A stretch of 64,000 nt of DNA from Erythrobacter sp. HL-111. GTDB lineage: Bacteria > Pseudomonadota > Alphaproteobacteria > Sphingomonadales > Sphingomonadaceae. The position numbers were made by a program, and so were the translations under genes. The notes beneath the pieces are model-generated. The model ran no database searches. It had not been told where the DNA came from and was given only the letters and a program-made list of their open reading frames with translations. The stretch covers positions 1,612,001 to 1,676,000 of the forward strand of contig NZ_LT629743.1 of NCBI RefSeq assembly GCF_900105095.1. The letters are read 5' to 3'. How positions within the stretch are numbered: the stretch's first letter is position 1; the number at the start of each line of letters is the position of its first letter. Positions 1-64,000 of the stretch are shown here, piece after piece.

Positions 1-1
1 G

Positions 2-430
2 CTTGCCGAAGTGCTCGGCGCGACCCACACGGTCGACGCGCTGGCCGATGACGCGGCGATGCAGATCATCGACATCACCGGGGGCGGCGTCCATTACGGG
101 ATCGAGGCGGTCGGTCGGCAGGCCTCGGCCGATCTCGCGGTCAAGTGCCTGCGCCGCGGCGGGACCGCGGTGATCCTCGGCATGATGCCGCTCGACTGCA
201 AGGTGGGCCTTTCCGCGATGGACCTGCTGGGCGGCAAGAAGCTGATGGGGGCGATCATGGGCATGAACCACTTCCCGGTGGACTTGCCGCGCCTCGTCGA
301 TTTCTACCTGCGCGGCCTGCTCGACCTCGACACGATCATCGCCGAGCGGATTTCGCTGGACGAGGTCAACAAGGGCTTCGACAAGCTGCGCGACGGCCAC
401 TCGGCGCGCAGCGTGGTGGTGTTCGATTGA
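2..430 (+). CDS. Zinc-type alcohol dehydrogenase, C-terminal part
   Basis: Only the last 142 residues lie in the window; the start is off the left edge. The visible part matches the nucleotide-binding and C-terminal half of medium-chain zinc alcohol dehydrogenases: the segment GGGVHYGIEAVGRQAS is the strand after the Rossmann GxGxxG, and the ending LDEVNKGFDKLRDGHSARSV is the usual MDR tail. Class III or NDMA-dependent-like enzymes are the closest in style, but the catalytic zinc ligands are outside the window, so the substrate cannot be stated. A phosphotransferase-like gene follows 11 bases downstream and is probably co-transcribed. Confidence 0.85.
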   Translation, partial: LAEVLGATHTVDALADDAAMQIIDITGGGVHYGIEAVGRQASADLAVKCLRRGGTAVILGMMPLDCKVGLSAMDLLGGKKLMGAIMGMNHFPVDLPRLVDFYLRGLLDLDTIIAERISLDEVNKGFDKLRDGHSARSVVVFD

Positions 431-441
431 GGACGGGAACG

Positions 442-1524
442 ATGACTGACGCACCCCAGATCGATTTCGACAAGGAAATGGTGGGAACGGTCGAAGTGCC
501 CGAGGCCGACAGGCTCGATCTCGACGCCTTGACCGCCTGGTTCGAGGCCAATGTCGAAGGCTTCGAAGGGCCGATCTCCTACACCAAGTTCAAGGGCGGC
601 CAGTCCAACCCGACCTACCGGATCGACACGCCCGGCGCCTCCTACGTCCTCAGGCGCCAGCCCTTCGGCAAGCTGCTTCCCTCGGCCCACGCCGTCGACC
701 GCGAATACACCGCGATGACCGGGCTTTATCCGACCGGCTTTCCCGTACCGCGAACCTATGGTTTGTGCGAGGACCCGGAGGTGATCGGCGCCAAGTTCTT
801 CGTCATGAGCCTCGCCGACGGGCGCTCGCTCTGGAACGGCGCGCTGCCGGGCTGTTCGAAGGACGAACGCCGGGCGATCTACCACGCGCTGATCGACACG
901 ATGGCGGACCTGCACCTCAACGATCCGCAGGCGATCGGCCTCGGCGACTACGGCAAGCCGACCGATTACTGCGCCCGCCAGATCGCCCGCTGGACCAAGC
1001 AGTACAAGCTGTCCGAAACCGAACACATGCCCGAGATGGAGCGGCTGATCGAATGGCTGCCCCAGACGATCCCGCCGCAGCACAATTCCAGCGTGGTGCA
1101 CGGCGACTACCGGCTCGACAACGTCATCTTCCACAAGACCGAGCCGCGGATCATCGCGGTGCTCGACTGGGAATTGTCGACGCTGGGCGATCCGATCGCG
1201 GATTTCAGCTATCTCATGCTCAACTGGCACAATCCGGCGGACGGGCGCGCAGGCCTGCTCGGGCTGGATCTCGATGAACTCGGCATCCCCTCGCAGGAGG
1301 AGGCGGTCGAACGCTATGTCGCGCGCACGGGCTACCCGGTCCCGCCGATGGACTGGTATTTCGCCTACAACCTGTTCCGCCTTGCCGGGATCATGCAGGG
1401 GATCAAGAAGCGGGTGATCGACGGCACCGCCTCCAGCGCCCACGCCAAGGCGATGAGCGACCGGGTCCGGCCGCTGGTCGAGCGGGCCCATGAATTCGCC
1501 CGCGCCGCCGGGATGCCGGAATAG
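442..1524 (+). CDS. Phosphotransferase family protein (APH / aminoglycoside-kinase fold)
   Basis: A 360-residue cytosolic protein of the APH-like kinase family. The Brenner-type catalytic loop HGDYRLDN starts at H220 and the metal-binding DWE at D242 is followed by LGDPIADFSYL. The family includes acyl-CoA dehydrogenase-associated kinases (ACAD10/11 N-terminal domain type) that phosphorylate 4-hydroxyacyl chains, and this length fits the stand-alone bacterial form. The ATG at 442 is chosen because it follows GGACGGGAACG and because the open frame upstream overlaps the preceding dehydrogenase gene. Adjacent to an alcohol dehydrogenase, it could take part in hydroxyacyl or alcohol catabolism; that role is inference. 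The kinase fold is well supported, the substrate is not. Confidence 0.88.
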   Translation: MTDAPQIDFDKEMVGTVEVPEADRLDLDALTAWFEANVEGFEGPISYTKFKGGQSNPTYRIDTPGASYVLRRQPFGKLLPSAHAVDREYTAMTGLYPTGFPVPRTYGLCEDPEVIGAKFFVMSLADGRSLWNGALPGCSKDERRAIYHALIDTMADLHLNDPQAIGLGDYGKPTDYCARQIARWTKQYKLSETEHMPEMERLIEWLPQTIPPQHNSSVVHGDYRLDNVIFHKTEPRIIAVLDWELSTLGDPIADFSYLMLNWHNPADGRAGLLGLDLDELGIPSQEEAVERYVARTGYPVPPMDWYFAYNLFRLAGIMQGIKKRVIDGTASSAHAKAMSDRVRPLVERAHEFARAAGMPE

Positions 1525-1614
1525 GCGCGCGCCTGACCTTCACCGGCGGGTGCCGGATGGCGCTTCGTTGCCCGGGTCTCCCGCCTGCGCGGGAACGCGC
1601 GGACGTGTCCGCCC

Positions 1615-4185
1615 TCAGAAACCCGCGCTGACGCTCACCGCCAGGCCGACATCGGCGGGGGCATCGGCGAAATGGCCCGGCTGGTGGCGGTAGAACAGGC
1701 TGACCGCCCCGCTCCCCCACGCCCGCGCGCCCCACGGCCCGCTGCCGAAGGCGAAGGGCGAGGACCAGGCGAATTCGCCCATCACCTCGCGCCCCTCGGG
1801 CGCCAGCGAAACCGACTGGCGGCCGATCACCGCGCTTTCGCCGCGATAGTCCCAAGCCACCGGCAGGTCGAAATGGAGCGCCCCGCCTTCGACCCGGAGC
1901 GGCTGGGCGAGCCGCAGGCCGATCCGGTCCGCCGCCCCGAGCGCCCCCGCCTTGGCAAGGTCGAGCGACCAGGCCTGCGTCAGCAGGTGCGACCCTTCGC
2001 CCAGCAGCGCCCCGGCGCGCGGGCGGGTGATCCCGGCGCGCAGCGACCCGCCGAGGCTCCAGCCGTCCCCGAGCCGCTGCGCCAGCGCCGCGTCCGCAAA
2101 CAGGCTGTCCGCCCCCGCGATCCCGAAGGCGCGGTGGAAATGCCCGCCGAGCACGGTTTCCTCCTCGGCCAGCAGGCCCACGCCGAAGCGCGCCCGTGTC
2201 CCGCCGAAAGCGCGGTCGGCGGCCAGCGAAAGGCGCGTCTTCGCGCGGTGTTCGGCGAGGCCGAAGACCACGTCCTCGGCGCGGCGATGCCCGGCGAGCC
2301 AGGCCCGTCCGCGCTCGGCGGAAAGGGTCACGCCCCACGCGCCGATGGCCCGCCGGGCGGCGACGGCAATGTCGCTGCTGCCGGCAAGGCCTTCGTCCCC
2401 GTCCGCCTCGGGCGCGATGGCGAAGCCGGGCACCGGCGCGCGCGCCGCGCCTGCCCCCGTGCCCTGCAATTCCCGCACCAGTCCCTGCGCGCCGTTCCCC
2501 AGCGCGAAGCCCAGTTGCAGGTCGGGTGAGACCCGCGCCGCCACGCGCGCGGCGAGGACGCGCTGCGCCTCCACCTCGTCCGGGGCGAGGCGCAGGTCGC
2601 GCGACCAGGAAAGGCCGGCGGCCCGGTCCGTCTCGCCCAGCGTCACGGCGAGCGACAGCGTCTCGTCCCCGGCGGAGCGGGTCAGGCCGGGCCGCTCCAC
2701 CGCGCCCGCCAGCCGCCGGACCTGTGCCGCCCCGCGCGCCCGCGGACCCAGGGAACGGCGGTAGGCGCGATCATAGCGGTCGAGCACGATCGTTTCGAGG
2801 CTGAGCGCGGAAAGCGCGTCCCCCATCGCCGCCGAGCCGAGCGCGAAGTCCTCTCCGGGGGCAATCGCCGCGCCGGTCCCGGCAAGGCTCGTCGTGCCCT
2901 GCGGCGCGAAGGCGGCGGCGATGTCGAGGATGCCGCGCCCGTAGATCGCGTCCTCCCCGCCCGCGCCCGCATCGCGCGCGGTGGTCAGCAGGATCTCGGC
3001 GATCTCCTCCCCGGTGAGATTGGGAAAGGCCTCGGCCAGCAGGGCCACCGCGCCCGAAACCTGCGGCGTGGCGAAGCTGGTACCGGAAAAGAGCGTGACG
3101 AACTGGTCCCCGTCGATCGTTTCGACGAAGACCTCGCCATCCTCGTAGACGCAGCAGATGCGTTCCCCCCGCGCGGCGAGGAAGGAGGAGGCGAAATCGC
3201 CGGCGCGGTTGCTGAAGGCCGAAATCTCCCCGTCATCGTCGACCGATCCGACGATGATGACGTTCGCCCCGCCCGCATCGGCAAGCGCCTGGGCAAAGGG
3301 ATCGGGCTGGAACGGGTCGATCGCCGGGTCCGACCCGTCGCCCGCGTTGCCAGCCGCGACCACGATCACCAGCCCGGCATCGGACGCGCGCCGCACCGCC
3401 TCGAACAGGCCGGGCGAAACCCCGCCCCCGCCGAGCGAGAGATTGACCACGCTCGCCCCCGTCGCCACCGCGAGATCGACCCCGCGCGCGATGTCGCTGT
3501 CGAGAAAGCTGCAGGACAGCGTTGGGTCGGACGGGGTATCACCCGTGCAGGACCCCGGCTGGTCGGCGCGCAGGGCGAGGATGTCCGCCTCGAAGGCGAT
3601 GCCGAGCACGCCCGTGCCATCGCGCGCGGCAGCGGCGACGAGCGACACGTTGGTGCCGTGATCATCCTCGGGCGCGATGCCCCTGTCGCCCGCGACATCG
3701 CGCGAGGCCGGGTGGATGCGCCCGGCGAATTCGGGACTGTCGGGGTCGATCCCGGAATCCACCACCGCGATGATCTCCCCCGCGCCGGTAAACCCTTCGC
3801 GCCAGGCGGTGTCGGCCCCGTGGAAGCCCGGCCCGTCGGAACGACGGAATTCGGCCGTATCGAAACTGGGCGGCGGCGGCGGCGGCGGGGGTGGCGGCGG
3901 CGGAGGCGGAGGGGGCGGCGGCGGGGGTGGGGGCGGCAGGGTGGAGATGACGCCTCCGCCGTCCCCGCCGCCCCCGCCGCAAGCGGCGAGCGCGGCGCAG
4001 GCGAGCGCGGCGAGCATCGCGCGGGTCGTGCGGGTCCAGCGGATCGGGGCGCGGTCCGGGTCCGTGGGCGCCGGACCCCGCCGCGCGGCTGCGCCCAGCC
4101 CCGCGCCAATGCCGCGATGCGAAAGCCCGGCCAGCAGCCGAGAGGCCGGGCGCACGGCCGGGGGAGCGTTCGGGAAATCGGTCAT
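1615..4185 (-). CDS. Subtilisin-like (S8) serine protease with autotransporter-like barrel
   Basis: An 856-residue secreted protease. Order of parts: 56-residue N-terminal stretch, hydrophobic segment with lipobox-like LAAC (Cys69) and a Gly run, an uninterrupted run of 23 prolines (about 84-106), the S8 domain with Asp143 (AVVDSGID), His176 (DDHGTNV) and Ser370 (SGTSFATPQVSG), then about 380 residues ending in a beta-barrel-like region that finishes with Phe, as outer-membrane proteins do. The ATG at 4185 is chosen for the upstream AGGAAAGG; an ATG at 4017 would put the hydrophobic segment at the N-terminus but has no clear ribosome site. It diverges from dapD. The long proline run probably acts as a rigid spacer. 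Autotransporter assignment of the C-terminus is inference from composition and the terminal Phe. Confidence 0.85.
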   Translation of the reverse strand: MTDFPNAPPAVRPASRLLAGLSHRGIGAGLGAAARRGPAPTDPDRAPIRWTRTTRAMLAALACAALAACGGGGGDGGGVISTLPPPPPPPPPPPPPPPPPPPPPPPSFDTAEFRRSDGPGFHGADTAWREGFTGAGEIIAVVDSGIDPDSPEFAGRIHPASRDVAGDRGIAPEDDHGTNVSLVAAAARDGTGVLGIAFEADILALRADQPGSCTGDTPSDPTLSCSFLDSDIARGVDLAVATGASVVNLSLGGGGVSPGLFEAVRRASDAGLVIVVAAGNAGDGSDPAIDPFQPDPFAQALADAGGANVIIVGSVDDDGEISAFSNRAGDFASSFLAARGERICCVYEDGEVFVETIDGDQFVTLFSGTSFATPQVSGAVALLAEAFPNLTGEEIAEILLTTARDAGAGGEDAIYGRGILDIAAAFAPQGTTSLAGTGAAIAPGEDFALGSAAMGDALSALSLETIVLDRYDRAYRRSLGPRARGAAQVRRLAGAVERPGLTRSAGDETLSLAVTLGETDRAAGLSWSRDLRLAPDEVEAQRVLAARVAARVSPDLQLGFALGNGAQGLVRELQGTGAGAARAPVPGFAIAPEADGDEGLAGSSDIAVAARRAIGAWGVTLSAERGRAWLAGHRRAEDVVFGLAEHRAKTRLSLAADRAFGGTRARFGVGLLAEEETVLGGHFHRAFGIAGADSLFADAALAQRLGDGWSLGGSLRAGITRPRAGALLGEGSHLLTQAWSLDLAKAGALGAADRIGLRLAQPLRVEGGALHFDLPVAWDYRGESAVIGRQSVSLAPEGREVMGEFAWSSPFAFGSGPWGARAWGSGAVSLFYRHQPGHFADAPADVGLAVSVSAGF

Positions 4186-4406
4186 GACGCGCCTTTCCTG
4201 CCCGGGCCTACTTTCCGGCGAATGAACGTGCTTGCGGGAAATACCAAAGCGGCCCGCCCGCGTCGCCCGGCTTTGCCGCCGAAGCGGTGCTTTCTCGCCG
4301 CCCCGGCGGCGGGCATCGCCGACCCAAGGCGCTTGCCCCGCCCCGCGCGCCCGGCTAGCAGCCCTTTCTCGCGCGGTCCCGCGCCGACCTTTCCCGAGGA
4401 GACCCC

Positions 4407-5243
4407 ATGACCGACACACTCATCGCACGGATCGAGGAAGCGTGGGAGAACCGCGCCGACATCACCCCCGGCAGCAGCATCGGCGGCGCGGTGGGCGATG
4501 CGCTCGAACTGCTCGACAAGGGCGAGGCCCGCGTTGCCGAACCCGACGGGCAAGGCGGCTGGCGGGTCAACCAGTGGCTCAAGAAGGCGGTGCTGCTGTC
4601 CTTCCGGCTCCACGACAACCGCCTGATCGAGCACGGCTCGGGCGGCGCCTGCGCCTTCGACAAGGTGCCGAGCAAGTTCGCCGGCTGGGGCGAGCGGCGC
4701 TTTCGCGAATGCGGCTTTCGCGTGGTGCCCGGCGCGGTCGCGCGGCGCGGCAGCTTCATCGGCAGGGGCGTCGTGCTCATGCCGAGCTTCGTCAATATCG
4801 GCGCCTATGTCGACGAAGGCACGATGGTCGACACCTGGGCGACGGTCGGCTCCTGCGCGCAGATCGGCAAGAACGTCCACATCTCGGGCGGCGCCGGGAT
4901 CGGCGGGGTGCTCGAACCGCTGCAGGCCGACCCCGTCATCATCGGCGACGGGGCCTTCATCGGCGCGCGCTCCGAGGTCGCGGAGGGCGTGCGCGTGGGC
5001 GAAGGCGCGGTGCTTTCGATGGGCGTCTATCTCGGCGCCTCGACCAAGATCGTGAACCGGGAAACGGGCGAGATCCACCGCGGCGAAGTCCCGCCCTATG
5101 CGGTCGTCGTCCCCGGCGCGCTCCCCGGCAAGCCCCTGCCCGACGGTTCGCCCGGCCCCTCGCTCTATTGCGCGGTGATCGTCAAGACGGTGGACGCGCA
5201 GACCCGCGCCAAGACCGGCATCAACGAGCTTCTGCGCGACTAG
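4407..5243 (+). CDS. dapD: 2,3,4,5-tetrahydropyridine-2,6-dicarboxylate N-succinyltransferase
   Basis: A 278-residue cytosolic acyltransferase of lysine and diaminopimelate synthesis; it succinylates tetrahydrodipicolinate from succinyl-CoA. Length and sequence are those of the proteobacterial DapD family: helical N-terminal domain, then left-handed beta-helix hexapeptide repeats (for example [20 protein letters not shown] and [13 protein letters not shown]), ending with the [10 protein letters not shown] tail. The ATG follows CGAGGAGACCCC, a good ribosome site. It stands alone on this strand, divergent from the S8 protease; a GC hairpin just after the stop overlaps the promoter of the next gene. 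Confidence 0.97.
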
Positions 5244-5279
5244 ACGGCCCGTTTCGCGGCCATCCCCGATCCCCGTCTC

Positions 5280-5304
5280 GGAACGGGCCAGCGGCACCTC
5301 CGTT
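5280..5304 (+). promoter_or_regulatory. Candidate EcfG (general stress sigma) promoter
   Basis: GGAAC at 5280-5284 and CGTT at 5301-5304 are separated by exactly 16 bases, which is the consensus for the alphaproteobacterial general stress response sigma factor EcfG. The element ends 37 bases before the ATG at 5342, the right distance for a promoter. Upstream bases also form a stem (5246-5253 with 5282-5289) that may end dapD transcription. Confidence 0.6.
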
Positions 5305-5341
5305 GGTCCGGTGAGACATTTTTCCAAGGGGAGGCAAGGAC

Positions 5342-5656
5342 ATGGCCGACACCACCAACAGAACCGACGCCGAGGGCGCGACGCATATCGAGGACGAGAA
5401 CGCCCGCGCGGGCGAGACGTCCGGGCGTGTGCGCTGGATTCTCTTCATCTCGACCCTGATCGCGATCGTCGCGATGAGCATCGCGTGGATCATCCCCGCC
5501 CTGCAGCAGAGCGATGTCGGAGGCGCCGGAACCGCGACCGAACGGGTCGAGGAAATGCGCGAGGACGGGGTGCCCGAAGACGAAATCCCCGCCGTCCCCA
5601 CCGGCCTTCCGACAGCGCCCGAATCGACGGTCGAGGAACCGACAACGGGCGAATAG
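5342..5656 (+). CDS. Small single-span membrane protein, function unknown
   Basis: A 104-residue protein with an acidic N-terminus, one membrane span around residues 29-55 (WILFISTLIAIVAMSIAWII) and a Pro/Glu/Thr-rich tail. The ATG follows GGGAGGCAAGGAC, a strong ribosome site. I do not recognise a family. It is the first gene behind the EcfG-like promoter and lies 19 bases ahead of the DUF2945 gene, so it is probably part of a stress-induced operon; that is inference from position. Confidence 0.75.
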   Translation: MADTTNRTDAEGATHIEDENARAGETSGRVRWILFISTLIAIVAMSIAWIIPALQQSDVGGAGTATERVEEMREDGVPEDEIPAVPTGLPTAPESTVEEPTTGE

Positions 5657-5675
5657 GGCGCGAAAGGAGATCCCC

Positions 5676-5909
5676 ATGAGCAATTCGGACAGCTTCCAGA
5701 CCGGGCAATACGTCAAATGGAACTGGGGCAATGGCGAAGGCCGCGGCCAGATCGAGGAACGGTTCGAGCGCGAGGTGACGCGGACCCTCCGGGGCTCGGA
5801 GATCACCAGGAAAGGCGATGCCGACAACCCGGCCTATCTCGTCAAGCAGGAGGACGGCGACCGCGTGCTGAAGCGCGGCAGCGAGCTTGAGGAATGGGAC
5901 CGCGGCTGA
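5676..5909 (+). CDS. DUF2945 (HVA1-type, Tudor-like) protein
   Basis: A 77-residue soluble protein. The pattern YVKWNWGNGEGRGQIEERF near the start and AYLVKQEDGDRVLKRGSEL near the end is that of DUF2945, also called the hypervirulence-associated HVA1 Tudor-like family. The start at 5676 follows AAAGGAGATCCCC. Its stop overlaps the next start in TGATG, so the DUF3140 gene is translationally coupled. DUF2945 and DUF3140 genes are often paired; the biochemical role is unknown, and a stress role is suggested here only by the promoter. Confidence 0.85.
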   Translation: MSNSDSFQTGQYVKWNWGNGEGRGQIEERFEREVTRTLRGSEITRKGDADNPAYLVKQEDGDRVLKRGSELEEWDRG

Positions 5910-6250
5910 TGGATGCCGAGGAAAGGCAGGAAGTCTACGAGACCTTCCGGGACCGCGTGAACATGGCGCCGCGCGAACTCGAGGAATGGCTGGAAACCGA
6001 GGAATCGAAATCGGTCGGCATCAGCGCCGACGGCGAAGGCGGCGAAAGCAAGGGCCACAGGTCGGGCCGCATGATCGTCGAGATCAAGCGCACCAGGAAG
6101 GACGACCTGTCGGACGCCCAGTACGATCACATGAAGACCGTCAACGGCTACATCGCCCGCCACACCGCGCAGCGGCCGGGCGGCGATGTCGAAAACAGCA
6201 ACTGGCGCTACAGCCTGATGAACTGGGGCCATGACCCGCTGAAGGACTGA
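5909..6250 (+). CDS. DUF3140 domain protein
   Basis: A 113-residue soluble, charged protein matching DUF3140: the opening YETFRDRVNMAPRELEEWL and the closing NSNWRYSLMNWGHDPLK are characteristic. The ATG at 5909 overlaps the DUF2945 stop (TGATG); an in-frame ATG at 5894 lies inside the preceding gene and is less likely. It is the last gene of the 5342-6250 operon and converges on the minus-strand dipeptidase 18 bases away. The GHRSGRMIVEI segment may contact nucleic acid or a partner protein, but no activity is established. Confidence 0.85.
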   Translation: MDAEERQEVYETFRDRVNMAPRELEEWLETEESKSVGISADGEGGESKGHRSGRMIVEIKRTRKDDLSDAQYDHMKTVNGYIARHTAQRPGGDVENSNWRYSLMNWGHDPLKD

Positions 6251-6268
6251 CGGGCGAGGACCGATCCC

Positions 6269-7612
6269 CTATTGCGCGGCCGGCGGGATGAGCGTCTCGA
6301 TCGGCGGTTCGTCCCGCACGCTCGCGGCGTAACGCTGCGCCTCGCGCAGGACCCGGACCGCGTTGCGGCTCGCGATCATTTCGAGTTCGGCCTGGCTGTA
6401 GCCCCGCCGCGCGAGCTCGGCGAAGAGCGCGGGATAGCCGCTCACGTCCTCGAACCCTTCCGGCCCCGTCGGCATCCCGTCGAAGTCGCCGCCGATCCCG
6501 ATCGATTCGATCCCCGCCACCTCGCGGATGTGGTCGATATGGTCGGCCATGTGGGAAATGGTCGTCGCGGGCTCGGGATTGGCGGCGTCCCATTCCTCCA
6601 TCGCCGCCTCGACCTTGTCGGGCTGGCCCTGGAGGAGGGATTCCTGCCGCGCCTGCTCCGCCTCGCGCTCTGCGAACCACTGGCGACGTTCCTCGTTGAG
6701 ATAGCCGGGCAGCGCGACCACCATCACGATCCCGCCGTTGTAGGGCAGGCGGCGCAGCACGCTGTCGGGGACGTTGCGCGCGTGGCCGTTGACCGCGCGC
6801 GCGCCCGAATGGCTGAAGATCACCGGCGCCCTGGCGACGTCGAGCGCGTCGATCATCGCCTCCTCGCTGACATGGGAGAGGTCGACCAGCATCCCCAGCC
6901 GGTTCATCTCGCGCACCACGTCCTTCCCGAAATCGCTGAGCCCGCCGTGCTCCGGCGTGTCGGTGGCGCTGTCGGCCCAGGGCGTGTTCGCGCTGTGGGT
7001 CAGCGTCATGTAGCGCACGCCGAGATCGTGCATCTGCCGCAGCACGGCAAGGCTCGATCCGATCGAATGGCCGCCCTCCATCCCCAGGAGCGAGGCGATG
7101 CGCCCCTCGCGAAAGGCGTTCTCGACATCGTCGGCGGTGCGGGCGAAGGCCAGCTCGTCGTAGCTTTCGATCAGGCGCTTCGTCACGTCGATCTGTTCGA
7201 GCGTCATCTGCACCGCCTCGGGCTCGGTGAGCGAGACGGGGACGTAGACCGACCAGAACTGCGCCCCGACACGCCCTTCGGCGAGCCGCTTGAGATCGGT
7301 CTGCATCACGCGCCCTTCGGGGTGCGTCTCCCCGGTTTCGGCGGTGTCGGCGAAGTCGAAACCGGCCAGCCGGTTGTCGAAACGCGCGCGCAGCTGGATC
7401 GGCACGTCGTTGTGCCCGTCGAACACCGGCGCGACTTCGAGCGCGGCATTGGCGGTTTCGACCGCGGGATCGAACTCGGTCTCGGCACGCTCGGCCTCGG
7501 GCCCGGTGGCGCGCGGTGCGGGATCCGCGGGGCGGGTGTCCTGCGCCACGGCAGGCAGCGCGCAGGCGCAGAGCACGGCGGCAAGGAGCGGGCGGGCGGC
7601 GTGTTGCATCAT
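6269..7612 (-). CDS. Membrane dipeptidase (M19 family), secreted
   Basis: A 447-residue zinc dipeptidase with a Sec signal peptide (hydrophobic LLAAVLCACALPAVAQ, cleavage about residue 24). Family motifs in order: FDGHNDVP (HxD metal ligands), MEGGHSIGSSLAVLRQ, LTHSANTPWADS, DLSHVSEEAM, FSHSGARAVNGHARNVPD and IGGDFDG. Such enzymes cleave dipeptides, including D-amino-acid-containing ones, outside the cytoplasm. The start at 7612 has AAGGAGA 8 bases upstream; a second ATG follows immediately at 7609. It diverges from the DUF985 cupin gene with about 40 bases between the starts, so the two share a promoter region. Confidence 0.93.
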   Translation of the reverse strand: MMQHAARPLLAAVLCACALPAVAQDTRPADPAPRATGPEAERAETEFDPAVETANAALEVAPVFDGHNDVPIQLRARFDNRLAGFDFADTAETGETHPEGRVMQTDLKRLAEGRVGAQFWSVYVPVSLTEPEAVQMTLEQIDVTKRLIESYDELAFARTADDVENAFREGRIASLLGMEGGHSIGSSLAVLRQMHDLGVRYMTLTHSANTPWADSATDTPEHGGLSDFGKDVVREMNRLGMLVDLSHVSEEAMIDALDVARAPVIFSHSGARAVNGHARNVPDSVLRRLPYNGGIVMVVALPGYLNEERRQWFAEREAEQARQESLLQGQPDKVEAAMEEWDAANPEPATTISHMADHIDHIREVAGIESIGIGGDFDGMPTGPEGFEDVSGYPALFAELARRGYSQAELEMIASRNAVRVLREAQRYAASVRDEPPIETLIPPAAQ

Positions 7613-7653
7613 GGCGGTGTCTCCTTCTAGAGCCTGCGCCGAAAGGAACCCCG

Positions 7654-8181
7654 ATGACGCAGGACCGGTCCGGAACGGGCAATAGCGCGGTCGCGCTGAT
7701 CGAACAATTGCGGCTGCAGCCGCATCCCGAGGGCGGCTGGTACCGCGAGACGTGGCGCGCGGGCACGCAGCCCGGCACCGGCGGCGAGCGGGCGGCGGGG
7801 ACGGCGATCCTCTTCCTGCTCAGGGCGGGCGAATCCTCGCACTGGCACCGGGTCGATGCGGAGGAGCTGTGGATCTGGCAGGCGGGCGACCCGCTCGAGC
7901 TGCGGTTGGCCGAGAGCGACTATGCCGAGGTCACGAGCCTGCGGCTGGGCGCGGATGTCGCGCAGGGCGAGGCGCCGCAGGGCGTGGTGCCGACCGGCCA
8001 CTGGCAGGCGACCCGGCCGCTGACCCCGGACGAGGGCGCGCATGGCTGGTCGCTGGTGTCCTGCGTCGTGGTGCCCGGCTTCGATTTCGCGGGTTTCGAA
8101 CTCGCTCCGCCGGGCTGGGAGCCGGGACAGGACACGTCCGGACAGGGCACGTCGGAAAAGGGCACGCCGGGACAGGAATGA
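7654..8181 (+). CDS. DUF985 cupin-fold protein
   Basis: A 175-residue cytosolic protein of the DUF985 cupin family: LQPHPEGGWYRETWRA, GTAILFLLRAGESSHWHRVD, EELWIWQAGDPLEL and the late GWSLVSCVVVPGFDFAGFEL are the conserved blocks. Members bind no well-defined ligand. Odd here is the end of the gene: codons for about 18 residues form a 15-bp tandem repeat (8125-8181) giving a GQDTS/GQGTS/EKGTP/GQE tail absent from the family core. The stop overlaps the next gene in ATGA, so it is coupled to the DUF3253 gene. Confidence 0.88.
   Translation: MTQDRSGTGNSAVALIEQLRLQPHPEGGWYRETWRAGTQPGTGGERAAGTAILFLLRAGESSHWHRVDAEELWIWQAGDPLELRLAESDYAEVTSLRLGADVAQGEAPQGVVPTGHWQATRPLTPDEGAHGWSLVSCVVVPGFDFAGFELAPPGWEPGQDTSGQGTSEKGTPGQE
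8125..8181 (+). repeat. 15-bp tandem repeat at the 3' end of the cupin gene
   Basis: Units 8125-8139 (GGACAGGACACGTCC), 8140-8154 (GGACAGGGCACGTCG), 8155-8169 (GAAAAGGGCACGCCG) and the partial 8170-8181. The repeat is in frame, codes five residues per unit and carries the stop codon in the last partial unit. Confidence 0.8.
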
Positions 8182-8438
8182 CGGCCGAGCAGGCGATCCT
8201 CGCGCTGCTGGAGGAGCGCGGCCCCGGCCGGACGATCTGCCCGAGCGAGGCCGCGAAAAGGCTGGCCGGGCCGCAGGGCGACTGGCGCGCCGTGATGGGC
8301 GTGGTGCACGAAAGCGTCGATGCCCTGCACGAGAAGGGCGAAATCGCGCTGTCGCGCAAGGGCGAACCGATCAGCCGGCGGCGCGGAGCCTACCGCATCG
8401 CGCGCCGCCGGCCGGGCGGGCCGCGAACCGTCAGCTGA
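8178..8438 (+). CDS. DUF3253 domain protein (small winged-helix-like)
   Basis: An 86-residue basic protein. The pattern AILALLEERGPGRTICPSEA, then WRAVMGVVHESVDALHEKGEI and ending in RRRGAYRIA, is the DUF3253 family, whose predicted fold is winged-helix-like. The ATG overlaps the cupin stop (ATGA). Its last 8 bases overlap the end of the convergent SWIB gene. Role unknown; DNA binding is a reasonable guess from charge and fold only. Confidence 0.85.
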   Translation: MTAEQAILALLEERGPGRTICPSEAAKRLAGPQGDWRAVMGVVHESVDALHEKGEIALSRKGEPISRRRGAYRIARRRPGGPRTVS

Positions 8439-8679
8439 GGTGCTTCGACACCGCCGCGGTCATCTTGAACATCGAGATCTGGTCGTTCCCGATCACCGCG
8501 CCGAGCTTGGCGTCGGGATTGATCTGGCGCTTGTCCTTGCTGTCCTGGAGGTTGTTCGCCTTGATGTATTCCCACACCTTGGACGTGACTTCGGCGCGGG
8601 TCATCGGGCCCTTGCCGACCACCGCCTCGAGGTCGCCCGAAAGCTGAACGGGTTTCTGCAGCGCATTATTGCCAGCCAT
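8431..8679 (-). CDS. SWIB/MDM2 domain protein
   Basis: An 82-residue protein that is almost entirely one SWIB/MDM2 domain: the block MTRAEVTSKVWEYIKANNLQ followed by KDKRQINPDAKL and the final MFKMTAAVSKHL are the family signature. In eukaryotes the domain sits in chromatin remodellers; free-standing bacterial versions occur in chlamydiae and alphaproteobacteria and may act on DNA topology. Start at 8679 follows AGAAGGAG. The gene converges on DUF3253 and lies 31 bases from the end of the YbhB gene. Confidence 0.92.
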   Translation of the reverse strand: MAGNNALQKPVQLSGDLEAVVGKGPMTRAEVTSKVWEYIKANNLQDSKDKRQINPDAKLGAVIGNDQISMFKMTAAVSKHLS

Positions 8680-8710
8680 GATCCTTCTCCTTCTTGTTAT
8701 GGCAGGTCGT

Positions 8711-9298
8711 TCAAAAATCGTCCGTCGCAGGGGCGCCGTCGTCGGCGGTCGTGCCGGTGAAGGGCGCGGGCAGCACGGCGCAGGCGGTCACCTGGCCGGT
8801 CAGCGCCCGCACGATCTCCGCGCGCGTGGCACCGGGCATGGTGGTCAGCGGCAATTCGGTCGCGAAGGCCTGGAAGACGTAGTGCCGCGTTTCGCCCAGA
8901 GGCGGGTTGGGCAGCAGCCATTCCGAATTGCCGGCCGCGTTCTTGCCGGTGCGCGGCGGGGTCTCGCCTTCGAGCAGCTTGCCCTTCTGCCCGGGCAGGC
9001 CCCAGACGAGCCAGTGGCACTGCGGCTCCTCGCCCGGGCTCGAGGCGTCCTCGACCAGGATCACGATCTCCTGCGAGCCCGGCGGCGGCGCGCTCCATTC
9101 GAGCGGCGGCGCGACCGCGTCCTCCTCCTTGGCGGTGAAGCACGGGTCGAGTTCGTCCCCGGCGGCGAAGGCTGGGCTGGTCAGCGCGAAGCCGCCCCTG
9201 GCGAGCGTCTTCTCATCGCCGAGCGCGGCGATGGCGAGCCCGGGATGGCGCGCGCCCGCGGGCAGTTTCCCGGCGAGCCATTGCGGTAATCCTGTCAT
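8711..9298 (-). CDS. YbhB/YbcL-type (PEBP, Raf kinase inhibitor-like) protein
   Basis: A 195-residue protein of the phosphatidylethanolamine-binding family. Recognisable blocks: FALTSPAFAAGDELDPCFTA, VAPPLEWSAPPPGSQEIVIL, VEDASSPGEEPQCHWLVWGL and ETRHYVFQAFA. The ligand-pocket DP..P..H pattern is altered here to DASSPGEEPQCH. The start at 9298 is taken because the frame upstream runs through a non-protein-like stretch and into the divergent S41 protease gene; AGGAATGAAAG lies about 12 bases before it. No signal peptide is seen, so it is probably cytoplasmic. Confidence 0.88.
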   Translation of the reverse strand: MTGLPQWLAGKLPAGARHPGLAIAALGDEKTLARGGFALTSPAFAAGDELDPCFTAKEEDAVAPPLEWSAPPPGSQEIVILVEDASSPGEEPQCHWLVWGLPGQKGKLLEGETPPRTGKNAAGNSEWLLPNPPLGETRHYVFQAFATELPLTTMPGATRAEIVRALTGQVTACAVLPAPFTGTTADDGAPATDDF

Positions 9299-9577
9299 GA
9301 CAGAGTCGCTTTCATTCCTGCTTGCTAGTGCGGTTGCCCGCCCGATACGAGGCGCGGGCGGCCCCTTTTGCCCCGGTTTCTGCGGAAAACTTCGCAATCT
9401 GCCGGGCCGTGGGAGCGATCGCGGCCTCGATACCACCCTCGGCCCCCGGCGAAAACCGGCTCGCGGCTTGCCCCGCGCCGCGCGGCATTGCATGAAGGGC
9501 GCTTCCGGCCGCGGGTGGAGGGCCGGGATGGGGGATCCCGTCGGACCTTTGATCAGCTTGTCGGAGTCGCACACGCC

Positions 9578-11119
9578 ATGAAACCCGGACGCACCGCGCT
9601 CAGCGTCACCCTCGCGCTCGCCCTCGCCGCGTGCGGCGGAGGCGGCAGCAGGTCGAACGCGCCGCCCGTCGCGGGCGAGCCGACGCCCGCCCCGACGCCC
9701 GCCCCGACGCCGACCACCGCATCCTGCCCGGTGAGCGATCGGATCGCCTTCGCCGAGGATGTGCTGGACGACTGGTATCTCTTCCCCGAATTCCTCGACA
9801 ACACGGTCGATCCGGCGGATTTCACCGACGTGCAGGACTACCTCAACGCCCGCGTCGCCCCGGCGCGCGCGCAAGGGATCGACCGGTTCTTCACCTTCGC
9901 CACCTCGATCGCGGAGGAAAACGCGCTGATCAATTCGGGCTCGAGCGCGGGCTTCGGCATCCGCCTCGCCTATGACGAAGGCGCGGACCGGGTCTTCGTG
10001 ATCGAGGCGTTCGAGAACGGCAACGGGTTCGATGCCGGGATGGACCGCGGGACCGAACTGCTCGCGATCGGCACTTCGGCGGGCAATCTCCAGACGGTCG
10101 CCAGCCTGATGGCGAGCGGTGGTCCGAACGCCGTGATCGACGCGCTCGGCCCCTCGACGCCGGGGCTGGAGCGGGTGATCCGGTTCCGCACCGTCGAGGG
10201 CGCCGAGATCGAGCGCAGCATCGCCAAGACCGAATTCTCGCTCGACCCGGTCTCGGACCGCTACGGCGTCGAGATCATCACCGACGGGGCGAAGAAGATC
10301 GGCTATCTCAACCTTCGCACCTTCTCCGTCGGCAATGCCGACCGCCAGATCGAGGACGCGTTCGAACGCTTCGCGGCGGAAGGCATCACCGAATTCGTGA
10401 TCGACCTGCGCTACAACAGCGGCGGGCTGGTGCGGATCGCGGACCTGATGGGCGATTTCCTGCGCGGCCCGAACACGGGCAAGGTGTTCAGCGAAACCGT
10501 GTGGCGCGACAGCCAGTCGCAGCGCAATTCGACCAGGCTGTTCGAGGCGACGGCGAGCTTCCAGATCCCGGGCCAGTTCGATGCCGCCGGCAATCCGCGC
10601 TTCACCGATCCCGAACCGATCGTCTCGGTCTCGCCGACGAAGATCGCCTTCATCGCCCGCCAGGGTACCGCCTCGGCGAGCGAGCTCGTGATCAATTCGA
10701 TGATCCCCTATCTCGGCGAAAACGTCGCGCTGATCGGGACGGACACCTTCGGCAAGCCGGTCGGGCAATCGGGCTTCGACCTTGAGGCCTGCGACCTCAG
10801 GGTGCGGGCGACCACCTTCCGCACGGTCAACGCCGCTGGCGAGAGCGATTACTACAACGGCCTTGCCTCGGCCATGCCCGCCACCTGCGCCGCGGGGGAC
10901 GACATCTCGATCGCGCTCGGCGACCCGCGCGAGGCGTCGATCCGCACCGCGCTCGATTTCCTCGCCGGGCGCACGTGCGACCCGATCGCGGCGAACGGGG
11001 ACGGGGCCATCGCGGGGGCGAGCGCGGCGGAGCGGCGGGACGGGGCCGGGGCCGGACCACGCCTGCTCCAGCCGCGGCGGCCCAATCCCGCGCAGTACGA
11101 GATCCGCGGCCTGTTCTAG
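9578..11119 (+). CDS. S41 family peptidase lipoprotein (C-terminal-processing-protease type)
   Basis: A 513-residue exported protease. The N-terminus is a lipoprotein signal (LALALAAC, then Gly-rich) followed by a Pro/Thr linker made of PTPAPTPAP repeats. The S41 core has the substrate-binding region, INL-type strand FVIDLRYNSGGLVRIADLM, the catalytic Ser366 in GTASASELVINSM and Lys393 in DTFGKPVGQ, which is the Ser-Lys dyad of the family. A PDZ-like region precedes it (about 110-200). A classical TSS.GE motif is replaced by TASASE. It probably sits in the outer or inner membrane facing the periplasm and degrades peptides; the target is unknown. The start at 9578 gives the complete signal. 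Confidence 0.9.
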   Translation: MKPGRTALSVTLALALAACGGGGSRSNAPPVAGEPTPAPTPAPTPTTASCPVSDRIAFAEDVLDDWYLFPEFLDNTVDPADFTDVQDYLNARVAPARAQGIDRFFTFATSIAEENALINSGSSAGFGIRLAYDEGADRVFVIEAFENGNGFDAGMDRGTELLAIGTSAGNLQTVASLMASGGPNAVIDALGPSTPGLERVIRFRTVEGAEIERSIAKTEFSLDPVSDRYGVEIITDGAKKIGYLNLRTFSVGNADRQIEDAFERFAAEGITEFVIDLRYNSGGLVRIADLMGDFLRGPNTGKVFSETVWRDSQSQRNSTRLFEATASFQIPGQFDAAGNPRFTDPEPIVSVSPTKIAFIARQGTASASELVINSMIPYLGENVALIGTDTFGKPVGQSGFDLEACDLRVRATTFRTVNAAGESDYYNGLASAMPATCAAGDDISIALGDPREASIRTALDFLAGRTCDPIAANGDGAIAGASAAERRDGAGAGPRLLQPRRPNPAQYEIRGLF

Positions 11120-11204
11120 CGGCCGGGTGGCCCCGCCGGACAGGTTCGTCGCGGCGGCCAAGGTGGCCCTCGATGCCGAGCGCGTTCCCGCCGCGATCAG
11201 GCCG

Positions 11205-11588
11205 TCACGTATCCTTCCCGCGCGCCAGCAGGAAAGCGAGCAGGCCGAAGGCGAACAGCGCGTCGAGCCCGATCGCGCCCGCCACCAGCAGCGTGCCCCC
11301 CGCCCCGAAGGCCTGCGGAGCGAGCAGCGCGACCGCGCCCAGCTTGGCGACCACGCCCGCCCACAGCACGGGGGCGAGCCGTTCGGGATCGCGCGCCGCC
11401 TGGAAGAAGACGAGGCCGAAGGCGAAGACGAACAGGCCGATCAGCCGCGCATCGACATCGGCCGCAGGCGAGAACATGCCGAGCGCGCCGACCATGAAAT
11501 TGAACGCCGCGGCGAGCCACAGGAACACCCGCCAGCCCTGCCCCACCGGCCGCCGCCCGATCGGCGCTCCGAGCCGGCCCTGCTTCAT
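11205..11588 (-). CDS. Small multi-span membrane protein, function unknown
   Basis: A 127-residue protein with four hydrophobic segments (about 22-40, 48-64, 72-90 and 98-120) and a basic N-terminus. No family is recognised. Before the IS1380-family insertion, its start was only 23 bases after the stop of the NEPFW lipoprotein gene now at 13275-13700, so it was probably the second gene of a pair; the 1.66-kb element now separates it from that upstream promoter. Confidence 0.7.
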   Translation of the reverse strand: MKQGRLGAPIGRRPVGQGWRVFLWLAAAFNFMVGALGMFSPAADVDARLIGLFVFAFGLVFFQAARDPERLAPVLWAGVVAKLGAVALLAPQAFGAGGTLLVAGAIGLDALFAFGLLAFLLARGKDT

Positions 11589-11611
11589 GGCGCTGCCGGC
11601 CCGGTGAAGCC

Positions 11612-11615
11612 CTAG
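11612..11615. repeat. Target-site duplication CTAG, left copy
   Basis: CTAG abuts the left terminus of the IS element at 11616; the same four bases abut the right terminus at 13275-13278. IS1380-family elements are known to duplicate 4 bp. Confidence 0.8.
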
Positions 11616-13274
11616 CCCGGATTATTCACCGGCAGTGGTCTGACGGGTTGGCGGGAGTGGCGTAAGCATTTGCATTGTTGTAGGAATGTGGTTGCTTAAG
11701 CCAGACCTGCAACGGGGCAAAATATGCCACAGACCACACCCGCCGGATGCGATGATAGCGCGTCCGTATTTTCGTTTCCAGCAGTGCGCGGCAAGAAGGT
11801 CACAGCTGCGTTTGACGGCGGCAGGCTGACCTCGGATGGCGGGGTCCTGGTGCTGGCTCAGGCCGAGCGCATGATGGGGCTCTGCCAGCGGCTTGCGGCG
11901 TGTATTGCCGATCCGCGCGATCCTGCTCGGGTGGTTCATCGGCTTGAAGATATCCTGCGCGCGCGGATGTTCGCGATCGCCTGCGGCTATGAGGATGCCG
12001 ATGATCTCGACGCTCTGCGCGATGATCCGGGCTTCCGCCTGGCGCTGGGCAAGCTGCCGGGATCGGGTGCGGGGTTGGCCAGCCAACCGACGATGAGCCG
12101 CTGGGAGAATGCGCCGAGCACGCGCGAGCTGGCAAAGATGCTGGGGATCATGATCGACATCTACTGCGCCAGCTACCCCACTCCGCCGGCGGCGGTGACG
12201 CTGGATATCGATGACACCTGCGACGTCGTGCACGGCTATCAGCAACTCTCCTTCTGGAACGGACATCATGGGGAGCGCTGCTTCCTGCCGATCCATGTCT
12301 ACGACACGGCAACGGGCCGGCCGGTGGCGATGCTGCTGCGCACGGGCAAGACGCCTTCGGGCAAGGAGGCGGCAGGGCATATCCGGCGTCTGGTGCGCCA
12401 TCTTCGCCGCCACTGGCCCGATACCCACATCACCATCCGCGGTGACGGGCATTATGGACGGCCCGAGGTCATGGCCTTCTGCGAGGCGGCCCATGTCGAT
12501 TACGTGTTCGGTCTGCCGACCAACGCCGCGCTGCGCGCTGATCCGGTTATCGTCACTGCCGCCGATGCCTGCGCGGTCCGCCGCGCCGAGTGCCAACTCC
12601 CGGTCCTGCGCAGCTATGCCGAGACCCGCTACGGCGCGAAGAGCTGGAACCGCCAGCGCCGCGTCGTCGCCAGGATCGAGGCCAGCACGCTGGGCATGGA
12701 TATCCGCTATGTCGTCACATCGCTAACCCAAGGCTCGGCTGAATACATCTATGACACGCTCTACTGTGCGCGCGGGCAGGCCGAGAACTTGATCAAGCTG
12801 CACAAGACCCAGCTGGCCAGTGACCGCACCTCGTGCCGGTCGGCGAACGCCAACCAGATGCGCCTGATCCTGCACACCGCTGCCTACTGGCTGCTGTGGC
12901 GCGTTCAGCAGGCGATCCCAAAGACCACCGCTCTGGCAAAAGCCGAGTTTACGACCCTGCGCCTGCGGCTGCTCAAGGTTGCTGCCCGCGTCATGGAAAG
13001 CGCCACCCGAATCCGCGTAGCGTTCGCCTCTGCGTGCCCCGATGCCGATCTGATGCGTGCCATCGTTCTCGCGCTCAAGCCTGCGCCGACGTAGCGGGCG
13101 CGGCAGTGCCGCAGAAACCCCGAGCCAAGTCCTTCAACCAGAAAAGCCCATCGATCACAGCGCGGTGAAACAGACGCCAGCGGTGCCGCACGCCCGCTCT
13201 ACGCCGCCGCACGCAGCAGTGGCGTCAAGCTCGCGCCGAGAGGCGCCCAACCGCATCGCCGTGAATAAGAGAGG
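11616..13274 (+). mobile_element. IS1380-family insertion sequence, intact
   Basis: A 1659-bp element bounded by imperfect terminal inverted repeats: left CCCGGATTATTCAC and right (read inward) CCTCTCTTATTCAC, 10 of 14 matching, with the inner TTATTCAC perfect. Flanked by the CTAG duplication on both sides. It holds one full-length transposase and about 180 non-coding bases at the right end. Base composition is visibly less GC-rich than the neighbours. Intact ends, duplication and open frame suggest a recent insertion. Confidence 0.9.
11724..13094 (+). CDS. IS1380 family transposase
   Basis: A 456-residue DDE transposase. N-terminal FDGGRLTSDGGVLVLAQAE is typical of the IS1380 family. Catalytic elements: Asp in TLDIDDTCDVVHG, Asp in TIRGDGHYGRPEV, and the Y-x2-R-x3-E-x6-K signature read as YCARGQAENLIKLHK. 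The reading frame is uninterrupted, so the enzyme should be active. It runs opposite to the two chromosomal genes that flank it. Confidence 0.95.
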   Translation: MPQTTPAGCDDSASVFSFPAVRGKKVTAAFDGGRLTSDGGVLVLAQAERMMGLCQRLAACIADPRDPARVVHRLEDILRARMFAIACGYEDADDLDALRDDPGFRLALGKLPGSGAGLASQPTMSRWENAPSTRELAKMLGIMIDIYCASYPTPPAAVTLDIDDTCDVVHGYQQLSFWNGHHGERCFLPIHVYDTATGRPVAMLLRTGKTPSGKEAAGHIRRLVRHLRRHWPDTHITIRGDGHYGRPEVMAFCEAAHVDYVFGLPTNAALRADPVIVTAADACAVRRAECQLPVLRSYAETRYGAKSWNRQRRVVARIEASTLGMDIRYVVTSLTQGSAEYIYDTLYCARGQAENLIKLHKTQLASDRTSCRSANANQMRLILHTAAYWLLWRVQQAIPKTTALAKAEFTTLRLRLLKVAARVMESATRIRVAFASACPDADLMRAIVLALKPAPT

Positions 13275-13278
13275 CTAG
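13275..13278. repeat. Target-site duplication CTAG, right copy
   Basis: Matches the left copy at 11612-11615. The TAG within it, read on the minus strand, is the stop codon of the lipoprotein gene, so the insertion left that gene full length. Confidence 0.8.
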
Positions 13279-13700
13279 CTGTCGGTGAAGGCGCAGCCCT
13301 CAAGGTCGCGCCCGCCGATCTTGGCGGTGGCGGTGAAGGGATAGGTCCGGTCGGTCATCCCGTCGCTGCATTCGCCGGGGGTGATCGTCACGACGACGCC
13401 CTCCCCGCTGGCGAGCGTGCCGGTGAAGCCCAGTCCGTTGTTCCCGGCAAAGCGGGCAGCCTTGAAGCGGGTCCCGTCGATGTTCTCGGGCGTGGAATAG
13501 GCCGCCACGCCTGCCGCCTGGTCGATCGTCATGCCCCAGAAAGGCTCGTTCCCGGTCACCTCGATCACCTCGTCCTCGGCGATCCCGGAAAAAGGCTCGG
13601 TATCGCGGCCGATCGCATCGCCCTCCTCCCCCGCGCAGGCGGCGAGCACGAGGCAGGCGGCGAGAACCGCGCTGGCAGGACGGGTGGGTGATGACGGCAT
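13275..13700 (-). CDS. NEPFW-motif lipoprotein (COG3650-like)
   Basis: A 141-residue lipoprotein: signal segment LAACLVLAAC with lipobox Cys about residue 22, then an acidic linker and a compact domain starting with VTGNEPFWGMTIDQ. The NEPFW motif and the Cys pair (ECSDG...LEGCAF) are typical of the COG3650-type periplasmic domain, also found joined to HslJ/META-like proteins. Function unknown. The start at 13700 follows AAGGAGAGGAAAG. Its stop codon lies in the target duplication of the IS1380 element, which preserved the protein exactly but separated it from the membrane-protein gene that had followed 23 bases later. Confidence 0.8.
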   Translation of the reverse strand: MPSSPTRPASAVLAACLVLAACAGEEGDAIGRDTEPFSGIAEDEVIEVTGNEPFWGMTIDQAAGVAAYSTPENIDGTRFKAARFAGNNGLGFTGTLASGEGVVVTITPGECSDGMTDRTYPFTATAKIGGRDLEGCAFTDS

Positions 13701-13851
13701 CGGCTTTCCTCTCCTTCGCGCCAGGGCCTTCCGTGAGCGGCCTTCGGGCCAGGTTGCGCCGGATCGACCGCTCTAATTTCCTGTTTTGCCGCGATTTACC
13801 ATGTCACGCAGCGCATCGGGAATCGCTCTAATGCCTTGCCCTTTCATATGC

Positions 13852-13881
13852 AAAAGGCGGACCCCGTCGAGGCCCGCCTTT
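13852..13881 (-). terminator. Rho-independent terminator of the fasciclin gene
   Basis: Read on the minus strand, AAAGGCGG and CCGCCTTT form a stem around a 13-base loop and run into TTTT. It lies 27 bases beyond the fasciclin stop. Confidence 0.75.
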
Positions 13882-13907
13882 CTTGGATATTGCCGATGAA
13901 CCGGGGC

Positions 13908-14480
13908 TTATTCGGGCATCAGCACCGTGTCGATGACGTGGATGACGCCGTTCGAGGCCTCCACGTCGGTCGCGGTCACGGTCGCCATGTTGCCCGCCGC
14001 GTCGGTCAGCATGACCTGCCCCTCGACCAGCGTCGCGGTGAGAGTCGGGCCGCCGACGGTTTCGAGCTCGAGGCCTTCCTCGCCCGCGGCTTCGATCGCC
14101 TCGGTCACGGCGGCGGCATCCATCAGGCCTTCGACCACGTGGTAGGTCAGGATCGATTCCAGGCGATCCGTCTCGTCGGTGGTGAGCGTCTCGACCGTGC
14201 CTTCGGGCAGCTTGCCGAAGGCTTCGTCGGTCGGCGCGAAGACGGTGAAGGGACCATCGCCGCTCAGCGTGTCGCCCAGTTCGGCGGCGTTGATCGCGGC
14301 GACCAGCGTGGTGAAGCTCCCGTCGTCCGCCGCGACCTCGACGATGTTGCCGGGCGCGGTCGCCTCTTCGGCCATCGAGGTTTCATCGGCCATCATGTCA
14401 TCGTTTTCGGCGGGTTCCTCGGCGCAGGCCGACAGGCCGAGCGCGACGGCGGAAGCAATGGTGATCGTGAGCTTTTTCAT
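13908..14480 (-). CDS. Fasciclin (FAS1) domain lipoprotein
   Basis: A 190-residue exported protein: signal KKLTITIASAVALGLSAC with lipobox Cys19, an acidic Met-rich linker, then one FAS1 domain (about 45-188). FAS1 H1 box FTVFAPTDEAF and H2 box VIHVIDTVLMP are present, with the YHV motif between them (LTYHVVEGLM). FAS1 proteins mediate adhesion or bind surface ligands. The ATG follows GAGGAGCC. A terminator lies just downstream. The gene diverges from the photolyase-like gene. Confidence 0.93.
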   Translation of the reverse strand: MKKLTITIASAVALGLSACAEEPAENDDMMADETSMAEEATAPGNIVEVAADDGSFTTLVAAINAAELGDTLSGDGPFTVFAPTDEAFGKLPEGTVETLTTDETDRLESILTYHVVEGLMDAAAVTEAIEAAGEEGLELETVGGPTLTATLVEGQVMLTDAAGNMATVTATDVEASNGVIHVIDTVLMPE

Positions 14481-14691
14481 CGGGTAGGCTCCTCAAGAAT
14501 TGCAGTGACGGATGCGCGTTTCGCGGCGCGCGGTGAGTGGTCGGGCCGGTTTGCGTCATCCAACCCCCCCTCCCCTCGCCAATGCTCGAAGCCGTGCAGG
14601 CGTTCCATTTTTCTGCCACAATTTTGCCGCCCGGCCTGCCCGGCGCCCGCGCGACGCGGAACCCGCAGGGGCGCGCGCGGTTGCCAGCGAC

Positions 14692-15963
14692 ATGGACTGG
14701 ACCCCGACCCGAGAGCGCGCGCTCGATCGCCTTGCCCGCTTCCTTCCCCGCGCAGGCAGCGACTATGCCGAAAGCCGCGGCTATGACGACGGGCCGGTCA
14801 GCGATGCGCCGGGCGAACGCGGCCGCTCCAACGTCTCGCAATTATCGCCCTGGCTTCACGCCGGGCTGATCGGCGAGGCCGAGGTGATCGAGGCCGCGCT
14901 GCGCCAGCACAGCCCGCGCGAGGCGGAGAGCTTCATTTCCGAGGTGTTCTGGCGGGTCTATTTCAAGGGCTGGCTGGAACAGCGCCCCTCGGTCTGGGAA
15001 AGCTACAGGGAAGCGCGCGAGGCGGCCATTTCGCGGCTCGAAGGCAATGCCGGGCGACGCACCGCCTATCATGAGGCCACCGCGGGCCGCACCGGCATCC
15101 CGGCCTTCGACACCTGGGCGCACGAGCTGGTCGAGCACGGCTATCTCCACAACCACGCGCGGATGTGGTTTGCGAGCATCTGGATCTTCACTTTCGAGCT
15201 CGACTGGGAACTGGGCGCGGATTTCTTCCTGCGGCACCTGCGCGATGGCGATGCCGCCTCCAACACCCTGTCCTGGCGCTGGGTCGGCGGGCTGCACACG
15301 GCGGGCAAGACCTATCTCGCGCGGGCCGACAACATCGCGCGCTACACCGCGCACCGGCCGGGCGGGCCGCTCGCCGCGGAGGGCCTCGCCGGGGACGCGC
15401 CGCCGCTTCGCGAGGAGCGCGAACACGCGCGGCGCGCGCTCGACCTGCCCGGTCCGGTCAGCCCGCAAGCGCTTGCCGAGCCCTACGCGCTCATCCTCCA
15501 CGACGAGGCGGCGAGCCACGTCCCGATCGCCCTGCCGGCCCGCCCGGCGCTGGTGATCGGCGCGGCGCGGCCCGAGGCGCGCTCCCCGCGCGAGGTGGGC
15601 GAGCCCGCGGCGCAATTCGCGCGCGGCGCGGTGGAAAGCGGGATGGCGCAAGCGGCCCGCGCCTTCGGCTGCGGGTCCTGCCGGTGGGAGGAAGGGGACG
15701 ACCTTCGCGCGATCCTGGCGGACGCCGGGATCGAGCGGGTCGCCTGCCCCTATCTCCCGATCGGCTGGACGCACGACGCGCTGATGCCGGCTCTCGCCCC
15801 GCTGGCGGAGGATGGGCGCGCCGCCTTCCTGCTGGGCGATCTCGCGCGGGCGACCTGGCCGCACGCGCGCGCCGGATTCTTCCGGGTGAAGAAGGAGATC
15901 GAAGCGATCCTCGGCGAGCTCGGCATCACCGGCGCGAACCCGCCCGGCGACCTGCCGGGCTGA
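14692..15963 (+). CDS. Photolyase-like FAD-binding protein with unusual domain order
   Basis: A 423-residue protein. Residues about 1-235 are the helical FAD-binding domain of DNA photolyase/cryptochrome: RSNVSQLSPWLHAGLIGEAE, EVFWRVYFKGWLEQRPSVWE, IPAFDTWAHELVEHGYLHNH, RMWFASIWIFTFELDWELGA and SWRWVGGLHTAGKTYLARAD are all canonical. The alpha/beta antenna domain that normally precedes it is absent; instead about 150 residues follow, with alternating strand/helix character (PALVIGAARPEA, DLRAILADAGIERVACPYLP). Start at 14692 is chosen because upstream in-frame sequence is the non-protein-like fasciclin promoter region, although no clear ribosome site is seen. It may repair or sense light; whether the C-terminal part is a permuted antenna domain is inference. 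Confidence 0.8.
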   Translation: MDWTPTRERALDRLARFLPRAGSDYAESRGYDDGPVSDAPGERGRSNVSQLSPWLHAGLIGEAEVIEAALRQHSPREAESFISEVFWRVYFKGWLEQRPSVWESYREAREAAISRLEGNAGRRTAYHEATAGRTGIPAFDTWAHELVEHGYLHNHARMWFASIWIFTFELDWELGADFFLRHLRDGDAASNTLSWRWVGGLHTAGKTYLARADNIARYTAHRPGGPLAAEGLAGDAPPLREEREHARRALDLPGPVSPQALAEPYALILHDEAASHVPIALPARPALVIGAARPEARSPREVGEPAAQFARGAVESGMAQAARAFGCGSCRWEEGDDLRAILADAGIERVACPYLPIGWTHDALMPALAPLAEDGRAAFLLGDLARATWPHARAGFFRVKKEIEAILGELGITGANPPGDLPG

Positions 15964-16123
15964 CCCCGGCGCTCCTGCCCTCCTCGCCCGCGCGGCCGCC
16001 GGATCATCCTTGCCGGGCAGCGCTGCGGGCCGAGGCCAAGATCGGGCACGCCCAAGCCGACGTCGAGCCCGCTGCACACCCGCCCACGCCGGTCGCGCCG
16101 GACGCCGGGCACCCGTCAGGCCT

Positions 16124-16468
16124 TTACAGCACCTTGTCGGGGCGCGCTGCGTGCTTGTCCTTTTCGCCCTTGCCGAAATGGCGTTCGAGCCGTTGGGCGA
16201 GCGTCGTGGCGGCCTTGCGCGCGGCGTCGTCGACCTTGTCCGCCCTCGCCGTCACGCCGATCGGCTTGCCGCCGCGCGGGCGGGCCTCGATCGTGCAATG
16301 CTTGTCGGCCGCGCCGTGCTTGGCGCCGTTGTCGTCGGCCACATGGACCTCCACCCGCGTCAGCCGTTCCTCAAAACGGGCGAGCTTCTGCCGCACCGCC
16401 GCCTCGATCCGTTCGGCGACGTTTTCGGTCCCCATGACGGAACTGTTGGTGTTGAACTGGAACTGCAT
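16124..16468 (-). CDS. HPF/RaiA-type ribosome-associated protein, short form
   Basis: A 114-residue protein with the S30AE fold: TNSSVMGTENVAERIEAAVR, RFEERLTRVEVHVADDNGAK and KHCTIEARPRGGKPIGVTAR correspond to the ribosome-hibernation factor core, ending in a basic Lys-rich tail. It lacks the C-terminal dimerisation domain of long HPF. Such proteins bind the 30S subunit and stabilise idle ribosomes. AAGGAGGCACC precedes the ATG at 16468. It is first in a series of small minus-strand stress-type genes (coiled coil, cold shock). Confidence 0.85.
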   Translation of the reverse strand: MQFQFNTNSSVMGTENVAERIEAAVRQKLARFEERLTRVEVHVADDNGAKHGAADKHCTIEARPRGGKPIGVTARADKVDDAARKAATTLAQRLERHFGKGEKDKHAARPDKVL

Positions 16469-16628
16469 CGCTAGGTGCCTCCTTGCTTGTGTTGTAATCG
16501 CCCACCGTATCGGACGAGGGGCCTTTCCTGCAAGCCAGGGAATGAACCGGCGATTGCGACAGGGCCGGGGCCACGCACGGTGCGCCCCATGCGATCGAAA
16601 TGCCGATCGGCGTGCGATCGGCGTGCGA

Positions 16629-16871
16629 TCAGTCCGCGGAGGACGCCTCGGCCGCCTCGGCCGCCTCGGTCGCCTCGGCCTCGCGCCGGGCGGCGCGTTC
16701 GGCATCGGCCTTTTCGCGTTCCACGGCGGTCTTGCGCGCCTGTTCGGCGAGCCCGCGCCAGGTCTTTTCCGAACGCAGTTCGCGTTCGCGCACGTTTTCG
16801 AGCTTCGCCTGCTTGGCGGCCTTGGCCGCTTCGTTGGCGCGTTCGGTGTAGAATTCGTAGGTCTGGGCCAT
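16629..16871 (-). CDS. Small Ala/Glu-rich coiled-coil protein
   Basis: An 80-residue, highly charged, helix-only protein (YEFYTERANEAAKAAKQAKL and onward) predicted from composition to form a coiled coil; the end consists of AEA/AAE repeats from a repeated GCCTCGGCC tract. No family is recognised. The ATG has CGAGGAGG upstream. It lies between the cold-shock and the HPF-like genes on the same strand. Two perfect 11-bp direct repeats (GATCGGCGTGC at 16605 and 16616) sit just past its stop. Confidence 0.7.
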   Translation of the reverse strand: MAQTYEFYTERANEAAKAAKQAKLENVRERELRSEKTWRGLAEQARKTAVEREKADAERAARREAEATEAAEAAEASSAD

Positions 16872-16957
16872 CGGGGGCCTCCTCGTGTGGGGGTTGGTCG
16901 CGGCGGGACAGGCGCGCGGGGAACGTTGGCCGCCCCCCGCGCTCCGTCCGTCCGGCG

Positions 16958-17170
16958 TCAGTCCGCCGCGACGAGGTTGATCGCGCTTTCCTTGCCGTTG
17001 CGGCCGGTTTCGACCTCGTAGTTGAGGCGCTGGTCGCGATCGAGCGTCTGCATCCCGGCGGCATGGACCGCGGTGATGTGGACGAAGCTGTCGGCGGAAC
17101 CGTCATCGGGCTGGATGAAGCCGTAGCCCTTGTCGGTGTTGAAGAATTTCACGGTGCCGGTCTTGGCCAT
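16958..17170 (-). CDS. Cold shock protein (CspA family)
   Basis: A 70-residue single cold-shock domain. RNP1 is KGYGFIQPD and RNP2 is DSFVHITAV; the opening GTVKFFNTDKG is canonical. Binds single-stranded RNA/DNA and melts secondary structure. AAAGGAACG precedes the ATG. The long upstream stretch to 17746 has no gene and could hold a structured leader, as csp genes often have. Confidence 0.96.
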   Translation of the reverse strand: MAKTGTVKFFNTDKGYGFIQPDDGSADSFVHITAVHAAGMQTLDRDQRLNYEVETGRNGKESAINLVAAD

Positions 17171-17409
17171 AAGTCGTTCCTTTCAAGAACGTTGGGTTTG
17201 CCGGGGAGCGACATGCCCCCGGCTCGTGCGTCAAATCGTTCAGGGGAAAGGAAGTCGTCGTCTGGTTTACGCCGGGGGCCGGTTCCGCGTCGGAACGCGG
17301 GGCCAGGCGGCGAGTCAAAATACGAAGTCCGTCGCAAATTCCGACGTCAGCAAGGGCCTTGTAGCACGGCTTGCGGGATTCTCCTAATCGTGGGGTTAAG
17401 TGGCTCTTT

Positions 17410-17462
17410 GCGCAGGGTTTTATGTTTGCGGAGGTCTTTTGTTTGCGCAGAGTCTCTTGTTT
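17410..17462. repeat. Three-unit degenerate ~18-bp tandem repeat
   Basis: Contiguous units 17410-17427 (GCGCAGGGTTTTATGTTT), 17428-17444 (GCGGAGGTCTTTTGTTT) and 17445-17462 (GCGCAGAGTCTCTTGTTT). Shared frame GCGcAGg.T.T..TGTTT. AT-rich ends contrast with the GC-rich setting. Confidence 0.75.
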
Positions 17463-17464
17463 GA

Positions 17465-17712
17465 GCAGCCCGTCCGGGCTGCGATATCCTCGCGCCTTCG
17501 GCGCTGCGGGCGGGCGGTCGCCCTTGCGGCGGCTGCGCCGCCGGAACAGTTCTGCCTTCGCGCGTTCGTGCAAAAGCCATTGGCGCGAGGCCTCGCATGG
17601 TTGCGCGGGAACCGGTCGCGCAGCGACCGCGAGGCCACGCGGCCGAGCCGCAGGTGCCCCGCCGCACCAGCGGCGGGAACAGCACCGAGGACGCGCCGCC
17701 GGATGGCGGCGC
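17465..17712. repeat. Array of short perfect GC-rich palindromes
   Basis: Stems seen: 17465-17482 (GCAGCCCG/CGGGCTGC), 17492-17504 (GCGCC/GGCGC), 17528-17542 (GGCGGC/GCCGCC), 17585-17596 (GCGAGGCCTCGC), 17614-17628 (GGTCGC/GCGACC), 17658-17677 (CCCGCCGC/GCGGCGGG) and 17693-17712 (GCGCCGCC/GGCGGCGC). All are perfect with loops of 0-4 bases. Confidence 0.75.
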
Positions 17713-17746
17713 ACGAAACAAGAAAGTTTACAAAGTTTACACCCTG

Positions 17747-18364
17747 TCACCTTTCCTCGTCGCGCGCATATTCCTGTAAAATCGCCATTATTTCCTCGTC
17801 GGAGGGTTCGGACGGACACGGGGCGGGGAGCGAAAAACGCCGGATCGCCTCGATCTCGCCCGGGTCATCGGGGCTGGCGGCGCCGGTTTCGACCTCCTCG
17901 CCCGCCTCGACCTTTTCGAGCAGCGCCTCGAAATCGCGCGCGTGGCGTTCGGCCATCGGGCCGAGCCGCCCGAAATTCGGATTCCCGCCGAGCGTGAAGC
18001 GGCCCAGCAGCGCGACCGTCAGCCGCTCGTCATAGCGGCGGTAGGAGCCGACCTGCTCGCCCTGGTAATATACCGGCACCTCGACCCCGTTCAGCGCCCG
18101 CTCGAGCGCGGCATGGGCGAGCACGTCATAGGAATGGTGAAAGGCGACCTCCCAGGCGAGATCGAAGGGCTTGCCCTTGAGCCGCGAGCGCAGGCGATAG
18201 GCCGACTGGCGGGACCTGCCGACCGAGCGCGCGGCCTCGGTGACGGAATGCGTCGCCGAAAGCGCGCGCAGGAAGGCGGCCTGGGTTGCGAGGGTCCAGC
18301 CGTCCTCGCGGATCTTGCGACGGCTGGCGGAAGGGGCGGAGCGGGGGGCGGGTTCGTGCGGCAT
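17747..18364 (-). CDS. HTH-containing protein of unknown function
   Basis: A 205-residue protein. Residues about 25-60 (TQAAFLRALSATHSVTEAAR followed by VGRSRQSAYRLRSR) form a helix-turn-helix of the transposase/terminase-like kind; the middle contains WEVAFHHSYDVLAHAALERA and the tail is acidic. The style resembles phage small-terminase or plasmid-type HTH proteins found widely in sphingomonads, but I cannot name a family. The ATG at 18364 is the first protein-like start; no clear ribosome site. It follows darG on the same strand after a 49-base gap, with a return to normal GC, so it is probably not part of the darTG island. Confidence 0.65.
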   Translation of the reverse strand: MPHEPAPRSAPSASRRKIREDGWTLATQAAFLRALSATHSVTEAARSVGRSRQSAYRLRSRLKGKPFDLAWEVAFHHSYDVLAHAALERALNGVEVPVYYQGEQVGSYRRYDERLTVALLGRFTLGGNPNFGRLGPMAERHARDFEALLEKVEAGEEVETGAASPDDPGEIEAIRRFSLPAPCPSEPSDEEIMAILQEYARDEER

Positions 18365-18413
18365 CCGGGGAGGATGCAATGGGATGGGGGGAGTAGGAAA
18401 GGGGGATAGATGG

Positions 18414-19457
18414 CTACGACGGTGGCAGCCATCCTCCTGATTCAAGCCGTTCGAATGCAATATCGATCTGCCGTTGAGTGAAATTAGATTTGCGCTTGCT
18501 CCAGAGCCCGAACACATCGCGTACGTCCGTGGAGTTCCGCGCACCTTCTTGCCATATAGCCCAATGAGTCGTTGCTAGAAGCTCTAGGCCGAGCGGCGTT
18601 TCGAAACCTCGCACAAGCTCATCAATGCGGCCGAAAGTAATCGCAGTTTCCTTATCAGCTTCGATGACAAGTTGCGCAGCTTCAAGCGCACCGGGAACGA
18701 TCTCAATTTTTTTGTCAGGTTGGTCGCCGCCGAAGCCGTATCCAGCCGTGTAGTAACCCTCCATATCATTCAAGACATGACGTAAATTCTCAGCGTACGG
18801 CCCGTAATGTGCCTTCTGGAAGCGCAGGCGCATATTTAACCCGCCACTTTGCAAAAAATACGCCAGCTTGTGCAATTCGAGAAGAGTAATATTCGGCTCC
18901 ATCAGCCCACGCATGTATCTGTCGATGAGGCTCACTAGTGCCGCCCGGAGGGGAGATAACGTCGGGCCCGCCTTTTTACGTTGCCGCTTTATTTTGTCTG
19001 CATCAGGAAGAGGCTCGAATAAAATAACTTTAACCAATTCCAAGTCCCCTAGCGCGTGGATGATGCGAGCTTTGACTGCGGGCCATGGCAGTCCTCCCAA
19101 ACCAGAACCCAATGGCGGAAGTGCAATTGATTGAATACGCCGCTCAACGATAACGGATCGGAGATCAATTAGGCCTGCTTCAATATCTTCCAATCGACTA
19201 TTGCCCCGCCAATGTCTTTTGGTCGGAAAATTGATGATGAAGCGAGGGTTCGTTAGCTGATTTGTCGTATGCACATGCATCTTACCAGGAACGACCTCTC
19301 CGGCTGCGCAGGCGATAGCGTAATCTTCGAAATTCGAGGGATAGGCATCCTTAAATTGTAAAGCGATGCCTCGCCCCATGACACCGACACAATTTACCGT
19401 GTTGACCAAGGCCTCGGCGTCGGCGGTCAGCAAGTTTCCTTGTGCAACTTGGATCAT
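18414..19457 (-). CDS. darG: DarG-type antitoxin: macrodomain DNA ADP-ribosylglycohydrolase
   Basis: A 347-residue protein. Residues 1-155 are a macrodomain of the DarG/TARG1 branch: QGNLLTADAEALVNTVNCVG, VMGRGIALQFK, FINFPTKRHWRG (read IINFPTKRHW) and LPPLGSGLGGLPW. The remaining about 190 residues are the DarG C-terminal domain that in known systems binds and blocks DarT. The macrodomain removes ADP-ribose that DarT attaches to thymidine in single-stranded DNA. The start at 19457 follows GGAGGGGGAGAGAG; its ribosome site lies within the 3' end of darT. The genes are ordered toxin-antitoxin and coupled. GC is near 50%, far below the neighbours, pointing to transfer. Confidence 0.93.
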   Translation of the reverse strand: MIQVAQGNLLTADAEALVNTVNCVGVMGRGIALQFKDAYPSNFEDYAIACAAGEVVPGKMHVHTTNQLTNPRFIINFPTKRHWRGNSRLEDIEAGLIDLRSVIVERRIQSIALPPLGSGLGGLPWPAVKARIIHALGDLELVKVILFEPLPDADKIKRQRKKAGPTLSPLRAALVSLIDRYMRGLMEPNITLLELHKLAYFLQSGGLNMRLRFQKAHYGPYAENLRHVLNDMEGYYTAGYGFGGDQPDKKIEIVPGALEAAQLVIEADKETAITFGRIDELVRGFETPLGLELLATTHWAIWQEGARNSTDVRDVFGLWSKRKSNFTQRQIDIAFERLESGGWLPPS

Positions 19458-19474
19458 TTCTCTCTCCCCCTCCG

Positions 19475-20122
19475 TCAATAATACCATGCACGGATTATCT
19501 CGATATTGGGGCGATGGACCGTGCTGGGTATCGCGTCGGACACGTGTTGGGCGACGGTCTGATCGATGACACCCACCCGCTCTACCAAGGCCCAAGGGAA
19601 CCCACCTTCGAGCAAAAATTCGGCCTGCTTAGCGTCCTTTGTTTCTGGCGTACTGAAGTCAGTTCCTAGGACCGCCGGCCAGTTCAGCTCTGGGAGATCT
19701 TCCCAGTCAGTGCGGAACTCAGCGTAGTTCGCAGAAGCATTGCCTAGGGTGAAGGCCCAACGTTTGTCTCGAACCCGCGCCCACTCCACAACGGCCTTCA
19801 TATCGGCTTGCAGATGCACAATCGGCCTCTGCCCTCCTCTGTAATTGAGGTTCGGATGGTTCGCTTTGTGAATTACGTAAAGCATCAGCGATCTAGAACA
19901 AAAATAGAACGGAACGCAAGCCCCGACAGTCAGCCCGAGATGCCCGTCGACGGGACGGGACAGGCGGTGTGCTTTCAAACTCTGCATGCCTATGACGGTG
20001 CCGCAACCGTCGCGTCCGTTCATTTCGGTATCTGGCAACAGGCCCCCAGCAGCGATCACTGACGGCAAGCGATCGACATGCAGAATATGGTAGATTTTTG
20101 GGCGATCAGGCGGCGCGCTCAT
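19475..20122 (-). CDS. darT: DarT-type DNA ADP-ribosyltransferase toxin
   Basis: A 215-residue protein of the DarT (DUF4433) family, toxins that use NAD+ to ADP-ribosylate thymidine in single-stranded DNA and stall replication; several defend against phage. Family blocks: KIYHILHVDRLPSVIAAGGL, VPFYFCSRSLMLYVI (the FYF..RS.MLY motif) and the catalytic-glutamate segment KQAEFLLEGGFPW with Glu168. The R of the NAD site is in GMQSLKAHRL. All key elements are present, so the toxin looks active. darG begins 17 bases beyond the stop. Base composition near 50% GC sets both genes apart from surrounding DNA. Confidence 0.92.
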   Translation of the reverse strand: MSAPPDRPKIYHILHVDRLPSVIAAGGLLPDTEMNGRDGCGTVIGMQSLKAHRLSRPVDGHLGLTVGACVPFYFCSRSLMLYVIHKANHPNLNYRGGQRPIVHLQADMKAVVEWARVRDKRWAFTLGNASANYAEFRTDWEDLPELNWPAVLGTDFSTPETKDAKQAEFLLEGGFPWALVERVGVIDQTVAQHVSDAIPSTVHRPNIEIIRAWYY

Positions 20123-20176
20123 CCACGTCGAATAATCCGCTTACGGCATATGAACAAGCGAACTCGCGTCAGCCCC

Positions 20177-20707
20177 TCACCCCCGCACGATCTCCTCCGC
20201 CAGCACGGCGACGGTCACGCCCATCAGCTCCACCTTAAGCTCGTTGTAGGCGCGGCTCCCGTCCGGCGACAAAGTCAGCCGCTGGGTCACGTCGTAATTG
20301 CCGTCCATGCGGTAGCTGATCGTCAGCAGGTTGCCTTTCGCATATAGCTCCACCAGCCCGTCGGCGTCGGTCAGCGCGCCCTCCCAGCGGCCTTCGCCTG
20401 CTTCACGGATTTCCCAGCGGCGGGTGCGCGGGGGCTTGTCGCCCTCGAACACCACCTGCTCCAGTTCGAGCACGCCGGGGCGCAGCATCCGCCCGGCGCT
20501 TTCGACCCGCAGCGGGACCGTGCCGGAGACGACCTTGTCGAGTTCGCCCCGCCCCGTGCTCATGCCGGCGAAGAACACCAGCGGGTCGAAAAAGGGCGCC
20601 TCGGCGCGCGGGACGGGGTCGAAGCCTTCATCGGGCAGGGTGGCGCAGGCGGCGAGCGCGAGGAGCGCGGCGGGGAGCGGCGCCGCGAGGGCGGCGCGCG
20701 GCCTCAT
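20177..20707 (-). CDS. DUF3833-like lipoprotein
   Basis: A 176-residue lipoprotein: signal ALLALAACATLP (lipobox Cys21), then a beta-rich domain with FFAGMSTGRGELDKVVSG, RRWEIREAGEGRWEGALTDA and KGNLLTISYRMDGNYDV. These match the general plan of DUF3833 (FF.G...G.G, RxW.I, G.A..., GNxL.w.Y). Exported and membrane anchored; role unknown. The ATG overlaps the preceding gene's stop (ATGA), so it is the third gene of a coupled operon with the EthD and DUF3365-like genes. Confidence 0.75.
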   Translation of the reverse strand: MRPRAALAAPLPAALLALAACATLPDEGFDPVPRAEAPFFDPLVFFAGMSTGRGELDKVVSGTVPLRVESAGRMLRPGVLELEQVVFEGDKPPRTRRWEIREAGEGRWEGALTDADGLVELYAKGNLLTISYRMDGNYDVTQRLTLSPDGSRAYNELKVELMGVTVAVLAEEIVRG

Positions 20708-21327
20708 GCGCCGAAGCTGCCGGCGGGCCAGGAGATGAGCAGCGCGCCGCGCAGGTCCCCGGGCTCGAACCCGGTCGCGGCGTCATCCGGGTAGAGGCTT
20801 TCGATATGGGCCTCAAGCTCGGGATCGATGGCGGGGCCATGGCAGGCGGAACAGGGCTGTTCGGCCATGGGGATCGCGCTGAGAAAATGGACCCGCCCGT
20901 CCTCGGCCTGCCAGATGCGGCGGGCGGGCGCGCCGTCCACGACCGGCTCTGCCGCGAGCGAATCGTATTGCGCCTGCATTTCCGGGGGCACGCCGCCCTG
21001 CGGATTGCGGTGGAGCGCGGCGATGCGGGTGACGCGCGCGCCGCTTTCCTCCGAAGCGGATTCGGCCAGCGCGGGGGCGACCTGCTGGCACACGCTGACG
21101 GCGTTCTTCGCGCCTCCGGTCTCAAGCGCGCTCTTGAGCTGGGTCCTGAGGTCCGCGGCGAAGCCCTGCGCGATCGGCGCCGAACGCGCCGCGACCGCCG
21201 CTTCGTCGAGCGGGGCGGGCGCGGGTTCGGTTTCGTCCCCGCCTTCGCCCCCGCCCGCACACGCGGCGAGCGCGAGCGGCGCCCATGCCGCCAGGAACCC
21301 GCGCCCGGTGATGCGCCCGTCGTTCAT
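20704..21327 (-). CDS. DUF3365 / Tll0287-like heme lipoprotein
   Basis: A 207-residue exported protein. Signal and lipobox LALAACAGG (Cys23) are followed by an acidic linker and a DUF3365 domain: VSVCQQVAPALAESASEESG, RVTRIAALHRNPQGGVPPEM (the RxS/T..LRNP-type block) and a single c-type heme site PCSACHG with Cys159, Cys162, His163. Tll0287-type proteins bind heme in a PAS-like fold and may act as redox sensors. Overlaps both neighbours by four bases (ATGA), so it is translationally coupled to the EthD gene before and the DUF3833-like gene after. Confidence 0.88.
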   Translation of the reverse strand: MNDGRITGRGFLAAWAPLALAACAGGGEGGDETEPAPAPLDEAAVAARSAPIAQGFAADLRTQLKSALETGGAKNAVSVCQQVAPALAESASEESGARVTRIAALHRNPQGGVPPEMQAQYDSLAAEPVVDGAPARRIWQAEDGRVHFLSAIPMAEQPCSACHGPAIDPELEAHIESLYPDDAATGFEPGDLRGALLISWPAGSFGA

Positions 21328-21731
21328 CTGCTTGCCTCCTCGACCTGTTCGCCGCCGATTACCGCGTTCGCCGCGCTGAGGAAATAGCGGCTGCGCGCAA
21401 AATCGATGAAGCGCGCCTCGTCGGCTGCGAGGATCGCGGCGTGGCGGCGGGCTTCCTCGCTCGACCCGGCCGCGGCGAGCGCCGCCTCGCTGTCGAACCA
21501 GATTTCCGCGATGCCGTCGAAATCCTCGCCCTCGCCGCAGGGGATGCCCTGCGCCCCGGCGAGGCGGCAGGCAAGGTCGCTCGTCAGCGTGTGCTGCTGG
21601 TGATAGCGGCGGATGCCGAGCGCCTCGCTCGCCGCGACGACCAGCGGGGCGTGGGTTTCGCGCCAGTAGCGCTGAAACTGCGCGCGGGTGAGCGTCGGCA
21701 GGCGGTGGAGGCAATAGGTGATGCGGATCAT
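21324..21731 (-). CDS. EthD-domain (dimeric ferredoxin-like barrel) protein
   Basis: A 135-residue cytosolic protein: IRITYCLHRLPTLTRAQFQR with YWRETHAPLV is the EthD opening, and FDGIAEIWFDSEAALAAAG the second half. EthD proteins help P450-based ether degradation or act as small mono-oxygenases; the substrate here is open. It heads a three-gene operon with a heme lipoprotein and a DUF3833-like lipoprotein. Confidence 0.88.
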   Translation of the reverse strand: MIRITYCLHRLPTLTRAQFQRYWRETHAPLVVAASEALGIRRYHQQHTLTSDLACRLAGAQGIPCGEGEDFDGIAEIWFDSEAALAAAGSSEEARRHAAILAADEARFIDFARSRYFLSAANAVIGGEQVEEASR

Positions 21732-21750
21732 GCGGGAGGCCTTGCGAACC

Positions 21751-21783
21751 GGACCCGGCGGCGGCCATGGCCCCGCCGGGTCC
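21751..21783. terminator. Strong GC hairpin between thiC and the EthD operon
   Basis: GGACCCGGCGG and CCGCCGGGTCC form a perfect 11-bp stem with an 11-base loop, 20 bases past the thiC stop. There is no U-tract, so it may be a weak terminator or a roadblock between two minus-strand units. Confidence 0.45.
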
Positions 21784-21802
21784 TCTCCATCCTATTGCGT
21801 CC

Positions 21803-23866
<2,064 letters not shown>

Positions 23867-23909
23867 GACACATACAGGTTTTGCCGGGCGGTGTCGAGAC
23901 TTGCCGGCG

Positions 23910-25367
23910 TCAGACCAGCACGAAGGCCGATGCGCCGGCCGCCGATCCGCTGACGATCCTGTCGAGGGTCGAGCCGCGCACCGCGACCTCGTGCGGGGTC
24001 CCCTGCGCGAAGGAGGTGACGAGCTGGAGCGCCGCCGCACCGGGGAAATCGGCATCGTTGAAGGTCGAATCGAGAATCTCGACCCGGCCGGGGTCGGTCG
24101 TGGCGGGCGAATTGTGAATACCGAAGATGTTCTTCGCCGCCGCCGCCTCGCTGGTGCAGCCCTCCATCACCATCAGGTGTCCGTTGGACAGGCCGCAGCC
24201 CTGCAGCCAGGTCTGCTGGAGCGGCGAGCCGACGAAACGCACGTTCTTCATCACCGAGACGAGCGGGAAACGGAGGCTCGCGCCATCGCGCTCGTCGCGG
24301 CGGCTGAGACCGTTCGCGTTGTCGATGTGGAGCGCATAGCCCCGCCCCCGGTTCTCGATCTCCATGTCCTCGATCCGGAACGAGAAGGGCGCCTCCAGCA
24401 CCGGCGCGGTGCCGCCGGTATCGGGCAGGAAAAGGCGGGTGTCCCCGCGTCCGCGCAGGGTGACGAACGGCGGGACGAGCAGCCCTTCGTCGATGCCGCC
24501 GCTGCGCAAGGCGGGCATTTCCTCCGACCAGCCGTCATCGACGCATTCGATCAGCACCTGGTTCGAAAAGGCGGCGATGTCCGAACAGGGAAAGGTCGAA
24601 CGGGCGATCGGCGTGCCCGTGCGATAGAGGCTGCGGATCGCGGCGGCGAAGCTGTTGAAATGGGTCGCACCCGCCGCGCCCGCCCCGACCGTCAGGCGCA
24701 CCGCCGGTTCCGCCGCGGCGGCGAAGCGGGCGTGGATATCCTCGCGGGTGAGCACGCGATCGGGCTCGATGCCCGCTTCGGCCGGGGCGGTGTAGGTGGT
24801 GAGCGCGGTGCGGTTCCAGTCGATCCGCGACCAGTCGACCCGGGCGAGCGCGGTGATGCCCGTGTAGGAGGGCAGGGTGCGCTGCGAGAACAGCACCGTA
24901 TCCGGTATCCCGCCGGTGAAATCGCGGTCCCCCTGCCGCGCCCACATCGCGACATCGGTGCCGCTCGCGGCGTCCCGCAGGATCAGCCGCACGCGGTAGA
25001 GGTTCGATCCCGGGAAGAAGGCGGTTTCGTAGTTCAGCAGGTAATCCGCTGCGGGATCGCCGCCCTCGACATGGATGTCGGTGACGAGCGCGCGCAGGTA
25101 ATCGTCGGCCACCGCCGCCCGGAACGGCGAATTCGCGGCCTGCGTGGGAGTGGGGGTCGGGGTCGGGATCGGCGTGGGCGTCGGCGCAGGGGCCGGGCCG
25201 GAAGGCGGGCCGCCGGTCGCTGGCGGCTGCGAACCGCTCCCGCTCCCGCTCCCGCCGCCGCCGCCGCCGCACGAGGCCAGCGCAAGCGCGCTCGCACCGG
25301 CAAGGACGCCCCTTCTCGAAAAGTGCAAGATGCCGCTCCCGTCTGGTCGCGCGGTCGTCGTGCGCAA
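23910..25367 (-). CDS. Secreted Tat-lipoprotein, apparent beta-helix fold (paralog A)
   Basis: A 485-residue protein. The N-terminus carries a Tat-like motif SRRGVLAGASALALASCGGG, which also holds a lipobox (LASC), followed by Gly/Ser and a PTPTPIPTPTPTPT linker. The body has repeated short strands ending in ladders of Asn/Gly/Val (FVTLRGRGDTRLFL, VSVMKNVRFVGS, RVEILDSTFNDADF), as in right-handed beta-helix, pectin-methylesterase-like proteins. It starts with TTG at 25367, with AAGGA 11 bases upstream; no ATG fits the signal. The plus-strand gene at 27508 is a paralog with the same layout. No catalytic residues are identified. Confidence 0.75.
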   Translation of the reverse strand: MRTTTARPDGSGILHFSRRGVLAGASALALASCGGGGGGSGSGSGSQPPATGGPPSGPAPAPTPTPIPTPTPTPTQAANSPFRAAVADDYLRALVTDIHVEGGDPAADYLLNYETAFFPGSNLYRVRLILRDAASGTDVAMWARQGDRDFTGGIPDTVLFSQRTLPSYTGITALARVDWSRIDWNRTALTTYTAPAEAGIEPDRVLTREDIHARFAAAAEPAVRLTVGAGAAGATHFNSFAAAIRSLYRTGTPIARSTFPCSDIAAFSNQVLIECVDDGWSEEMPALRSGGIDEGLLVPPFVTLRGRGDTRLFLPDTGGTAPVLEAPFSFRIEDMEIENRGRGYALHIDNANGLSRRDERDGASLRFPLVSVMKNVRFVGSPLQQTWLQGCGLSNGHLMVMEGCTSEAAAAKNIFGIHNSPATTDPGRVEILDSTFNDADFPGAAALQLVTSFAQGTPHEVAVRGSTLDRIVSGSAAGASAFVLV

Positions 25368-25528
25368 AATGGATGTTGTCCTTGTGGGCTAGCACCGATC
25401 CGGAGGCAACACCGTTACCGGCTTTCCCTTTGAACGGCCTAGGTTCTTTCCCCGAGAGCCCGCGAAGGAAAGGCCGCGCCCATGCGGGGTGCCGCCGGCG
25501 CCTTCCCCCGTCATGCGAAGGAAAGACC

Positions 25529-27358
25529 ATGCCCCGTCCCGCGCCCCGGATCGTCCCTCCCGCACCGCTCTGCCCGGCTGCGGCTGCGCTCGCCCGCATG
25601 GCGCTTGCCGCCGCCGTCCTTGCCGCGCTGGTCGCCGGTGCGCCCGCCGCGGCGGACGGGGCGGCCCAATGCACGCTCGACGGTGTTTCCCCGCCCGTGG
25701 TCGCCACGGCCGAGGACGGGCTCCAGTGCGGCCGCACGGCAAGCGCGGGGGGAAGCTTCGCCACGGCTCTCGGCAACGACGCCGATGCCTCCGGGGACCG
25801 CGCGGTGGCGGTCGGCAACGCCGCCCGCGCGCCCGGCACGGCGAACACCGCTATCGGCCAGTTCGCCCGGGCGGGGACCACGGCCGCCACCAGCAATGCG
25901 AGCGCGCTGGGCCAGGGCGCGCTGGCCGATGCCTCGGGCGCGACCGCGCTCGGGGCGGGCAGCCGGGCGACCGGCGGAAACGCGGTCGCGATCGGGCTGT
26001 TCTCGGACGCGGGGGCGGACAATGCGATCGCGGTCGGCCGTTTCGCCGATGCCGGAGCGGCGGGCGCGATGGCGCTCGGCCGGTCGTCCGCCGCGACGGC
26101 GGCGCGGGCGCTCGCGATCGGCGAACTCGCCGACGCGCGCGAGGCGGAAAGCATCGCGCTCGGCGGATCGGCCGATGCGAGCGCGGCGGGCGCGATGGCC
26201 CTCGGTCAGGGCAGCGCGGCGAGCGCACAGGGCGCGGTCGCGCTCGGCCGTCTCTCCGTCGCCGACGAGGCGAACACGGTCGCGGTCGGATCGGCCAGCC
26301 TGCAGCGCCGGATCGTCCACGTCGCCGCCGGGATCGCCGACAGCGACGCGGTCAATCTCGGCCAGTTGAACAGCGCGCTCGGCGATGCGATCGCCGGGAT
26401 CGAGGTCGGCGCGCCGACGCCCTATCTCGCGATCAGCTCGGCGGGGATCGCGGCGAGCTCGAGCGGGACCGACACGATCGCGCTCGGGCGCGAGGCGAAC
26501 GCGGAAGGGCTCAACACCACCTCGCTCGGATCGGGCACCACGGCGACCGGCGTGCAATCGACCGCGGTCGGATCGGGCGCGGGGGCGACGGGGGTGGGCG
26601 CGCTCGCCTTCGGTGCCTTCTCTCAGGCGCGCAGCAGCTTTTCGACCGCGCTCGGCTATTCCGCCTTCGCGCCCGCGGACCAGGCGACCGCGATCGGCAA
26701 CCGCGCGCAGGCGACGAACCTCGGGGCCACCGCGATCGGGTTCGAGACCCGCGCGCTCGCGACCGATTCGGCGGCGATCGGCACAGGCGCGGCGGCGAAC
26801 CATGCCGGCGCCACCGCGATCGGCGCGGGCGCGGCGACCAGTGCGGCGCGGCAGGTCGCGCTCGGCGGGGCGGGCAGCGCGGTGAGGATCGGCGACATCG
26901 AGGCCTCGACCCTCGCGCAGGTCGGCCCGGTCGATGTCGTCACCGTCGATGCTAACGGCACGCTCGGGCGGCAGCAGGCCGCGAGCGCCGCCGCGGTCGC
27001 CAACATGCGGGTTTCGATGAACAGCCTCGCGGCGATCACCGACGCGCAGTTCGGCGCGCTCGAAAACCGGGTGAACGGCCTCGATGCGCGCCTCGCAGGC
27101 CTGGACTTCCGGCTCGAGGAGGTCGACCGGCGCGCGCGCGGCGGGATCGTGGCGGCGATGGCGCTGGCCGGGCAGATGGTGGTGCCGGACAGCAATCTAT
27201 CGGTCAGCCTCAACGCCTCGACCTTCGGCGGCGAACAGGGCTTTGCCGGATCGCTCGCGGCGCGGCTCGGGCAACGGCTCTACCTCTCGGCCGGCATCGC
27301 CGGGTCGAGCGCGCCGGAAAGCACCGGCGGGCGGGTCGGCCTCGCGGTCGGTTTCTGA
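25529..27358 (+). CDS. YadA-like trimeric autotransporter adhesin
   Basis: A 609-residue surface protein. Signal peptide about 1-42; then two sets of head repeats of the (S/A)xAxG type (ATALGNDADASGDRAVAVGN and many more), separated and followed by connector sequences. The first set ends in the neck motif NTVAVGSASLQRRIVHVAAG then SDAVNLGQLNSAL. After the second head comes a short stalk of coiled coil (ALENRVNGLDARLAGLDFRL) and the four-strand YadA anchor (about 545-609) ending in VGLAVGF. Three copies would form the outer-membrane barrel and a trimeric fibre for adhesion. GAAGGAAAG precedes the ATG. It sits between two paralogous Tat-lipoproteins, one divergent, one downstream. Confidence 0.93.
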   Translation: MPRPAPRIVPPAPLCPAAAALARMALAAAVLAALVAGAPAAADGAAQCTLDGVSPPVVATAEDGLQCGRTASAGGSFATALGNDADASGDRAVAVGNAARAPGTANTAIGQFARAGTTAATSNASALGQGALADASGATALGAGSRATGGNAVAIGLFSDAGADNAIAVGRFADAGAAGAMALGRSSAATAARALAIGELADAREAESIALGGSADASAAGAMALGQGSAASAQGAVALGRLSVADEANTVAVGSASLQRRIVHVAAGIADSDAVNLGQLNSALGDAIAGIEVGAPTPYLAISSAGIAASSSGTDTIALGREANAEGLNTTSLGSGTTATGVQSTAVGSGAGATGVGALAFGAFSQARSSFSTALGYSAFAPADQATAIGNRAQATNLGATAIGFETRALATDSAAIGTGAAANHAGATAIGAGAATSAARQVALGGAGSAVRIGDIEASTLAQVGPVDVVTVDANGTLGRQQAASAAAVANMRVSMNSLAAITDAQFGALENRVNGLDARLAGLDFRLEEVDRRARGGIVAAMALAGQMVVPDSNLSVSLNASTFGGEQGFAGSLAARLGQRLYLSAGIAGSSAPESTGGRVGLAVGF

Positions 27359-27507
27359 GCGCCGCACCGCGTTTGCGCCGCCCGGAGCGCAAGCCATTCC
27401 GGGGCAAGCGGATTTTCGGGTTTCCCGGCCCGCACCCCGGCCTTAAGGCACGGGACCTGCGGGGATGCAGCGCAATCGATCAAGAGGCAGGAGGAACAGT
27501 CCCGGTC

Positions 27508-28974
27508 ATGGCGTGTTCGAGGCGATCCTTTCTTGCGGGCGCGAGCGCGCTCGCCCTTACGGCCTGCGGCGGCGGAGGGAGCAAGCCCGCCGCGCCGCCC
27601 GCCGCGTCGCCCTCCCCCTCGCCGACGCCCGGCCCGACGCCGACCCCTTCGCCCGCCCCGACGCCGACCCCGACGCCGGCCCCGTCCCCTGCGCCGAGCC
27701 CGCCGCCGTCCGGCAACGACCCCTATGATCCGACCGCCACCGCGCTCGACCCCTACCTGGCCGCGATCACGCGCGAGCTCGTCCTCACCAATGCCAAGGC
27801 GCGCGATTACCGGGTCTCGCTGGTCGAAACCTCGCTCTCCCGTTTCCGGATGCACATCTGGGACGAACAGCTCGGACGGCAGGTCGCGTTCTTCGAGCTG
27901 CGCGATCCCGATTACGACGACCTGCCCGAGCGGATCCTGCTCAATTCCACCAACCCGCTCGATTCGCGGCAATTCTCGGGGATGCAGGGCTGGATCAAGC
28001 TCGATCCGGCGGGGATCGTGCCGAGCGCCGCGGTCTTCCAGTTCGCCACCTTCGAGGAAGGGCGGATCAACCGCCGCAACGTCTCCACCCGCAGCGATTA
28101 CACCGACAGGCACTGGGCGGACGGTTTCGACGAGGTCATCGCGGTCGGCCCGACGCGGGAATTCACGACGATCCGCGCCGCGCTCGAAAGCCTCTATGAC
28201 GGCGGCCCGCTGGCCGATCCCGACAATCCCTCGCAACTGCCGGTGTGCCTGCGCGCGAACCCGTTCCACCGCATCGCGCTGGTGTTCGATCCCAAGGAGA
28301 CGCCCTATCTCGGCGTGAGCGAGCACGTGCCCGACTGGGTCTGGCTCGGCGGGCGCACGCGCGAGGGCGTGGTGTTCGAACACGCGCCGGGCGCGCAGCG
28401 CTCGATCATCGAAGGGCACGCGAACACCGGCGCGTTCGATCTTACCATCCGCGCCACCGCCCCGCCCGGTTCCGGCGGCAGCCTGCGCTATGGCTGGCAC
28501 ACCGATCACGTGCACGTCTTCCAGACGCCCGACAGCGAGGGCGAGGTCAATCGCAACTACACCGCCGAATTCCGCCGCGTGCGCTTCGTGGTCGGGCCGC
28601 GCGCGAACGCCCAGGTCTTCGGGGCCGGCATCGGCGTGCAGGCCGCCGTGATCTTCCGCGACTGCGTGTTCGACTGCGAGAACTCCGGCTATCGCGGCAT
28701 CCTTGCCGCGGCGAACAATTCCTCCGGCACGATCGGCGGCGGGCGCTTCACCTTCGTCGGCTGCCGCGACGCGAGCGGGCGGACCGGCTCGCCTGCGACG
28801 ATCGGGGTGCAGGCCAAGACCCGGGCGGACGAACCGGGCGTCGTCAGGATCGACGACTGCGCGGATTTCCGCCGCATCGCGTTGAGCGGCGATCATCCCG
28901 GACAGTGGCGGCTGACCGGGAACACGCCGATGGAGGTCGTCTCGCAGATCCCCGGCGACGACATGACCGGCTGA
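27508..28974 (+). CDS. Secreted Tat-lipoprotein, apparent beta-helix fold (paralog B)
   Basis: A 488-residue protein with N-terminus ACSRRSFLAGASALALTACG: a Tat motif SRRSFLAG and lipobox LTAC in one signal, followed by a long Pro/Thr/Ala linker. The body parallels the 23910-25367 protein: DYRVSLVETSLSRFRMHIWD, VGPTREFTTIRAALESLYDG (the pectinesterase-like opening) and repeated strand-turn units such as AVIFRDCVFDCENSG and RFTFVGCRDASG. AGGAGGAACAG precedes the ATG. It follows the YadA-like gene after 149 bases on the same strand. Possible roles are a carbohydrate-active or surface-display partner of the adhesin; no active site is identified. Confidence 0.75.
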   Translation: MACSRRSFLAGASALALTACGGGGSKPAAPPAASPSPSPTPGPTPTPSPAPTPTPTPAPSPAPSPPPSGNDPYDPTATALDPYLAAITRELVLTNAKARDYRVSLVETSLSRFRMHIWDEQLGRQVAFFELRDPDYDDLPERILLNSTNPLDSRQFSGMQGWIKLDPAGIVPSAAVFQFATFEEGRINRRNVSTRSDYTDRHWADGFDEVIAVGPTREFTTIRAALESLYDGGPLADPDNPSQLPVCLRANPFHRIALVFDPKETPYLGVSEHVPDWVWLGGRTREGVVFEHAPGAQRSIIEGHANTGAFDLTIRATAPPGSGGSLRYGWHTDHVHVFQTPDSEGEVNRNYTAEFRRVRFVVGPRANAQVFGAGIGVQAAVIFRDCVFDCENSGYRGILAAANNSSGTIGGGRFTFVGCRDASGRTGSPATIGVQAKTRADEPGVVRIDDCADFRRIALSGDHPGQWRLTGNTPMEVVSQIPGDDMTG

Positions 28975-29319
28975 GAGCGGGCGAACGGCCCACGACGCCG
29001 CGCTCCCGTGGGGCCGCACCCGATGGCGCCGCATCCGATCGCGCCGCATCCGATGGCGCCGACCGGGCCGCGGCGCGAATTGCTGCGACCGAGGTCGATA
29101 AGCCCCCCTCCGCCCGCCCCTCCGCCGGGGGCCGGATGGCCGCGCCGTCGCCGCCTGCGCCCCGCGCCTGCGTCGCCGCCGCCATGTCCCGCCCCCGCAA
29201 ACCCGCCCGCGTCCCGGACGCTCGCGGCGCGCCCGGTCGCGCCCACGTTGCGCTCACCGGCGCGGCCGTTATGTACGCGCGCAGCACGCCGTCACGGCAA
29301 GGAAAGGATCCCAATCCGA
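28975..29319. other. Intergenic region with a 15-bp tandem repeat
   Basis: No gene is seen between the beta-helix lipoprotein and the S9 peptidase. It contains three tandem 15-bp units at 29011-29055 and, near its end, the ribosome site of the peptidase gene (CAAGGAAAGGATCCC). Confidence 0.6.
29011..29055. repeat. 15-bp tandem repeat, three units
   Basis: Units GGGCCGCACCCGATG (29011), GCGCCGCATCCGATC (29026) and GCGCCGCATCCGATG (29041). A fourth, partial unit follows (GCGCCGACCGG). Confidence 0.75.
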
Positions 29320-31395
29320 ATGACCCGCATCACCCTTCTCGCCGCCGCGCTCACCGCCTCGGTCTCGCTCGCCGCGACCGCCGCCAGCGCGCGCCCGATG
29401 ACGCCCGAGGACGTGGCGAAGCTCGAGGCGCTGGGCGCGATGGCGGTCGCGCCCGACGGGAGGAGCATCGCCTACACCACCGGATCGCACCCCGACGTGA
29501 CCGAGGGCGAGGAGGACGGCGGCTATCGCGGCGAGCTCAAGGTGGCGACCGGCCCGAACGAGGCGCGCGCCTATCTGCCCGACGACATCAGCCCCGGACA
29601 GGTCGCATTCGCCCCCGACGGGTCGATGGTGACCTTCCTCTGGGCCAGGGACGCGGACGAAACCGCCGTCTGGGGCGTGCCGGTCGCGGGCGGGACCTAC
29701 CGGAAACTCGCCGCCGTGCCGGACGCCGGCGTGCGCGCCTACGAGATCGCGCCCGACGGCAAGGCGATCTACATGCTCGCCGGGCCCGGCCCGGACGAGC
29801 GGCGCGAGGCCGAACACGAGGCGGGCTTCGATGCGAAGGTCTACGAGGAGGAATTCCGCCCCGCCCGCCTGTTCGCGGCGACGATCGGCGAGGAACCGGA
29901 CGAGAACCCGCGCGAGATCGCCCTGCCCGGCTTCGTCAGCGCCTTCGACGTCGCGCCCGACGGCGAGCGCGCGCTCGTCCTGACGGCGCCCACCCCGCTG
30001 GTCGACGACAGCTACACCTCGATGCGCGTAAACCTGATCGACCTCGCCACCGGCGAGGTGACCGCGGTGGTCGAGACGCCGGGCAAGCTCGGCGATGTCG
30101 AATGGTCGCCGGACGGGACGCAATTGTCACTTATCGCGGCGGTCGACATGAACGATCCGGCGGCCACCACGCTGCACCTCGTCGATGCGGCGACCGGCGA
30201 ATATCGCGCGCTCAACGCCGGGGCCGCGGAAGCCGCGGTCGATGCCGAATGGCTCGATGACGGCCGGCTCGCCGCGGTCATCCACATCGGCGCGCGCTCG
30301 GCCCTGCGGATCTACGATGCCGACGGGGCGCTGGCGGAGGAACACGATCCCGGCTCGCTCATCCTCACCCGGGTCGAGGCGGCGGGCGGAACGCTCGCGG
30401 TCGCGGCCGACAGCCCGCTGCACCCGAGCGAGCTTTTCGTGTGGGATTCAGGCGCCCCCGGCTCGGAGGAAACCGGCAAGTTCCGGCGCTGGACGACGCA
30501 CAATCCCTGGCTGGCCGAAATCGATTTCGGCAGGCAGCGCCGCTACACCTACACGGCCACCGACGGGCAGGAGATCGAGGGCGTGCTGATCGAACCGGTC
30601 GGCGGCGCTCCGGCGGGTGGCGCGCCGACCATCATGAACATTCACGGCGGGCCCGAGGCGCACGAAAGCAACGGCTGGCAGACCGCCTATTCCAAGCCCG
30701 GCCAGGTCGCCGCGGGACAGGGCTATGCCGTGTTCCTGCCGAACTATCGCGGCTCGACCGGCTACGGTGTCGCCTTCGCCAAGCAGCACCAGGGCAGGTA
30801 TACCGACCCAGAATTCCGCGACATCGTCGATGCGAAGAAGGCGCTGGTGGCCGAAGGGATCGCCGATCCCGACCGCACCGGGATCACCGGCGGGTCCTAT
30901 GGCGGCTATGCGAGCGGATGGGGCGCGACCTATTATTCGGACGAATTCGCCGCCGCCGTGATGTTCGTCGGCATTTCGAACCAGGTCAGCAAGTTCGGCA
31001 CGGGCGACATTCCCAACGAGATGCACAACGTCCATTCGCTCGCCTGGCCCTGGGAGGACTGGCTCGGGATGCTCGAGGTTTCGCCGGTCTATCACGTCGA
31101 CAAGGCGAACACCCCGATCCTCATCATGCACGGCGAGGACGACACGCGGGTCGATCCGGGCCAGAGCCTCGAGCTCTATCGCAGCATCAAGCTTAGGAAG
31201 CCCGAGGTCCCGGTCCGACTGGTGTTCTATCCGGGCGAGGGGCACGGCAACCGGGGCGCGGCGGCGCGTTACGATTACAACCTTCGCATGATGCGCTGGT
31301 TCGACACCTATCTCAAGACGGGCGACCGCCGCGCGCCCCTGCCCGACCCGCGCCCGACGCTCGCCGAAGGCGCGGTGGCGACAGGCGAGGAATAG
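29320..31395 (+). CDS. S9 family prolyl oligopeptidase-like peptidase, exported
   Basis: A 691-residue serine peptidase. Signal peptide LLAAALTASVSLAATAASA (cleavage about 26). Residues to about 420 form the beta-propeller with WSPDGTQLSL-type repeats; the alpha/beta-hydrolase domain has Ser526 in GGSYGGYASG, Asp608 in HGEDDTRVDP and His642 in GEGHGN. Organisation resembles acylaminoacyl/dipeptidyl peptidases that release short peptides from N-termini. The ATG at 29320 follows AAGGAAAGGATCCC. It stands alone; the MipA gene converges downstream. Confidence 0.95.
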   Translation: MTRITLLAAALTASVSLAATAASARPMTPEDVAKLEALGAMAVAPDGRSIAYTTGSHPDVTEGEEDGGYRGELKVATGPNEARAYLPDDISPGQVAFAPDGSMVTFLWARDADETAVWGVPVAGGTYRKLAAVPDAGVRAYEIAPDGKAIYMLAGPGPDERREAEHEAGFDAKVYEEEFRPARLFAATIGEEPDENPREIALPGFVSAFDVAPDGERALVLTAPTPLVDDSYTSMRVNLIDLATGEVTAVVETPGKLGDVEWSPDGTQLSLIAAVDMNDPAATTLHLVDAATGEYRALNAGAAEAAVDAEWLDDGRLAAVIHIGARSALRIYDADGALAEEHDPGSLILTRVEAAGGTLAVAADSPLHPSELFVWDSGAPGSEETGKFRRWTTHNPWLAEIDFGRQRRYTYTATDGQEIEGVLIEPVGGAPAGGAPTIMNIHGGPEAHESNGWQTAYSKPGQVAAGQGYAVFLPNYRGSTGYGVAFAKQHQGRYTDPEFRDIVDAKKALVAEGIADPDRTGITGGSYGGYASGWGATYYSDEFAAAVMFVGISNQVSKFGTGDIPNEMHNVHSLAWPWEDWLGMLEVSPVYHVDKANTPILIMHGEDDTRVDPGQSLELYRSIKLRKPEVPVRLVFYPGEGHGNRGAAARYDYNLRMMRWFDTYLKTGDRRAPLPDPRPTLAEGAVATGEE

Positions 31396-31482
31396 GGCCA
31401 TCGGGCGGGGCAGCCGGAAACTGCCCCACCCCTTCGCAGGTCAGCCCCGTCCCTTCGCAGGTCAGCAGCGCCCCTTCGCAAA

Positions 31483-32571
31483 TCAGAACGTGTAGCCGAC
31501 CCCGATCCCGCCGATGAACTGGTCGGGATTGCCGCGCAGGGCCGTGTAGGGCGTGTCTTGCGCGTCCCCGAACAGGCGCGAATAGCCCGCCACGCCGTAG
31601 ATGCTGAAGCCCCCGTCGAGCACGTTCCCGCTGAGGTCGTAATTGATGATCGCCGTCGTCCCGGCGCTGTTGAGCCCGCCATCGGCGCGGAATTGCGGCA
31701 GGCCGCTCGCCGCGCTCTGGGCTGGGTCGACGGTGAAATAGTAGTCGGCGAAGCTGTCGTCGACGAACTGCATCCCGACCTGCAGGTTGATCACCGTCGC
31801 CGGGCCGAGCGGCGTGGTGTAGCCGATGTTCGGCTCGACCAGCATCCCGTTATGCGCGCCGAGGATGTCCCAGCGCACCTGGGTCGCCACGGTCAGCGAA
31901 TCGAACCGGTTGAGCACGCGCGGAAAGCTCACCCCGGCATTGACACCGACTTCCGCAGCGACATCGAGCTTGCCCGCGGCTTCCACCACTTCGTCGACGA
32001 TGCGCGCATTGCGGTCGTTCCTGATGCGGAAGGCGGGGCCGAACTGGAAGCTGGTCCCGCCGGGCTGGCCGGGCACGGCGCGCTGCGAAAGCAGGTTGAG
32101 CGTGATGCCTGGGCCGTTCGGGTTGAGCCCCACGCCGCCCAGCCGGCCGACGATCAGCGGCAGGGGAAAGACGATGTAGTCGTCCGACCCGGCATAGCTG
32201 GGGACAAGTCCCGCGCCGAGGCCGAGCGTCACCCAGTTGCGGTCGAACACCGGCTTCATGCCCTGCATCCCAGTCGGCAGCCGCGCGTCGGCCGGGGCCT
32301 CCTCCTCCCGCGCCGGCTCCGGCTCCTGTTCCCGCTCCTGCTCCTGCTGCGCCCCGTCCTGCGGGGCCGCGGAAGCGGGCGCGTCCTGCGCGCCCTTCGC
32401 TGCGGCGAGATCGAAGCCGGCGTCGCCCTCCGCTCCCGCCGTCACCCGATCGGCACCGAGGGCGGCGGGCTCGGCGCGCAGGGCGTGCGCTTCACCGGCA
32501 GCGGCGGGGGCGGCGAGCGCCAGCGCGAGGGCGGAGGAGAGCGGGAGCGAAAACGGCGGGGGTGACTTCAC
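31483..32571 (-). CDS. MipA/OmpV family outer-membrane protein
   Basis: A 362-residue protein. Signal about 1-30 (LSSALALALAAPAAAGEA), then an unusual acidic, Glu/Gln/Pro-rich stretch (EQEREQEPEPAREEE) before the barrel. Barrel features: NWVTLGLGAGLVPSYAGSDD, PLPLIVGRLGG and the terminal QFIGGIGVGYTF ending in Phe. MipA/OmpV proteins are porin-like or scaffold proteins of the outer membrane. The start is GTG at 32571 with AGGAG 8 bases upstream; the frame extends further but the upstream part is not protein-like. Confidence 0.9.
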   Translation of the reverse strand: MKSPPPFSLPLSSALALALAAPAAAGEAHALRAEPAALGADRVTAGAEGDAGFDLAAAKGAQDAPASAAPQDGAQQEQEREQEPEPAREEEAPADARLPTGMQGMKPVFDRNWVTLGLGAGLVPSYAGSDDYIVFPLPLIVGRLGGVGLNPNGPGITLNLLSQRAVPGQPGGTSFQFGPAFRIRNDRNARIVDEVVEAAGKLDVAAEVGVNAGVSFPRVLNRFDSLTVATQVRWDILGAHNGMLVEPNIGYTTPLGPATVINLQVGMQFVDDSFADYYFTVDPAQSAASGLPQFRADGGLNSAGTTAIINYDLSGNVLDGGFSIYGVAGYSRLFGDAQDTPYTALRGNPDQFIGGIGVGYTF

Positions 32572-32942
32572 GGGGGACAACTCCTGGCGGGCTGGATCGG
32601 GGACGAGGGACCGGCGAGGCCCGGGGACGAGGGGCGCGGCCGGCGTCGGCTGCACCGGGCCTTTCCCTCCCCGGTTCGCCTCGCCGCCGCCCGGCTCGAC
32701 ATATCCTTTCACCCGTGGGCGCCGGGGGGCAAGACCCTGTTCAAGCGGGGCGGCTCTTGGCAATGGCATGGCGTGCATCGGACCCCATCGGCCTATTTCA
32801 TGCGATTGCCGCAATCAATCCCGCGCGCCCGCGCCCGTTCCGTGCCTTTCCCGCTGCGCGGCAGCGGGGGCGGCAACGGCGGCGTCACCCGGGCGGGCTT
32901 GTCATTGCTCCCCCCGGCGGCGCGGGGTAGGGCTGGAGCGGC
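32572..32942. other. Divergent promoter region between mipA-like gene and crtY
   Basis: 371 bases without a credible gene, carrying the start regions of two divergent genes. A perfect hairpin CCCGCTGC/GCAGCGGG lies at 32850-32868. I see no clear light- or oxygen-responsive operator. Confidence 0.5.
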
Positions 32943-34220
32943 ATGAGCGACTCGTCCCCGACCCCCGCCACCGGCCCCGAGGCGCAGCGCGGACCGAAGC
33001 CGGCCGAGCTCGAACCGCGCGACGTCGTGATCGTCGGCGGCGGGCTCGCAGGCGGCCTGCTTGCGCTCGCGCTGCTGCGCCGCGCGCCCGCAATCCGCTT
33101 CACCCTTGTCGAGGCGGGCAAGACGCTCGGCGGCAACCACCGCTGGAGCTGGTTCGCGACCGACCTTGCCGAAGCCTGCGCCGACCTGCTCGGCGAATTC
33201 CCGCTGGCGCGCTGGGATGCGGGCTACGACATCGCCTTTCCGGGCTATGGCCGCACGCTCGGCACCTCCTATCGCTCGCTCGCCTCGGAGGATTTCCACA
33301 AGCATCTCGCCGCGGCGATCCCGGCGGAAAACCTGCTTCTCGGCAAGCGCGTGGCCGGGCTCGACGCGGGCGGCGTGACGCTGGCGGACGGGACGCGGAT
33401 CGCGGCCAGGCGCGTGGTGGACTGCCGCACCTTCAGGCCGTCGGACAAGCTCGCGGGCGGGTGGCAGGTCTTCCTCGGCCAGCACATCCGCTGCCACGAA
33501 CCCCACGGCCTCACCCGCCCCGTCATCATGGACGCGACGGTCGACCAGCTCGCCCCCCACGGCAACGGCGCGGCCTACCGCTTCGTCTATGTCCTGCCCT
33601 TGAGCGAGGACGAGGTCTTCGTCGAGGACACCTATTACGCCGACCACCCGCGGATGGACCGCGACCTGCTGGCCAGCCGCACCCGCGCCTATGCCCGCAC
33701 AAAAGGCTGGCGCGGCGAGGTGATCGGCAGCGAAACGGGCATCCTGCCGGTGATCTCGGGCGGGGATTTCGAAGGCGTGATCGAAGACCTCGCCATTCCC
33801 GGCGTCGCCATCGCCGGATCGCGCGGCGGCTTTTCGCACCCGCTCACCAGCTACACCCTGCCCTTCGCCGCTTCCAACGCGGTCGAAATCGCCGCGCTGC
33901 TGGCCGATCACCCGGACACCACGGGCGAGGACCTGGCGCGCTTCTGCGAGGATCGCGCGCGGCACCACTGGCGCGAGACGAGCTTTTACCGGATGCTTTC
34001 GCGGATGCTGTTCGAAGCGGCCGATCCCGGACGGCGCGTCAACGTGTTCAAGCATTTCTACGGCCTGTCGGGCGAGCTCGTCGAACGTTTCTATGCCGGC
34101 CAGTCGACCTGGCCCGACCGGCTTCGCATCCTCAGCGGCAAGCCGCCCGTAGCTATAGGCCGTGCGATGCGTGCGATGGTTTCGCGCGGAAAGCCTTTCA
34201 GAATGGAGAAAACGGCATGA
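32943..34220 (+). CDS. crtY: Lycopene beta-cyclase
   Basis: A 425-residue flavoprotein-like cyclase of the proteobacterial CrtY type that closes both ends of lycopene to beta-carotene. N-terminal dinucleotide fold VVIVGGGLAGGLLALALLRR, the early block LGGNHRWSWF, the Asp/Glu-rich motif LPLSEDEVFVEDTYYADHP and GFSHPLTSYTLPFA are family marks. GGAGCGGC precedes the ATG. Its stop overlaps the crtI start in ATGA, coupling the two. Confidence 0.96.
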   Translation: MSDSSPTPATGPEAQRGPKPAELEPRDVVIVGGGLAGGLLALALLRRAPAIRFTLVEAGKTLGGNHRWSWFATDLAEACADLLGEFPLARWDAGYDIAFPGYGRTLGTSYRSLASEDFHKHLAAAIPAENLLLGKRVAGLDAGGVTLADGTRIAARRVVDCRTFRPSDKLAGGWQVFLGQHIRCHEPHGLTRPVIMDATVDQLAPHGNGAAYRFVYVLPLSEDEVFVEDTYYADHPRMDRDLLASRTRAYARTKGWRGEVIGSETGILPVISGGDFEGVIEDLAIPGVAIAGSRGGFSHPLTSYTLPFAASNAVEIAALLADHPDTTGEDLARFCEDRARHHWRETSFYRMLSRMLFEAADPGRRVNVFKHFYGLSGELVERFYAGQSTWPDRLRILSGKPPVAIGRAMRAMVSRGKPFRMEKTA

Positions 34221-35785
34221 ACGCCGAAACGCCGATTGCCCCGACAAACCCCGCCGGTCGCGGGATCGATCCCGCGATGGCCGGACGCTATGCCGGCAGG
34301 AAGGCCTGCGTCATCGGCTCGGGATTCGGCGGCATGGCCCTTGCCCTGCGGCTCCAGTCGCACGGCATCGCGACCACCGTGGTCGAGGCGCGCGACAAGC
34401 CCGGCGGGCGCGCCTATTTCTGGGAAAAGGACGGTTTTACCTTCGATGCCGGGCCAACCGTCATCACCGACCCGCCCTGCCTCGAGGAGCTCTGGCAGCT
34501 GACCGGCCACGACATCGCCGAGGATGTCGAGCTGATGAAGGTCATGCCCTTCTATCGCCTCAACTGGCCCGACGGTACGAATTTCGACTATTCGAACGAC
34601 GAGGACAGCCTCAACGCCGAGATCGCCAAGCTAGAACCCGAAGACGTGGTGGGCTATGCGCGCTTCCTCGAATATTCGCAGCGCGTCTACGAGGAAGGCT
34701 ATCTCAAGCTCGGGACCGTGCCCTTCCTCGATTTCAAGACCATGCTGAAAGCCGCCCCGGCGCTGGTGCGCGAACAGGCCTGGCGCAGCATCTATTCGAT
34801 GGTGTCGAGCTACATCAGGAACGACAAGCTGCGCGAAGCCTTCAGCTTCCATTCGCTGCTGGTCGGCGGCAATCCGATGAAGACCTCGAGCATCTACGCG
34901 CTGATCCACAAGCTCGAAAAGGACGGCGGCGTGTGGTGGGCGCGCGGCGGCACGAACCGCCTGATCGCCGGGATGGTGCGCCATTTCGAACGGCTCGGCG
35001 GGACGATGCGCGTCGGCGATCCGGTGGTGCAGGTCCACACCATGGGCACGCGCGCGACCGAGGTCGAAACGAAATCGGGCTGGAAACAGCGTTTCGACGC
35101 CGTCGCTTCCAATGCCGACATCATGCATTCCTACAAGGACCTGCTGTCGGGTTCGCAGCGCGGGCAGAAGATGGCGAAGTCGCTCGGCCGCAAGAGCTTT
35201 TCGCCCAGCCTGTTCGTGGTCCATTTCGGGCTGAAGGGCACGTGGCCGGGCATCGCGCACCACATGATCCTGTTCGCCAACCGCTACAAGGGCCTGCTCG
35301 ACGACATCTATTCGAACGGCGTGTTGCCGGAGGATTTCGCGATCTACCTGCACCACCCGACCGTCACCGATCCCTCAATGGCGCCTGCGGGCATGAGCAC
35401 CTTCTACGCGCTCGTCCCCGTCGCCCACATGGGCAAGATGCCGGTCGACTGGGACGAGGTCGGGCCGAAACTCGAAAAGATGATCCTCGACGAGCTCGAA
35501 CGCCGCCTGATCCCCGACATCCACGAACGGATCGTGACCAAGTTCAGCTACGCGCCCAAGGATTTCGCGACCGACCTTTCCGCCCACATGGGCAGCGCCT
35601 TCAGCCTCGAACCCGTGCTGTGGCAGAGCGCCTACCTGCGCGGCCACAACCGCGACGACGTGATCGGGAACTTCTACCTGGTCGGCGCGGGCACCCACCC
35701 GGGCGCGGGCATTCCGGGCGTGGTGGGGAGCGCGAAGGCCACTGCCGGGCTGATGCTGGAGGACCTGGCGCGGGTGGACGCGTGA
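34217..35785 (+). CDS. crtI: Phytoene desaturase (lycopene-forming)
   Basis: A 522-residue FAD enzyme of the CrtI family that introduces four double bonds into phytoene to give lycopene. FAD-binding motif VIGSGFGGMALALRLQSHGI, then ARDKPGGRAYFWEKDGFTFD and the C-terminal VGAGTHPGAGIPGVVGSAKA signature. The start overlaps the crtY stop. Immediately after the stop begins a palindromic repeat and the DUF559 cassette that separates it from LOG and crtB, so expression of the downstream genes may depend on readthrough. Confidence 0.97.
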   Translation: MNAETPIAPTNPAGRGIDPAMAGRYAGRKACVIGSGFGGMALALRLQSHGIATTVVEARDKPGGRAYFWEKDGFTFDAGPTVITDPPCLEELWQLTGHDIAEDVELMKVMPFYRLNWPDGTNFDYSNDEDSLNAEIAKLEPEDVVGYARFLEYSQRVYEEGYLKLGTVPFLDFKTMLKAAPALVREQAWRSIYSMVSSYIRNDKLREAFSFHSLLVGGNPMKTSSIYALIHKLEKDGGVWWARGGTNRLIAGMVRHFERLGGTMRVGDPVVQVHTMGTRATEVETKSGWKQRFDAVASNADIMHSYKDLLSGSQRGQKMAKSLGRKSFSPSLFVVHFGLKGTWPGIAHHMILFANRYKGLLDDIYSNGVLPEDFAIYLHHPTVTDPSMAPAGMSTFYALVPVAHMGKMPVDWDEVGPKLEKMILDELERRLIPDIHERIVTKFSYAPKDFATDLSAHMGSAFSLEPVLWQSAYLRGHNRDDVIGNFYLVGAGTHPGAGIPGVVGSAKATAGLMLEDLARVDA

Positions 35786-35836
35786 TCCTCCCCGACACGG
35801 GGAGGGGGACCATGCGCAGCATGGTGGAGGGGCACC
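35785..35836. repeat. Palindromic repeat, left arm of the DUF559 cassette
   Basis: About 52 bases: hairpin CCTCCCCG/CGGGGAGG, then a second hairpin CCAT-GCGCAGC-ATGG, then GGAGGGGCACC. The inverse of this sequence, with a few changes, stands at 36204-36257. Confidence 0.85.
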
Positions 35837-35892
35837 CCGCGTGATTACCGGCCCGCGCGACACGGTGAAGCGCGCGCAAGCTGCGGAGCGAG

Positions 35893-36261
35893 ATGTCGCT
35901 GCCGGAAACCCTGCTCTGGCGTGAGCTTCGAAAGCGACCGGGCGGATACAAATTCCGTCGCCAGCATCCGGCAGGAGAATTCGTGCTGGACTTCTACTGC
36001 ACGAGGGCGCGGCTCGACATCGAGATCGACGGCTGGGTACACGAAAGCACCCAGAGGGCCGAGCGCGACGGTCAGCGCTCGGCATTCCTTCGTTCGCAGG
36101 GGATCGCGACAACGCGTATTCCGGCCAAAAGGGTGCTTGAAGATTTGGACGCGGTCATTACGCGGCTGGTCGTGATTTGCGATGAACGGATTGACAAGGT
36201 GATGATGCCCCTCCACCAGCCTGCGGCTGGCCCCCCTCCCCGTTCCGGGGAGGAATCATGA
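35893..36261 (+). CDS. DUF559 endonuclease-domain protein
   Basis: A 122-residue protein of DUF559, a Vsr/PD-(D/E)XK-type nuclease-like family: MSLPETLLWRELRKRPGGYK, FRRQHPAGEFVLDFYC and IEIDGWVHE give the catalytic-type residues Asp33, Glu44 and Asp46. The usual preceding ARKLRSE is encoded in frame just upstream of the ATG but without a standard start before a stop at 35866, so the N-terminus may be slightly cut or start on a rare codon. The last about 18 codons run into the right palindromic repeat, and the stop overlaps the LOG start. Sits between crtI and LOG in the carotenoid cluster. Function is unproven; see findings. Confidence 0.85.
   Translation: MSLPETLLWRELRKRPGGYKFRRQHPAGEFVLDFYCTRARLDIEIDGWVHESTQRAERDGQRSAFLRSQGIATTRIPAKRVLEDLDAVITRLVVICDERIDKVMMPLHQPAAGPPPRSGEES
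36204..36257. repeat. Palindromic repeat, right arm of the DUF559 cassette (inverted)
   Basis: Inverted, near-identical copy of 35785-35836: hairpin CCAGC-CTGCG-GCTGG, then CCTCCCCG/CGGGGAGG. Its outer end GGGGAGGAATC is the ribosome site of the LOG gene at 36258. Confidence 0.85.
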
Positions 36262-36839
36262 AACGTCTTGCCGTCTATTGCGGCTCCGCCAGTCCGGCCG
36301 ATCCTCGCTATATCGAGCTGGCCGAAGATGTCGGCGCCGCGCTTGCCCAGCGCGGGATCGGCGTGGTCTATGGCGGCGGCAGGCTCGGCCTGATGGGCGC
36401 GGTCGCCAAGGGCGCGAAGGCGGCCGGCGGCGAGGTCATCGGGATCATCCCCGAAAGCCTCGTGCGCGCCGAGGTCGCGAATCACGACTGCGACGAGCTG
36501 ATCGCGGTCTCCGGGATGCACGAGCGCAAGCAGAAGTTCACCGACCTCTCCGACGGTTTCGTGACCCTGCCCGGCGGGGTCGGCACGATGGACGAATTGT
36601 GGGAGGCGATGAGCTGGGCGCAGCTCGGATACCATTCGGACCCGGTCGGGCTCCTCAACGCCTACGGTTTCTTCGACCATCTCATCGCCTTCAACGCGCA
36701 CATGGCAGCGGTCGGTTTCGTGCGGCCCGCGCACCAGAACATCCTGATCCACGCCACGCGCCTGCCCGACCTGCTCGACAGGATGCAGGCCTATGTTCCC
36801 CACACCCCGATCTTCCGCATGAAGGCCGAGGACCTCTAA
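36258..36839 (+). CDS. LOG family (cytokinin riboside 5'-monophosphate phosphoribohydrolase-like) protein
   Basis: A 193-residue Rossmann-fold protein of the TIGR00730/LOG family. The signature PGGVGTMDELWE lies at 105-116 and the partner arginine in GMHERKQKF at about 90; the N-terminal YCGSASPADPRYIELA and YGGGRLGLMG also match. LOG enzymes hydrolyse nucleoside 5'-monophosphates to free base and ribose phosphate; the best known substrates are cytokinin precursors, but bacterial ones act on AMP and others. It lies between crtI and crtB with a ribosome site supplied by the palindromic repeat. Confidence 0.93.
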   Translation: MKRLAVYCGSASPADPRYIELAEDVGAALAQRGIGVVYGGGRLGLMGAVAKGAKAAGGEVIGIIPESLVRAEVANHDCDELIAVSGMHERKQKFTDLSDGFVTLPGGVGTMDELWEAMSWAQLGYHSDPVGLLNAYGFFDHLIAFNAHMAAVGFVRPAHQNILIHATRLPDLLDRMQAYVPHTPIFRMKAEDL

Positions 36840-36858
36840 AAGGGCGGGCGGCGCGGCG

Positions 36859-37824
36859 ATGGGCGTGGAACCCTCTTTCGAACCGACACGCCGCGCGCAG
36901 CTGGTCGAACACGCGCGCCTTGCGATCAAGCACGGCTCGCAGAGCTTTTCCGCCGCCGCGCGCCTGTTCGATCCCGAAACGCGCGAGCGGGCGTGGCTGC
37001 TCTACGCCTGGTGCCGCCGCTGCGACGACATCGCCGACAACCAGCACATGGGCGGCGAACTGGGCGACCAGTCCGACCTCGCGACGCGCCTCGCCCATAT
37101 CCGCCGGCTCACCGCGCGCGCCTTCGCGGGCCAGCCGACGGGCGACCCGGCGTTCGACGCGCTGGGCATCGTCGCGAAGGAATGCGGGCTGACGCCGGCC
37201 ATGGCCGAGGACGTGATCGCGGGCTTCCAGCTCGACGCCGAGGACTGGCGCCCCCGGACCGAGGCCGACATGATGCGCTATTGCTATCATGTCGCGGGCG
37301 CGGTCGGGGTGATGATGGCGGTGGTGATGGGGGTTTCGCCCGAGGACCGGGAAACGCTCGACCGGGCGAACGATCTCGGGCTTGCCTTCCAGCTTTCCAA
37401 CATCGCGCGCGACATCGTCGAGGACGACGCGGCGGGGCGGTGCTACCTGCCGATCGAATGGCTGGTCGAACAGGATATCGAGCCCGGCCAGCATACGAAA
37501 CCGCACCATCGCCGCGAACTCGCCGCCATGGCCGCGCGGCTGGTCGCGCTGGTCGAAAAGCACGAGGCGGCGGCGCGCGTCGGGGCGGAACGCCTGCCCT
37601 TCCGCAGCCGCTGGGCGGTGCTTTCCGCCGCGCGCATCTACGGCGCGATCGGGCGCAAGGTGCGCGCCCGCGGGACCGAGGCGTGGAACAGCCGCACCTA
37701 TGTCCCGCGCTGGGAAAAGGCGCTCTACGGCGCGCGTGCGTTCCTGTCGGCCGCGATCAACCGCGAGAAGCACCCGGACGGGCCGATCACCTGGGGGATC
37801 GCGGATTTCCGGCCTTCGGGCTGA
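36859..37824 (+). CDS. crtB: Phytoene synthase
   Basis: A 321-residue enzyme that condenses two geranylgeranyl diphosphates to phytoene, the first step of carotenoid synthesis. Two Asp-rich motifs bind the magnesium-diphosphates: CRRCDDIADN (Asp56-Asp60) and LSNIARDIVEDD (Asp185-Asp189). Conserved YCYHVAGAVGVMM is present. The gene follows LOG after 19 bases. Confidence 0.97.
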   Translation: MGVEPSFEPTRRAQLVEHARLAIKHGSQSFSAAARLFDPETRERAWLLYAWCRRCDDIADNQHMGGELGDQSDLATRLAHIRRLTARAFAGQPTGDPAFDALGIVAKECGLTPAMAEDVIAGFQLDAEDWRPRTEADMMRYCYHVAGAVGVMMAVVMGVSPEDRETLDRANDLGLAFQLSNIARDIVEDDAAGRCYLPIEWLVEQDIEPGQHTKPHHRRELAAMAARLVALVEKHEAAARVGAERLPFRSRWAVLSAARIYGAIGRKVRARGTEAWNSRTYVPRWEKALYGARAFLSAAINREKHPDGPITWGIADFRPSG

Positions 37825-37881
37825 CCCTCGCCGCCATTCCCCGTCTCGACACCCGCGCGGGGGCCGGTTAACCCGTCGGCG

Positions 37882-39801
37882 ATGATAACAAAGCTCCTGA
37901 TTGCCAATCGCGGCGAGATCGCCTGCCGCATCATCCGCACCGCGCGGACCATGGGGATCGCGACGGTCGCGGTCTATTCCGATGCCGATGCCAGGGCGCT
38001 GCACGTGCGCCAGGCCGACGAGGCGGTGCATATCGGCCCCTCGCCCGCTGCCGAAAGCTATCTCGTCGGCGAAAAGATCATCGCGGCGGCGAAGGAAACG
38101 GGAGCCGAGGCAATCCATCCGGGCTACGGTTTTCTTTCGGAGAACGCGGCCTTCGCGCAAGCCGTGCTGGAAGCGGGGCTGATCTGGGTCGGGCCGAAGC
38201 CCGCCAGCATCGAGGCGATGGGCCTGAAGGACGCTGCCAAGGCGCGGATGATCGAGGCGGGCGTTCCTGTCACCCCCGGCTATCTCGGCGCGGAGCAGTC
38301 GCTTGAACGGCTGACCACGGAGGCCGAGGCGATCGGCTACCCCGTCCTCATCAAGGCGGTCGCGGGCGGCGGCGGCAAGGGGATGCGCAAGGTCGATGCC
38401 CCCGCCGACTTCGCCGCGATGCTGGAAAGCTGTCGCCGCGAGGCCAAGGCGAGCTTCGGCAATGACGAGGTCCTGCTCGAAAAGTGGATCACCTCGCCTC
38501 GCCATATCGAGGTGCAGGTGTTCGGCGACGCCCACGGCAACGTCGTCCACCTGTTCGAGCGCGACTGCTCGCTCCAGCGCCGCCACCAGAAGGTGATCGA
38601 GGAAGCCCCCGCCCCCGGCATGGACGCGGCCACCCGCGAAGCGATCTGCGCCGCCGCCGTGCGCGCTGCCAAGGCGGTCGATTACGAGGGTGCGGGCACC
38701 ATCGAATTCATCGCCGACGCGTCGGAGGGGCTGAGGGCGGACCGCATCTTCTTCATGGAGATGAACACGCGGCTTCAGGTGGAGCATCCGGTCACCGAGG
38801 AAATCACCGGCGTCGATCTGGTCGAATGGCAACTGCGCGTCGCGAGCGGCGAGGCGCTGCCCAAGCGGCAAGATGAGCTGTCGATCAACGGCCACGCGAT
38901 CGAGGCGCGGCTCTATGCGGAGGATCCCGCCAAGGGGTTTTTGCCGAGCACGGGAACGCTTGAGCATCTCAAGTTCGGCGACCTCGAGCGCGTCGAAACT
39001 GGTGTAGAGAGCGGTGGTATAATCTCACCCTTCTACGATCCCATGATCGCGAAACTCATCAGCCATGCGGAAACACGCGATCAGGCAATTGACGATCTAA
39101 AGAATGGACTGACCACCACGGAAGTCTGGCCGGTCCGGACGAATGCGGGATTCGTAGCTTGCGCGATCGACGACGAAGATTTCCGCAATGCCGTATTGGA
39201 TACCGGCTTTATCGAACGCAAAGGCGGAAAGCTCATTCCATCGACCGCCGCAGATGACGCCACATGGAAAGTCGCGGCGATGCTCTCGACTGATCGTTGC
39301 AATGAAGCTCCATTTGCTGGATTTCGCCTCAACGCTCCAAAGCGCAACACAGTAGCGATCTCCGGCCTCGAAGGCGCGCGGGTCATCGACCTCGATGAAG
39401 CGTGGTCAGATACGCTTCGTGTCGTTAGCGACGATGGCGACCTTTACTCCACTGACGCAGGTGATGCGCCGGTGATGACGGGGACGGTCATTGGCGAGAC
39501 AATCGTCGTTTTCAACGAGGGTTCTGCCTTCGATTTTGCACTGGCGGCGCGCGGCACCAGCCAAGCCTCCGCCGCCAATGGCGCGATCATTGCTCCCATG
39601 CCGGGCAAGGTCATCGCGGTCGATGTCAGCGAAGGCCAGACCGTCACCGCCGGGCAGCGGCTGATGGTGCTCGAGGCGATGAAGATGGAACACGCCCTCA
39701 CCGCGCCCTTCGACGGGGTGATCGAGGGGTTGGCGGTCAGCGCCGGCGGGCAAGTGCAGGTCGAGGCGGTGTTGTGCACGGTGGTGCCTGCGGGGGAGTA
39801 A
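37882..39801 (+). CDS. Acyl-CoA carboxylase alpha subunit (biotin carboxylase + biotin carrier)
   Basis: A 639-residue two-domain protein. Residues 1-450 are the biotin carboxylase (LLIANRGEIACRIIRTARTM, ATP-grasp GGGGKGMRKV, EFFMEMNTRLQVEHPVTEE-type block). The C-terminal 70 residues are the biotin carrier with Lys601 in EAMKMEH. The size and the partner at 39911 fit propionyl- or methylcrotonyl-type CoA carboxylases; the exact acyl group cannot be fixed from sequence alone. Residues about 373-552 are encoded by DNA of clearly lower GC than the rest (see findings). Weak ribosome site. Biotin is attached to the Lys by BirA. Confidence 0.94.
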   Translation: MITKLLIANRGEIACRIIRTARTMGIATVAVYSDADARALHVRQADEAVHIGPSPAAESYLVGEKIIAAAKETGAEAIHPGYGFLSENAAFAQAVLEAGLIWVGPKPASIEAMGLKDAAKARMIEAGVPVTPGYLGAEQSLERLTTEAEAIGYPVLIKAVAGGGGKGMRKVDAPADFAAMLESCRREAKASFGNDEVLLEKWITSPRHIEVQVFGDAHGNVVHLFERDCSLQRRHQKVIEEAPAPGMDAATREAICAAAVRAAKAVDYEGAGTIEFIADASEGLRADRIFFMEMNTRLQVEHPVTEEITGVDLVEWQLRVASGEALPKRQDELSINGHAIEARLYAEDPAKGFLPSTGTLEHLKFGDLERVETGVESGGIISPFYDPMIAKLISHAETRDQAIDDLKNGLTTTEVWPVRTNAGFVACAIDDEDFRNAVLDTGFIERKGGKLIPSTAADDATWKVAAMLSTDRCNEAPFAGFRLNAPKRNTVAISGLEGARVIDLDEAWSDTLRVVSDDGDLYSTDAGDAPVMTGTVIGETIVVFNEGSAFDFALAARGTSQASAANGAIIAPMPGKVIAVDVSEGQTVTAGQRLMVLEAMKMEHALTAPFDGVIEGLAVSAGGQVQVEAVLCTVVPAGE

Positions 39802-39812
39802 TGCGCGTAAAT

Positions 39813-39908
39813 CTCCCCTCCCCTTGGGGAGGGGTCGGGGGTGGGGGTTCGACATCCGCGGGCGTGGTACACCCATCCCCCAACCCCTTCCCTCAAGGGA
39901 AGGGGAGC
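39813..39908. repeat. Paired inverted palindromic repeats between carboxylase genes
   Basis: Left arm 39813-39847 holds the hairpin CCCCTCCCC/GGGGAGGGG; right arm 39872-39908 holds CCCCTTCCCT/AGGGAAGGGG. The arms are inverted near-copies of each other, with a 24-base spacer. The right end AAGGGGAGCTT forms the ribosome site of the beta-subunit gene. Confidence 0.85.
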
Positions 39909-39910
39909 TT

Positions 39911-41464
39911 ATGACCTGGGCCAAGGAACTCGAAGAACTGCGGCAACGCGAGGCACTGGCCGAGCAGATGGGCGGCCCCGACAAGGTGGCGCGGCAGCAT
40001 GGGCGCGGGAAGATGGACGCCCGCGCGCGGCTTGCGGCCTTGTGCGACGAAGGCTCCTTCCGCGAGATCGGCAAGATCGCGGGGCGCGGGCATTACGACG
40101 AAAACGGTGACCTCGCCTCCGTCACCCCTGCCCCCTTCCTGTTCGGCAAGGCCACCATCAACGGCCGCCCCGTCGTCGCCACGGCCGACGATTTCACCAT
40201 TCGCGGCGGCGCGGCGGATGCGGGGATCGCGCGCAAGATGGTGCAGGCCGAGATGATGGCGCACGAGCTGCGCCTGCCCATCATCCGCATGATCGACGGG
40301 ACGGGCGGCGGCGGCAGCGTCAAGACCCTCGAACAGATCGGCGCGACCTACATTCCCGCCGTGCCCGGCTGGGGCGACGTGGTGACCAATCTCGAAACCG
40401 TGCCGGTGGTGGCGCTGGCGCTCGGGCCAACCGCGGGTCTCGGCGCGGCGCGCACGGTCGCCAGCCACTATTCGGTCATGGTCAGGGGCCTTTCCCAGAT
40501 CTTCGCCGCAGGCCCCGCGGTGGTCGAGGCGATGGGCGAGTCCTATCGCGACGGATCGGCCAGCCACGAGGACGCCAAGGAGGCGCTCGGCGGCAGCGCA
40601 ATCCACACCCGCAACGGCGTGGTCGACGACGAGGTTTCGAGCGAGGCCGAGGCCTTCGCCCGCGCGCGGCATTTCCTGAGCTTCATGCCCGAATATGTGG
40701 GCCAGCCCGCCCGCCGCGCCGAATGCTCCGACCCCGCGGACCGGCGCGAGGAGGCGCTGCTCTCCCTCGTCCCGCGCGATCCGAAACAGGTCTATTCGAT
40801 GCGCCGCGCGCTCGACATGATCCTTGACGAGGGCACGGTCTTCGAGATCGGCCGGAACTGGGGCCGCGCCGCGATCACCGCCCTCGCCCGGCTCGACGGC
40901 TGGCCGGTCGCGGTGGTGGCGAGCGATCCCAGCTACCTTGGCGGATCGTGGGAGGCCAAAACCTCCGAGAAGGTCGAGCGTTTCGTCAAACTCGCCGACC
41001 AGTTCCGCCTGCCGATCGTCCACCTCGTCGACAACCCCGGCTTCATGATCGGGCGCGAGGCGGAAATGGCGGGGACGATCCGCTACGGCGTCAATGCGAT
41101 GAACGCGATCTACCGCGCGACCGTGCCCCTCGCCAGCGTCGTCCTGCGCCGCGCCTATGGCATTGCGGGCAGCGCGATGAGCAATGCCGAAAGGTATCAA
41201 TACCGTTTCTGCTGGCCCTCCGGCGATTGGGGAAGCCTGCCGATCGCGGGCGGGCTGGAGGTCGCCTACAAGGCGGAACTGGAGGCAGCCGAGGACCCGG
41301 AAGCCGAACTCGCAGCGATCAGGGACAGGCTCGCCAAGGTCACTTCGCCCTTCCGCAGCGCCGAACGCTTCAATGTCGAGGACATCATCGACCCGCGCGA
41401 CACGCGGCCGCTGCTGTGCGAATTCGCGGGGCTCGCCTGGCGCAGGCTCGAAAGCGGGCGCTGA
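39911..41464 (+). CDS. Acyl-CoA carboxylase beta subunit (carboxyltransferase)
   Basis: A 517-residue carboxyltransferase with both crotonase-like halves: RIDGTGGGGSVKTLEQIG-type N-half (read MIDGTGGGGSVKTLEQIG) and, in the C-half, VVASDPSYLGGSWEAKTSEK, LVDNPGFMIGREAEM and RRAYGIAGSAMSNAERY. Works with the alpha subunit at 37882 to move CO2 from biotin to an acyl-CoA, probably propionyl-, methylcrotonyl- or geranyl-CoA. The ATG lies 2 bases beyond a palindromic repeat whose end provides the ribosome site. The MFS gene converges. Confidence 0.93.
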   Translation: MTWAKELEELRQREALAEQMGGPDKVARQHGRGKMDARARLAALCDEGSFREIGKIAGRGHYDENGDLASVTPAPFLFGKATINGRPVVATADDFTIRGGAADAGIARKMVQAEMMAHELRLPIIRMIDGTGGGGSVKTLEQIGATYIPAVPGWGDVVTNLETVPVVALALGPTAGLGAARTVASHYSVMVRGLSQIFAAGPAVVEAMGESYRDGSASHEDAKEALGGSAIHTRNGVVDDEVSSEAEAFARARHFLSFMPEYVGQPARRAECSDPADRREEALLSLVPRDPKQVYSMRRALDMILDEGTVFEIGRNWGRAAITALARLDGWPVAVVASDPSYLGGSWEAKTSEKVERFVKLADQFRLPIVHLVDNPGFMIGREAEMAGTIRYGVNAMNAIYRATVPLASVVLRRAYGIAGSAMSNAERYQYRFCWPSGDWGSLPIAGGLEVAYKAELEAAEDPEAELAAIRDRLAKVTSPFRSAERFNVEDIIDPRDTRPLLCEFAGLAWRRLESGR

Positions 41465-41467
41465 ACC

Positions 41468-42736
41468 TCAGTCGAACGCCTTTGCCGCGTCCTGGCCGTA
41501 ACCCATTTCCGGCTCGGGCGGGCCGAACAGGCGACCCTTCTCGCTGTAGAGGACGAGCGCGAGGCAGGCGAGGCTCGAGGCGAGCAGCGACAGGGCGAGC
41601 GGCTGCGCGGTCCCGTCAAAGGCATAGCCGATCGCCGCACCCAGCACCGCGGCGACCGTCATCCGCACGAAGCCGTGGACCGAGCTCGCCGCGCCCGCGA
41701 TGGCGAAGAAGGGATTCATCGCGATCGACCCGAAATTGCTCCCGATGAAGCCCAGTAGCGCCATGTTCACCGCCATCAGCGGCACGAAGACCCACAGGCT
41801 CTGTTCGCTCTGGAAGGCGACGCCGACCTGCACGCTCGACACGGCGATGAAGGCGAACAGCGCGGTGTGGCTCACCCGGCGCGCGCCGAAGCGTTCGACG
41901 ATGCGCGAATTGGACCAGCTCGCAAGCGCCATCGCGCCCGCGCAGATGCCGAAGACGATGGGGAAGATGTCGCCCGCGCCGAAGGTCTCGCTGACCAGCT
42001 GCTGCGAGGAATTGATGAAGCCGAACAGCGCGCCGAACACCAGCGACGACCCGAAGACATAACCCACCACGCTCGGCAGGCTCAGCGCGCGCGCCATGTT
42101 GCGGGCGATGGGCGCGACGCGGATCGGCTGGCGGTTTTCGGGTGCGAGCGTTTCGGGCAGGCGGAACCACGCCCAGGTGCCCATGGCGAGCCCCTGCAGC
42201 GCCATGGCCCCGAACACCATGCGCCAGTCGGCGACCAGCAGGATGAGCTGCCCGATGCTCGGCGCGATCGCCGGGACGAGCATGAAGATCACGAAGATGA
42301 GGCTCATCATGCGCGCCATGCGGTCGCCGCCGACCCTGTCGCGGATGATCGCCGGCGGCAGGGCGATGATCCCGGCGGCGAAGAAGCCCTGCGCGGCGCG
42401 GATCGCGACGAGCACGTCGAAACTGGGCGCCAGCGAGCTTGCAAGGCTGAGGACGATGTAGATCCCGATCGATCCGAGCAGCACCGGCCGCCGCCCGAAC
42501 CGGTCGGCGAGCGCGCCGGGCACCAGCGCGCCGACACCGGCGGTCAGCAGGTAGACGCCGATGACGAATTGCCGCTCGTTCCCCGGAACGCCGAGGTCGA
42601 GCGCGAGTTCGTCGAGCGCGGGCAGGATCGCGTCGATGCCGAAGGCCTGCAGGGCCATCAGCAGGGCCATCAGCCAGATCAGCTCGGTCTCGCCAAGGCG
42701 CGAGGAGCGCGAAGAGGTCACGGCAGGGGTCGCCAT
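41468..42736 (-). CDS. MFS drug/efflux transporter (Bcr/CflA type)
   Basis: A 422-residue inner-membrane protein with 12 predicted spans. The MFS motif A in loop 2-3 reads GALADRFGRRPVLL; the opening LIWLMALLMALQAFGIDAIL and ALDELALDLG are typical of Bcr/CflA multidrug exporters. The start at 42736 follows AAGGGG; an earlier ATG at 42787 has no ribosome site. It converges on the acyl-CoA carboxylase beta gene with 3 bases between stops, and diverges from the dinB gene. Substrate unknown. Confidence 0.88.
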   Translation of the reverse strand: MATPAVTSSRSSRLGETELIWLMALLMALQAFGIDAILPALDELALDLGVPGNERQFVIGVYLLTAGVGALVPGALADRFGRRPVLLGSIGIYIVLSLASSLAPSFDVLVAIRAAQGFFAAGIIALPPAIIRDRVGGDRMARMMSLIFVIFMLVPAIAPSIGQLILLVADWRMVFGAMALQGLAMGTWAWFRLPETLAPENRQPIRVAPIARNMARALSLPSVVGYVFGSSLVFGALFGFINSSQQLVSETFGAGDIFPIVFGICAGAMALASWSNSRIVERFGARRVSHTALFAFIAVSSVQVGVAFQSEQSLWVFVPLMAVNMALLGFIGSNFGSIAMNPFFAIAGAASSVHGFVRMTVAAVLGAAIGYAFDGTAQPLALSLLASSLACLALVLYSEKGRLFGPPEPEMGYGQDAAKAFD

Positions 42737-42821
42737 GCCCGGCCCCTTGCCCGCAGGCTCGCCCGAAGACCACTCTTCTTTTCGCATATGCACAAAATCA
42801 CGGTCGCGCGGGAAAGTTCCG

Positions 42822-44021
42822 ATGGGTAGCAAGCGAAAACTTTTCCCCGCACACCGAGCAGTTTATCCTCGCCGGGTGCCGCAGGATACCCCCGCAACCG
42901 AAGATCCCGCCCGGCCGGAAGAGGACTCCGGCGGGCTGAGGAAGATCATCCATGTCGACATGGACGCCTTCTTCGCCAGCGTCGAGCAGCGCGACAACCC
43001 GGAATTGCGGGGCAAGCCGGTCGCCGTCGGGGGCGCGAGCGGGCGCGGCGTCGTGGCGGCCGCAAGCTACGAGGCGCGCCGGTTCGGGGTGAGGAGCGCC
43101 ATGCCCTCGGTCACCGCGAAACGCCTGTGTCCCGACCTCGTCTTCGTGAAAAGCCGGTTCGAGGCCTATCGCGAGGCGAGCCGCCAGATCCGTGCGGTGT
43201 TCGACCATCACACCCCGCTGGTCGAACCCCTCAGCCTGGACGAGGCGTTCCTCGACGTGACCGAGGACCGGCTCGGCATCGGTTCGGCCACCCGCATCGC
43301 CGAGCTGATCCGCCAGGAAATCCGCGCCAAGACGCAGCTCACCGCGAGCGCGGGCGTTTCCTACAACAAGTTCCTCGCCAAGCTCGCGAGCGACCAGAAC
43401 AAGCCCGACGGATTGTGCGTCATCCGCCCGGGCGAAGGGGCGGCCTTCGTCGCGGGGCTGCCGATCCGGCGCTTCCACGGCGTCGGGCCGAAGGCCGAGG
43501 AAAAGATGAAGCGCCTCGGCATCGAAACCGGCGCCGACCTCGCCGCGAAGGACATCGCCTTCCTGCGCGCCCATTTCGGCTCCTTCGCCGACTACCTCTT
43601 CCGGGCGGCGCGCGGCATCGACCTGAGGCCCGTGCGCCCGCATCGCGTGCGCAAGTCGGTCGGCGGGGAACGCACCTTTTCGCAGGACATCGGCGAGGCG
43701 GCGGCGCTGCGCGAAACTCTGGAGGAGATCGTCGATATCGTGTGGGAGCGGATCGAGCGGGCCGAGGCGCGCGGGCGGACGGTGACGCTCAAGCTCAAAT
43801 ACACCGATTTCCGGATCAACACGCGGGCGAAGTCGATCCCCGCGCGGCCCGGGCTGTGGATCGCGGACAAGCCGCATTTCGCGCGGGTGTCGCGCGAACT
43901 GCTGGAGGAGGCGCTGCCGCTGCCCATGCCGATCCGGCTGATGGGACTGACCCTGTCGAACCTCGACCGCGGTGAGATCGCGGAACCGCACCGCGACGAG
44001 GCGCAGCTCTCCCTGCTCTAG
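42822..44021 (+). CDS. dinB: DNA polymerase IV
   Basis: A 399-residue Y-family translesion polymerase. Catalytic acidic residues are in HVDMDAFFASVEQRDNP (Asp46, Asp48) and SLDEAFLDVT (Asp140, Glu141). The C-terminus EAQLSLL is a sliding-clamp binding motif. Finger region AASYEARRFGVRSAMP and the HhH GVGPKAEEKMKRLGI are present. The N-terminal 40 residues are longer than in many homologues; a GTG at 42876 is a possible later start. No clear LexA box is seen in the divergent region. Confidence 0.96.
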   Translation: MGSKRKLFPAHRAVYPRRVPQDTPATEDPARPEEDSGGLRKIIHVDMDAFFASVEQRDNPELRGKPVAVGGASGRGVVAAASYEARRFGVRSAMPSVTAKRLCPDLVFVKSRFEAYREASRQIRAVFDHHTPLVEPLSLDEAFLDVTEDRLGIGSATRIAELIRQEIRAKTQLTASAGVSYNKFLAKLASDQNKPDGLCVIRPGEGAAFVAGLPIRRFHGVGPKAEEKMKRLGIETGADLAAKDIAFLRAHFGSFADYLFRAARGIDLRPVRPHRVRKSVGGERTFSQDIGEAAALRETLEEIVDIVWERIERAEARGRTVTLKLKYTDFRINTRAKSIPARPGLWIADKPHFARVSRELLEEALPLPMPIRLMGLTLSNLDRGEIAEPHRDEAQLSLL

Positions 44022-44518
44022 CCGGGGCGGCGCCCGGCCTGCCACGCCGCGATCCGGCTCGCGGTCCTCGGTCCGAGCGGTTCGGGCAGGGCCGCGAGCG
44101 GGAAGAAGCGCGCCTCGATCACTTCGCGACGGTCGGGCCGGGGGCGGTCGCGGCTGGTCGCGGCGAAGACGTGCGCCGTGTGGGGCGATCCGGAAATCTC
44201 CTCGCTCAGCACCGCGACGGGATCGAGCCGGTCGAGCGCCATCGCGAGTTCCTCGGCGATCTCGCGCCGGGCGGCGAGCGCGGGCCGTTCGCCCTTCGCG
44301 ATTCCCCCGCCCGGCAGCATCCAGGCGGGCGGGCCGTAGGAATGGCGCAGCAGCAGGATTTCGCCCGCGCCGTTCTCGATCACCACCGCGCAGCCCTCGA
44401 TCGGGACGCGCCGCCAGCGCCGCCAGCGATGGCGCAGGCGGTGGGCGAGCGGCAGCAGCGCGCGGTGGAGCCAAGCGGGCAGCAGGCGTTCCGTCGCCCC
44501 GGCGATCAGGCGAAGCAT
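44018..44518 (-). CDS. Nudix hydrolase
   Basis: A 166-residue hydrolase. The Nudix box is GGIAKGERPALAARREIAEE with LAM where the consensus has a Gly, a small change. VIENGAGEILLLRHSYG and WMLPGGG precede it. The start at 44518 overlaps the end of pgl by 13 bases, and the stop overlaps dinB's stop by 4 bases. It likely removes a nucleoside diphosphate-linked side group; substrate unknown. A basic N-terminus (HRLRHRWRRWRR) precedes the domain. Confidence 0.9.
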   Translation of the reverse strand: MLRLIAGATERLLPAWLHRALLPLAHRLRHRWRRWRRVPIEGCAVVIENGAGEILLLRHSYGPPAWMLPGGGIAKGERPALAARREIAEELAMALDRLDPVAVLSEEISGSPHTAHVFAATSRDRPRPDRREVIEARFFPLAALPEPLGPRTASRIAAWQAGRRPG

Positions 44519-45144
44519 GTCACCGCAATGGCGCGCGCCTTTGCCGCCCGCAGGACCCGCGCGATCGGCAGGTCGTTCCCGCCCCGCAGCGCCGCATCGA
44601 ACAGCGCGCGCTTCTCCGTCGATCCGCCGAGCGTGAGGAGGATCGCGTCGGTATCCAGCAGGGCCGGCAGGGTCAGCGTGATCCGGTCGAACGGCGCGTC
44701 CGCGGGCAGCGGATCGGGCGTCACGCGGCGGATCGCAAGCGGATCGTCGAGCCCGGGATCGATGTTGGGAAAGAGCGAGGCCGTGTGCCCGTCCGTCCCC
44801 ATGCCGAGCCAGGTGAGCGCGAAATGCGGCGGCTCGCGATCCTGTGCGAGCGTGCACAGGCGCGCGCCTGCCGGTTCGAGCAGGGCGCGCATCCGGCCGC
44901 TGTTCGAGGCCGCGTGATCCTCCGGCACGATCCGGTCGTCGTTGGGCCACACCTCGATCGCGCTCCACGGCGGTCCGGGGTCGAGTTCGACGAGGCCCGC
45001 GATGATCGGAAAGGGGGTGGAGCCGCCCGGAATCGTGATCGCGATCCTGCCAGCGGCCTTTCGGGACGCGGCCGACAGGTGTCGGTCGAGCCAGGCGGCG
45101 ATGGCGCCGGTTCCGGCCGCTTCGATGATTTCGACCTCGTTCAT
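44506..45144 (-). CDS. pgl: 6-phosphogluconolactonase
   Basis: A 212-residue enzyme of the NagB/Pgl family that hydrolyses 6-phosphoglucono-lactone in the pentose phosphate or Entner-Doudoroff route. Features: TIPGGSTPFPIIAGLVEL, EVWPNDDRIVPEDHAASN and MGTDGHTASLFP. The start at 45144 is the first protein-like ATG. No zwf or edd adjoins. The 13-base overlap with the Nudix gene suggests coupling. Confidence 0.93.
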   Translation of the reverse strand: MNEVEIIEAAGTGAIAAWLDRHLSAASRKAAGRIAITIPGGSTPFPIIAGLVELDPGPPWSAIEVWPNDDRIVPEDHAASNSGRMRALLEPAGARLCTLAQDREPPHFALTWLGMGTDGHTASLFPNIDPGLDDPLAIRRVTPDPLPADAPFDRITLTLPALLDTDAILLTLGGSTEKRALFDAALRGGNDLPIARVLRAAKARAIAVTCFA

Positions 45145-45159
45145 GGCGCGGGGCACGGC

Positions 45160-45193
45160 AAAAGGACCGTCTCCGCCCGGCGGAAACGGTCCT
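45160..45193 (-). terminator. Rho-independent terminator of the dps gene
   Basis: On the minus strand AGGACCGT-T-TCCGCC-G-GGCGGA-G-ACGGTCCT forms a nearly perfect long stem followed by TTTTG, 43 bases beyond the dps stop. Confidence 0.8.
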
Positions 45194-45235
45194 CCTCCTG
45201 CGAACGCGTTGGCCGCGTTTCGGGCACGTGTCGGG

Positions 45236-45694
45236 TCAGCCGAGGATCGAGGACAGGAACCACACGCGCTCTTCGGCCATGTCGGTCCAGTCGTCGACCA
45301 GCCCGTCGGTCGCGTTGTCGCCGGTTTCCTCGCACAGGCCCTTGAGCTTCTTGAGCCGGGCGACAACCTTCTGGTTGTCGTCGCGCAGTTCGGAAACCAT
45401 CTCATCGGGGGAGAGCGAGGTGCTGTCCTGATCCTTGATCTGGGTGTGCTTGGCAACCGCACCGATCGAGGTCAGCGTTTCGCCGCCCTGCTTGCGGACG
45501 CGTTCGCCGATATCGTCGATCTGGTCGCGGATCTCGATCGCCTGTTCGTCGAACAGGAGGTGCAGGTCGCGGAAGCGCGGCCCCTTGATGTGCCAGTGGA
45601 AATTCTTGGTCTTGGTGTAGAGCGCGAAGTGATCGGCAAGCAGGCCGTTCAGTTCGGCGAGAAGGGCGGCTTTCGAATTGGATTGGTCGGACAT
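45236..45694 (-). CDS. dps: Dps-type DNA-protecting ferritin-like protein
   Basis: A 152-residue protein. The ferroxidase ligands of Dps lie in NFHWHIKGPRFRDLHLLFDE (His33, His45, Asp49 region). A dodecamer oxidises iron with peroxide and shields DNA in stress. The ATG has GCAAAGGAGAACC upstream. A site resembling the EcfG promoter (GAAAC-N16-CGTT) is 83-107 bases upstream and a strong terminator follows, so it is a single-gene unit. Confidence 0.95.
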   Translation of the reverse strand: MSDQSNSKAALLAELNGLLADHFALYTKTKNFHWHIKGPRFRDLHLLFDEQAIEIRDQIDDIGERVRKQGGETLTSIGAVAKHTQIKDQDSTSLSPDEMVSELRDDNQKVVARLKKLKGLCEETGDNATDGLVDDWTDMAEERVWFLSSILG

Positions 45695-45776
45695 GTGCGG
45701 TTCTCCTTTGCTTCAGATGCGATCCTGCCAATGCGAATGAATTGCAAAGGCCTGCATCATTTTGTTTCACCGGATC

Positions 45777-45801
45777 AACGAGCGAAGGCGCGGATCGTTT
45801 C
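45777..45801 (-). promoter_or_regulatory. Possible EcfG promoter of dps
   Basis: Read on the minus strand it is GAAAC, 16 bases, CGTT: one mismatch to the GGAAC-N16-CGTT consensus. Correct strand and position for dps, a classical general-stress gene. Confidence 0.4.
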
Positions 45802-45836
45802 GCCGAAAGGGCAATTCGCAATGATCGCTTTTCCAA

Positions 45837-46400
45837 TCAATAGGCTTGGTAACGAGCGTTCAGTCCGATGAAGAGCGCCGCAAGGAACAGCAAGGCCGAG
45901 AGCACCAGCCGGACCGTCCGCAGGGGAAACCGCGCGAGGCCGCGGGCTCCGGCGAACCAGCCGAGCGCGATCGCCGCCCCGCCGCCGAGCGCCCCGCCGA
46001 TCACCGTCACGACAGGGTAGACCGCCTCCGCGGCGAAGGCGAACACCGCGAACCGTGCCGCGTCCCCGACCTGCCGTGCCAGGATCACGATCCCGATCGC
46101 GCCCAGCGAGCGGGTCGGCTCGGCCGGGCGCCGTGCCCTCGCGGGCCACGCCAGCTCGAAGGCGGCGATGGCGAGCGCGAAGGCGACCAGCATCTCGGCG
46201 GCGCGCTGGGGCAGGATCGCGGCGAGGCTCGCGCCGGCCCAGGCCATGACGGCGGCGCTGGCGGCCGAACAGGTAAGCCCCACGCCCAGCAATGGCCCCG
46301 ATCGCCCGAGCGCATCCGACAGCTGCGCCACGGTAAGCTGGTCGCGCCCGCCCAGCGCGATGGCAAAGACGAGCAGCAGGGTGAAAAGGAAGCTGTCCAT
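45837..46400 (-). CDS. TMEM165/GDT1-like membrane protein
   Basis: A 187-residue protein with six predicted membrane spans arranged as two three-span halves. The GDT1 family has an E-x-G-D-[KR]-[TS] motif in each half that carries Ca/Mn; here the halves read GGRDQLT and RQVGDAARF, so both are degenerate. It may still be a cation transporter or has lost that role. The ATG at 46400 is the only protein-like start. No strongly related neighbour. Confidence 0.7.
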   Translation of the reverse strand: MDSFLFTLLLVFAIALGGRDQLTVAQLSDALGRSGPLLGVGLTCSAASAAVMAWAGASLAAILPQRAAEMLVAFALAIAAFELAWPARARRPAEPTRSLGAIGIVILARQVGDAARFAVFAFAAEAVYPVVTVIGGALGGGAAIALGWFAGARGLARFPLRTVRLVLSALLFLAALFIGLNARYQAY

Positions 46401-46536
46401 GAATTCCCCGATCGATGGCGCGAATGCCCTATCACCCTCGCCCCCGCGCGAAACACCCCTCCCCCGCGCAAATCGACAGGTGGCGCGCGCGGCGCCGCGC
46501 GCCTAGGCTGGCCGCCTCAGGCACAAGGGAGAGGGC

Positions 46537-47331
46537 ATGAAACTGGAACAGGGAATGGCCGCCGTGGTGACGGGCGGCGCATCGGGGCTCGGCCGGGCGA
46601 GCGCGGCGGCGCTGGCGCAGGCGGGGCTCAAGGTCGCGATCTTCGACATCAACGACGCTGCGGGCGAGGAACACGCTGCCGCCATCGGCGGGACCTTCCA
46701 CCATGTCGACATCATGGACGAGGATTCGGTCGAACAGGGCTTCGCCTCGGCGCGCGCGGCGAACGGGCAGGAACGCGTGACGGTCCACTGCGCGATGGCC
46801 TCGAAACGGGGCAAGACGCTCGGCTGGGACAAGCAGGCGGGCGGATACAGGCGCCTGCCGACCGAAGATTACGCGTTCGGGGCCGAGGGCATCCTCGTCG
46901 CGAGCTACCGCGTCGCCAGCATCTCGGCGCTCGGCATGGCGAATGCGGACCCCCTCAACGAGGACGGAGAGCGCGGCGCGATCGTGCTCACCGCCAGCGT
47001 CGCGGCGCAGGACGGCCAGATCGGGCAGGTCATCTACGGCAGCTGCAAGGCGGGCGTGAACGGCCTTGTCCTGCCCATGGCGCGCGATCTGATGGACGTG
47101 GGCATTCGCGTGAATTCGGTCATGCCCGGCATTTTCGCCACGCCGCTGATGCTCGGCATGAAGGACCGCAATCCCGCGATGTGGGAGCAGTTGAACGCGT
47201 CCGTTCCCTTTCCCAAGCGCCTTGGCGAGCCGGAGGAATTCGCCTCGCTGATCCTTGAGATCGCGCGCAATTCCTACATCAACGGGCACCAGTTCCGGCT
47301 CGACGGGGCGATCCGGATGCCGCCGAGGTAA
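46537..47331 (+). CDS. Short-chain dehydrogenase (3-hydroxyacyl-CoA dehydrogenase type II-like)
   Basis: A 264-residue SDR. Cofactor motif TGGASGLGRASAAALAQAG and the acidic residue in VAIFDIN point to NAD(H). Catalytic Ser in VLTASVAAQDG and the YxxxK pair in IYGSCKAG. The layout matches HSD10-type enzymes of fatty-acid and branched-chain oxidation. GGGAGAGGGC precedes the ATG. Stand-alone gene. Confidence 0.9.
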   Translation: MKLEQGMAAVVTGGASGLGRASAAALAQAGLKVAIFDINDAAGEEHAAAIGGTFHHVDIMDEDSVEQGFASARAANGQERVTVHCAMASKRGKTLGWDKQAGGYRRLPTEDYAFGAEGILVASYRVASISALGMANADPLNEDGERGAIVLTASVAAQDGQIGQVIYGSCKAGVNGLVLPMARDLMDVGIRVNSVMPGIFATPLMLGMKDRNPAMWEQLNASVPFPKRLGEPEEFASLILEIARNSYINGHQFRLDGAIRMPPR

Positions 47332-47610
47332 TCGGCCTTCGCGCGCGGCCGGTCGGTCGGTGCCGGACCGGGCGCAGGGCCGCGCGCCGCACGATCTTGG
47401 CTTTCAGCGCCGCTTGCACGCACGAAAACTGCGTGTGGCCTTTGTGGAACGCAACATCGGAATCGGGTGCCGGGTGGCTCTGGCCGCTTGCCCCGGTGTC
47501 ATCAATTGGACATGGTTCGATCCGCGCACGGTCCCGCTCCGAACAGAGGCCCCGGCACGCATCAATCGCAGGTGGAACGCACCCCAGCCTCTTTCGAAGG
47601 AGCGTTCCAT

Positions 47611-48617
47611 ATGAAGAACTCGCTTATTCACGCCCCGCTCGTTCTCGCGATCGCGGCGGCGTCTGCGCCCGCCGCAGCCAAGGACGATGGCCTTGCCGTC
47701 CAGTCCTTCGCCTCGACGATCGTCATCGACGACAGCGCGCTCGAGCTTGCCGAAACGCTCGATGCGATGAACCCCGTCGCCGAAGCCGGCAGCGAGACGA
47801 TCACGGTGCCGAGCACCGCCGCGGGCACGCTCGGCGCGGGCGATTTCGCACTCACCGCCGCCCCGGCGACCGTCGCGGCCGCCGCTCCGGGCGAAGTCGC
47901 CGTCACCGCCGCTGCCGCTGCCGCCGCCGCGCAGGACGGGACCGGCGGGCGTTCGGAAAGCTTCACCGTCACGCTCAACCAGGATGCCTTCTTCGGGTTC
48001 TACCCGGCCTTCAACGGGCTGATCCCGGTCAGCGAAAACGTCGATTTCAGCTTCTACGGCATCATCTGGACCACCGACGCCTTCGGCACCGGGCTCGGCT
48101 CCGACCTGTGGACCGAATTCGGCGTCGGCGCGGCGATCTACACCGGCAATCTCGTCGTCAAGCCGCAGATCGGCCTCACCAACGGCGCCCTGCTGTCGGG
48201 CGGCGCGCGCGACCCGAACGGGGTTGCGGCCGGCACCGGCGGCAATTTCGCCGACGGCATCGTGCCGAGCCTGACGATGAACTATTCGGACGATGCCTTC
48301 GAAGCGGAATTCTACGGCGGCTACTACGCCGCGCTCCGCAATCGCAACGATGACGCCGCGCTCGACTTCCTCCACACCTGGATCAACGCCGGGGCGAAGA
48401 TCACCCGAACTTCTCGGCCGGGGCGCATTACGAACTGCTGAGCAACACGCGCAACACCTTCCCCGGCGGATCGACCGCGGTCGCCTACCAGTGGCTTGGC
48501 CCCTACGTGCAGTTCACGACCTCGAACGGCTTCTTCGCCCGCTTCACCGCGGGGGCCGATATCGAGGACGGCAATGACGGCGACTTCTACAAGCTGACTG
48601 CCGGCTTCTCGTTCTGA
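47611..48617 (+). pseudogene. Outer-membrane beta-barrel protein gene with a frameshift
   Basis: The open frame starting at 47611 (signal VLAIAAASAPAAAK, then an Ala-rich linker and barrel strands such as DFSFYGIIWTTDAFGTGLGS) stops at 48441 after KITRTSRPGRITNC, which breaks the barrel. In another frame the sequence continues without a gap: PNFSAGAHYELLSN and on to FYKLTAGFSF, ending in Phe at 48617. The junction is the run CACCCGAAC near 48403-48410; one more C restores a 335-residue protein. So either a real one-base loss or a base-call error. CGAAGGAGCG precedes the ATG. The restored protein would be an outer-membrane barrel of unknown role. Confidence 0.85.
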
Positions 48618-48675
48618 TTTCCCTGCGACCCGCCGCGCCGTCCGTCCATCGGCGCGGCGGACCGCGAGGCACCGG

Positions 48676-48709
48676 GGGGTGCCGCCCGCATGGACGCGGG
48701 CGGCACCCC
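48676..48709 (+). terminator. Long-stem hairpin after the barrel-protein gene
   Basis: GGGGTGCCGCCCGC and GCGGGCGGCACCCC form a perfect 14-bp stem with a 6-base loop, followed by TTGCATTTC. The U-tract is weak, but the stem is strong. A second stem CCGCGCCG/CGGCGCGG precedes it. Confidence 0.65.
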
Positions 48710-48908
48710 TTGCATTTCGGGGGAGAGGCGAGATCGCGCGCATCGATTGCGATTTTTCGCAACCGAAGGCTGGGTTTGAGCCGATTGCAACGGCAATTGC
48801 CCTATTTCACATGGTCAGGAAAACCGATTATGCTAATTGTGTAATTGAGTTGGCGCCTGCCGAGCAGGCGCGCTAGGGAAAGGCACCAACAACAAGGAGC
48901 CAACCATC

Positions 48909-49538
48909 ATGAGCCTGCACATCGGCGACACCGCCCCCGATTTCACCGTCGACACCACCTCCGGCCCGATCACCCTGCACGAATGGGCCAAGGGCAGCTG
49001 GGTCTTCTTCTTCAGCCATCCGGCCGATTTCACCCCGGTCTGCACCACCGAGATGGGCATGACCGCCAAGCTCGCCGACGAGTTCGAGAAGCGCAACGTC
49101 AAGCCGCTCGGCCTGTCGACCGACACGGTCGAGGAACACCGTGCCTGGATCAGCGACGTCGACGAGACGCAGGGCGTCAGCCTGCAGTTCCCGATCGTGG
49201 CCGACCCCGACCTGACCATCGCGCGCAGCTATGACATGATCCACCCGGACCAGAGCGAAACCGCCGCGGTGCGTTCGGTCTTCATCATCGACCCCGAGAT
49301 GAAGATCCGCCTGATCATGACCTACCCGATGAGCGTCGGGCGCAATTTCGACGAGATCCTGCGCGTCATCGACAGCCTCCAGCTCAGCGACCGGGCGCGG
49401 ATCGCGACTCCGGCCAACTGGATGCCCGGCGGCGAGGTCATCATCCCGCCCTCGATCAGCGACGAGGAAGCGCGCAAGCTCTTCCCGCAGGGCTTCACCA
49501 CCATCAAGCCCTATCTGCGGACGGTTCGAATCGACTGA
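48909..49538 (+). CDS. 1-Cys peroxiredoxin (Prx6-like)
   Basis: A 209-residue peroxidase. The active site PADFTPVCTTEMG has the peroxidatic Cys45; the C-terminal half lacks a resolving Cys and contains IYPMSVGRNFDEILR-like YPMSVGRNFDEILRVIDSLQ and WMPGGEVIIPPSISDEEARK, typical of the Prx6 class. It reduces peroxides in the cytosol. GGAGCCAACC precedes the ATG. Confidence 0.95.
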   Translation: MSLHIGDTAPDFTVDTTSGPITLHEWAKGSWVFFFSHPADFTPVCTTEMGMTAKLADEFEKRNVKPLGLSTDTVEEHRAWISDVDETQGVSLQFPIVADPDLTIARSYDMIHPDQSETAAVRSVFIIDPEMKIRLIMTYPMSVGRNFDEILRVIDSLQLSDRARIATPANWMPGGEVIIPPSISDEEARKLFPQGFTTIKPYLRTVRID

Positions 49539-49692
49539 TTCGAAGGAACGGCTCACGCGGGGAACGGACGGACCGGACCGGCCGTTACCGCGTGAGACCG
49601 CAAGGCCCCGGACTTGGGGCCTGACCTTGCCGAGACCGTCACGGGATTGAAAACGGCATCCGCCATTCGGTTGCCGTCAACGAGGACCGAGA

Positions 49693-51168
49693 ATGTTCGA
49701 ACAGGCCGACGCCCTGCTGCTTGCCCGCATCCAGTTCGCCTTCACGGTGAGCTTCCATTTCTTCTTCCCCGCATTCACGATCGGTCTGGCAAGCTATCTC
49801 GCCGTGCTGGAGGGGCTGTGGCTCAAGACGGGCCGCGCGCTCTACTTGGACCTCTTCAAGTTCTGGCTGAAGATCTTCGCGATCAGCTTCGCCATGGGCG
49901 TCGTCTCGGGCATCGTGATGAGCTACCAGTTCGGCACCAACTGGTCGGTCTATTCCGACATCGCCGGCCCCGTCATCGGCCCGCTGATGGCCTATGAGGT
50001 GCTGACCGCCTTCTTCCTCGAAGCGGGCTTTCTCGGCGTCATGCTGTTCGGAATGAACCGCGTGGGCAAGAAGCTCCACTTCGCCGCGACCTGCATGGTG
50101 GCGGCCGGGACCTTCCTGTCGGCCTTCTGGATCCTCTCGGTCAACAGCTGGATGCAGACCCCGACCGGATTCGAGATCGGCGCGAACGGGCAGATGCTGC
50201 CCGCGGGAAGCTGGTTCGACATCATCTTCAACCCCTCCTTCCCCTATCGCCTCGTCCACACCGTGCTCGCGGCCTATCTCACGACCGCCTTCATCGTCGG
50301 CGGCGTGGGCGCGTTCCACCTCCTGCGCGAGCGGGCCGAGCGCCGCCGGGACAACACGGTCGCGCCCAACCTCCATGCGCGCAAGATGTTCTCGATGGCG
50401 ATGTGGATGGCCGCGCTGGTCGTCCCGGTCCAGATCGTCGCGGGCGATTATCACGGCCTCAACACGCTCGAACACCAGCCGCAGAAGGTCATGGCGATGG
50501 AGGGGCATTACAACTCCTATCCCGATGGCGCGCCGCTCTACCTGTTCGGCATTCCCAATGACGAGGAGCAGCGGCTCGACTACGCGATCGGCATCCCCAA
50601 GCTTTCGAGCCTGATCCTCAAGCACGATCTCGACGCGCCGATGGACGGGCTCGACACGATCCCCGATGACGAACAGCCGCCGACCGCGATGGTGTTCTGG
50701 TCGTTCCGGATCATGGTCGGGATCGGTTTCCTGATGCTGGGCGTCGGGCTGTGGAGCCTTGTCGCGCGCTGGCGGGGCAAGCTCTACGACTGGCCCTGGC
50801 TGCACCGCGCGGCGGTGGTGATGTCGCCTTCGGGCCTCGCGGCCGTTCTCGCCGGGTGGATCACCACCGAGGTCGGCCGCCAGCCCTATGTCGTCTATGG
50901 CGCGCTGAGGACCGCCGATGCGGCGAGCCCGCTTTCGGCAAGCGCGGTGGGCACTTCGCTGGTCGCCTTCGTCGTCATCTACTTCGCGGTCTTCGGCGCG
51001 GGGGTGTGGTACATCCTCAAGCTCATGAGCACCTCGCCCCATACCGGCGAAACCGGGGTCAAGCGCGGCGACACGGGTCCGATCCGGACCGCTGGGATCA
51101 CGCCCGGCCCGGCCCAGAACCCCAATCAGGAGGGCCGCGTCGGCCCGCTGGCGGAGCCGGCGGAATGA
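49693..51168 (+). CDS. cydA: Cytochrome bd-type quinol oxidase subunit I (CIO type)
   Basis: A 491-residue membrane protein carrying the heme sites and quinol site. Opening RIQFAFTVSFHFFFPAFTIG, heme ligand region, and GWITTEVGRQPYVVYGALRT in the later half. The Q-loop is short, as in cyanide-insensitive oxidases (CioA). Overlaps the cydB start in ATGA. Transfers electrons from quinol to oxygen. Candidate EcfG-like spacing upstream is noted in findings. Confidence 0.96.
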   Translation: MFEQADALLLARIQFAFTVSFHFFFPAFTIGLASYLAVLEGLWLKTGRALYLDLFKFWLKIFAISFAMGVVSGIVMSYQFGTNWSVYSDIAGPVIGPLMAYEVLTAFFLEAGFLGVMLFGMNRVGKKLHFAATCMVAAGTFLSAFWILSVNSWMQTPTGFEIGANGQMLPAGSWFDIIFNPSFPYRLVHTVLAAYLTTAFIVGGVGAFHLLRERAERRRDNTVAPNLHARKMFSMAMWMAALVVPVQIVAGDYHGLNTLEHQPQKVMAMEGHYNSYPDGAPLYLFGIPNDEEQRLDYAIGIPKLSSLILKHDLDAPMDGLDTIPDDEQPPTAMVFWSFRIMVGIGFLMLGVGLWSLVARWRGKLYDWPWLHRAAVVMSPSGLAAVLAGWITTEVGRQPYVVYGALRTADAASPLSASAVGTSLVAFVVIYFAVFGAGVWYILKLMSTSPHTGETGVKRGDTGPIRTAGITPGPAQNPNQEGRVGPLAEPAE

Positions 51169-52172
51169 CCTACAGCGTCGATCTCACCGTCGTCTGGGCA
51201 TTCATCATCGCCTTCGCCGTGTTCGCCTATGTCGTGATGGACGGGTTCGATCTGGGCATCGGGGTGCTGTTCAAGTTCTTCGAACCCGGGCGCGAGCGCG
51301 ACCGGGCGATGAATTCGATCGCGCCGGTGTGGGACGGGAACGAGACCTGGCTGGTGCTCGGCGGCGGCGGGCTGTTCGCCGCCTTTCCCCTGGCCTATGC
51401 GGTGATCCTGCCCGCGACCTATCCGCTCATCATCGCCATGCTGCTCGGCCTCGTCTTTCGCGGGGTCGCGTTCGAGTATCGCTGGCGCGATCCGGGCCAC
51501 CGGCGCTATTGGGACGCGGCCTTCACCGGCGGCAGCATCGTCGCCGCGATGGCCCAGGGCATGACGCTCGGCGCGCTGCTCCAGGGCATCGAGATCGAAG
51601 GCCGCTCTTTCGCGGGCGGGCCGTTCGACTGGCTGACGCCCTACACCGTGCTGACCGGGCTCGGCACGCTTGCGGGCTATGCCCTGCTGGGGGCGACCTG
51701 GCTGGTCTGGAAGCTCGACGGAGAGGCGCAGGAACACGCCCGCCGGATGGGCAAGTGGGCCGCCGCGCTGACCATCGGCCTGATGGGCGCGGTGAGCCTC
51801 GCCAACATCTTCCTTGATCCCGAATATGCCGACCACTGGCTGACCGAGCCGGAAATCTACTATGTCTGGCCGGTGCCGCTGCTGACGCTTGTGGTGGCGG
51901 TGATGCTGTGGCGGGCGCTTTCGACCGATTGCCATTCGAAGCCCTTCTGGCTCTCGCTCGCCCTGTTCCTGCTCGGCATGGCCGGCATCGGCGTGACGCT
52001 CTGGCCTCACGTCGCGCCCCCTTCGCTGACCATCTGGGACGCGGCCGCGCCCTATTCGAGCCAGCTGTTCATGCTGGTCGGCACGATCATCACCATGCCG
52101 CTGATCATCGGCTACACCGCCTGGGCCTATTGGGTGTTCCGCGGCAAGGTCGGGGATGAGGGCTATCACTGA
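51165..52172 (+). CDS. cydB: Cytochrome bd-type quinol oxidase subunit II
   Basis: A 335-residue multi-span membrane protein. DLTVVWAFIIAFAVFAYVVM, DGFDLGIGVLFKFFE and PVWDGNETWLVLGGGGLFAA are conserved CydB blocks. The start overlaps cydA (ATGA) and the stop overlaps the small DUF2474 gene (TGATG), so the three are coupled. Confidence 0.96.
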   Translation: MTYSVDLTVVWAFIIAFAVFAYVVMDGFDLGIGVLFKFFEPGRERDRAMNSIAPVWDGNETWLVLGGGGLFAAFPLAYAVILPATYPLIIAMLLGLVFRGVAFEYRWRDPGHRRYWDAAFTGGSIVAAMAQGMTLGALLQGIEIEGRSFAGGPFDWLTPYTVLTGLGTLAGYALLGATWLVWKLDGEAQEHARRMGKWAAALTIGLMGAVSLANIFLDPEYADHWLTEPEIYYVWPVPLLTLVVAVMLWRALSTDCHSKPFWLSLALFLLGMAGIGVTLWPHVAPPSLTIWDAAAPYSSQLFMLVGTIITMPLIIGYTAWAYWVFRGKVGDEGYH

Positions 52173-52318
52173 TGGCCCGCGGCGAACGTCCGGAAGACGT
52201 CGAGGCCGACGAAAAGCCGCTGTGGGAGCGGCTCGGCTGGATGGCGGCGATCTGGGGGGCGAGCGTCGCGGTGCTGGGAGTTGTCGCCTACGTCCTGCGG
52301 CTCTGGATAGCGCCCTGA
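52172..52318 (+). CDS. DUF2474 small subunit of the CIO-type oxidase
   Basis: A 48-residue protein too short for many annotation pipelines: acidic N-terminus, then PLWERLGWMAAIWGASVAVL and a single membrane span ending in LRLWIAP. This is the DUF2474 pattern found directly after cioAB, the counterpart of CydX. It overlaps the cydB stop by one base (TGATG). It probably stabilises the oxidase. Confidence 0.85.
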   Translation: MARGERPEDVEADEKPLWERLGWMAAIWGASVAVLGVVAYVLRLWIAP

Positions 52319-52409
52319 ACCGCCGATAGCGGCGCACAGGCCGGCCTATTGCCCGGCGTGCCGGCCCGGGATAAAAACTTCGCCCGGTTCGCCGAACAAA
52401 GGGAATGCG

Positions 52410-54701
52410 ATGCGGGCATGGCTGTGCGTGGCTATCGCCGCGGCGTTGATGGCGGGAACTTCGGCGGCGGCAGAGCCCCGCTACGCAGCGGAGATAACCC
52501 GCACCGCCTACGGCATCCCGCATATCGTGGCGAAGGACTGGCGCGGGCTCGGCTACGGGATCGCCTATGCCTATGCCGAGGACAACCTGTGCCTGCTGGC
52601 CGAGCAGTTCGCCACGCTCGCCGGGGAGCGTTCGCTCCATTTCGGGCCTGACAACAGGACTGGGCCGGCGACGCCCGACTGGACCAATCTCGAATCCGAC
52701 ATCGCCCACCGCGCGCTGTTCGACCTTGCGCTGCTGCGCGCCAACTGGGACAACGCCACGCCGCGGGCCCGGCTCGTCACCGAAGGCTATGTCGCGGGCT
52801 ACAACCGCTACCTGCGCGACGCGCAGGCGGACGAGTTTCCCGCCGAATGCCGGGGCAAGCCGTGGCTGCGCGAAATCACGCTCGACGACATGCTGCGATC
52901 CTACGGCAAGCTTGCCGGCTCGGCCGGCGAATTCGCCGTCGGCAGGGGCATCCTTGCCGTTCCCCCGGAAACCGCGCCGCAGGACCGGGAGGTTTCCGGA
53001 GAGGCGGTGGAAGAGGCGGCCGTCCTTGCGCTGGCCCGAACGAGCCTTGCGAGCAATGGCTGGGGCTTCGGCGGGAACGTCACCACGGACGGGCGCGGGC
53101 TGCTCGTCGGGAACCCGCATTATCCGTGGGTCGGGCCGCGCCGCTTCTGGCAGATGCACGCCACGATCCCGGGCGAATTCGACGTGATGGGGGCTGCCCT
53201 TTCCGCCAACCCCTACCCGATGATCGGATTCAACCGGGACATCGCCTGGACCCACACGGTCGATGCCGCGCGTCATTTCACGCTCCACGCCCTTACGCTC
53301 GATCCCGAAGACCCGACCGCCTACATCCTCGATGGGGAAAGGGTAGCGATGGAACGGCGCGAAATCTCGATCCCCATGCCCGAGGGCAAGGCCCCGGTCA
53401 CCCGCACGGTCCATTTCTCGCGCTTCGGTCCGATCGTCGCGCTGCCGGGCAGCCCGTTCGGGTGGAGCCGGACAACCGCCTATGCCCTGAGCGACGCCAA
53501 CCGCGCCAACATGCGGATGGCCGATGCGTGGATCGGGATCGGCAGGGCAAGGGACGTGGGCGAGATCGCGGCGGTGCTCGGCGAGACGCTGGGCATTCCC
53601 TGGGCCAATACGATCGCCGCCGACCGCGCGGGCAACGCGCTTCATGCGGACATCACGGCGGTGCCGAACGTGTCGGACGAAAAGGCCGCCGCCTGCGCGA
53701 CCCCGGTTTCCGCGCTCGTCGCGGCACGGGTGACGGTTCTCGACGGATCGCGTTCCGACTGCGCCTGGGACGTGGCGGAGGGAACCGCCGCGCCCGGCCT
53801 GCTGCCGCCGTCCGCGCAGGCCTCGACGATCCGGCGCGACTATCTCGCCAACAGCAATGACAGCTACTGGCTCGGCAATCCGCGCAGCCCGCATCCGAAG
53901 CTCGCCGCGATCATGGGCGATTTCGAAACCGAACGCTCGCCGCGCACGCGCTCGAACCTGCTCGAGACCGAGGCGATGATCGCTGCGGGCAAGGTCGACC
54001 GCGAACGGGCGAAGGCCATGCTGCTGGCGAACCGGAGCTTCACCGCGGACAATGTCCTCGACACCGTGATCGCGCTGTGCCGCGGGCGCGAGGAACTTGC
54101 ACGCGGGTGCGACGCGCTGGCGCGATGGGACCGCCGGTTCGACACCGACAGCCGCGGGGCCTACCTTTTCGCGCGGATGTGGAACCGCGTGTGGTCGATG
54201 CGCGCGGCGCTGTGGCAGGTGCCGTTCGATCCCGCCGACCCGCTCGGCACCCCGCGCGAGCTGGTCGATAGCGGGCCGGTCGCCGACAAGCTGATGGCAG
54301 CGCTCGAAGAAGCCGTCGCGGAACTCGACGCGGACGGCATCGCGCTCGACGCCGAATGGGGCACGGTGCAGGCCGTCCGGATCGGCGAGGAGGTCATCCC
54401 GGTCCACGGCGGGACGGAATCGGCGGGCGTGCTCAACATGCAATGGCTCGATGCGGCGGTGAAGGTGCCGGGCGGCATCAGGCCGATCCACGGGTCGAGC
54501 TACATCCAGGTCGTCGGCTTCGACGCGGACGGGCCGGTCGCGGACGCGGTCCTGACCTATTCGCAGTCCTCCGATCCCGCCTCGCCGCATTTCGCGGACC
54601 AGACGCGGCTGTTCGCGCAGAAGAAATGGGTGCGCCTGCCCTTCGACGAGCAAGACATCGCCGCGCAGGCCATCGGCGAGACGATCGTCATCTCGCAATA
54701 G
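52410..54701 (+). CDS. Penicillin-acylase family Ntn hydrolase, periplasmic
   Basis: A 763-residue pre-proenzyme. Signal about 1-21 (LCVAIAAALMAGTSAAA). After the alpha chain the self-cleavage site lies at about Ser215 in TSLASNGWGFGGN, where the mature beta chain begins with Ser. The beta chain has AALSANPYPMIGFNRDIAWT-type residues and NSNDSYWLGNPRSP. The family splits amide bonds of beta-lactams or acyl-homoserine lactones (PvdQ/QuiP), and the closest style is acyl-homoserine-lactone acylase; substrate unproven. AAAGGGAATGCG precedes the ATG. Confidence 0.92.
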   Translation: MRAWLCVAIAAALMAGTSAAAEPRYAAEITRTAYGIPHIVAKDWRGLGYGIAYAYAEDNLCLLAEQFATLAGERSLHFGPDNRTGPATPDWTNLESDIAHRALFDLALLRANWDNATPRARLVTEGYVAGYNRYLRDAQADEFPAECRGKPWLREITLDDMLRSYGKLAGSAGEFAVGRGILAVPPETAPQDREVSGEAVEEAAVLALARTSLASNGWGFGGNVTTDGRGLLVGNPHYPWVGPRRFWQMHATIPGEFDVMGAALSANPYPMIGFNRDIAWTHTVDAARHFTLHALTLDPEDPTAYILDGERVAMERREISIPMPEGKAPVTRTVHFSRFGPIVALPGSPFGWSRTTAYALSDANRANMRMADAWIGIGRARDVGEIAAVLGETLGIPWANTIAADRAGNALHADITAVPNVSDEKAAACATPVSALVAARVTVLDGSRSDCAWDVAEGTAAPGLLPPSAQASTIRRDYLANSNDSYWLGNPRSPHPKLAAIMGDFETERSPRTRSNLLETEAMIAAGKVDRERAKAMLLANRSFTADNVLDTVIALCRGREELARGCDALARWDRRFDTDSRGAYLFARMWNRVWSMRAALWQVPFDPADPLGTPRELVDSGPVADKLMAALEEAVAELDADGIALDAEWGTVQAVRIGEEVIPVHGGTESAGVLNMQWLDAAVKVPGGIRPIHGSSYIQVVGFDADGPVADAVLTYSQSSDPASPHFADQTRLFAQKKWVRLPFDEQDIAAQAIGETIVISQ

Positions 54702-54708
54702 GCCGATA

Positions 54709-54736
54709 CGGGCCGGACGCCGCGGCGCCCGGCCCG
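54709..54736. terminator. GC hairpin between convergent acylase and FKBP genes
   Basis: CGGGCCGG/CCGGCCCG stem around a 12-base loop that itself contains GCCGCGGC. It lies between two convergent stops and could end both transcripts, although no U-tract is present. A direct repeat GGGGTCAGGCC follows. Confidence 0.45.
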
Positions 54737-54755
54737 GATCGGGGTCAGGCCGGGG

Positions 54756-55193
54756 TCAGGCCGCCTGCTTGATCTCGACCAGCGTCAGGCCGAAGACCAG
54801 GTCTTCGCCGGCGAGCGGGTGGTTGCCGTCGGCGGTGACCGTATCGTCCTTGACGTCGGTGATGACGAGCTGGATCGGCTGCCCGTCGTTCTGCTGCGCC
54901 GACAGGGTCATGCCCGGCTGCGGCTCGGCGTCGGGCGGCAGGTTGGCGCGCGGGATCTCGACGATCAGCTCCTCGCGGCGCGGGCCGAAGGCGTGTTCGG
55001 CGTCGATCGTCACCGTGTCCTCGCCGCCGACTTCCATCCGGGTCAGCGCCTGTTCGATCTGCGGGAAGATCTCGTCATTGCCGAGCGTGAGCGTCTGCGG
55101 CCCCTGCCCTTCGGTTCCGCCGACGACTCGGCCCTCCTTCGTCTTGACGACATAATCGATCGCGACGGTATCGCCGGGTTTTGCGGTTGCCAT
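54756..55193 (-). CDS. FKBP-type peptidyl-prolyl isomerase (SlyD-like)
   Basis: A 145-residue cytosolic foldase: KPGDTVAIDYVVKTKEGRVV, FPQIEQALTRMEVGGEDTVT (with the inserted flap domain) and GNHPLAGEDLVFGLTLVEI. SlyD-like enzymes speed proline isomerisation and assist folding; no His-rich metal tail is present here. Start at 55193 follows AAGGAAAGG. Confidence 0.95.
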   Translation of the reverse strand: MATAKPGDTVAIDYVVKTKEGRVVGGTEGQGPQTLTLGNDEIFPQIEQALTRMEVGGEDTVTIDAEHAFGPRREELIVEIPRANLPPDAEPQPGMTLSAQQNDGQPIQLVITDVKDDTVTADGNHPLAGEDLVFGLTLVEIKQAA

Positions 55194-55427
55194 TATAATC
55201 CTTTCCTTATCCGGGGGTTTCGTGTTCTCCGGCGCCCGAACCGGCTGGCTTCGCGCCCATGCGCGGGGGCATTTCCGCTCGCGCGCGAGTCTCTCAATCG
55301 AAGCCGCCGGTGTCAAATGACCCGCCCGCCACATTTTCGGCACTTCGCGCGGGTTCGAACGTTGGGGCGGCATGATCGATCCTCCGCTGGTCCGCACCCC
55401 TTCCCCCGCCGCCCCGGGAACTCGCCC

Positions 55428-56069
55428 GTGACCGCCCCGATCCTCGTGATGGGGGCGACCTCGGGCATCGGCAAGCTCGCGGTCAAGGAGGCGGTCCGGC
55501 GCGAACTGCCGGTGCGCGCCTTCGCCCGAAGTGCCGACAATCTCGAGAAAACCCGACTCGTCGAGCCCTTTCCCGGCGACGCGACCGACCGCGCGGACGT
55601 GTTCCATGCGCTCAAGGGCACGCGCGCGGTGATCTACGCGCTCGGCATTTCGGAGAGCCTGTCGATGCTGTGGGAGAAGGAGACGCTGTTCTCCACCACC
55701 ACCCGGATCCTCGTCGAGGCGATGGGCGAAGCCGGGGTCCGCCGCCTCGTCGCGGTCACGGGATACGGGGCAGGCCGGTCCCGAAACGCGATGAGCGCGC
55801 TCGAACGACTCGGCCACCGGGCGCTGCTGGGGCGGGTCTATGCCGACAAGGACCGGCAGGAGGAGATCATCCTCCACAGCGCCCTGCAATTCACCATCGT
55901 GCGGCCCGTCATCCTCACCGGCGGCCCGCGTTCGGGACGGGTGCGGGTCCGGCGCGACCCGGCGAACTGGTCCAACGGCGTGGTCAGCCGGGCCGATGTC
56001 GCGGCCTATCTCGTCGATGCGGTGGAACGGGATCTCGACATCGGGCGCGACGTGGTGCTCGCACGCTGA
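55428..56069 (+). CDS. NAD(P)-binding SDR-like protein (atypical, NmrA-like)
   Basis: A 213-residue Rossmann protein: PILVMGATSGIGKLAVKEAV, then AFARSADNLEKTRLVEPFPG and FTIVRPVILTGGPRSG. No YxxxK catalytic pair in the usual place, so it is of the extended/atypical SDR (NAD(P)H-binding, NmrA-like) kind; possibly a regulator or quinone reductase. Starts with GTG at 55428, preceded by GGGAACTCGCCC. The AcoR-like gene follows after 69 bases. Confidence 0.78.
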   Translation: MTAPILVMGATSGIGKLAVKEAVRRELPVRAFARSADNLEKTRLVEPFPGDATDRADVFHALKGTRAVIYALGISESLSMLWEKETLFSTTTRILVEAMGEAGVRRLVAVTGYGAGRSRNAMSALERLGHRALLGRVYADKDRQEEIILHSALQFTIVRPVILTGGPRSGRVRVRRDPANWSNGVVSRADVAAYLVDAVERDLDIGRDVVLAR

Positions 56070-56110
56070 ACCGGCGCTTGCTTGTGGAAAATCCGGCTCT
56101 CTGGTAACAA

Positions 56111-56128
56111 TGTCTCCGGGGGGAGAGG
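56111..56128. promoter_or_regulatory. Degenerate copy of the TGTCTC-N6-GAGA dyad ahead of the regulator
   Basis: TGTCTC, 6 bases, GAGAGG just before the regulator start. Same spacing as the perfect dyad at 57126-57147, so it could allow autoregulation; a chance match is possible in GC-rich DNA. Confidence 0.35.
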
Positions 56129-56138
56129 GAGCACGGGA

Positions 56139-57083
56139 GTGGAAGACCAGCACGCACAACTCGTCCGCGAGGCAATCTCCTCGGACGCGGCGGCGGGGCG
56201 TTCGACGCTCGCCGCCTCCTGGTGCCGCTCCGCCCTCCACCACGGTCTCGACCCCGCGAAAGGCCCCGCCGCCGACCGGCTCGACGCGAGCCGCCTCGCG
56301 CTCGCCCGCGAGGCGCACGAGGAACTTCTGCTTCACGCCGGCCCGGTGCTCGACCGGATCGCGCGCACGCTGGTCCGCAGCGGGCGCTGCATCCTGCTGA
56401 CCGATTCCGAAAGCCTGATCCTCGAAGAACGCATGGCCTCGGGCGACCGCGACCATTTCGACCGGGCGCGCCTGGTCGCGGGCGAATGCTGGTCCGAAGC
56501 GGCCGAGGGAACCAACGGGATCGGCACCTGCATCGCCGACGAAAAGCCGGTCATCATCCACCGCGACCAGCATTTCCTCTCCGCCAACGTGCAGGTGAGC
56601 TGCCACGGCGTGCCGATCTGCGATGCGGTCGGGAACCTCGTCGCCGCGCTCGACGTGTCGACCAATCGCTACGACCATGATCGCGACACGGCGGCGCTGA
56701 TCATGAACGTGCTGATGGACGCGGCGCAGGAACTGGAACGGCTGCTGTTCGGGGCGGCCTATCGCGACTGCCGGATCGTGCACCTCGATGACGCGGACAG
56801 CCCGGGAGCCCTCGTCGCGGTCGATCGCGACGATCTCGTCGTCGGGGCCAACCGGAGCGCGCGGCGGCGCGCCCTGCTCGCCAAGGTGAGTGCCGAGGCC
56901 CCGGTGCCCGTCGCCGACCTGTTCGGCCCGCCCGAGGAGGATCCGATCGCCGCCGCCGAACGCCGCGTCCTGCGCCAGGCGCTGGCCCGGTCGCACGGCA
57001 ATGTCGCGGCGGCCGCCCGGCTGCTCGGCATCGGGCGGGCTACCTTCTACCGCCGGATGACCCGCGCGGGGCTGGCCGCGTAA
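56139..57083 (+). CDS. GAF-domain regulator with Fis-type HTH (AcoR-like, no AAA+ domain)
   Basis: A 314-residue regulator. Residues 40-220 are a GAF-type sensor (LTDSESLILEERMASGD, WSEAAEGTNGIGTCIADEKP, HFLSANVQVSCHGVPICDAV), as in AcoR. The central AAA+ sigma-54 activator domain of AcoR is absent; residues about 265-310 form the Fis helix-turn-helix (AAERRVLRQALARSHGNVAA then ARLLGIGRATFYRRM). So it probably works with ordinary sigma factors. The GTG at 56139 is chosen over an upstream ATG at 56082, which would add a non-protein-like stretch. Directly upstream of an aldehyde dehydrogenase, with a perfect dyad between. Confidence 0.85.
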   Translation: MEDQHAQLVREAISSDAAAGRSTLAASWCRSALHHGLDPAKGPAADRLDASRLALAREAHEELLLHAGPVLDRIARTLVRSGRCILLTDSESLILEERMASGDRDHFDRARLVAGECWSEAAEGTNGIGTCIADEKPVIIHRDQHFLSANVQVSCHGVPICDAVGNLVAALDVSTNRYDHDRDTAALIMNVLMDAAQELERLLFGAAYRDCRIVHLDDADSPGALVAVDRDDLVVGANRSARRRALLAKVSAEAPVPVADLFGPPEEDPIAAAERRVLRQALARSHGNVAAAARLLGIGRATFYRRMTRAGLAA

Positions 57084-57125
57084 GGGTTCCCGGGTTCTTC
57101 CCGCGCGCCGCAATTTTACCGCCAT

Positions 57126-57147
57126 AGTGTCTCGTTGGTGAGACACT
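57126..57147. promoter_or_regulatory. Perfect 8+8 dyad, candidate operator of the AcoR-like regulator
   Basis: AGTGTCTC, 6 bases, GAGACACT: a perfect inverted repeat about 127 bases before the aldehyde dehydrogenase ATG. Its position between regulator and target suits an activator site. A related half-site is seen at 60156-60163 (AGTGTCTC... ahead of the M1 peptidase). Confidence 0.65.
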
Positions 57148-57273
57148 TCGCGCTGTCACGGCCTTGCGGGGGGCTATCCCGGCCCGCGCCCCGTGTCATT
57201 CTTCTCCCACTGCAACGGCGCCCCCGGCCAGAGCGAAAGGCCGTCCGGGGCGCAAGGGAGAAGGAGAGACAGA

Positions 57274-58794
<1,521 letters not shown>

Positions 58795-58867
58795 GGAAGA
58801 ACACGGCCCCGGGCGCGTCGCGGCCGGGGCCTCCCATGACAAGATCCCGAACGGGAGGAGGATTACC

Positions 58868-60016
58868 ATGTCTACCAGTTTCATTATGCCGAGCATGAAC
58901 ATCATGGGCGAGAACGCGCTCGCCGATGCCGCAGCGACCCTCACCGGGCGCGGCTTCAAGGCGGCGCTGATCGTCACCGACGAAGGCCTTGCCCGCCTCG
59001 GCGTGGCCGATGACGTTGCGAAAGTGCTCGAGGAAGCGGGCATCCGCGCCGCGATCTTCGACGGGGCGCAGCCCAATCCGACCGTTGGCAATGTCGAGGA
59101 CGGGCTCGCCCTCCTGCGCGATCATGACTGCGACCTCGTGGTTTCGCTCGGCGGCGGATCGAGCCACGACTGCGCCAAGGGCATCGCCCTCGTCGCGGCC
59201 AATGGCGGCAAGATCGCCGACTACGAAGGCATCGACCAGTCGCCGCTGCCGCAGGTGCCGCTGATGGCGATCAACACCACCGCCGGGACGGCGGCGGAAA
59301 TGACCCGCTTCTGCATCATCACCGATGTCGAGCGGCACGTGAAGATGGCTATCGTCGACAAGCACGTGACGCCCTTCCTGTCGGTCAACGACCCGGCGAT
59401 GATGGTGGGCAAGCCCGCCGCGCTCACCGCCGCGACCGGCATGGACGCGCTGACCCACGCGGTGGAGGCCTATGTCTCGACCGCGGCGACGCCGATCACC
59501 GACGGCTGCGCGCTGAAGGCGGTCTCGCTCATCTCCGAGAACCTGCGCGACGCGGTGGCCGACGGGACCAATCTCGCCGCGCGCGAGGCGATGGCCTATG
59601 CCCAGTTCCTTGCGGGAATGGCGTTCAACAACGCGTCGCTGGGCTATGTCCACGCGATGGCGCACCAGCTCGGCGGGTTCTACGACCTCCCGCACGGCGT
59701 ATGCAACGCGGTGCTGCTGCCCCATGTCGAAACCTTCAACGCGGCGGTCTCCGCCGGGCGGCTGCGCGACGTGGCGGAAGCGATGGGGGTCGACGTCCGC
59801 AACCTCGACGAGCACCAGGGCGCCGAGGCGGCGATCGCGGCGATCCGCCAGCTTTCGGCCGATATCGGAATCCCCGCAGGACTTGCAGAACTGGGCATGA
59901 AGGACGCCGACATCGAAACGCTCGCGGCGAACGCGATGAACGATGCCTGCGGCTTCACCAATCCCCGGCCCGCCAACCAGCAGGAGATCGAGGCCATTTT
60001 CCGCGCTGCCGCCTAG
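58868..60016 (+). CDS. Iron-containing alcohol dehydrogenase
   Basis: A 382-residue group III alcohol dehydrogenase. NAD motif [14 protein letters not shown], and metal ligands in [13 protein letters not shown] and [20 protein letters not shown]. It oxidises ethanol or other primary alcohols to aldehydes, supplying the ALDH encoded upstream. Ribosome site GGGAGGAGGATTACC. A strong terminator follows. Confidence 0.95.
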
Positions 60017-60040
60017 ACCTCTCCCAAGGGCGAGCGCGGT

Positions 60041-60087
60041 GCGCCCGGCGGTCCTTCCCAAAGGGCCTGCCGGGCGCCTGTTTTTTC
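60041..60087 (+). terminator. Rho-independent terminator after the alcohol dehydrogenase
   Basis: GCGCCCGGC pairs with GCCGGGCGC, with an inner GGTCCTT-CCCAA-AGGGCC stem, followed by CCTGTTTTTT. Ends the ALDH-ADH unit. Confidence 0.9.
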
Positions 60088-60237
60088 GGGGACCGCCCGG
60101 GATGACGCGTGACAAGCGATTGACATTTGCGCCCGGGCCGCGAGGGTCGCGGCGAGTGTCTCATGCGGCAAGCGGACGATTCCCGGTCGGGACACCCGCG
60201 CCGCCACCGGACCAGAACCGAACGAAGGACCAGACCC

Positions 60238-62655
60238 TTGCGCCTGATCGCCCTTATCCTTGCCTTCCTTTTCGCCATTCCCGCCGCCGCTCAGGGCATC
60301 CAGCAGACCAAGGGCGATTTCGAGGACAAGTTTCGCCAATTGGACGAAGTTCTCCCCGACCCCAATGTGTACCGCAACGCCAGCGGCGCGCCGGGCCACC
60401 AGTACTGGCAGCAGCAGGCCGACTACGTGATCCGCGCCGAACTCGACGAGGACAGGCGCCGGCTCGAGGCGGAAGGCACGGTGCGCTACGTCAACAACTC
60501 TCCCGACACGCTGCCGTGGATCTGGATGCAGCTCGACCAGAACATCTTCCGCACGGACAGCATGGCGGAGATGACCACGACCTTCGGCGGGCCGGGCCGG
60601 CGCGGGCCCCAGATCGACGCTGCAAACGGCGGGGAACCCGCGCGGCTCAGCCTGGAGGAACTGCGCCGCCAGCAGGCCATGGCCGACAACCAATACGGCT
60701 ACGACATCAGGAGCGTGACCCTTCCCGACGGCACGCCGCTTTCGCACACGATCGTCGGCACGCTGATGCGGATCGACCTGCCGACCCCGCTCGCCCCCGG
60801 GGCCGAAGTCGAATTCGGGCTCGAATGGGCGTTCAACATCGTCGAGGAGAACACGATCTTCGCGCGCTCGGGCTACGAGCATTTCCCCGATGACCCGCGG
60901 AAGGGCGGAAACGACATCTTCCTTTTCGCCCAGTGGTTCCCGCGTCTCGTCGCCTATTCGGACTACGAAGGCTGGCACAACAAGGAATTCCTCGGGCGCG
61001 GCGAGTTCACGCTCGAATTCGGCGATTACGACGTCACCATGACCGTGCCGGACGACCACATCGTCTCGGCGACCGGCGTGCTCGCCAATCCCGCCGAGGT
61101 CCTGACCGCCACCCAGCGCCAGCGGCTCGAAACCGCGCGCACCGCCGAAGCGCCGGTGTTCATCGTGACGCCCGAGGAAGCCGCCGCGAACGAACGCACC
61201 GGGCCAGGCGGGACCAAGACCTGGCGTTTCACCGCCCGGAACGTGCGCGATTTCGCCTGGGGGTCGAGCCGCAAGTTCATCTGGGACGCGCAGGGCCACC
61301 GCCAGCCGGGGGCCGAAAACGAGCTCGTCATGGCCATGAGCTTCTGGCCCAAGGAAGGCGGCGATTTGTGGCGCAAGTATTCGACCGCCGCCGTCATCCA
61401 CACGATGAAGGTATATTCGCGCTTCAGCTTCGACTATCCCTATCCCACAGCGCAGAGCGTCAACGGGCCTGTCGGCGGGATGGAATATCCCATGATCACC
61501 TTCAACGGACCCCGCTCGACCCTCAACGAGGACGGGACCCGGACCTATTCGCTTTCGGAGAAGGTCTATCTGATCGGCGTCGTCATCCACGAGATCGGGC
61601 ACATCTATTTCCCGATGACGGTCAATTCGGACGAGCGGCAATGGACCTGGATGGACGAGGGGATCAATTCCTTCCTCGACAGCGTCGCGGGCTATGAATG
61701 GGACCCGGACCTGCCGTGGACCCGCAGCCTGCCGCGCGATCTCATCCCCTACATGACCTCGACCAACCAGGTCCCGATCATGACCCAGTCGGACAGCGTG
61801 CTGAATCTCGGCCCCAACGCCTATGGCAAGCCGTCGGCGGCCTATCACATCCTGCGCGACACGGTGATCGGGCGCGAGCGGTTCGATTTCGCGCTCAAGG
61901 AATATGCCCGCCGCTGGAAATTCAAGCGGCCGACCCCGGCCGATTTCTTCCGCACGATCGAGGAGGCCTCGGGCACCGATCTCGACTGGTTCTGGCGCGG
62001 CTGGTTCTACACCACCGACCACGTCGACATTTCGCTCGACTCGATCCACCGGCTGCGGCTCGACACCGAAAATCCCGACATCGACCTGTCGCGCCGCCGG
62101 GCCGAACTCGCGCGCGAACCGGAAAAGATCGGCGTGCGCCTCAACAAGGAACAGGGCCTGCCGATCTGGGTGCTCGAAAATCCCGGCGTGACCGATTTCT
62201 ACGACGAGAACGACCAGTTCACCGTGACGCCCAGGGACCGCGAAAGCTACGAGAGCTTCCTCGAGGAGCTCGAGCCGTGGGAGCGGCAGACCCTGGATCG
62301 CGCGGTCAGGGAGGACGCGAACTATTACGTGCTCAGCTTCTCGAACAAGGGCGGCCTCGTCATGCCGATCATCCTCGGCCTGACCTTCGAGGACGGCAGC
62401 GAGGAGCGGATGACGATCCCGGCCGAGATCTGGCGCCGCAATCCGAAGGAGGTGAGCAAGCTGCTCGTCTTTCCCAGGGACAAGCGTCTCGCCAGCGTCG
62501 TCGTCGACCCGGACTGGGAAACCGCCGACGCCGACATCGAGAACAACCACTATCCGCGCCGGATCATCGAAAGCCGGGTCGAGGCGTTCAAGTCGCCCGC
62601 GCCCACCTCGCGCACCGGGCGCGACCTGATGGCGGAAGTGCAGGGATCGGACTGA
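60238..62655 (+). CDS. M1 family zinc metallopeptidase, exported
   Basis: An 805-residue secreted aminopeptidase-like protein. The zinc site is HEIGH (451-455) plus Glu474 in WMDEGINSF, exactly the HEXXH-X18-E spacing of M1 gluzincins. GGMEYPMITFNGP is the exopeptidase-type GxMEN-like block (here GGMEYP). Signal peptide RLIALILAFLFAIPAAAQ. The start is TTG at 60238 with GAAGGA 8-9 bases upstream; the ATG at 60127 would put a basic stretch ahead of the signal. Overlaps the DUF6702 gene start in TGATG. Confidence 0.92.
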   Translation: MRLIALILAFLFAIPAAAQGIQQTKGDFEDKFRQLDEVLPDPNVYRNASGAPGHQYWQQQADYVIRAELDEDRRRLEAEGTVRYVNNSPDTLPWIWMQLDQNIFRTDSMAEMTTTFGGPGRRGPQIDAANGGEPARLSLEELRRQQAMADNQYGYDIRSVTLPDGTPLSHTIVGTLMRIDLPTPLAPGAEVEFGLEWAFNIVEENTIFARSGYEHFPDDPRKGGNDIFLFAQWFPRLVAYSDYEGWHNKEFLGRGEFTLEFGDYDVTMTVPDDHIVSATGVLANPAEVLTATQRQRLETARTAEAPVFIVTPEEAAANERTGPGGTKTWRFTARNVRDFAWGSSRKFIWDAQGHRQPGAENELVMAMSFWPKEGGDLWRKYSTAAVIHTMKVYSRFSFDYPYPTAQSVNGPVGGMEYPMITFNGPRSTLNEDGTRTYSLSEKVYLIGVVIHEIGHIYFPMTVNSDERQWTWMDEGINSFLDSVAGYEWDPDLPWTRSLPRDLIPYMTSTNQVPIMTQSDSVLNLGPNAYGKPSAAYHILRDTVIGRERFDFALKEYARRWKFKRPTPADFFRTIEEASGTDLDWFWRGWFYTTDHVDISLDSIHRLRLDTENPDIDLSRRRAELAREPEKIGVRLNKEQGLPIWVLENPGVTDFYDENDQFTVTPRDRESYESFLEELEPWERQTLDRAVREDANYYVLSFSNKGGLVMPIILGLTFEDGSEERMTIPAEIWRRNPKEVSKLLVFPRDKRLASVVVDPDWETADADIENNHYPRRIIESRVEAFKSPAPTSRTGRDLMAEVQGSD

Positions 62656-63371
62656 TGCGCTGGCTCCTCGCCCTGCTGGCCGCGCTGGCCGTGGCTTTCC
62701 CCGCTTCGGCGCACCAGCAGAAGCTGGCGATCTCGATCCTGTCGCACAACGATCGCACCGGGATGCTAGAGGTCGTCCACCGCGTGCCGCTGCACGATGC
62801 CGAACACGCCCTGAAACGGCGCGGCGTCGCGGCGCCCGACATCGTCGGCGACATTCCCAGTCGCCGCGCCTTCGTGCGCTACATCGCCGAACGCTTCACC
62901 GTGACGCACGACGGCGAGCCCGTCGCCTTCACCCTCCTCGGCAGCGAGATCGACGGCGGTAGCCTCGTCGTCTACGAGGAAGCGCCCTCGCCCGGCCCCG
63001 GCGCGCGGATCACGGTGCGCTCGCTGATCCTGACCGATGTCTGGGCGCGGCAGGAGAACCGGGTGAACATCGGCGCGGGAACCGAGGTCGAGACGCTGAT
63101 CTTCCGCGCGGGCGATCCGGCGAAGGACGCGATCCTGCGATATCACGGCCGTGCGATCCCTCGGGAAAAGGGGTATGCGCCACGGAATTCGAACGCGCGA
63201 CCGCTGCGTTTCGGGAGGCACGGGCCGGGGGTTCGGGGCCTTTCTTCGACCAAATCTCGTTCGGCGGGCATCCGCAGAATTCTCTGCACTCAGCAGACCG
63301 CCAGCCCCTCGAGAGCGCCCGCGTTCACGAGGCCGGACTTGCCCGCACCTCTGCCCGTCAAATACTTCTGA
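62655..63371 (+). CDS. DUF6702-type exported protein with atypical C-terminus
   Basis: A 238-residue secreted protein: signal LLALLAALAVAFPASAHQQK, then a domain of about 150 residues with ISILSHNDRTGMLEVVHRVP and TLIFRAGDPAKD, as in the DUF6702 family that often follows M1 peptidases. Coupled to the M1 gene (TGATG). The last about 70 residues (from GRAIPREKG on) are basic, low in hydrophobic strand character and unlike the family, so the normal end may have been lost by a small rearrangement. Confidence 0.75.
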   Translation: MRWLLALLAALAVAFPASAHQQKLAISILSHNDRTGMLEVVHRVPLHDAEHALKRRGVAAPDIVGDIPSRRAFVRYIAERFTVTHDGEPVAFTLLGSEIDGGSLVVYEEAPSPGPGARITVRSLILTDVWARQENRVNIGAGTEVETLIFRAGDPAKDAILRYHGRAIPREKGYAPRNSNARPLRFGRHGPGVRGLSSTKSRSAGIRRILCTQQTASPSRAPAFTRPDLPAPLPVKYF

Positions 63372-63432
63372 CTCTCCCGGAGCAATGTTGAAAGGGCGAG
63401 CGTTATCGCCCAAAGCGCTGCAAAGCCGGAAA

Positions 63433-64000
63433 ATGACAGGCATGGACACTGACACGGATGAACGAGGCGCCGCCCTTTCGACGGCCGACATGAAGGCAGC
63501 GGCCCCGTCGCCGTCGAGCGCCGCCCTGGTGGCCCGCTCGACCCTGATCGTTCTGGCGATCGTGGCCTGCGGCTGGCTGCTGATCGAGCTGAACCGGTTC
63601 TTCCTGCTGGTCTTTGCCGCGATCGTCCTGAGCGCGGTGTTCGATGCGATCACCGGCGGGATATGCCGCTGGACAGGCATTGCCCGCCCTTACGGCCTGA
63701 CCATCGCCATGATCCTCTTTCTCGGCGTGTTCGCGGGCGCATTTGCCCTGTTCGGCACCCAGTTGGCGGGCGAATTCGACACGATCAGGCAAACCGTCCC
63801 AGACGCCGTCGAAGGCGTTCGGGGCTTTCTCGAACGCTACGGCATGGGCACGGCGGTGAGCGAGCTTGCCGAACTGGGCAGCGACGATCTGTCCCGCCTG
63901 TTCACGCAGGCCGGCGGCTTTGCCCTGGCTGCCGGCAACGGGATCGCCGATTTCGTCCTGGTGGTGGTCGGCGCGATTTTCATGGCCGCCAATCCCGCCG
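63433..64000 (+). CDS. AI-2E/PerM-type permease, N-terminal part (runs off the window)
   Basis: The first about 189 residues of a membrane protein: acidic N-terminus, then spans ALVARSTLIVLAIVACGWLL and RFFLLVFAAIVLSAVFDAIT, GLTIAMILFLGVFAGAFALF, a periplasmic-type helix region (DTIRQTVPDAVEGVRGFLER) and a further span at the edge. This is the layout of the AI-2E transporter family (YdiK/PerM). An ATG at 63442 is an alternative start. The stop lies beyond 64000. Confidence 0.85.
   Translation, partial: MTGMDTDTDERGAALSTADMKAAAPSPSSAALVARSTLIVLAIVACGWLLIELNRFFLLVFAAIVLSAVFDAITGGICRWTGIARPYGLTIAMILFLGVFAGAFALFGTQLAGEFDTIRQTVPDAVEGVRGFLERYGMGTAVSELAELGSDDLSRLFTQAGGFALAAGNGIADFVLVVVGAIFMAANPA

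Follow-up and report, generated by a model that had tools for sequence, protein, structure and literature searches.

The window analysed here is a stretch of 64,000 nt (positions 1612001-1676000) from a source genome of 3.19 Mb contained in one contig, which its closest named relatives place in the Erythrobacter/Porphyrobacter/Qipengyuania group. Within it, a crtI-like phytoene desaturase gene (34247..35785, plus strand; Pfam Amino_oxidase, 3e-40; 34247 is an in-frame coordinate and not the exact start) is followed by a LOG-type gene (36258..36839, plus strand; Pfam Lysine_decarbox), and lycopene cyclase and phytoene synthase genes are also neighbours. The two genes are separated by a 472-nt insert (35786-36257) consisting of a 49-nt repeat, a DUF559 gene and an inverted copy of the repeat. 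The left repeat (designated R1; 35786..35834, plus strand) directly abuts the crtI-like stop codon TGA (35783-35785), and contains hairpin 1 (35787-35805), hairpin 2 (35809-35825) and a G-rich tail, GGAGGGG (35826-35832), which is the mirror of the 3′ arm of hairpin 1. The right repeat (36206..36254, minus strand) contains hairpin 2 (36216-36230) and hairpin 1 (36235-36253), and its arm ends 3 nt ahead of the LOG ATG. The DUF559 ORF (35893..36261, plus strand, 122 aa) begins at an internal ATG, matches PF04480 with an E value of 9e-21, and overlaps the LOG start with its stop codon. The sequence-only reading had described a DUF559 gene between oppositely oriented repeats of two hairpins each, and this arrangement was confirmed: the 49-nt arms of the inverted pair (I1) are 86% complementary, and both copies were folded as single-stranded DNA into two hairpins with z values of -2.94 and -3.98, none of 200 shuffles being as good. 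Its further statement, that the right copy forms both the end of the DUF559 frame and the ribosome site of the next gene, stands for the first part, since the DUF559 C-terminus is encoded there; as to the second, GGAGG at 36249-36253 may act as a Shine-Dalgarno sequence for LOG, judging from its sequence and position, and the left-copy tail ahead of the DUF559 start may have the same role.

By alignment with three relatives (G001, G031 and G014), the DUF559 gene of the window was found to be 2 nt shorter, in a GC run at approximately 35870. This shortening takes the usual GTG start at 35841 out of frame; 35841..35892 (plus strand) represents the former 5′ end of the gene. Most of the DUF559 domain is now read only from an internal start, such as ATG at 35893, and a TGA lies within the domain match. 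The conserved D, E-x-D-G and H residues are present in the ORF, and the N-terminal helix is outside the frame; an impaired N-terminus is probable for the nuclease encoded in the window, and the gene may be decaying. The product belongs to the DUF559 family by sequence and to the Vsr-like, PD-(D/E)XK/EDxHD type by the fold of homologue L223, for which 3hrl was nearest, followed by I-Bth0305I and Vsr. A defence-system module was rejected, the best PADLOC matches being to part of DpdF (3.8e-6 and 3.6e-4) and to a Type II REase (8e-4). The same genome carries four DUF559 genes. Two other accessory copies are flanked by palindromic repeats of two other families, with direct best pairs (scores 68 and 178) and inverted scores of just 36 and 38. 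The fourth, ahead of a SufC-like gene (read from its translation), has no flank pair. This SufC-side paralogue is a weaker-scoring match found in most genomes of the genus sample; none of its six distinct loci has a flank pair (maximum score 24), and the E-x-D-G-H residues are absent in both copies aligned.

Inverted flank repeats were scored around DUF559 genes in three samples. In the named loci, a score of at least 40 was obtained in 60 of 78, versus 1 of 286 control windows placed 1.4 or 2.1 kb away (Fisher 4e-51). The named set was taken as the best 80 of 540 relatives of the R1-clade alignment (two were too short to score) and therefore leans to Sphingomonadales; at least five of its loci (L164, L165, L166, L223 and L230) are the same places as genus loci. 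Among 63 loci with a length of 6 kb or more, 59 had their highest score in the window centred on DUF559, and 6 of 1382 other windows reached 40. With the Pfam profile, an inverted pair was found in 31 of 42 genus loci (0 of 75 shifted windows) and 23 of 35 phylum loci (1 of 68). In the named and longer loci, most DUF559 genes thus have inverted repeats on both sides, which favours the sequence-only reading under a test set beforehand, and the analogy of gene and repeats to REP/RAYT holds much more widely than the window. An inverted pair scoring at least 40 was missing from 18 of the 78 named loci, from 11 of 42 in the genus sample and from 12 of 35 in the phylum sample. Pair-positive loci include two Planctomycetes, one Burkholderiales genome, Ramlibacter and Caulobacter; pair-negative loci include Nitrospira, Chloroflexi, Anaerolineae, Niastella, one Bacteroidota genome and some alphaproteobacteria. 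Among six records of a plasmid collection, a pair was present in Sphingomonas, where the locus lies inside a transhydrogenase gene cluster, in Sinorhizobium pSymB and in Deinococcus, and was not found in Azospirillum, Synechocystis and E. coli.

Of the 59 genomes in which LOG was matched, 53 were read at the crtI-LOG junction, which contains the DUF559 unit (472-480 nt) in seven genomes and is empty in 21, in agreement with the earlier expectation that relatives would lack the cassette there; in 16 of the 21, the crtI stop and the LOG start overlap by 4 nt (RTGA). Other inserts occupy the junction in 23 genomes, for which reason it is considered a generally tolerant site; the genes are not adjacent in one genome, and in another (L032) a single R1 copy lies beside a barstar-like gene. 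A unit of the same clade is found in G031 and G014 between genes for an acyl-CoA dehydrogenase and a PhnA-like protein. This second site was read in the best 30 of 55 loci: G001 and five further loci have the two genes overlapping or directly adjacent, and the remaining 22 differ in spacing or neighbour. Occupancy is reciprocal, because G001 carries its unit at crtI-LOG, where G031 has none, and lacks one at the site occupied in G031. Occupied and empty alleles of one site, as expected of a homing-type element, thus exist at both places. Target duplication was not established at the insertion sites, and selection for stop and start codons could by itself account for RTGA on both sides.

The repeat also occurs apart from the gene, a point that the sequence-only reading had proposed to check, in the form of solo copies and inverted dimers. 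An R1 pattern with up to three mismatches has three matches in the 3.19-Mb genome, two being the window's copies, and a pattern with looser gaps added one match at 881200. In the genus sample, 24 of 61 genomes contain the R1 pattern, and a reversed control pattern gave no match. The stem covaries, with pairs kept in 30/30 and 29/30 cases versus 15.2 and 13.8 expected, and all 11 close R1 pairs in the 61 genomes are arranged tail to tail, as are the copies around DUF559. In trmD, which was read in 32 of 59 genomes (the 30 best matches plus G024 and G014), R1-type dimers are inserted in frame at one point in six genomes, the dimer of G025 folding with a z value of -7.65; 20 genomes have no insert. 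Six others carry other palindromes, a dimer of the L001-type DUF559 repeat in G001 and two unrelated families in five, so the trmD site is not specific to the R1-clade enzyme. In G012, outside the trmD set, an R1 match was observed approximately 100 nt before its trmD match. An L054-type repeat was likewise observed in 18 of the 61 genomes, several of them without that DUF559 clade.

R1 copies beyond those of the flanks were counted in 13 genomes carrying an R1-clade DUF559 gene, the carriers and the subtracted flank copies being assigned manually and G030 (variant repeat) and G012 (no pair) being excluded. The mean was 5.2 extra copies in carriers versus 0.5 in the other 48 genomes, and any extra copy was present in 11 of 13 versus 11 of 48 (Fisher 8e-5, kinship ignored). 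The 11 non-carriers with R1 copies show that a genome need not encode the enzyme to contain the repeat. The genomes with trmD dimers comprise five carriers and one non-carrier, and five carriers were counted among the 26 genomes without dimers (p 0.006, kinship ignored).

Flank repeats diversify along with the nuclease clade. Protein identity correlated with flank-repeat similarity in the genus sample (Mantel r 0.84, 0 of 2000 permutations), in all 114 loci (r 0.62, 0 of 500) and in the named loci (r 0.46, 0 of 1000), and weakly in the phylum sample (r 0.25, 4 of 2000). In genomes with several DUF559 genes, the repeat matched that of the protein's nearest relative better than a co-resident repeat in 40 of 42 cases at an identity of at least 60%, in 23 of 23 at 65% or above and in 44 of 51 at 55% or above. 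One identical protein of 158 was removed, and the co-resident comparison omits pairs of at least 99.5% identity; both this comparison and the correlation hold some cross-set duplicates. Linkage accounts for part of the co-diversification, because the flanks travel with the gene.

The plan of the repeat is similar across clades: a C-rich arm, a loop, a G-rich arm and a G-rich tail, which follows directly or after a second hairpin. When the hairpin was chosen blind to the tail (15 of 114 loci had no purine hairpin), the tail mirrored the G-rich arm, with T allowed opposite A, in 84 of 99 hairpins, 40 of them exactly, whereas 16.6-17.5 of 99, about two of them exact, were expected from shuffled tails; a tail copy in the same direction was found in 31 of 99. 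Most flank repeats thus have the purine third strand, mirroring a purine arm, of intrastrand triplex motifs. In several other clades 2-4 nt separate hairpin and third strand. In the window's R1 type the third strand begins approximately 20 nt past the hairpin, across the second hairpin, which is outside the 1-6 nt loop rule given in the accessible portion of PMC4666352.

Fairly probably, the insert at crtI-LOG represents a small mobile element with palindromic repeats, comparable to REPIN/RAYT systems and having a homing-type DUF559 nuclease in the role of the enzyme. The ends of such an element would be the inverted structured repeats (C-rich arm, G-rich arm, second hairpin and G-rich mirror tail), and its sole gene would encode DUF559, a nuclease akin in type to the Vsr/EDxHD homing endonucleases. 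The complete unit would represent the autonomous form, and tail-to-tail dimers and solo repeats would be non-autonomous or decayed forms. DUF559 may recognise its own family's repeat when this folds in DNA that is briefly single-stranded, as at a replication fork, and nick or cut at the repeat end or at an unoccupied target, after which host repair would copy the element into the break; on this scheme DUF559 itself would catalyse movement or copying of the repeat. Stop/start overlaps and tolerant loops, for example in TrmD, would be places where insertions survive, and insertion at RTGA overlaps would be tolerated because the repeat ends give the next gene a Shine-Dalgarno-like GGAGG.

The element was compared with known systems. 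The resemblance to REP palindromes framing a RAYT transposase, noted in the sequence-only reading, holds for the layout and the population structure, and fails for the enzyme, which is PF04480 and not RAYT. As described in the accessible portions of PMC3733652 and PMC3116915, the REP/REPIN-RAYT (TnpAREP) system likewise has an enzyme gene between inverted palindromic repeats, dispersed solo repeats with inverted dimers, and repeat-specific enzyme pairs. As in a REPtron, the enzyme gene here is flanked by inverted palindromic copies, and its cognate repeat is dispersed as solo copies and inverted dimers (the 24 of 61 genomes above); the enzyme, however, is a DUF559 PD-(D/E)XK/Vsr-like nuclease in place of the Y1/HUH tyrosine transposase. 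A further difference is that the repeat bears a G-rich mirror third strand and no GTAG tag: no GTAG foot was seen by eye on the printed R1 copies, which begin (AA)TCCTCCCC. GTAG was observed in the hairpin-2 loop of some R1 copies. In contrast to EDxHD/Vsr-like homing endonucleases (I-Bth0305I) and to DUF559 in inteins, the gene is free-standing, shorter than 500 bp and provided with terminal palindromes of its own, and repeat-only derivatives exist and several unrelated sites are occupied. The crtI-LOG element is REPIN/RAYT-like in behaviour and homing-endonuclease-like in enzyme, and is a member of neither group by the features compared. Rickettsia palindromic elements (RPEs) are palindromic repeats inserted in frame inside protein genes, and to our knowledge no mobility gene has been assigned to them. 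The R1 dimers of trmD are also in-frame palindromes inside a protein gene, but a cognate nuclease gene is present in five of the six genomes with the dimer.

The repeats might instead spread by replication slippage, recombination or a host nuclease, with DUF559 as cargo moved by homologous recombination between them. Repeats in genomes without DUF559, the single repeat beside a barstar-like gene in L032 and the acceptance of other inserts at crtI-LOG in 23 of 53 genomes agree with this explanation, which nevertheless appears unlikely, as the gene between the repeats comes from one enzyme family even in taxa whose repeats differ, the type of repeat varies with the clade of the enzyme, carrier genomes hold approximately ten-fold more extra copies, and non-DUF559 windows of the same loci are rarely paired (6 of 1382). 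A role of DUF559 as a Vsr-like repair or structure-specific nuclease, managing the instability of hairpin or triplex repeats and not spreading them, is considered still less likely. It would fit the fold described above (3hrl, then I-Bth0305I and Vsr), the requirement for Caulobacter VsrA, a DUF559 protein, in the DNA-damage response upon methylase loss, as given in the accessible part of PMC12907096, and the link between the triplex motif and instability stated in the corresponding part of PMC4666352. A housekeeping gene would, however, be expected at one locus, whereas the units lie at different sites that are empty in relatives and have clade-specific terminal repeats.

Movement of the repeats by RAYT or another known transposase, with DUF559 incidental, would account for a layout identical to that of REPtrons, and RAYT-family genes were indeed found in G007, G013 and G084 among 16 genomes searched. 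PF01797 had no match in any of the 13 carriers, although completeness is only 72% and 89% in two of them, and no GTAG foot was seen on the printed repeat copies; RAYT as the mover is largely refuted, and a known transposase in this role is very improbable. Least credible of all is that the repeats serve the carotenoid operon as hairpins for transcription or RNA stability and surround DUF559 by coincidence. The strong hairpins and the Shine-Dalgarno-like sequence given to LOG by the repeat end speak for such a regulatory role; an Rfam search gave no match at the gathering score, the junction lacks repeats in 21 genomes, and the DUF559-repeat unit is found at other loci and on plasmids.

Besides the preferred reading of the crtI-LOG insert as a nuclease-served mobile element, a broader proposal is put forward tentatively, with slightly less than even confidence: DUF559 proteins may be the missing mobility enzymes of intrastrand-triplex repeats (BoxC/PIT/TM and two-hairpin variants), the two together forming a transposase-free class of elements in several phyla, with YcjD and BoxC of E. 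coli as a member. BoxC/PIT triplex repeats were already known in the 1990s. The accessible portion of PMC4666352 (2015) identifies the E. coli motif with BoxC and PIT elements, counts the G/C-rich motif in more than 260 genomes with 23 copies in MG1655, and states that mobility-providing activities were never found around the E. coli sites. BoxC/PIT/TM-ECO motifs share with the flank repeats the C-rich arm, the G-rich arm and the mirror purine third strand (84 of 99 flank hairpins). They differ in that they were described without associated mobility genes in the same portion of PMC4666352, and their short second loop is replaced by a second hairpin in the window's R1.

The BoxC-like pattern read backwards matches nearly as often as forward, and some matches are G/A microsatellites. 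As the motif is nearly mirror-symmetric and the reversed control uninformative, genomes with and without DUF559 were compared instead: at least three BoxC-like motifs were found in 10 of 14 phylum genomes with DUF559 versus 5 of 46 without (p 3e-5, kinship ignored). G092, G109 and G114 contain 23-45 BoxC-like motifs with DUF559 absent, and standing copies therefore need no resident enzyme; DUF559 is present and the BoxC-like motif absent in the window's own genome, G080 and G071. At E. coli ycjD, a BoxC copy was found downstream only, with no inverted pair (score 18). Four E. coli strains without ycjD have efflux genes in the gap and not a clean empty site. At the pstB-pstA junction of E. coli, a BoxC copy is present in some cases and absent in others. 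An 8-nt direct repeat borders the 92 nt that make the difference, and insertion with duplication would therefore leave the same picture as deletion by slippage.

In a literature search that extended mostly to papers outside subscription, no report joining DUF559 to palindromic repeats was recognised. The association names a candidate mobility enzyme for BoxC/PIT repeats, suggests a testable role for DUF559, which Pfam lists under "unknown function", and would carry the REPIN/RAYT principle, a population of repeats with a single cognate enzyme, over to a nuclease of unrelated fold. If the broader proposal is true, DUF559 with triplex palindromes constitutes a class of mobile elements without a transposase, of which YcjD/BoxC is an accessible laboratory member. 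As ycjD and BoxC are both present in E. coli K-12, the association can be tested there; in K-12 C3026, one triplex motif is located between ycjD, the DUF559 gene, and fabI.

In-frame insertions in trmD were concentrated at a single point, which constitutes a hot spot (loci L273-L275 and L279-L308). At this point, dimers of the R1 type, i.e. two tail-to-tail copies, with no gene, of the two-hairpin palindromic repeat that frames the DUF559 nuclease gene at crtI-LOG, were present in 6 genomes, and a dimer of the L001-type triplex repeat, the flank repeat of another DUF559 clade, was present in G001. Two further, unrelated palindromes occupied the same point, the first in G030, G011 and G054 and the second in G033 and G026.

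Inserts other than DUF559 were found at the crtI-LOG junction in 23 of 53 genomes (loci L008-L037, L075 and L085-L106), and this junction is therefore a site of variable content apart from DUF559. Nineteen of the 23 inserts were 403-454 nt in length. In G010 (L032:1178-1498), a lone R1 copy at this junction was followed by a Barstar-family gene, which takes the place of DUF559. On a plasmid of Sphingomonas parapaucimobilis (L246), the DUF559 unit was flanked on either side by genes for NAD(P) transhydrogenase subunits and lay, once more, within an operon. In E. coli, the presence of a copy of BoxC, an intrastrand-triplex repeat, at pstB-pstA varied among strains (L257 and L259-L261); the alleles differ by 92 nt, and a direct repeat of 8 nt, AACCGTGT, marks the borders of this difference.

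The genome of HL-111 also carries a DUF559 paralogue ahead of a SufC-like gene (L004 and L066), and similar, weaker-scoring copies were found repeatedly across the genus. The E-x-D-G-H residues were absent from both aligned copies (n = 2), and this type is probably a domesticated, non-catalytic form.

At position 931861 of the same genome (L005), a solo R1 copy with a second repeat type beside it was located approximately 4.4 kb from the second DUF559 gene. Downstream of the carotenoid cluster, the palindrome CCCCTCCCCTTGGGGAGGGG (window positions 39815-39834) looks like a further repeat family of the same general type as the DUF559-flanking palindromes.
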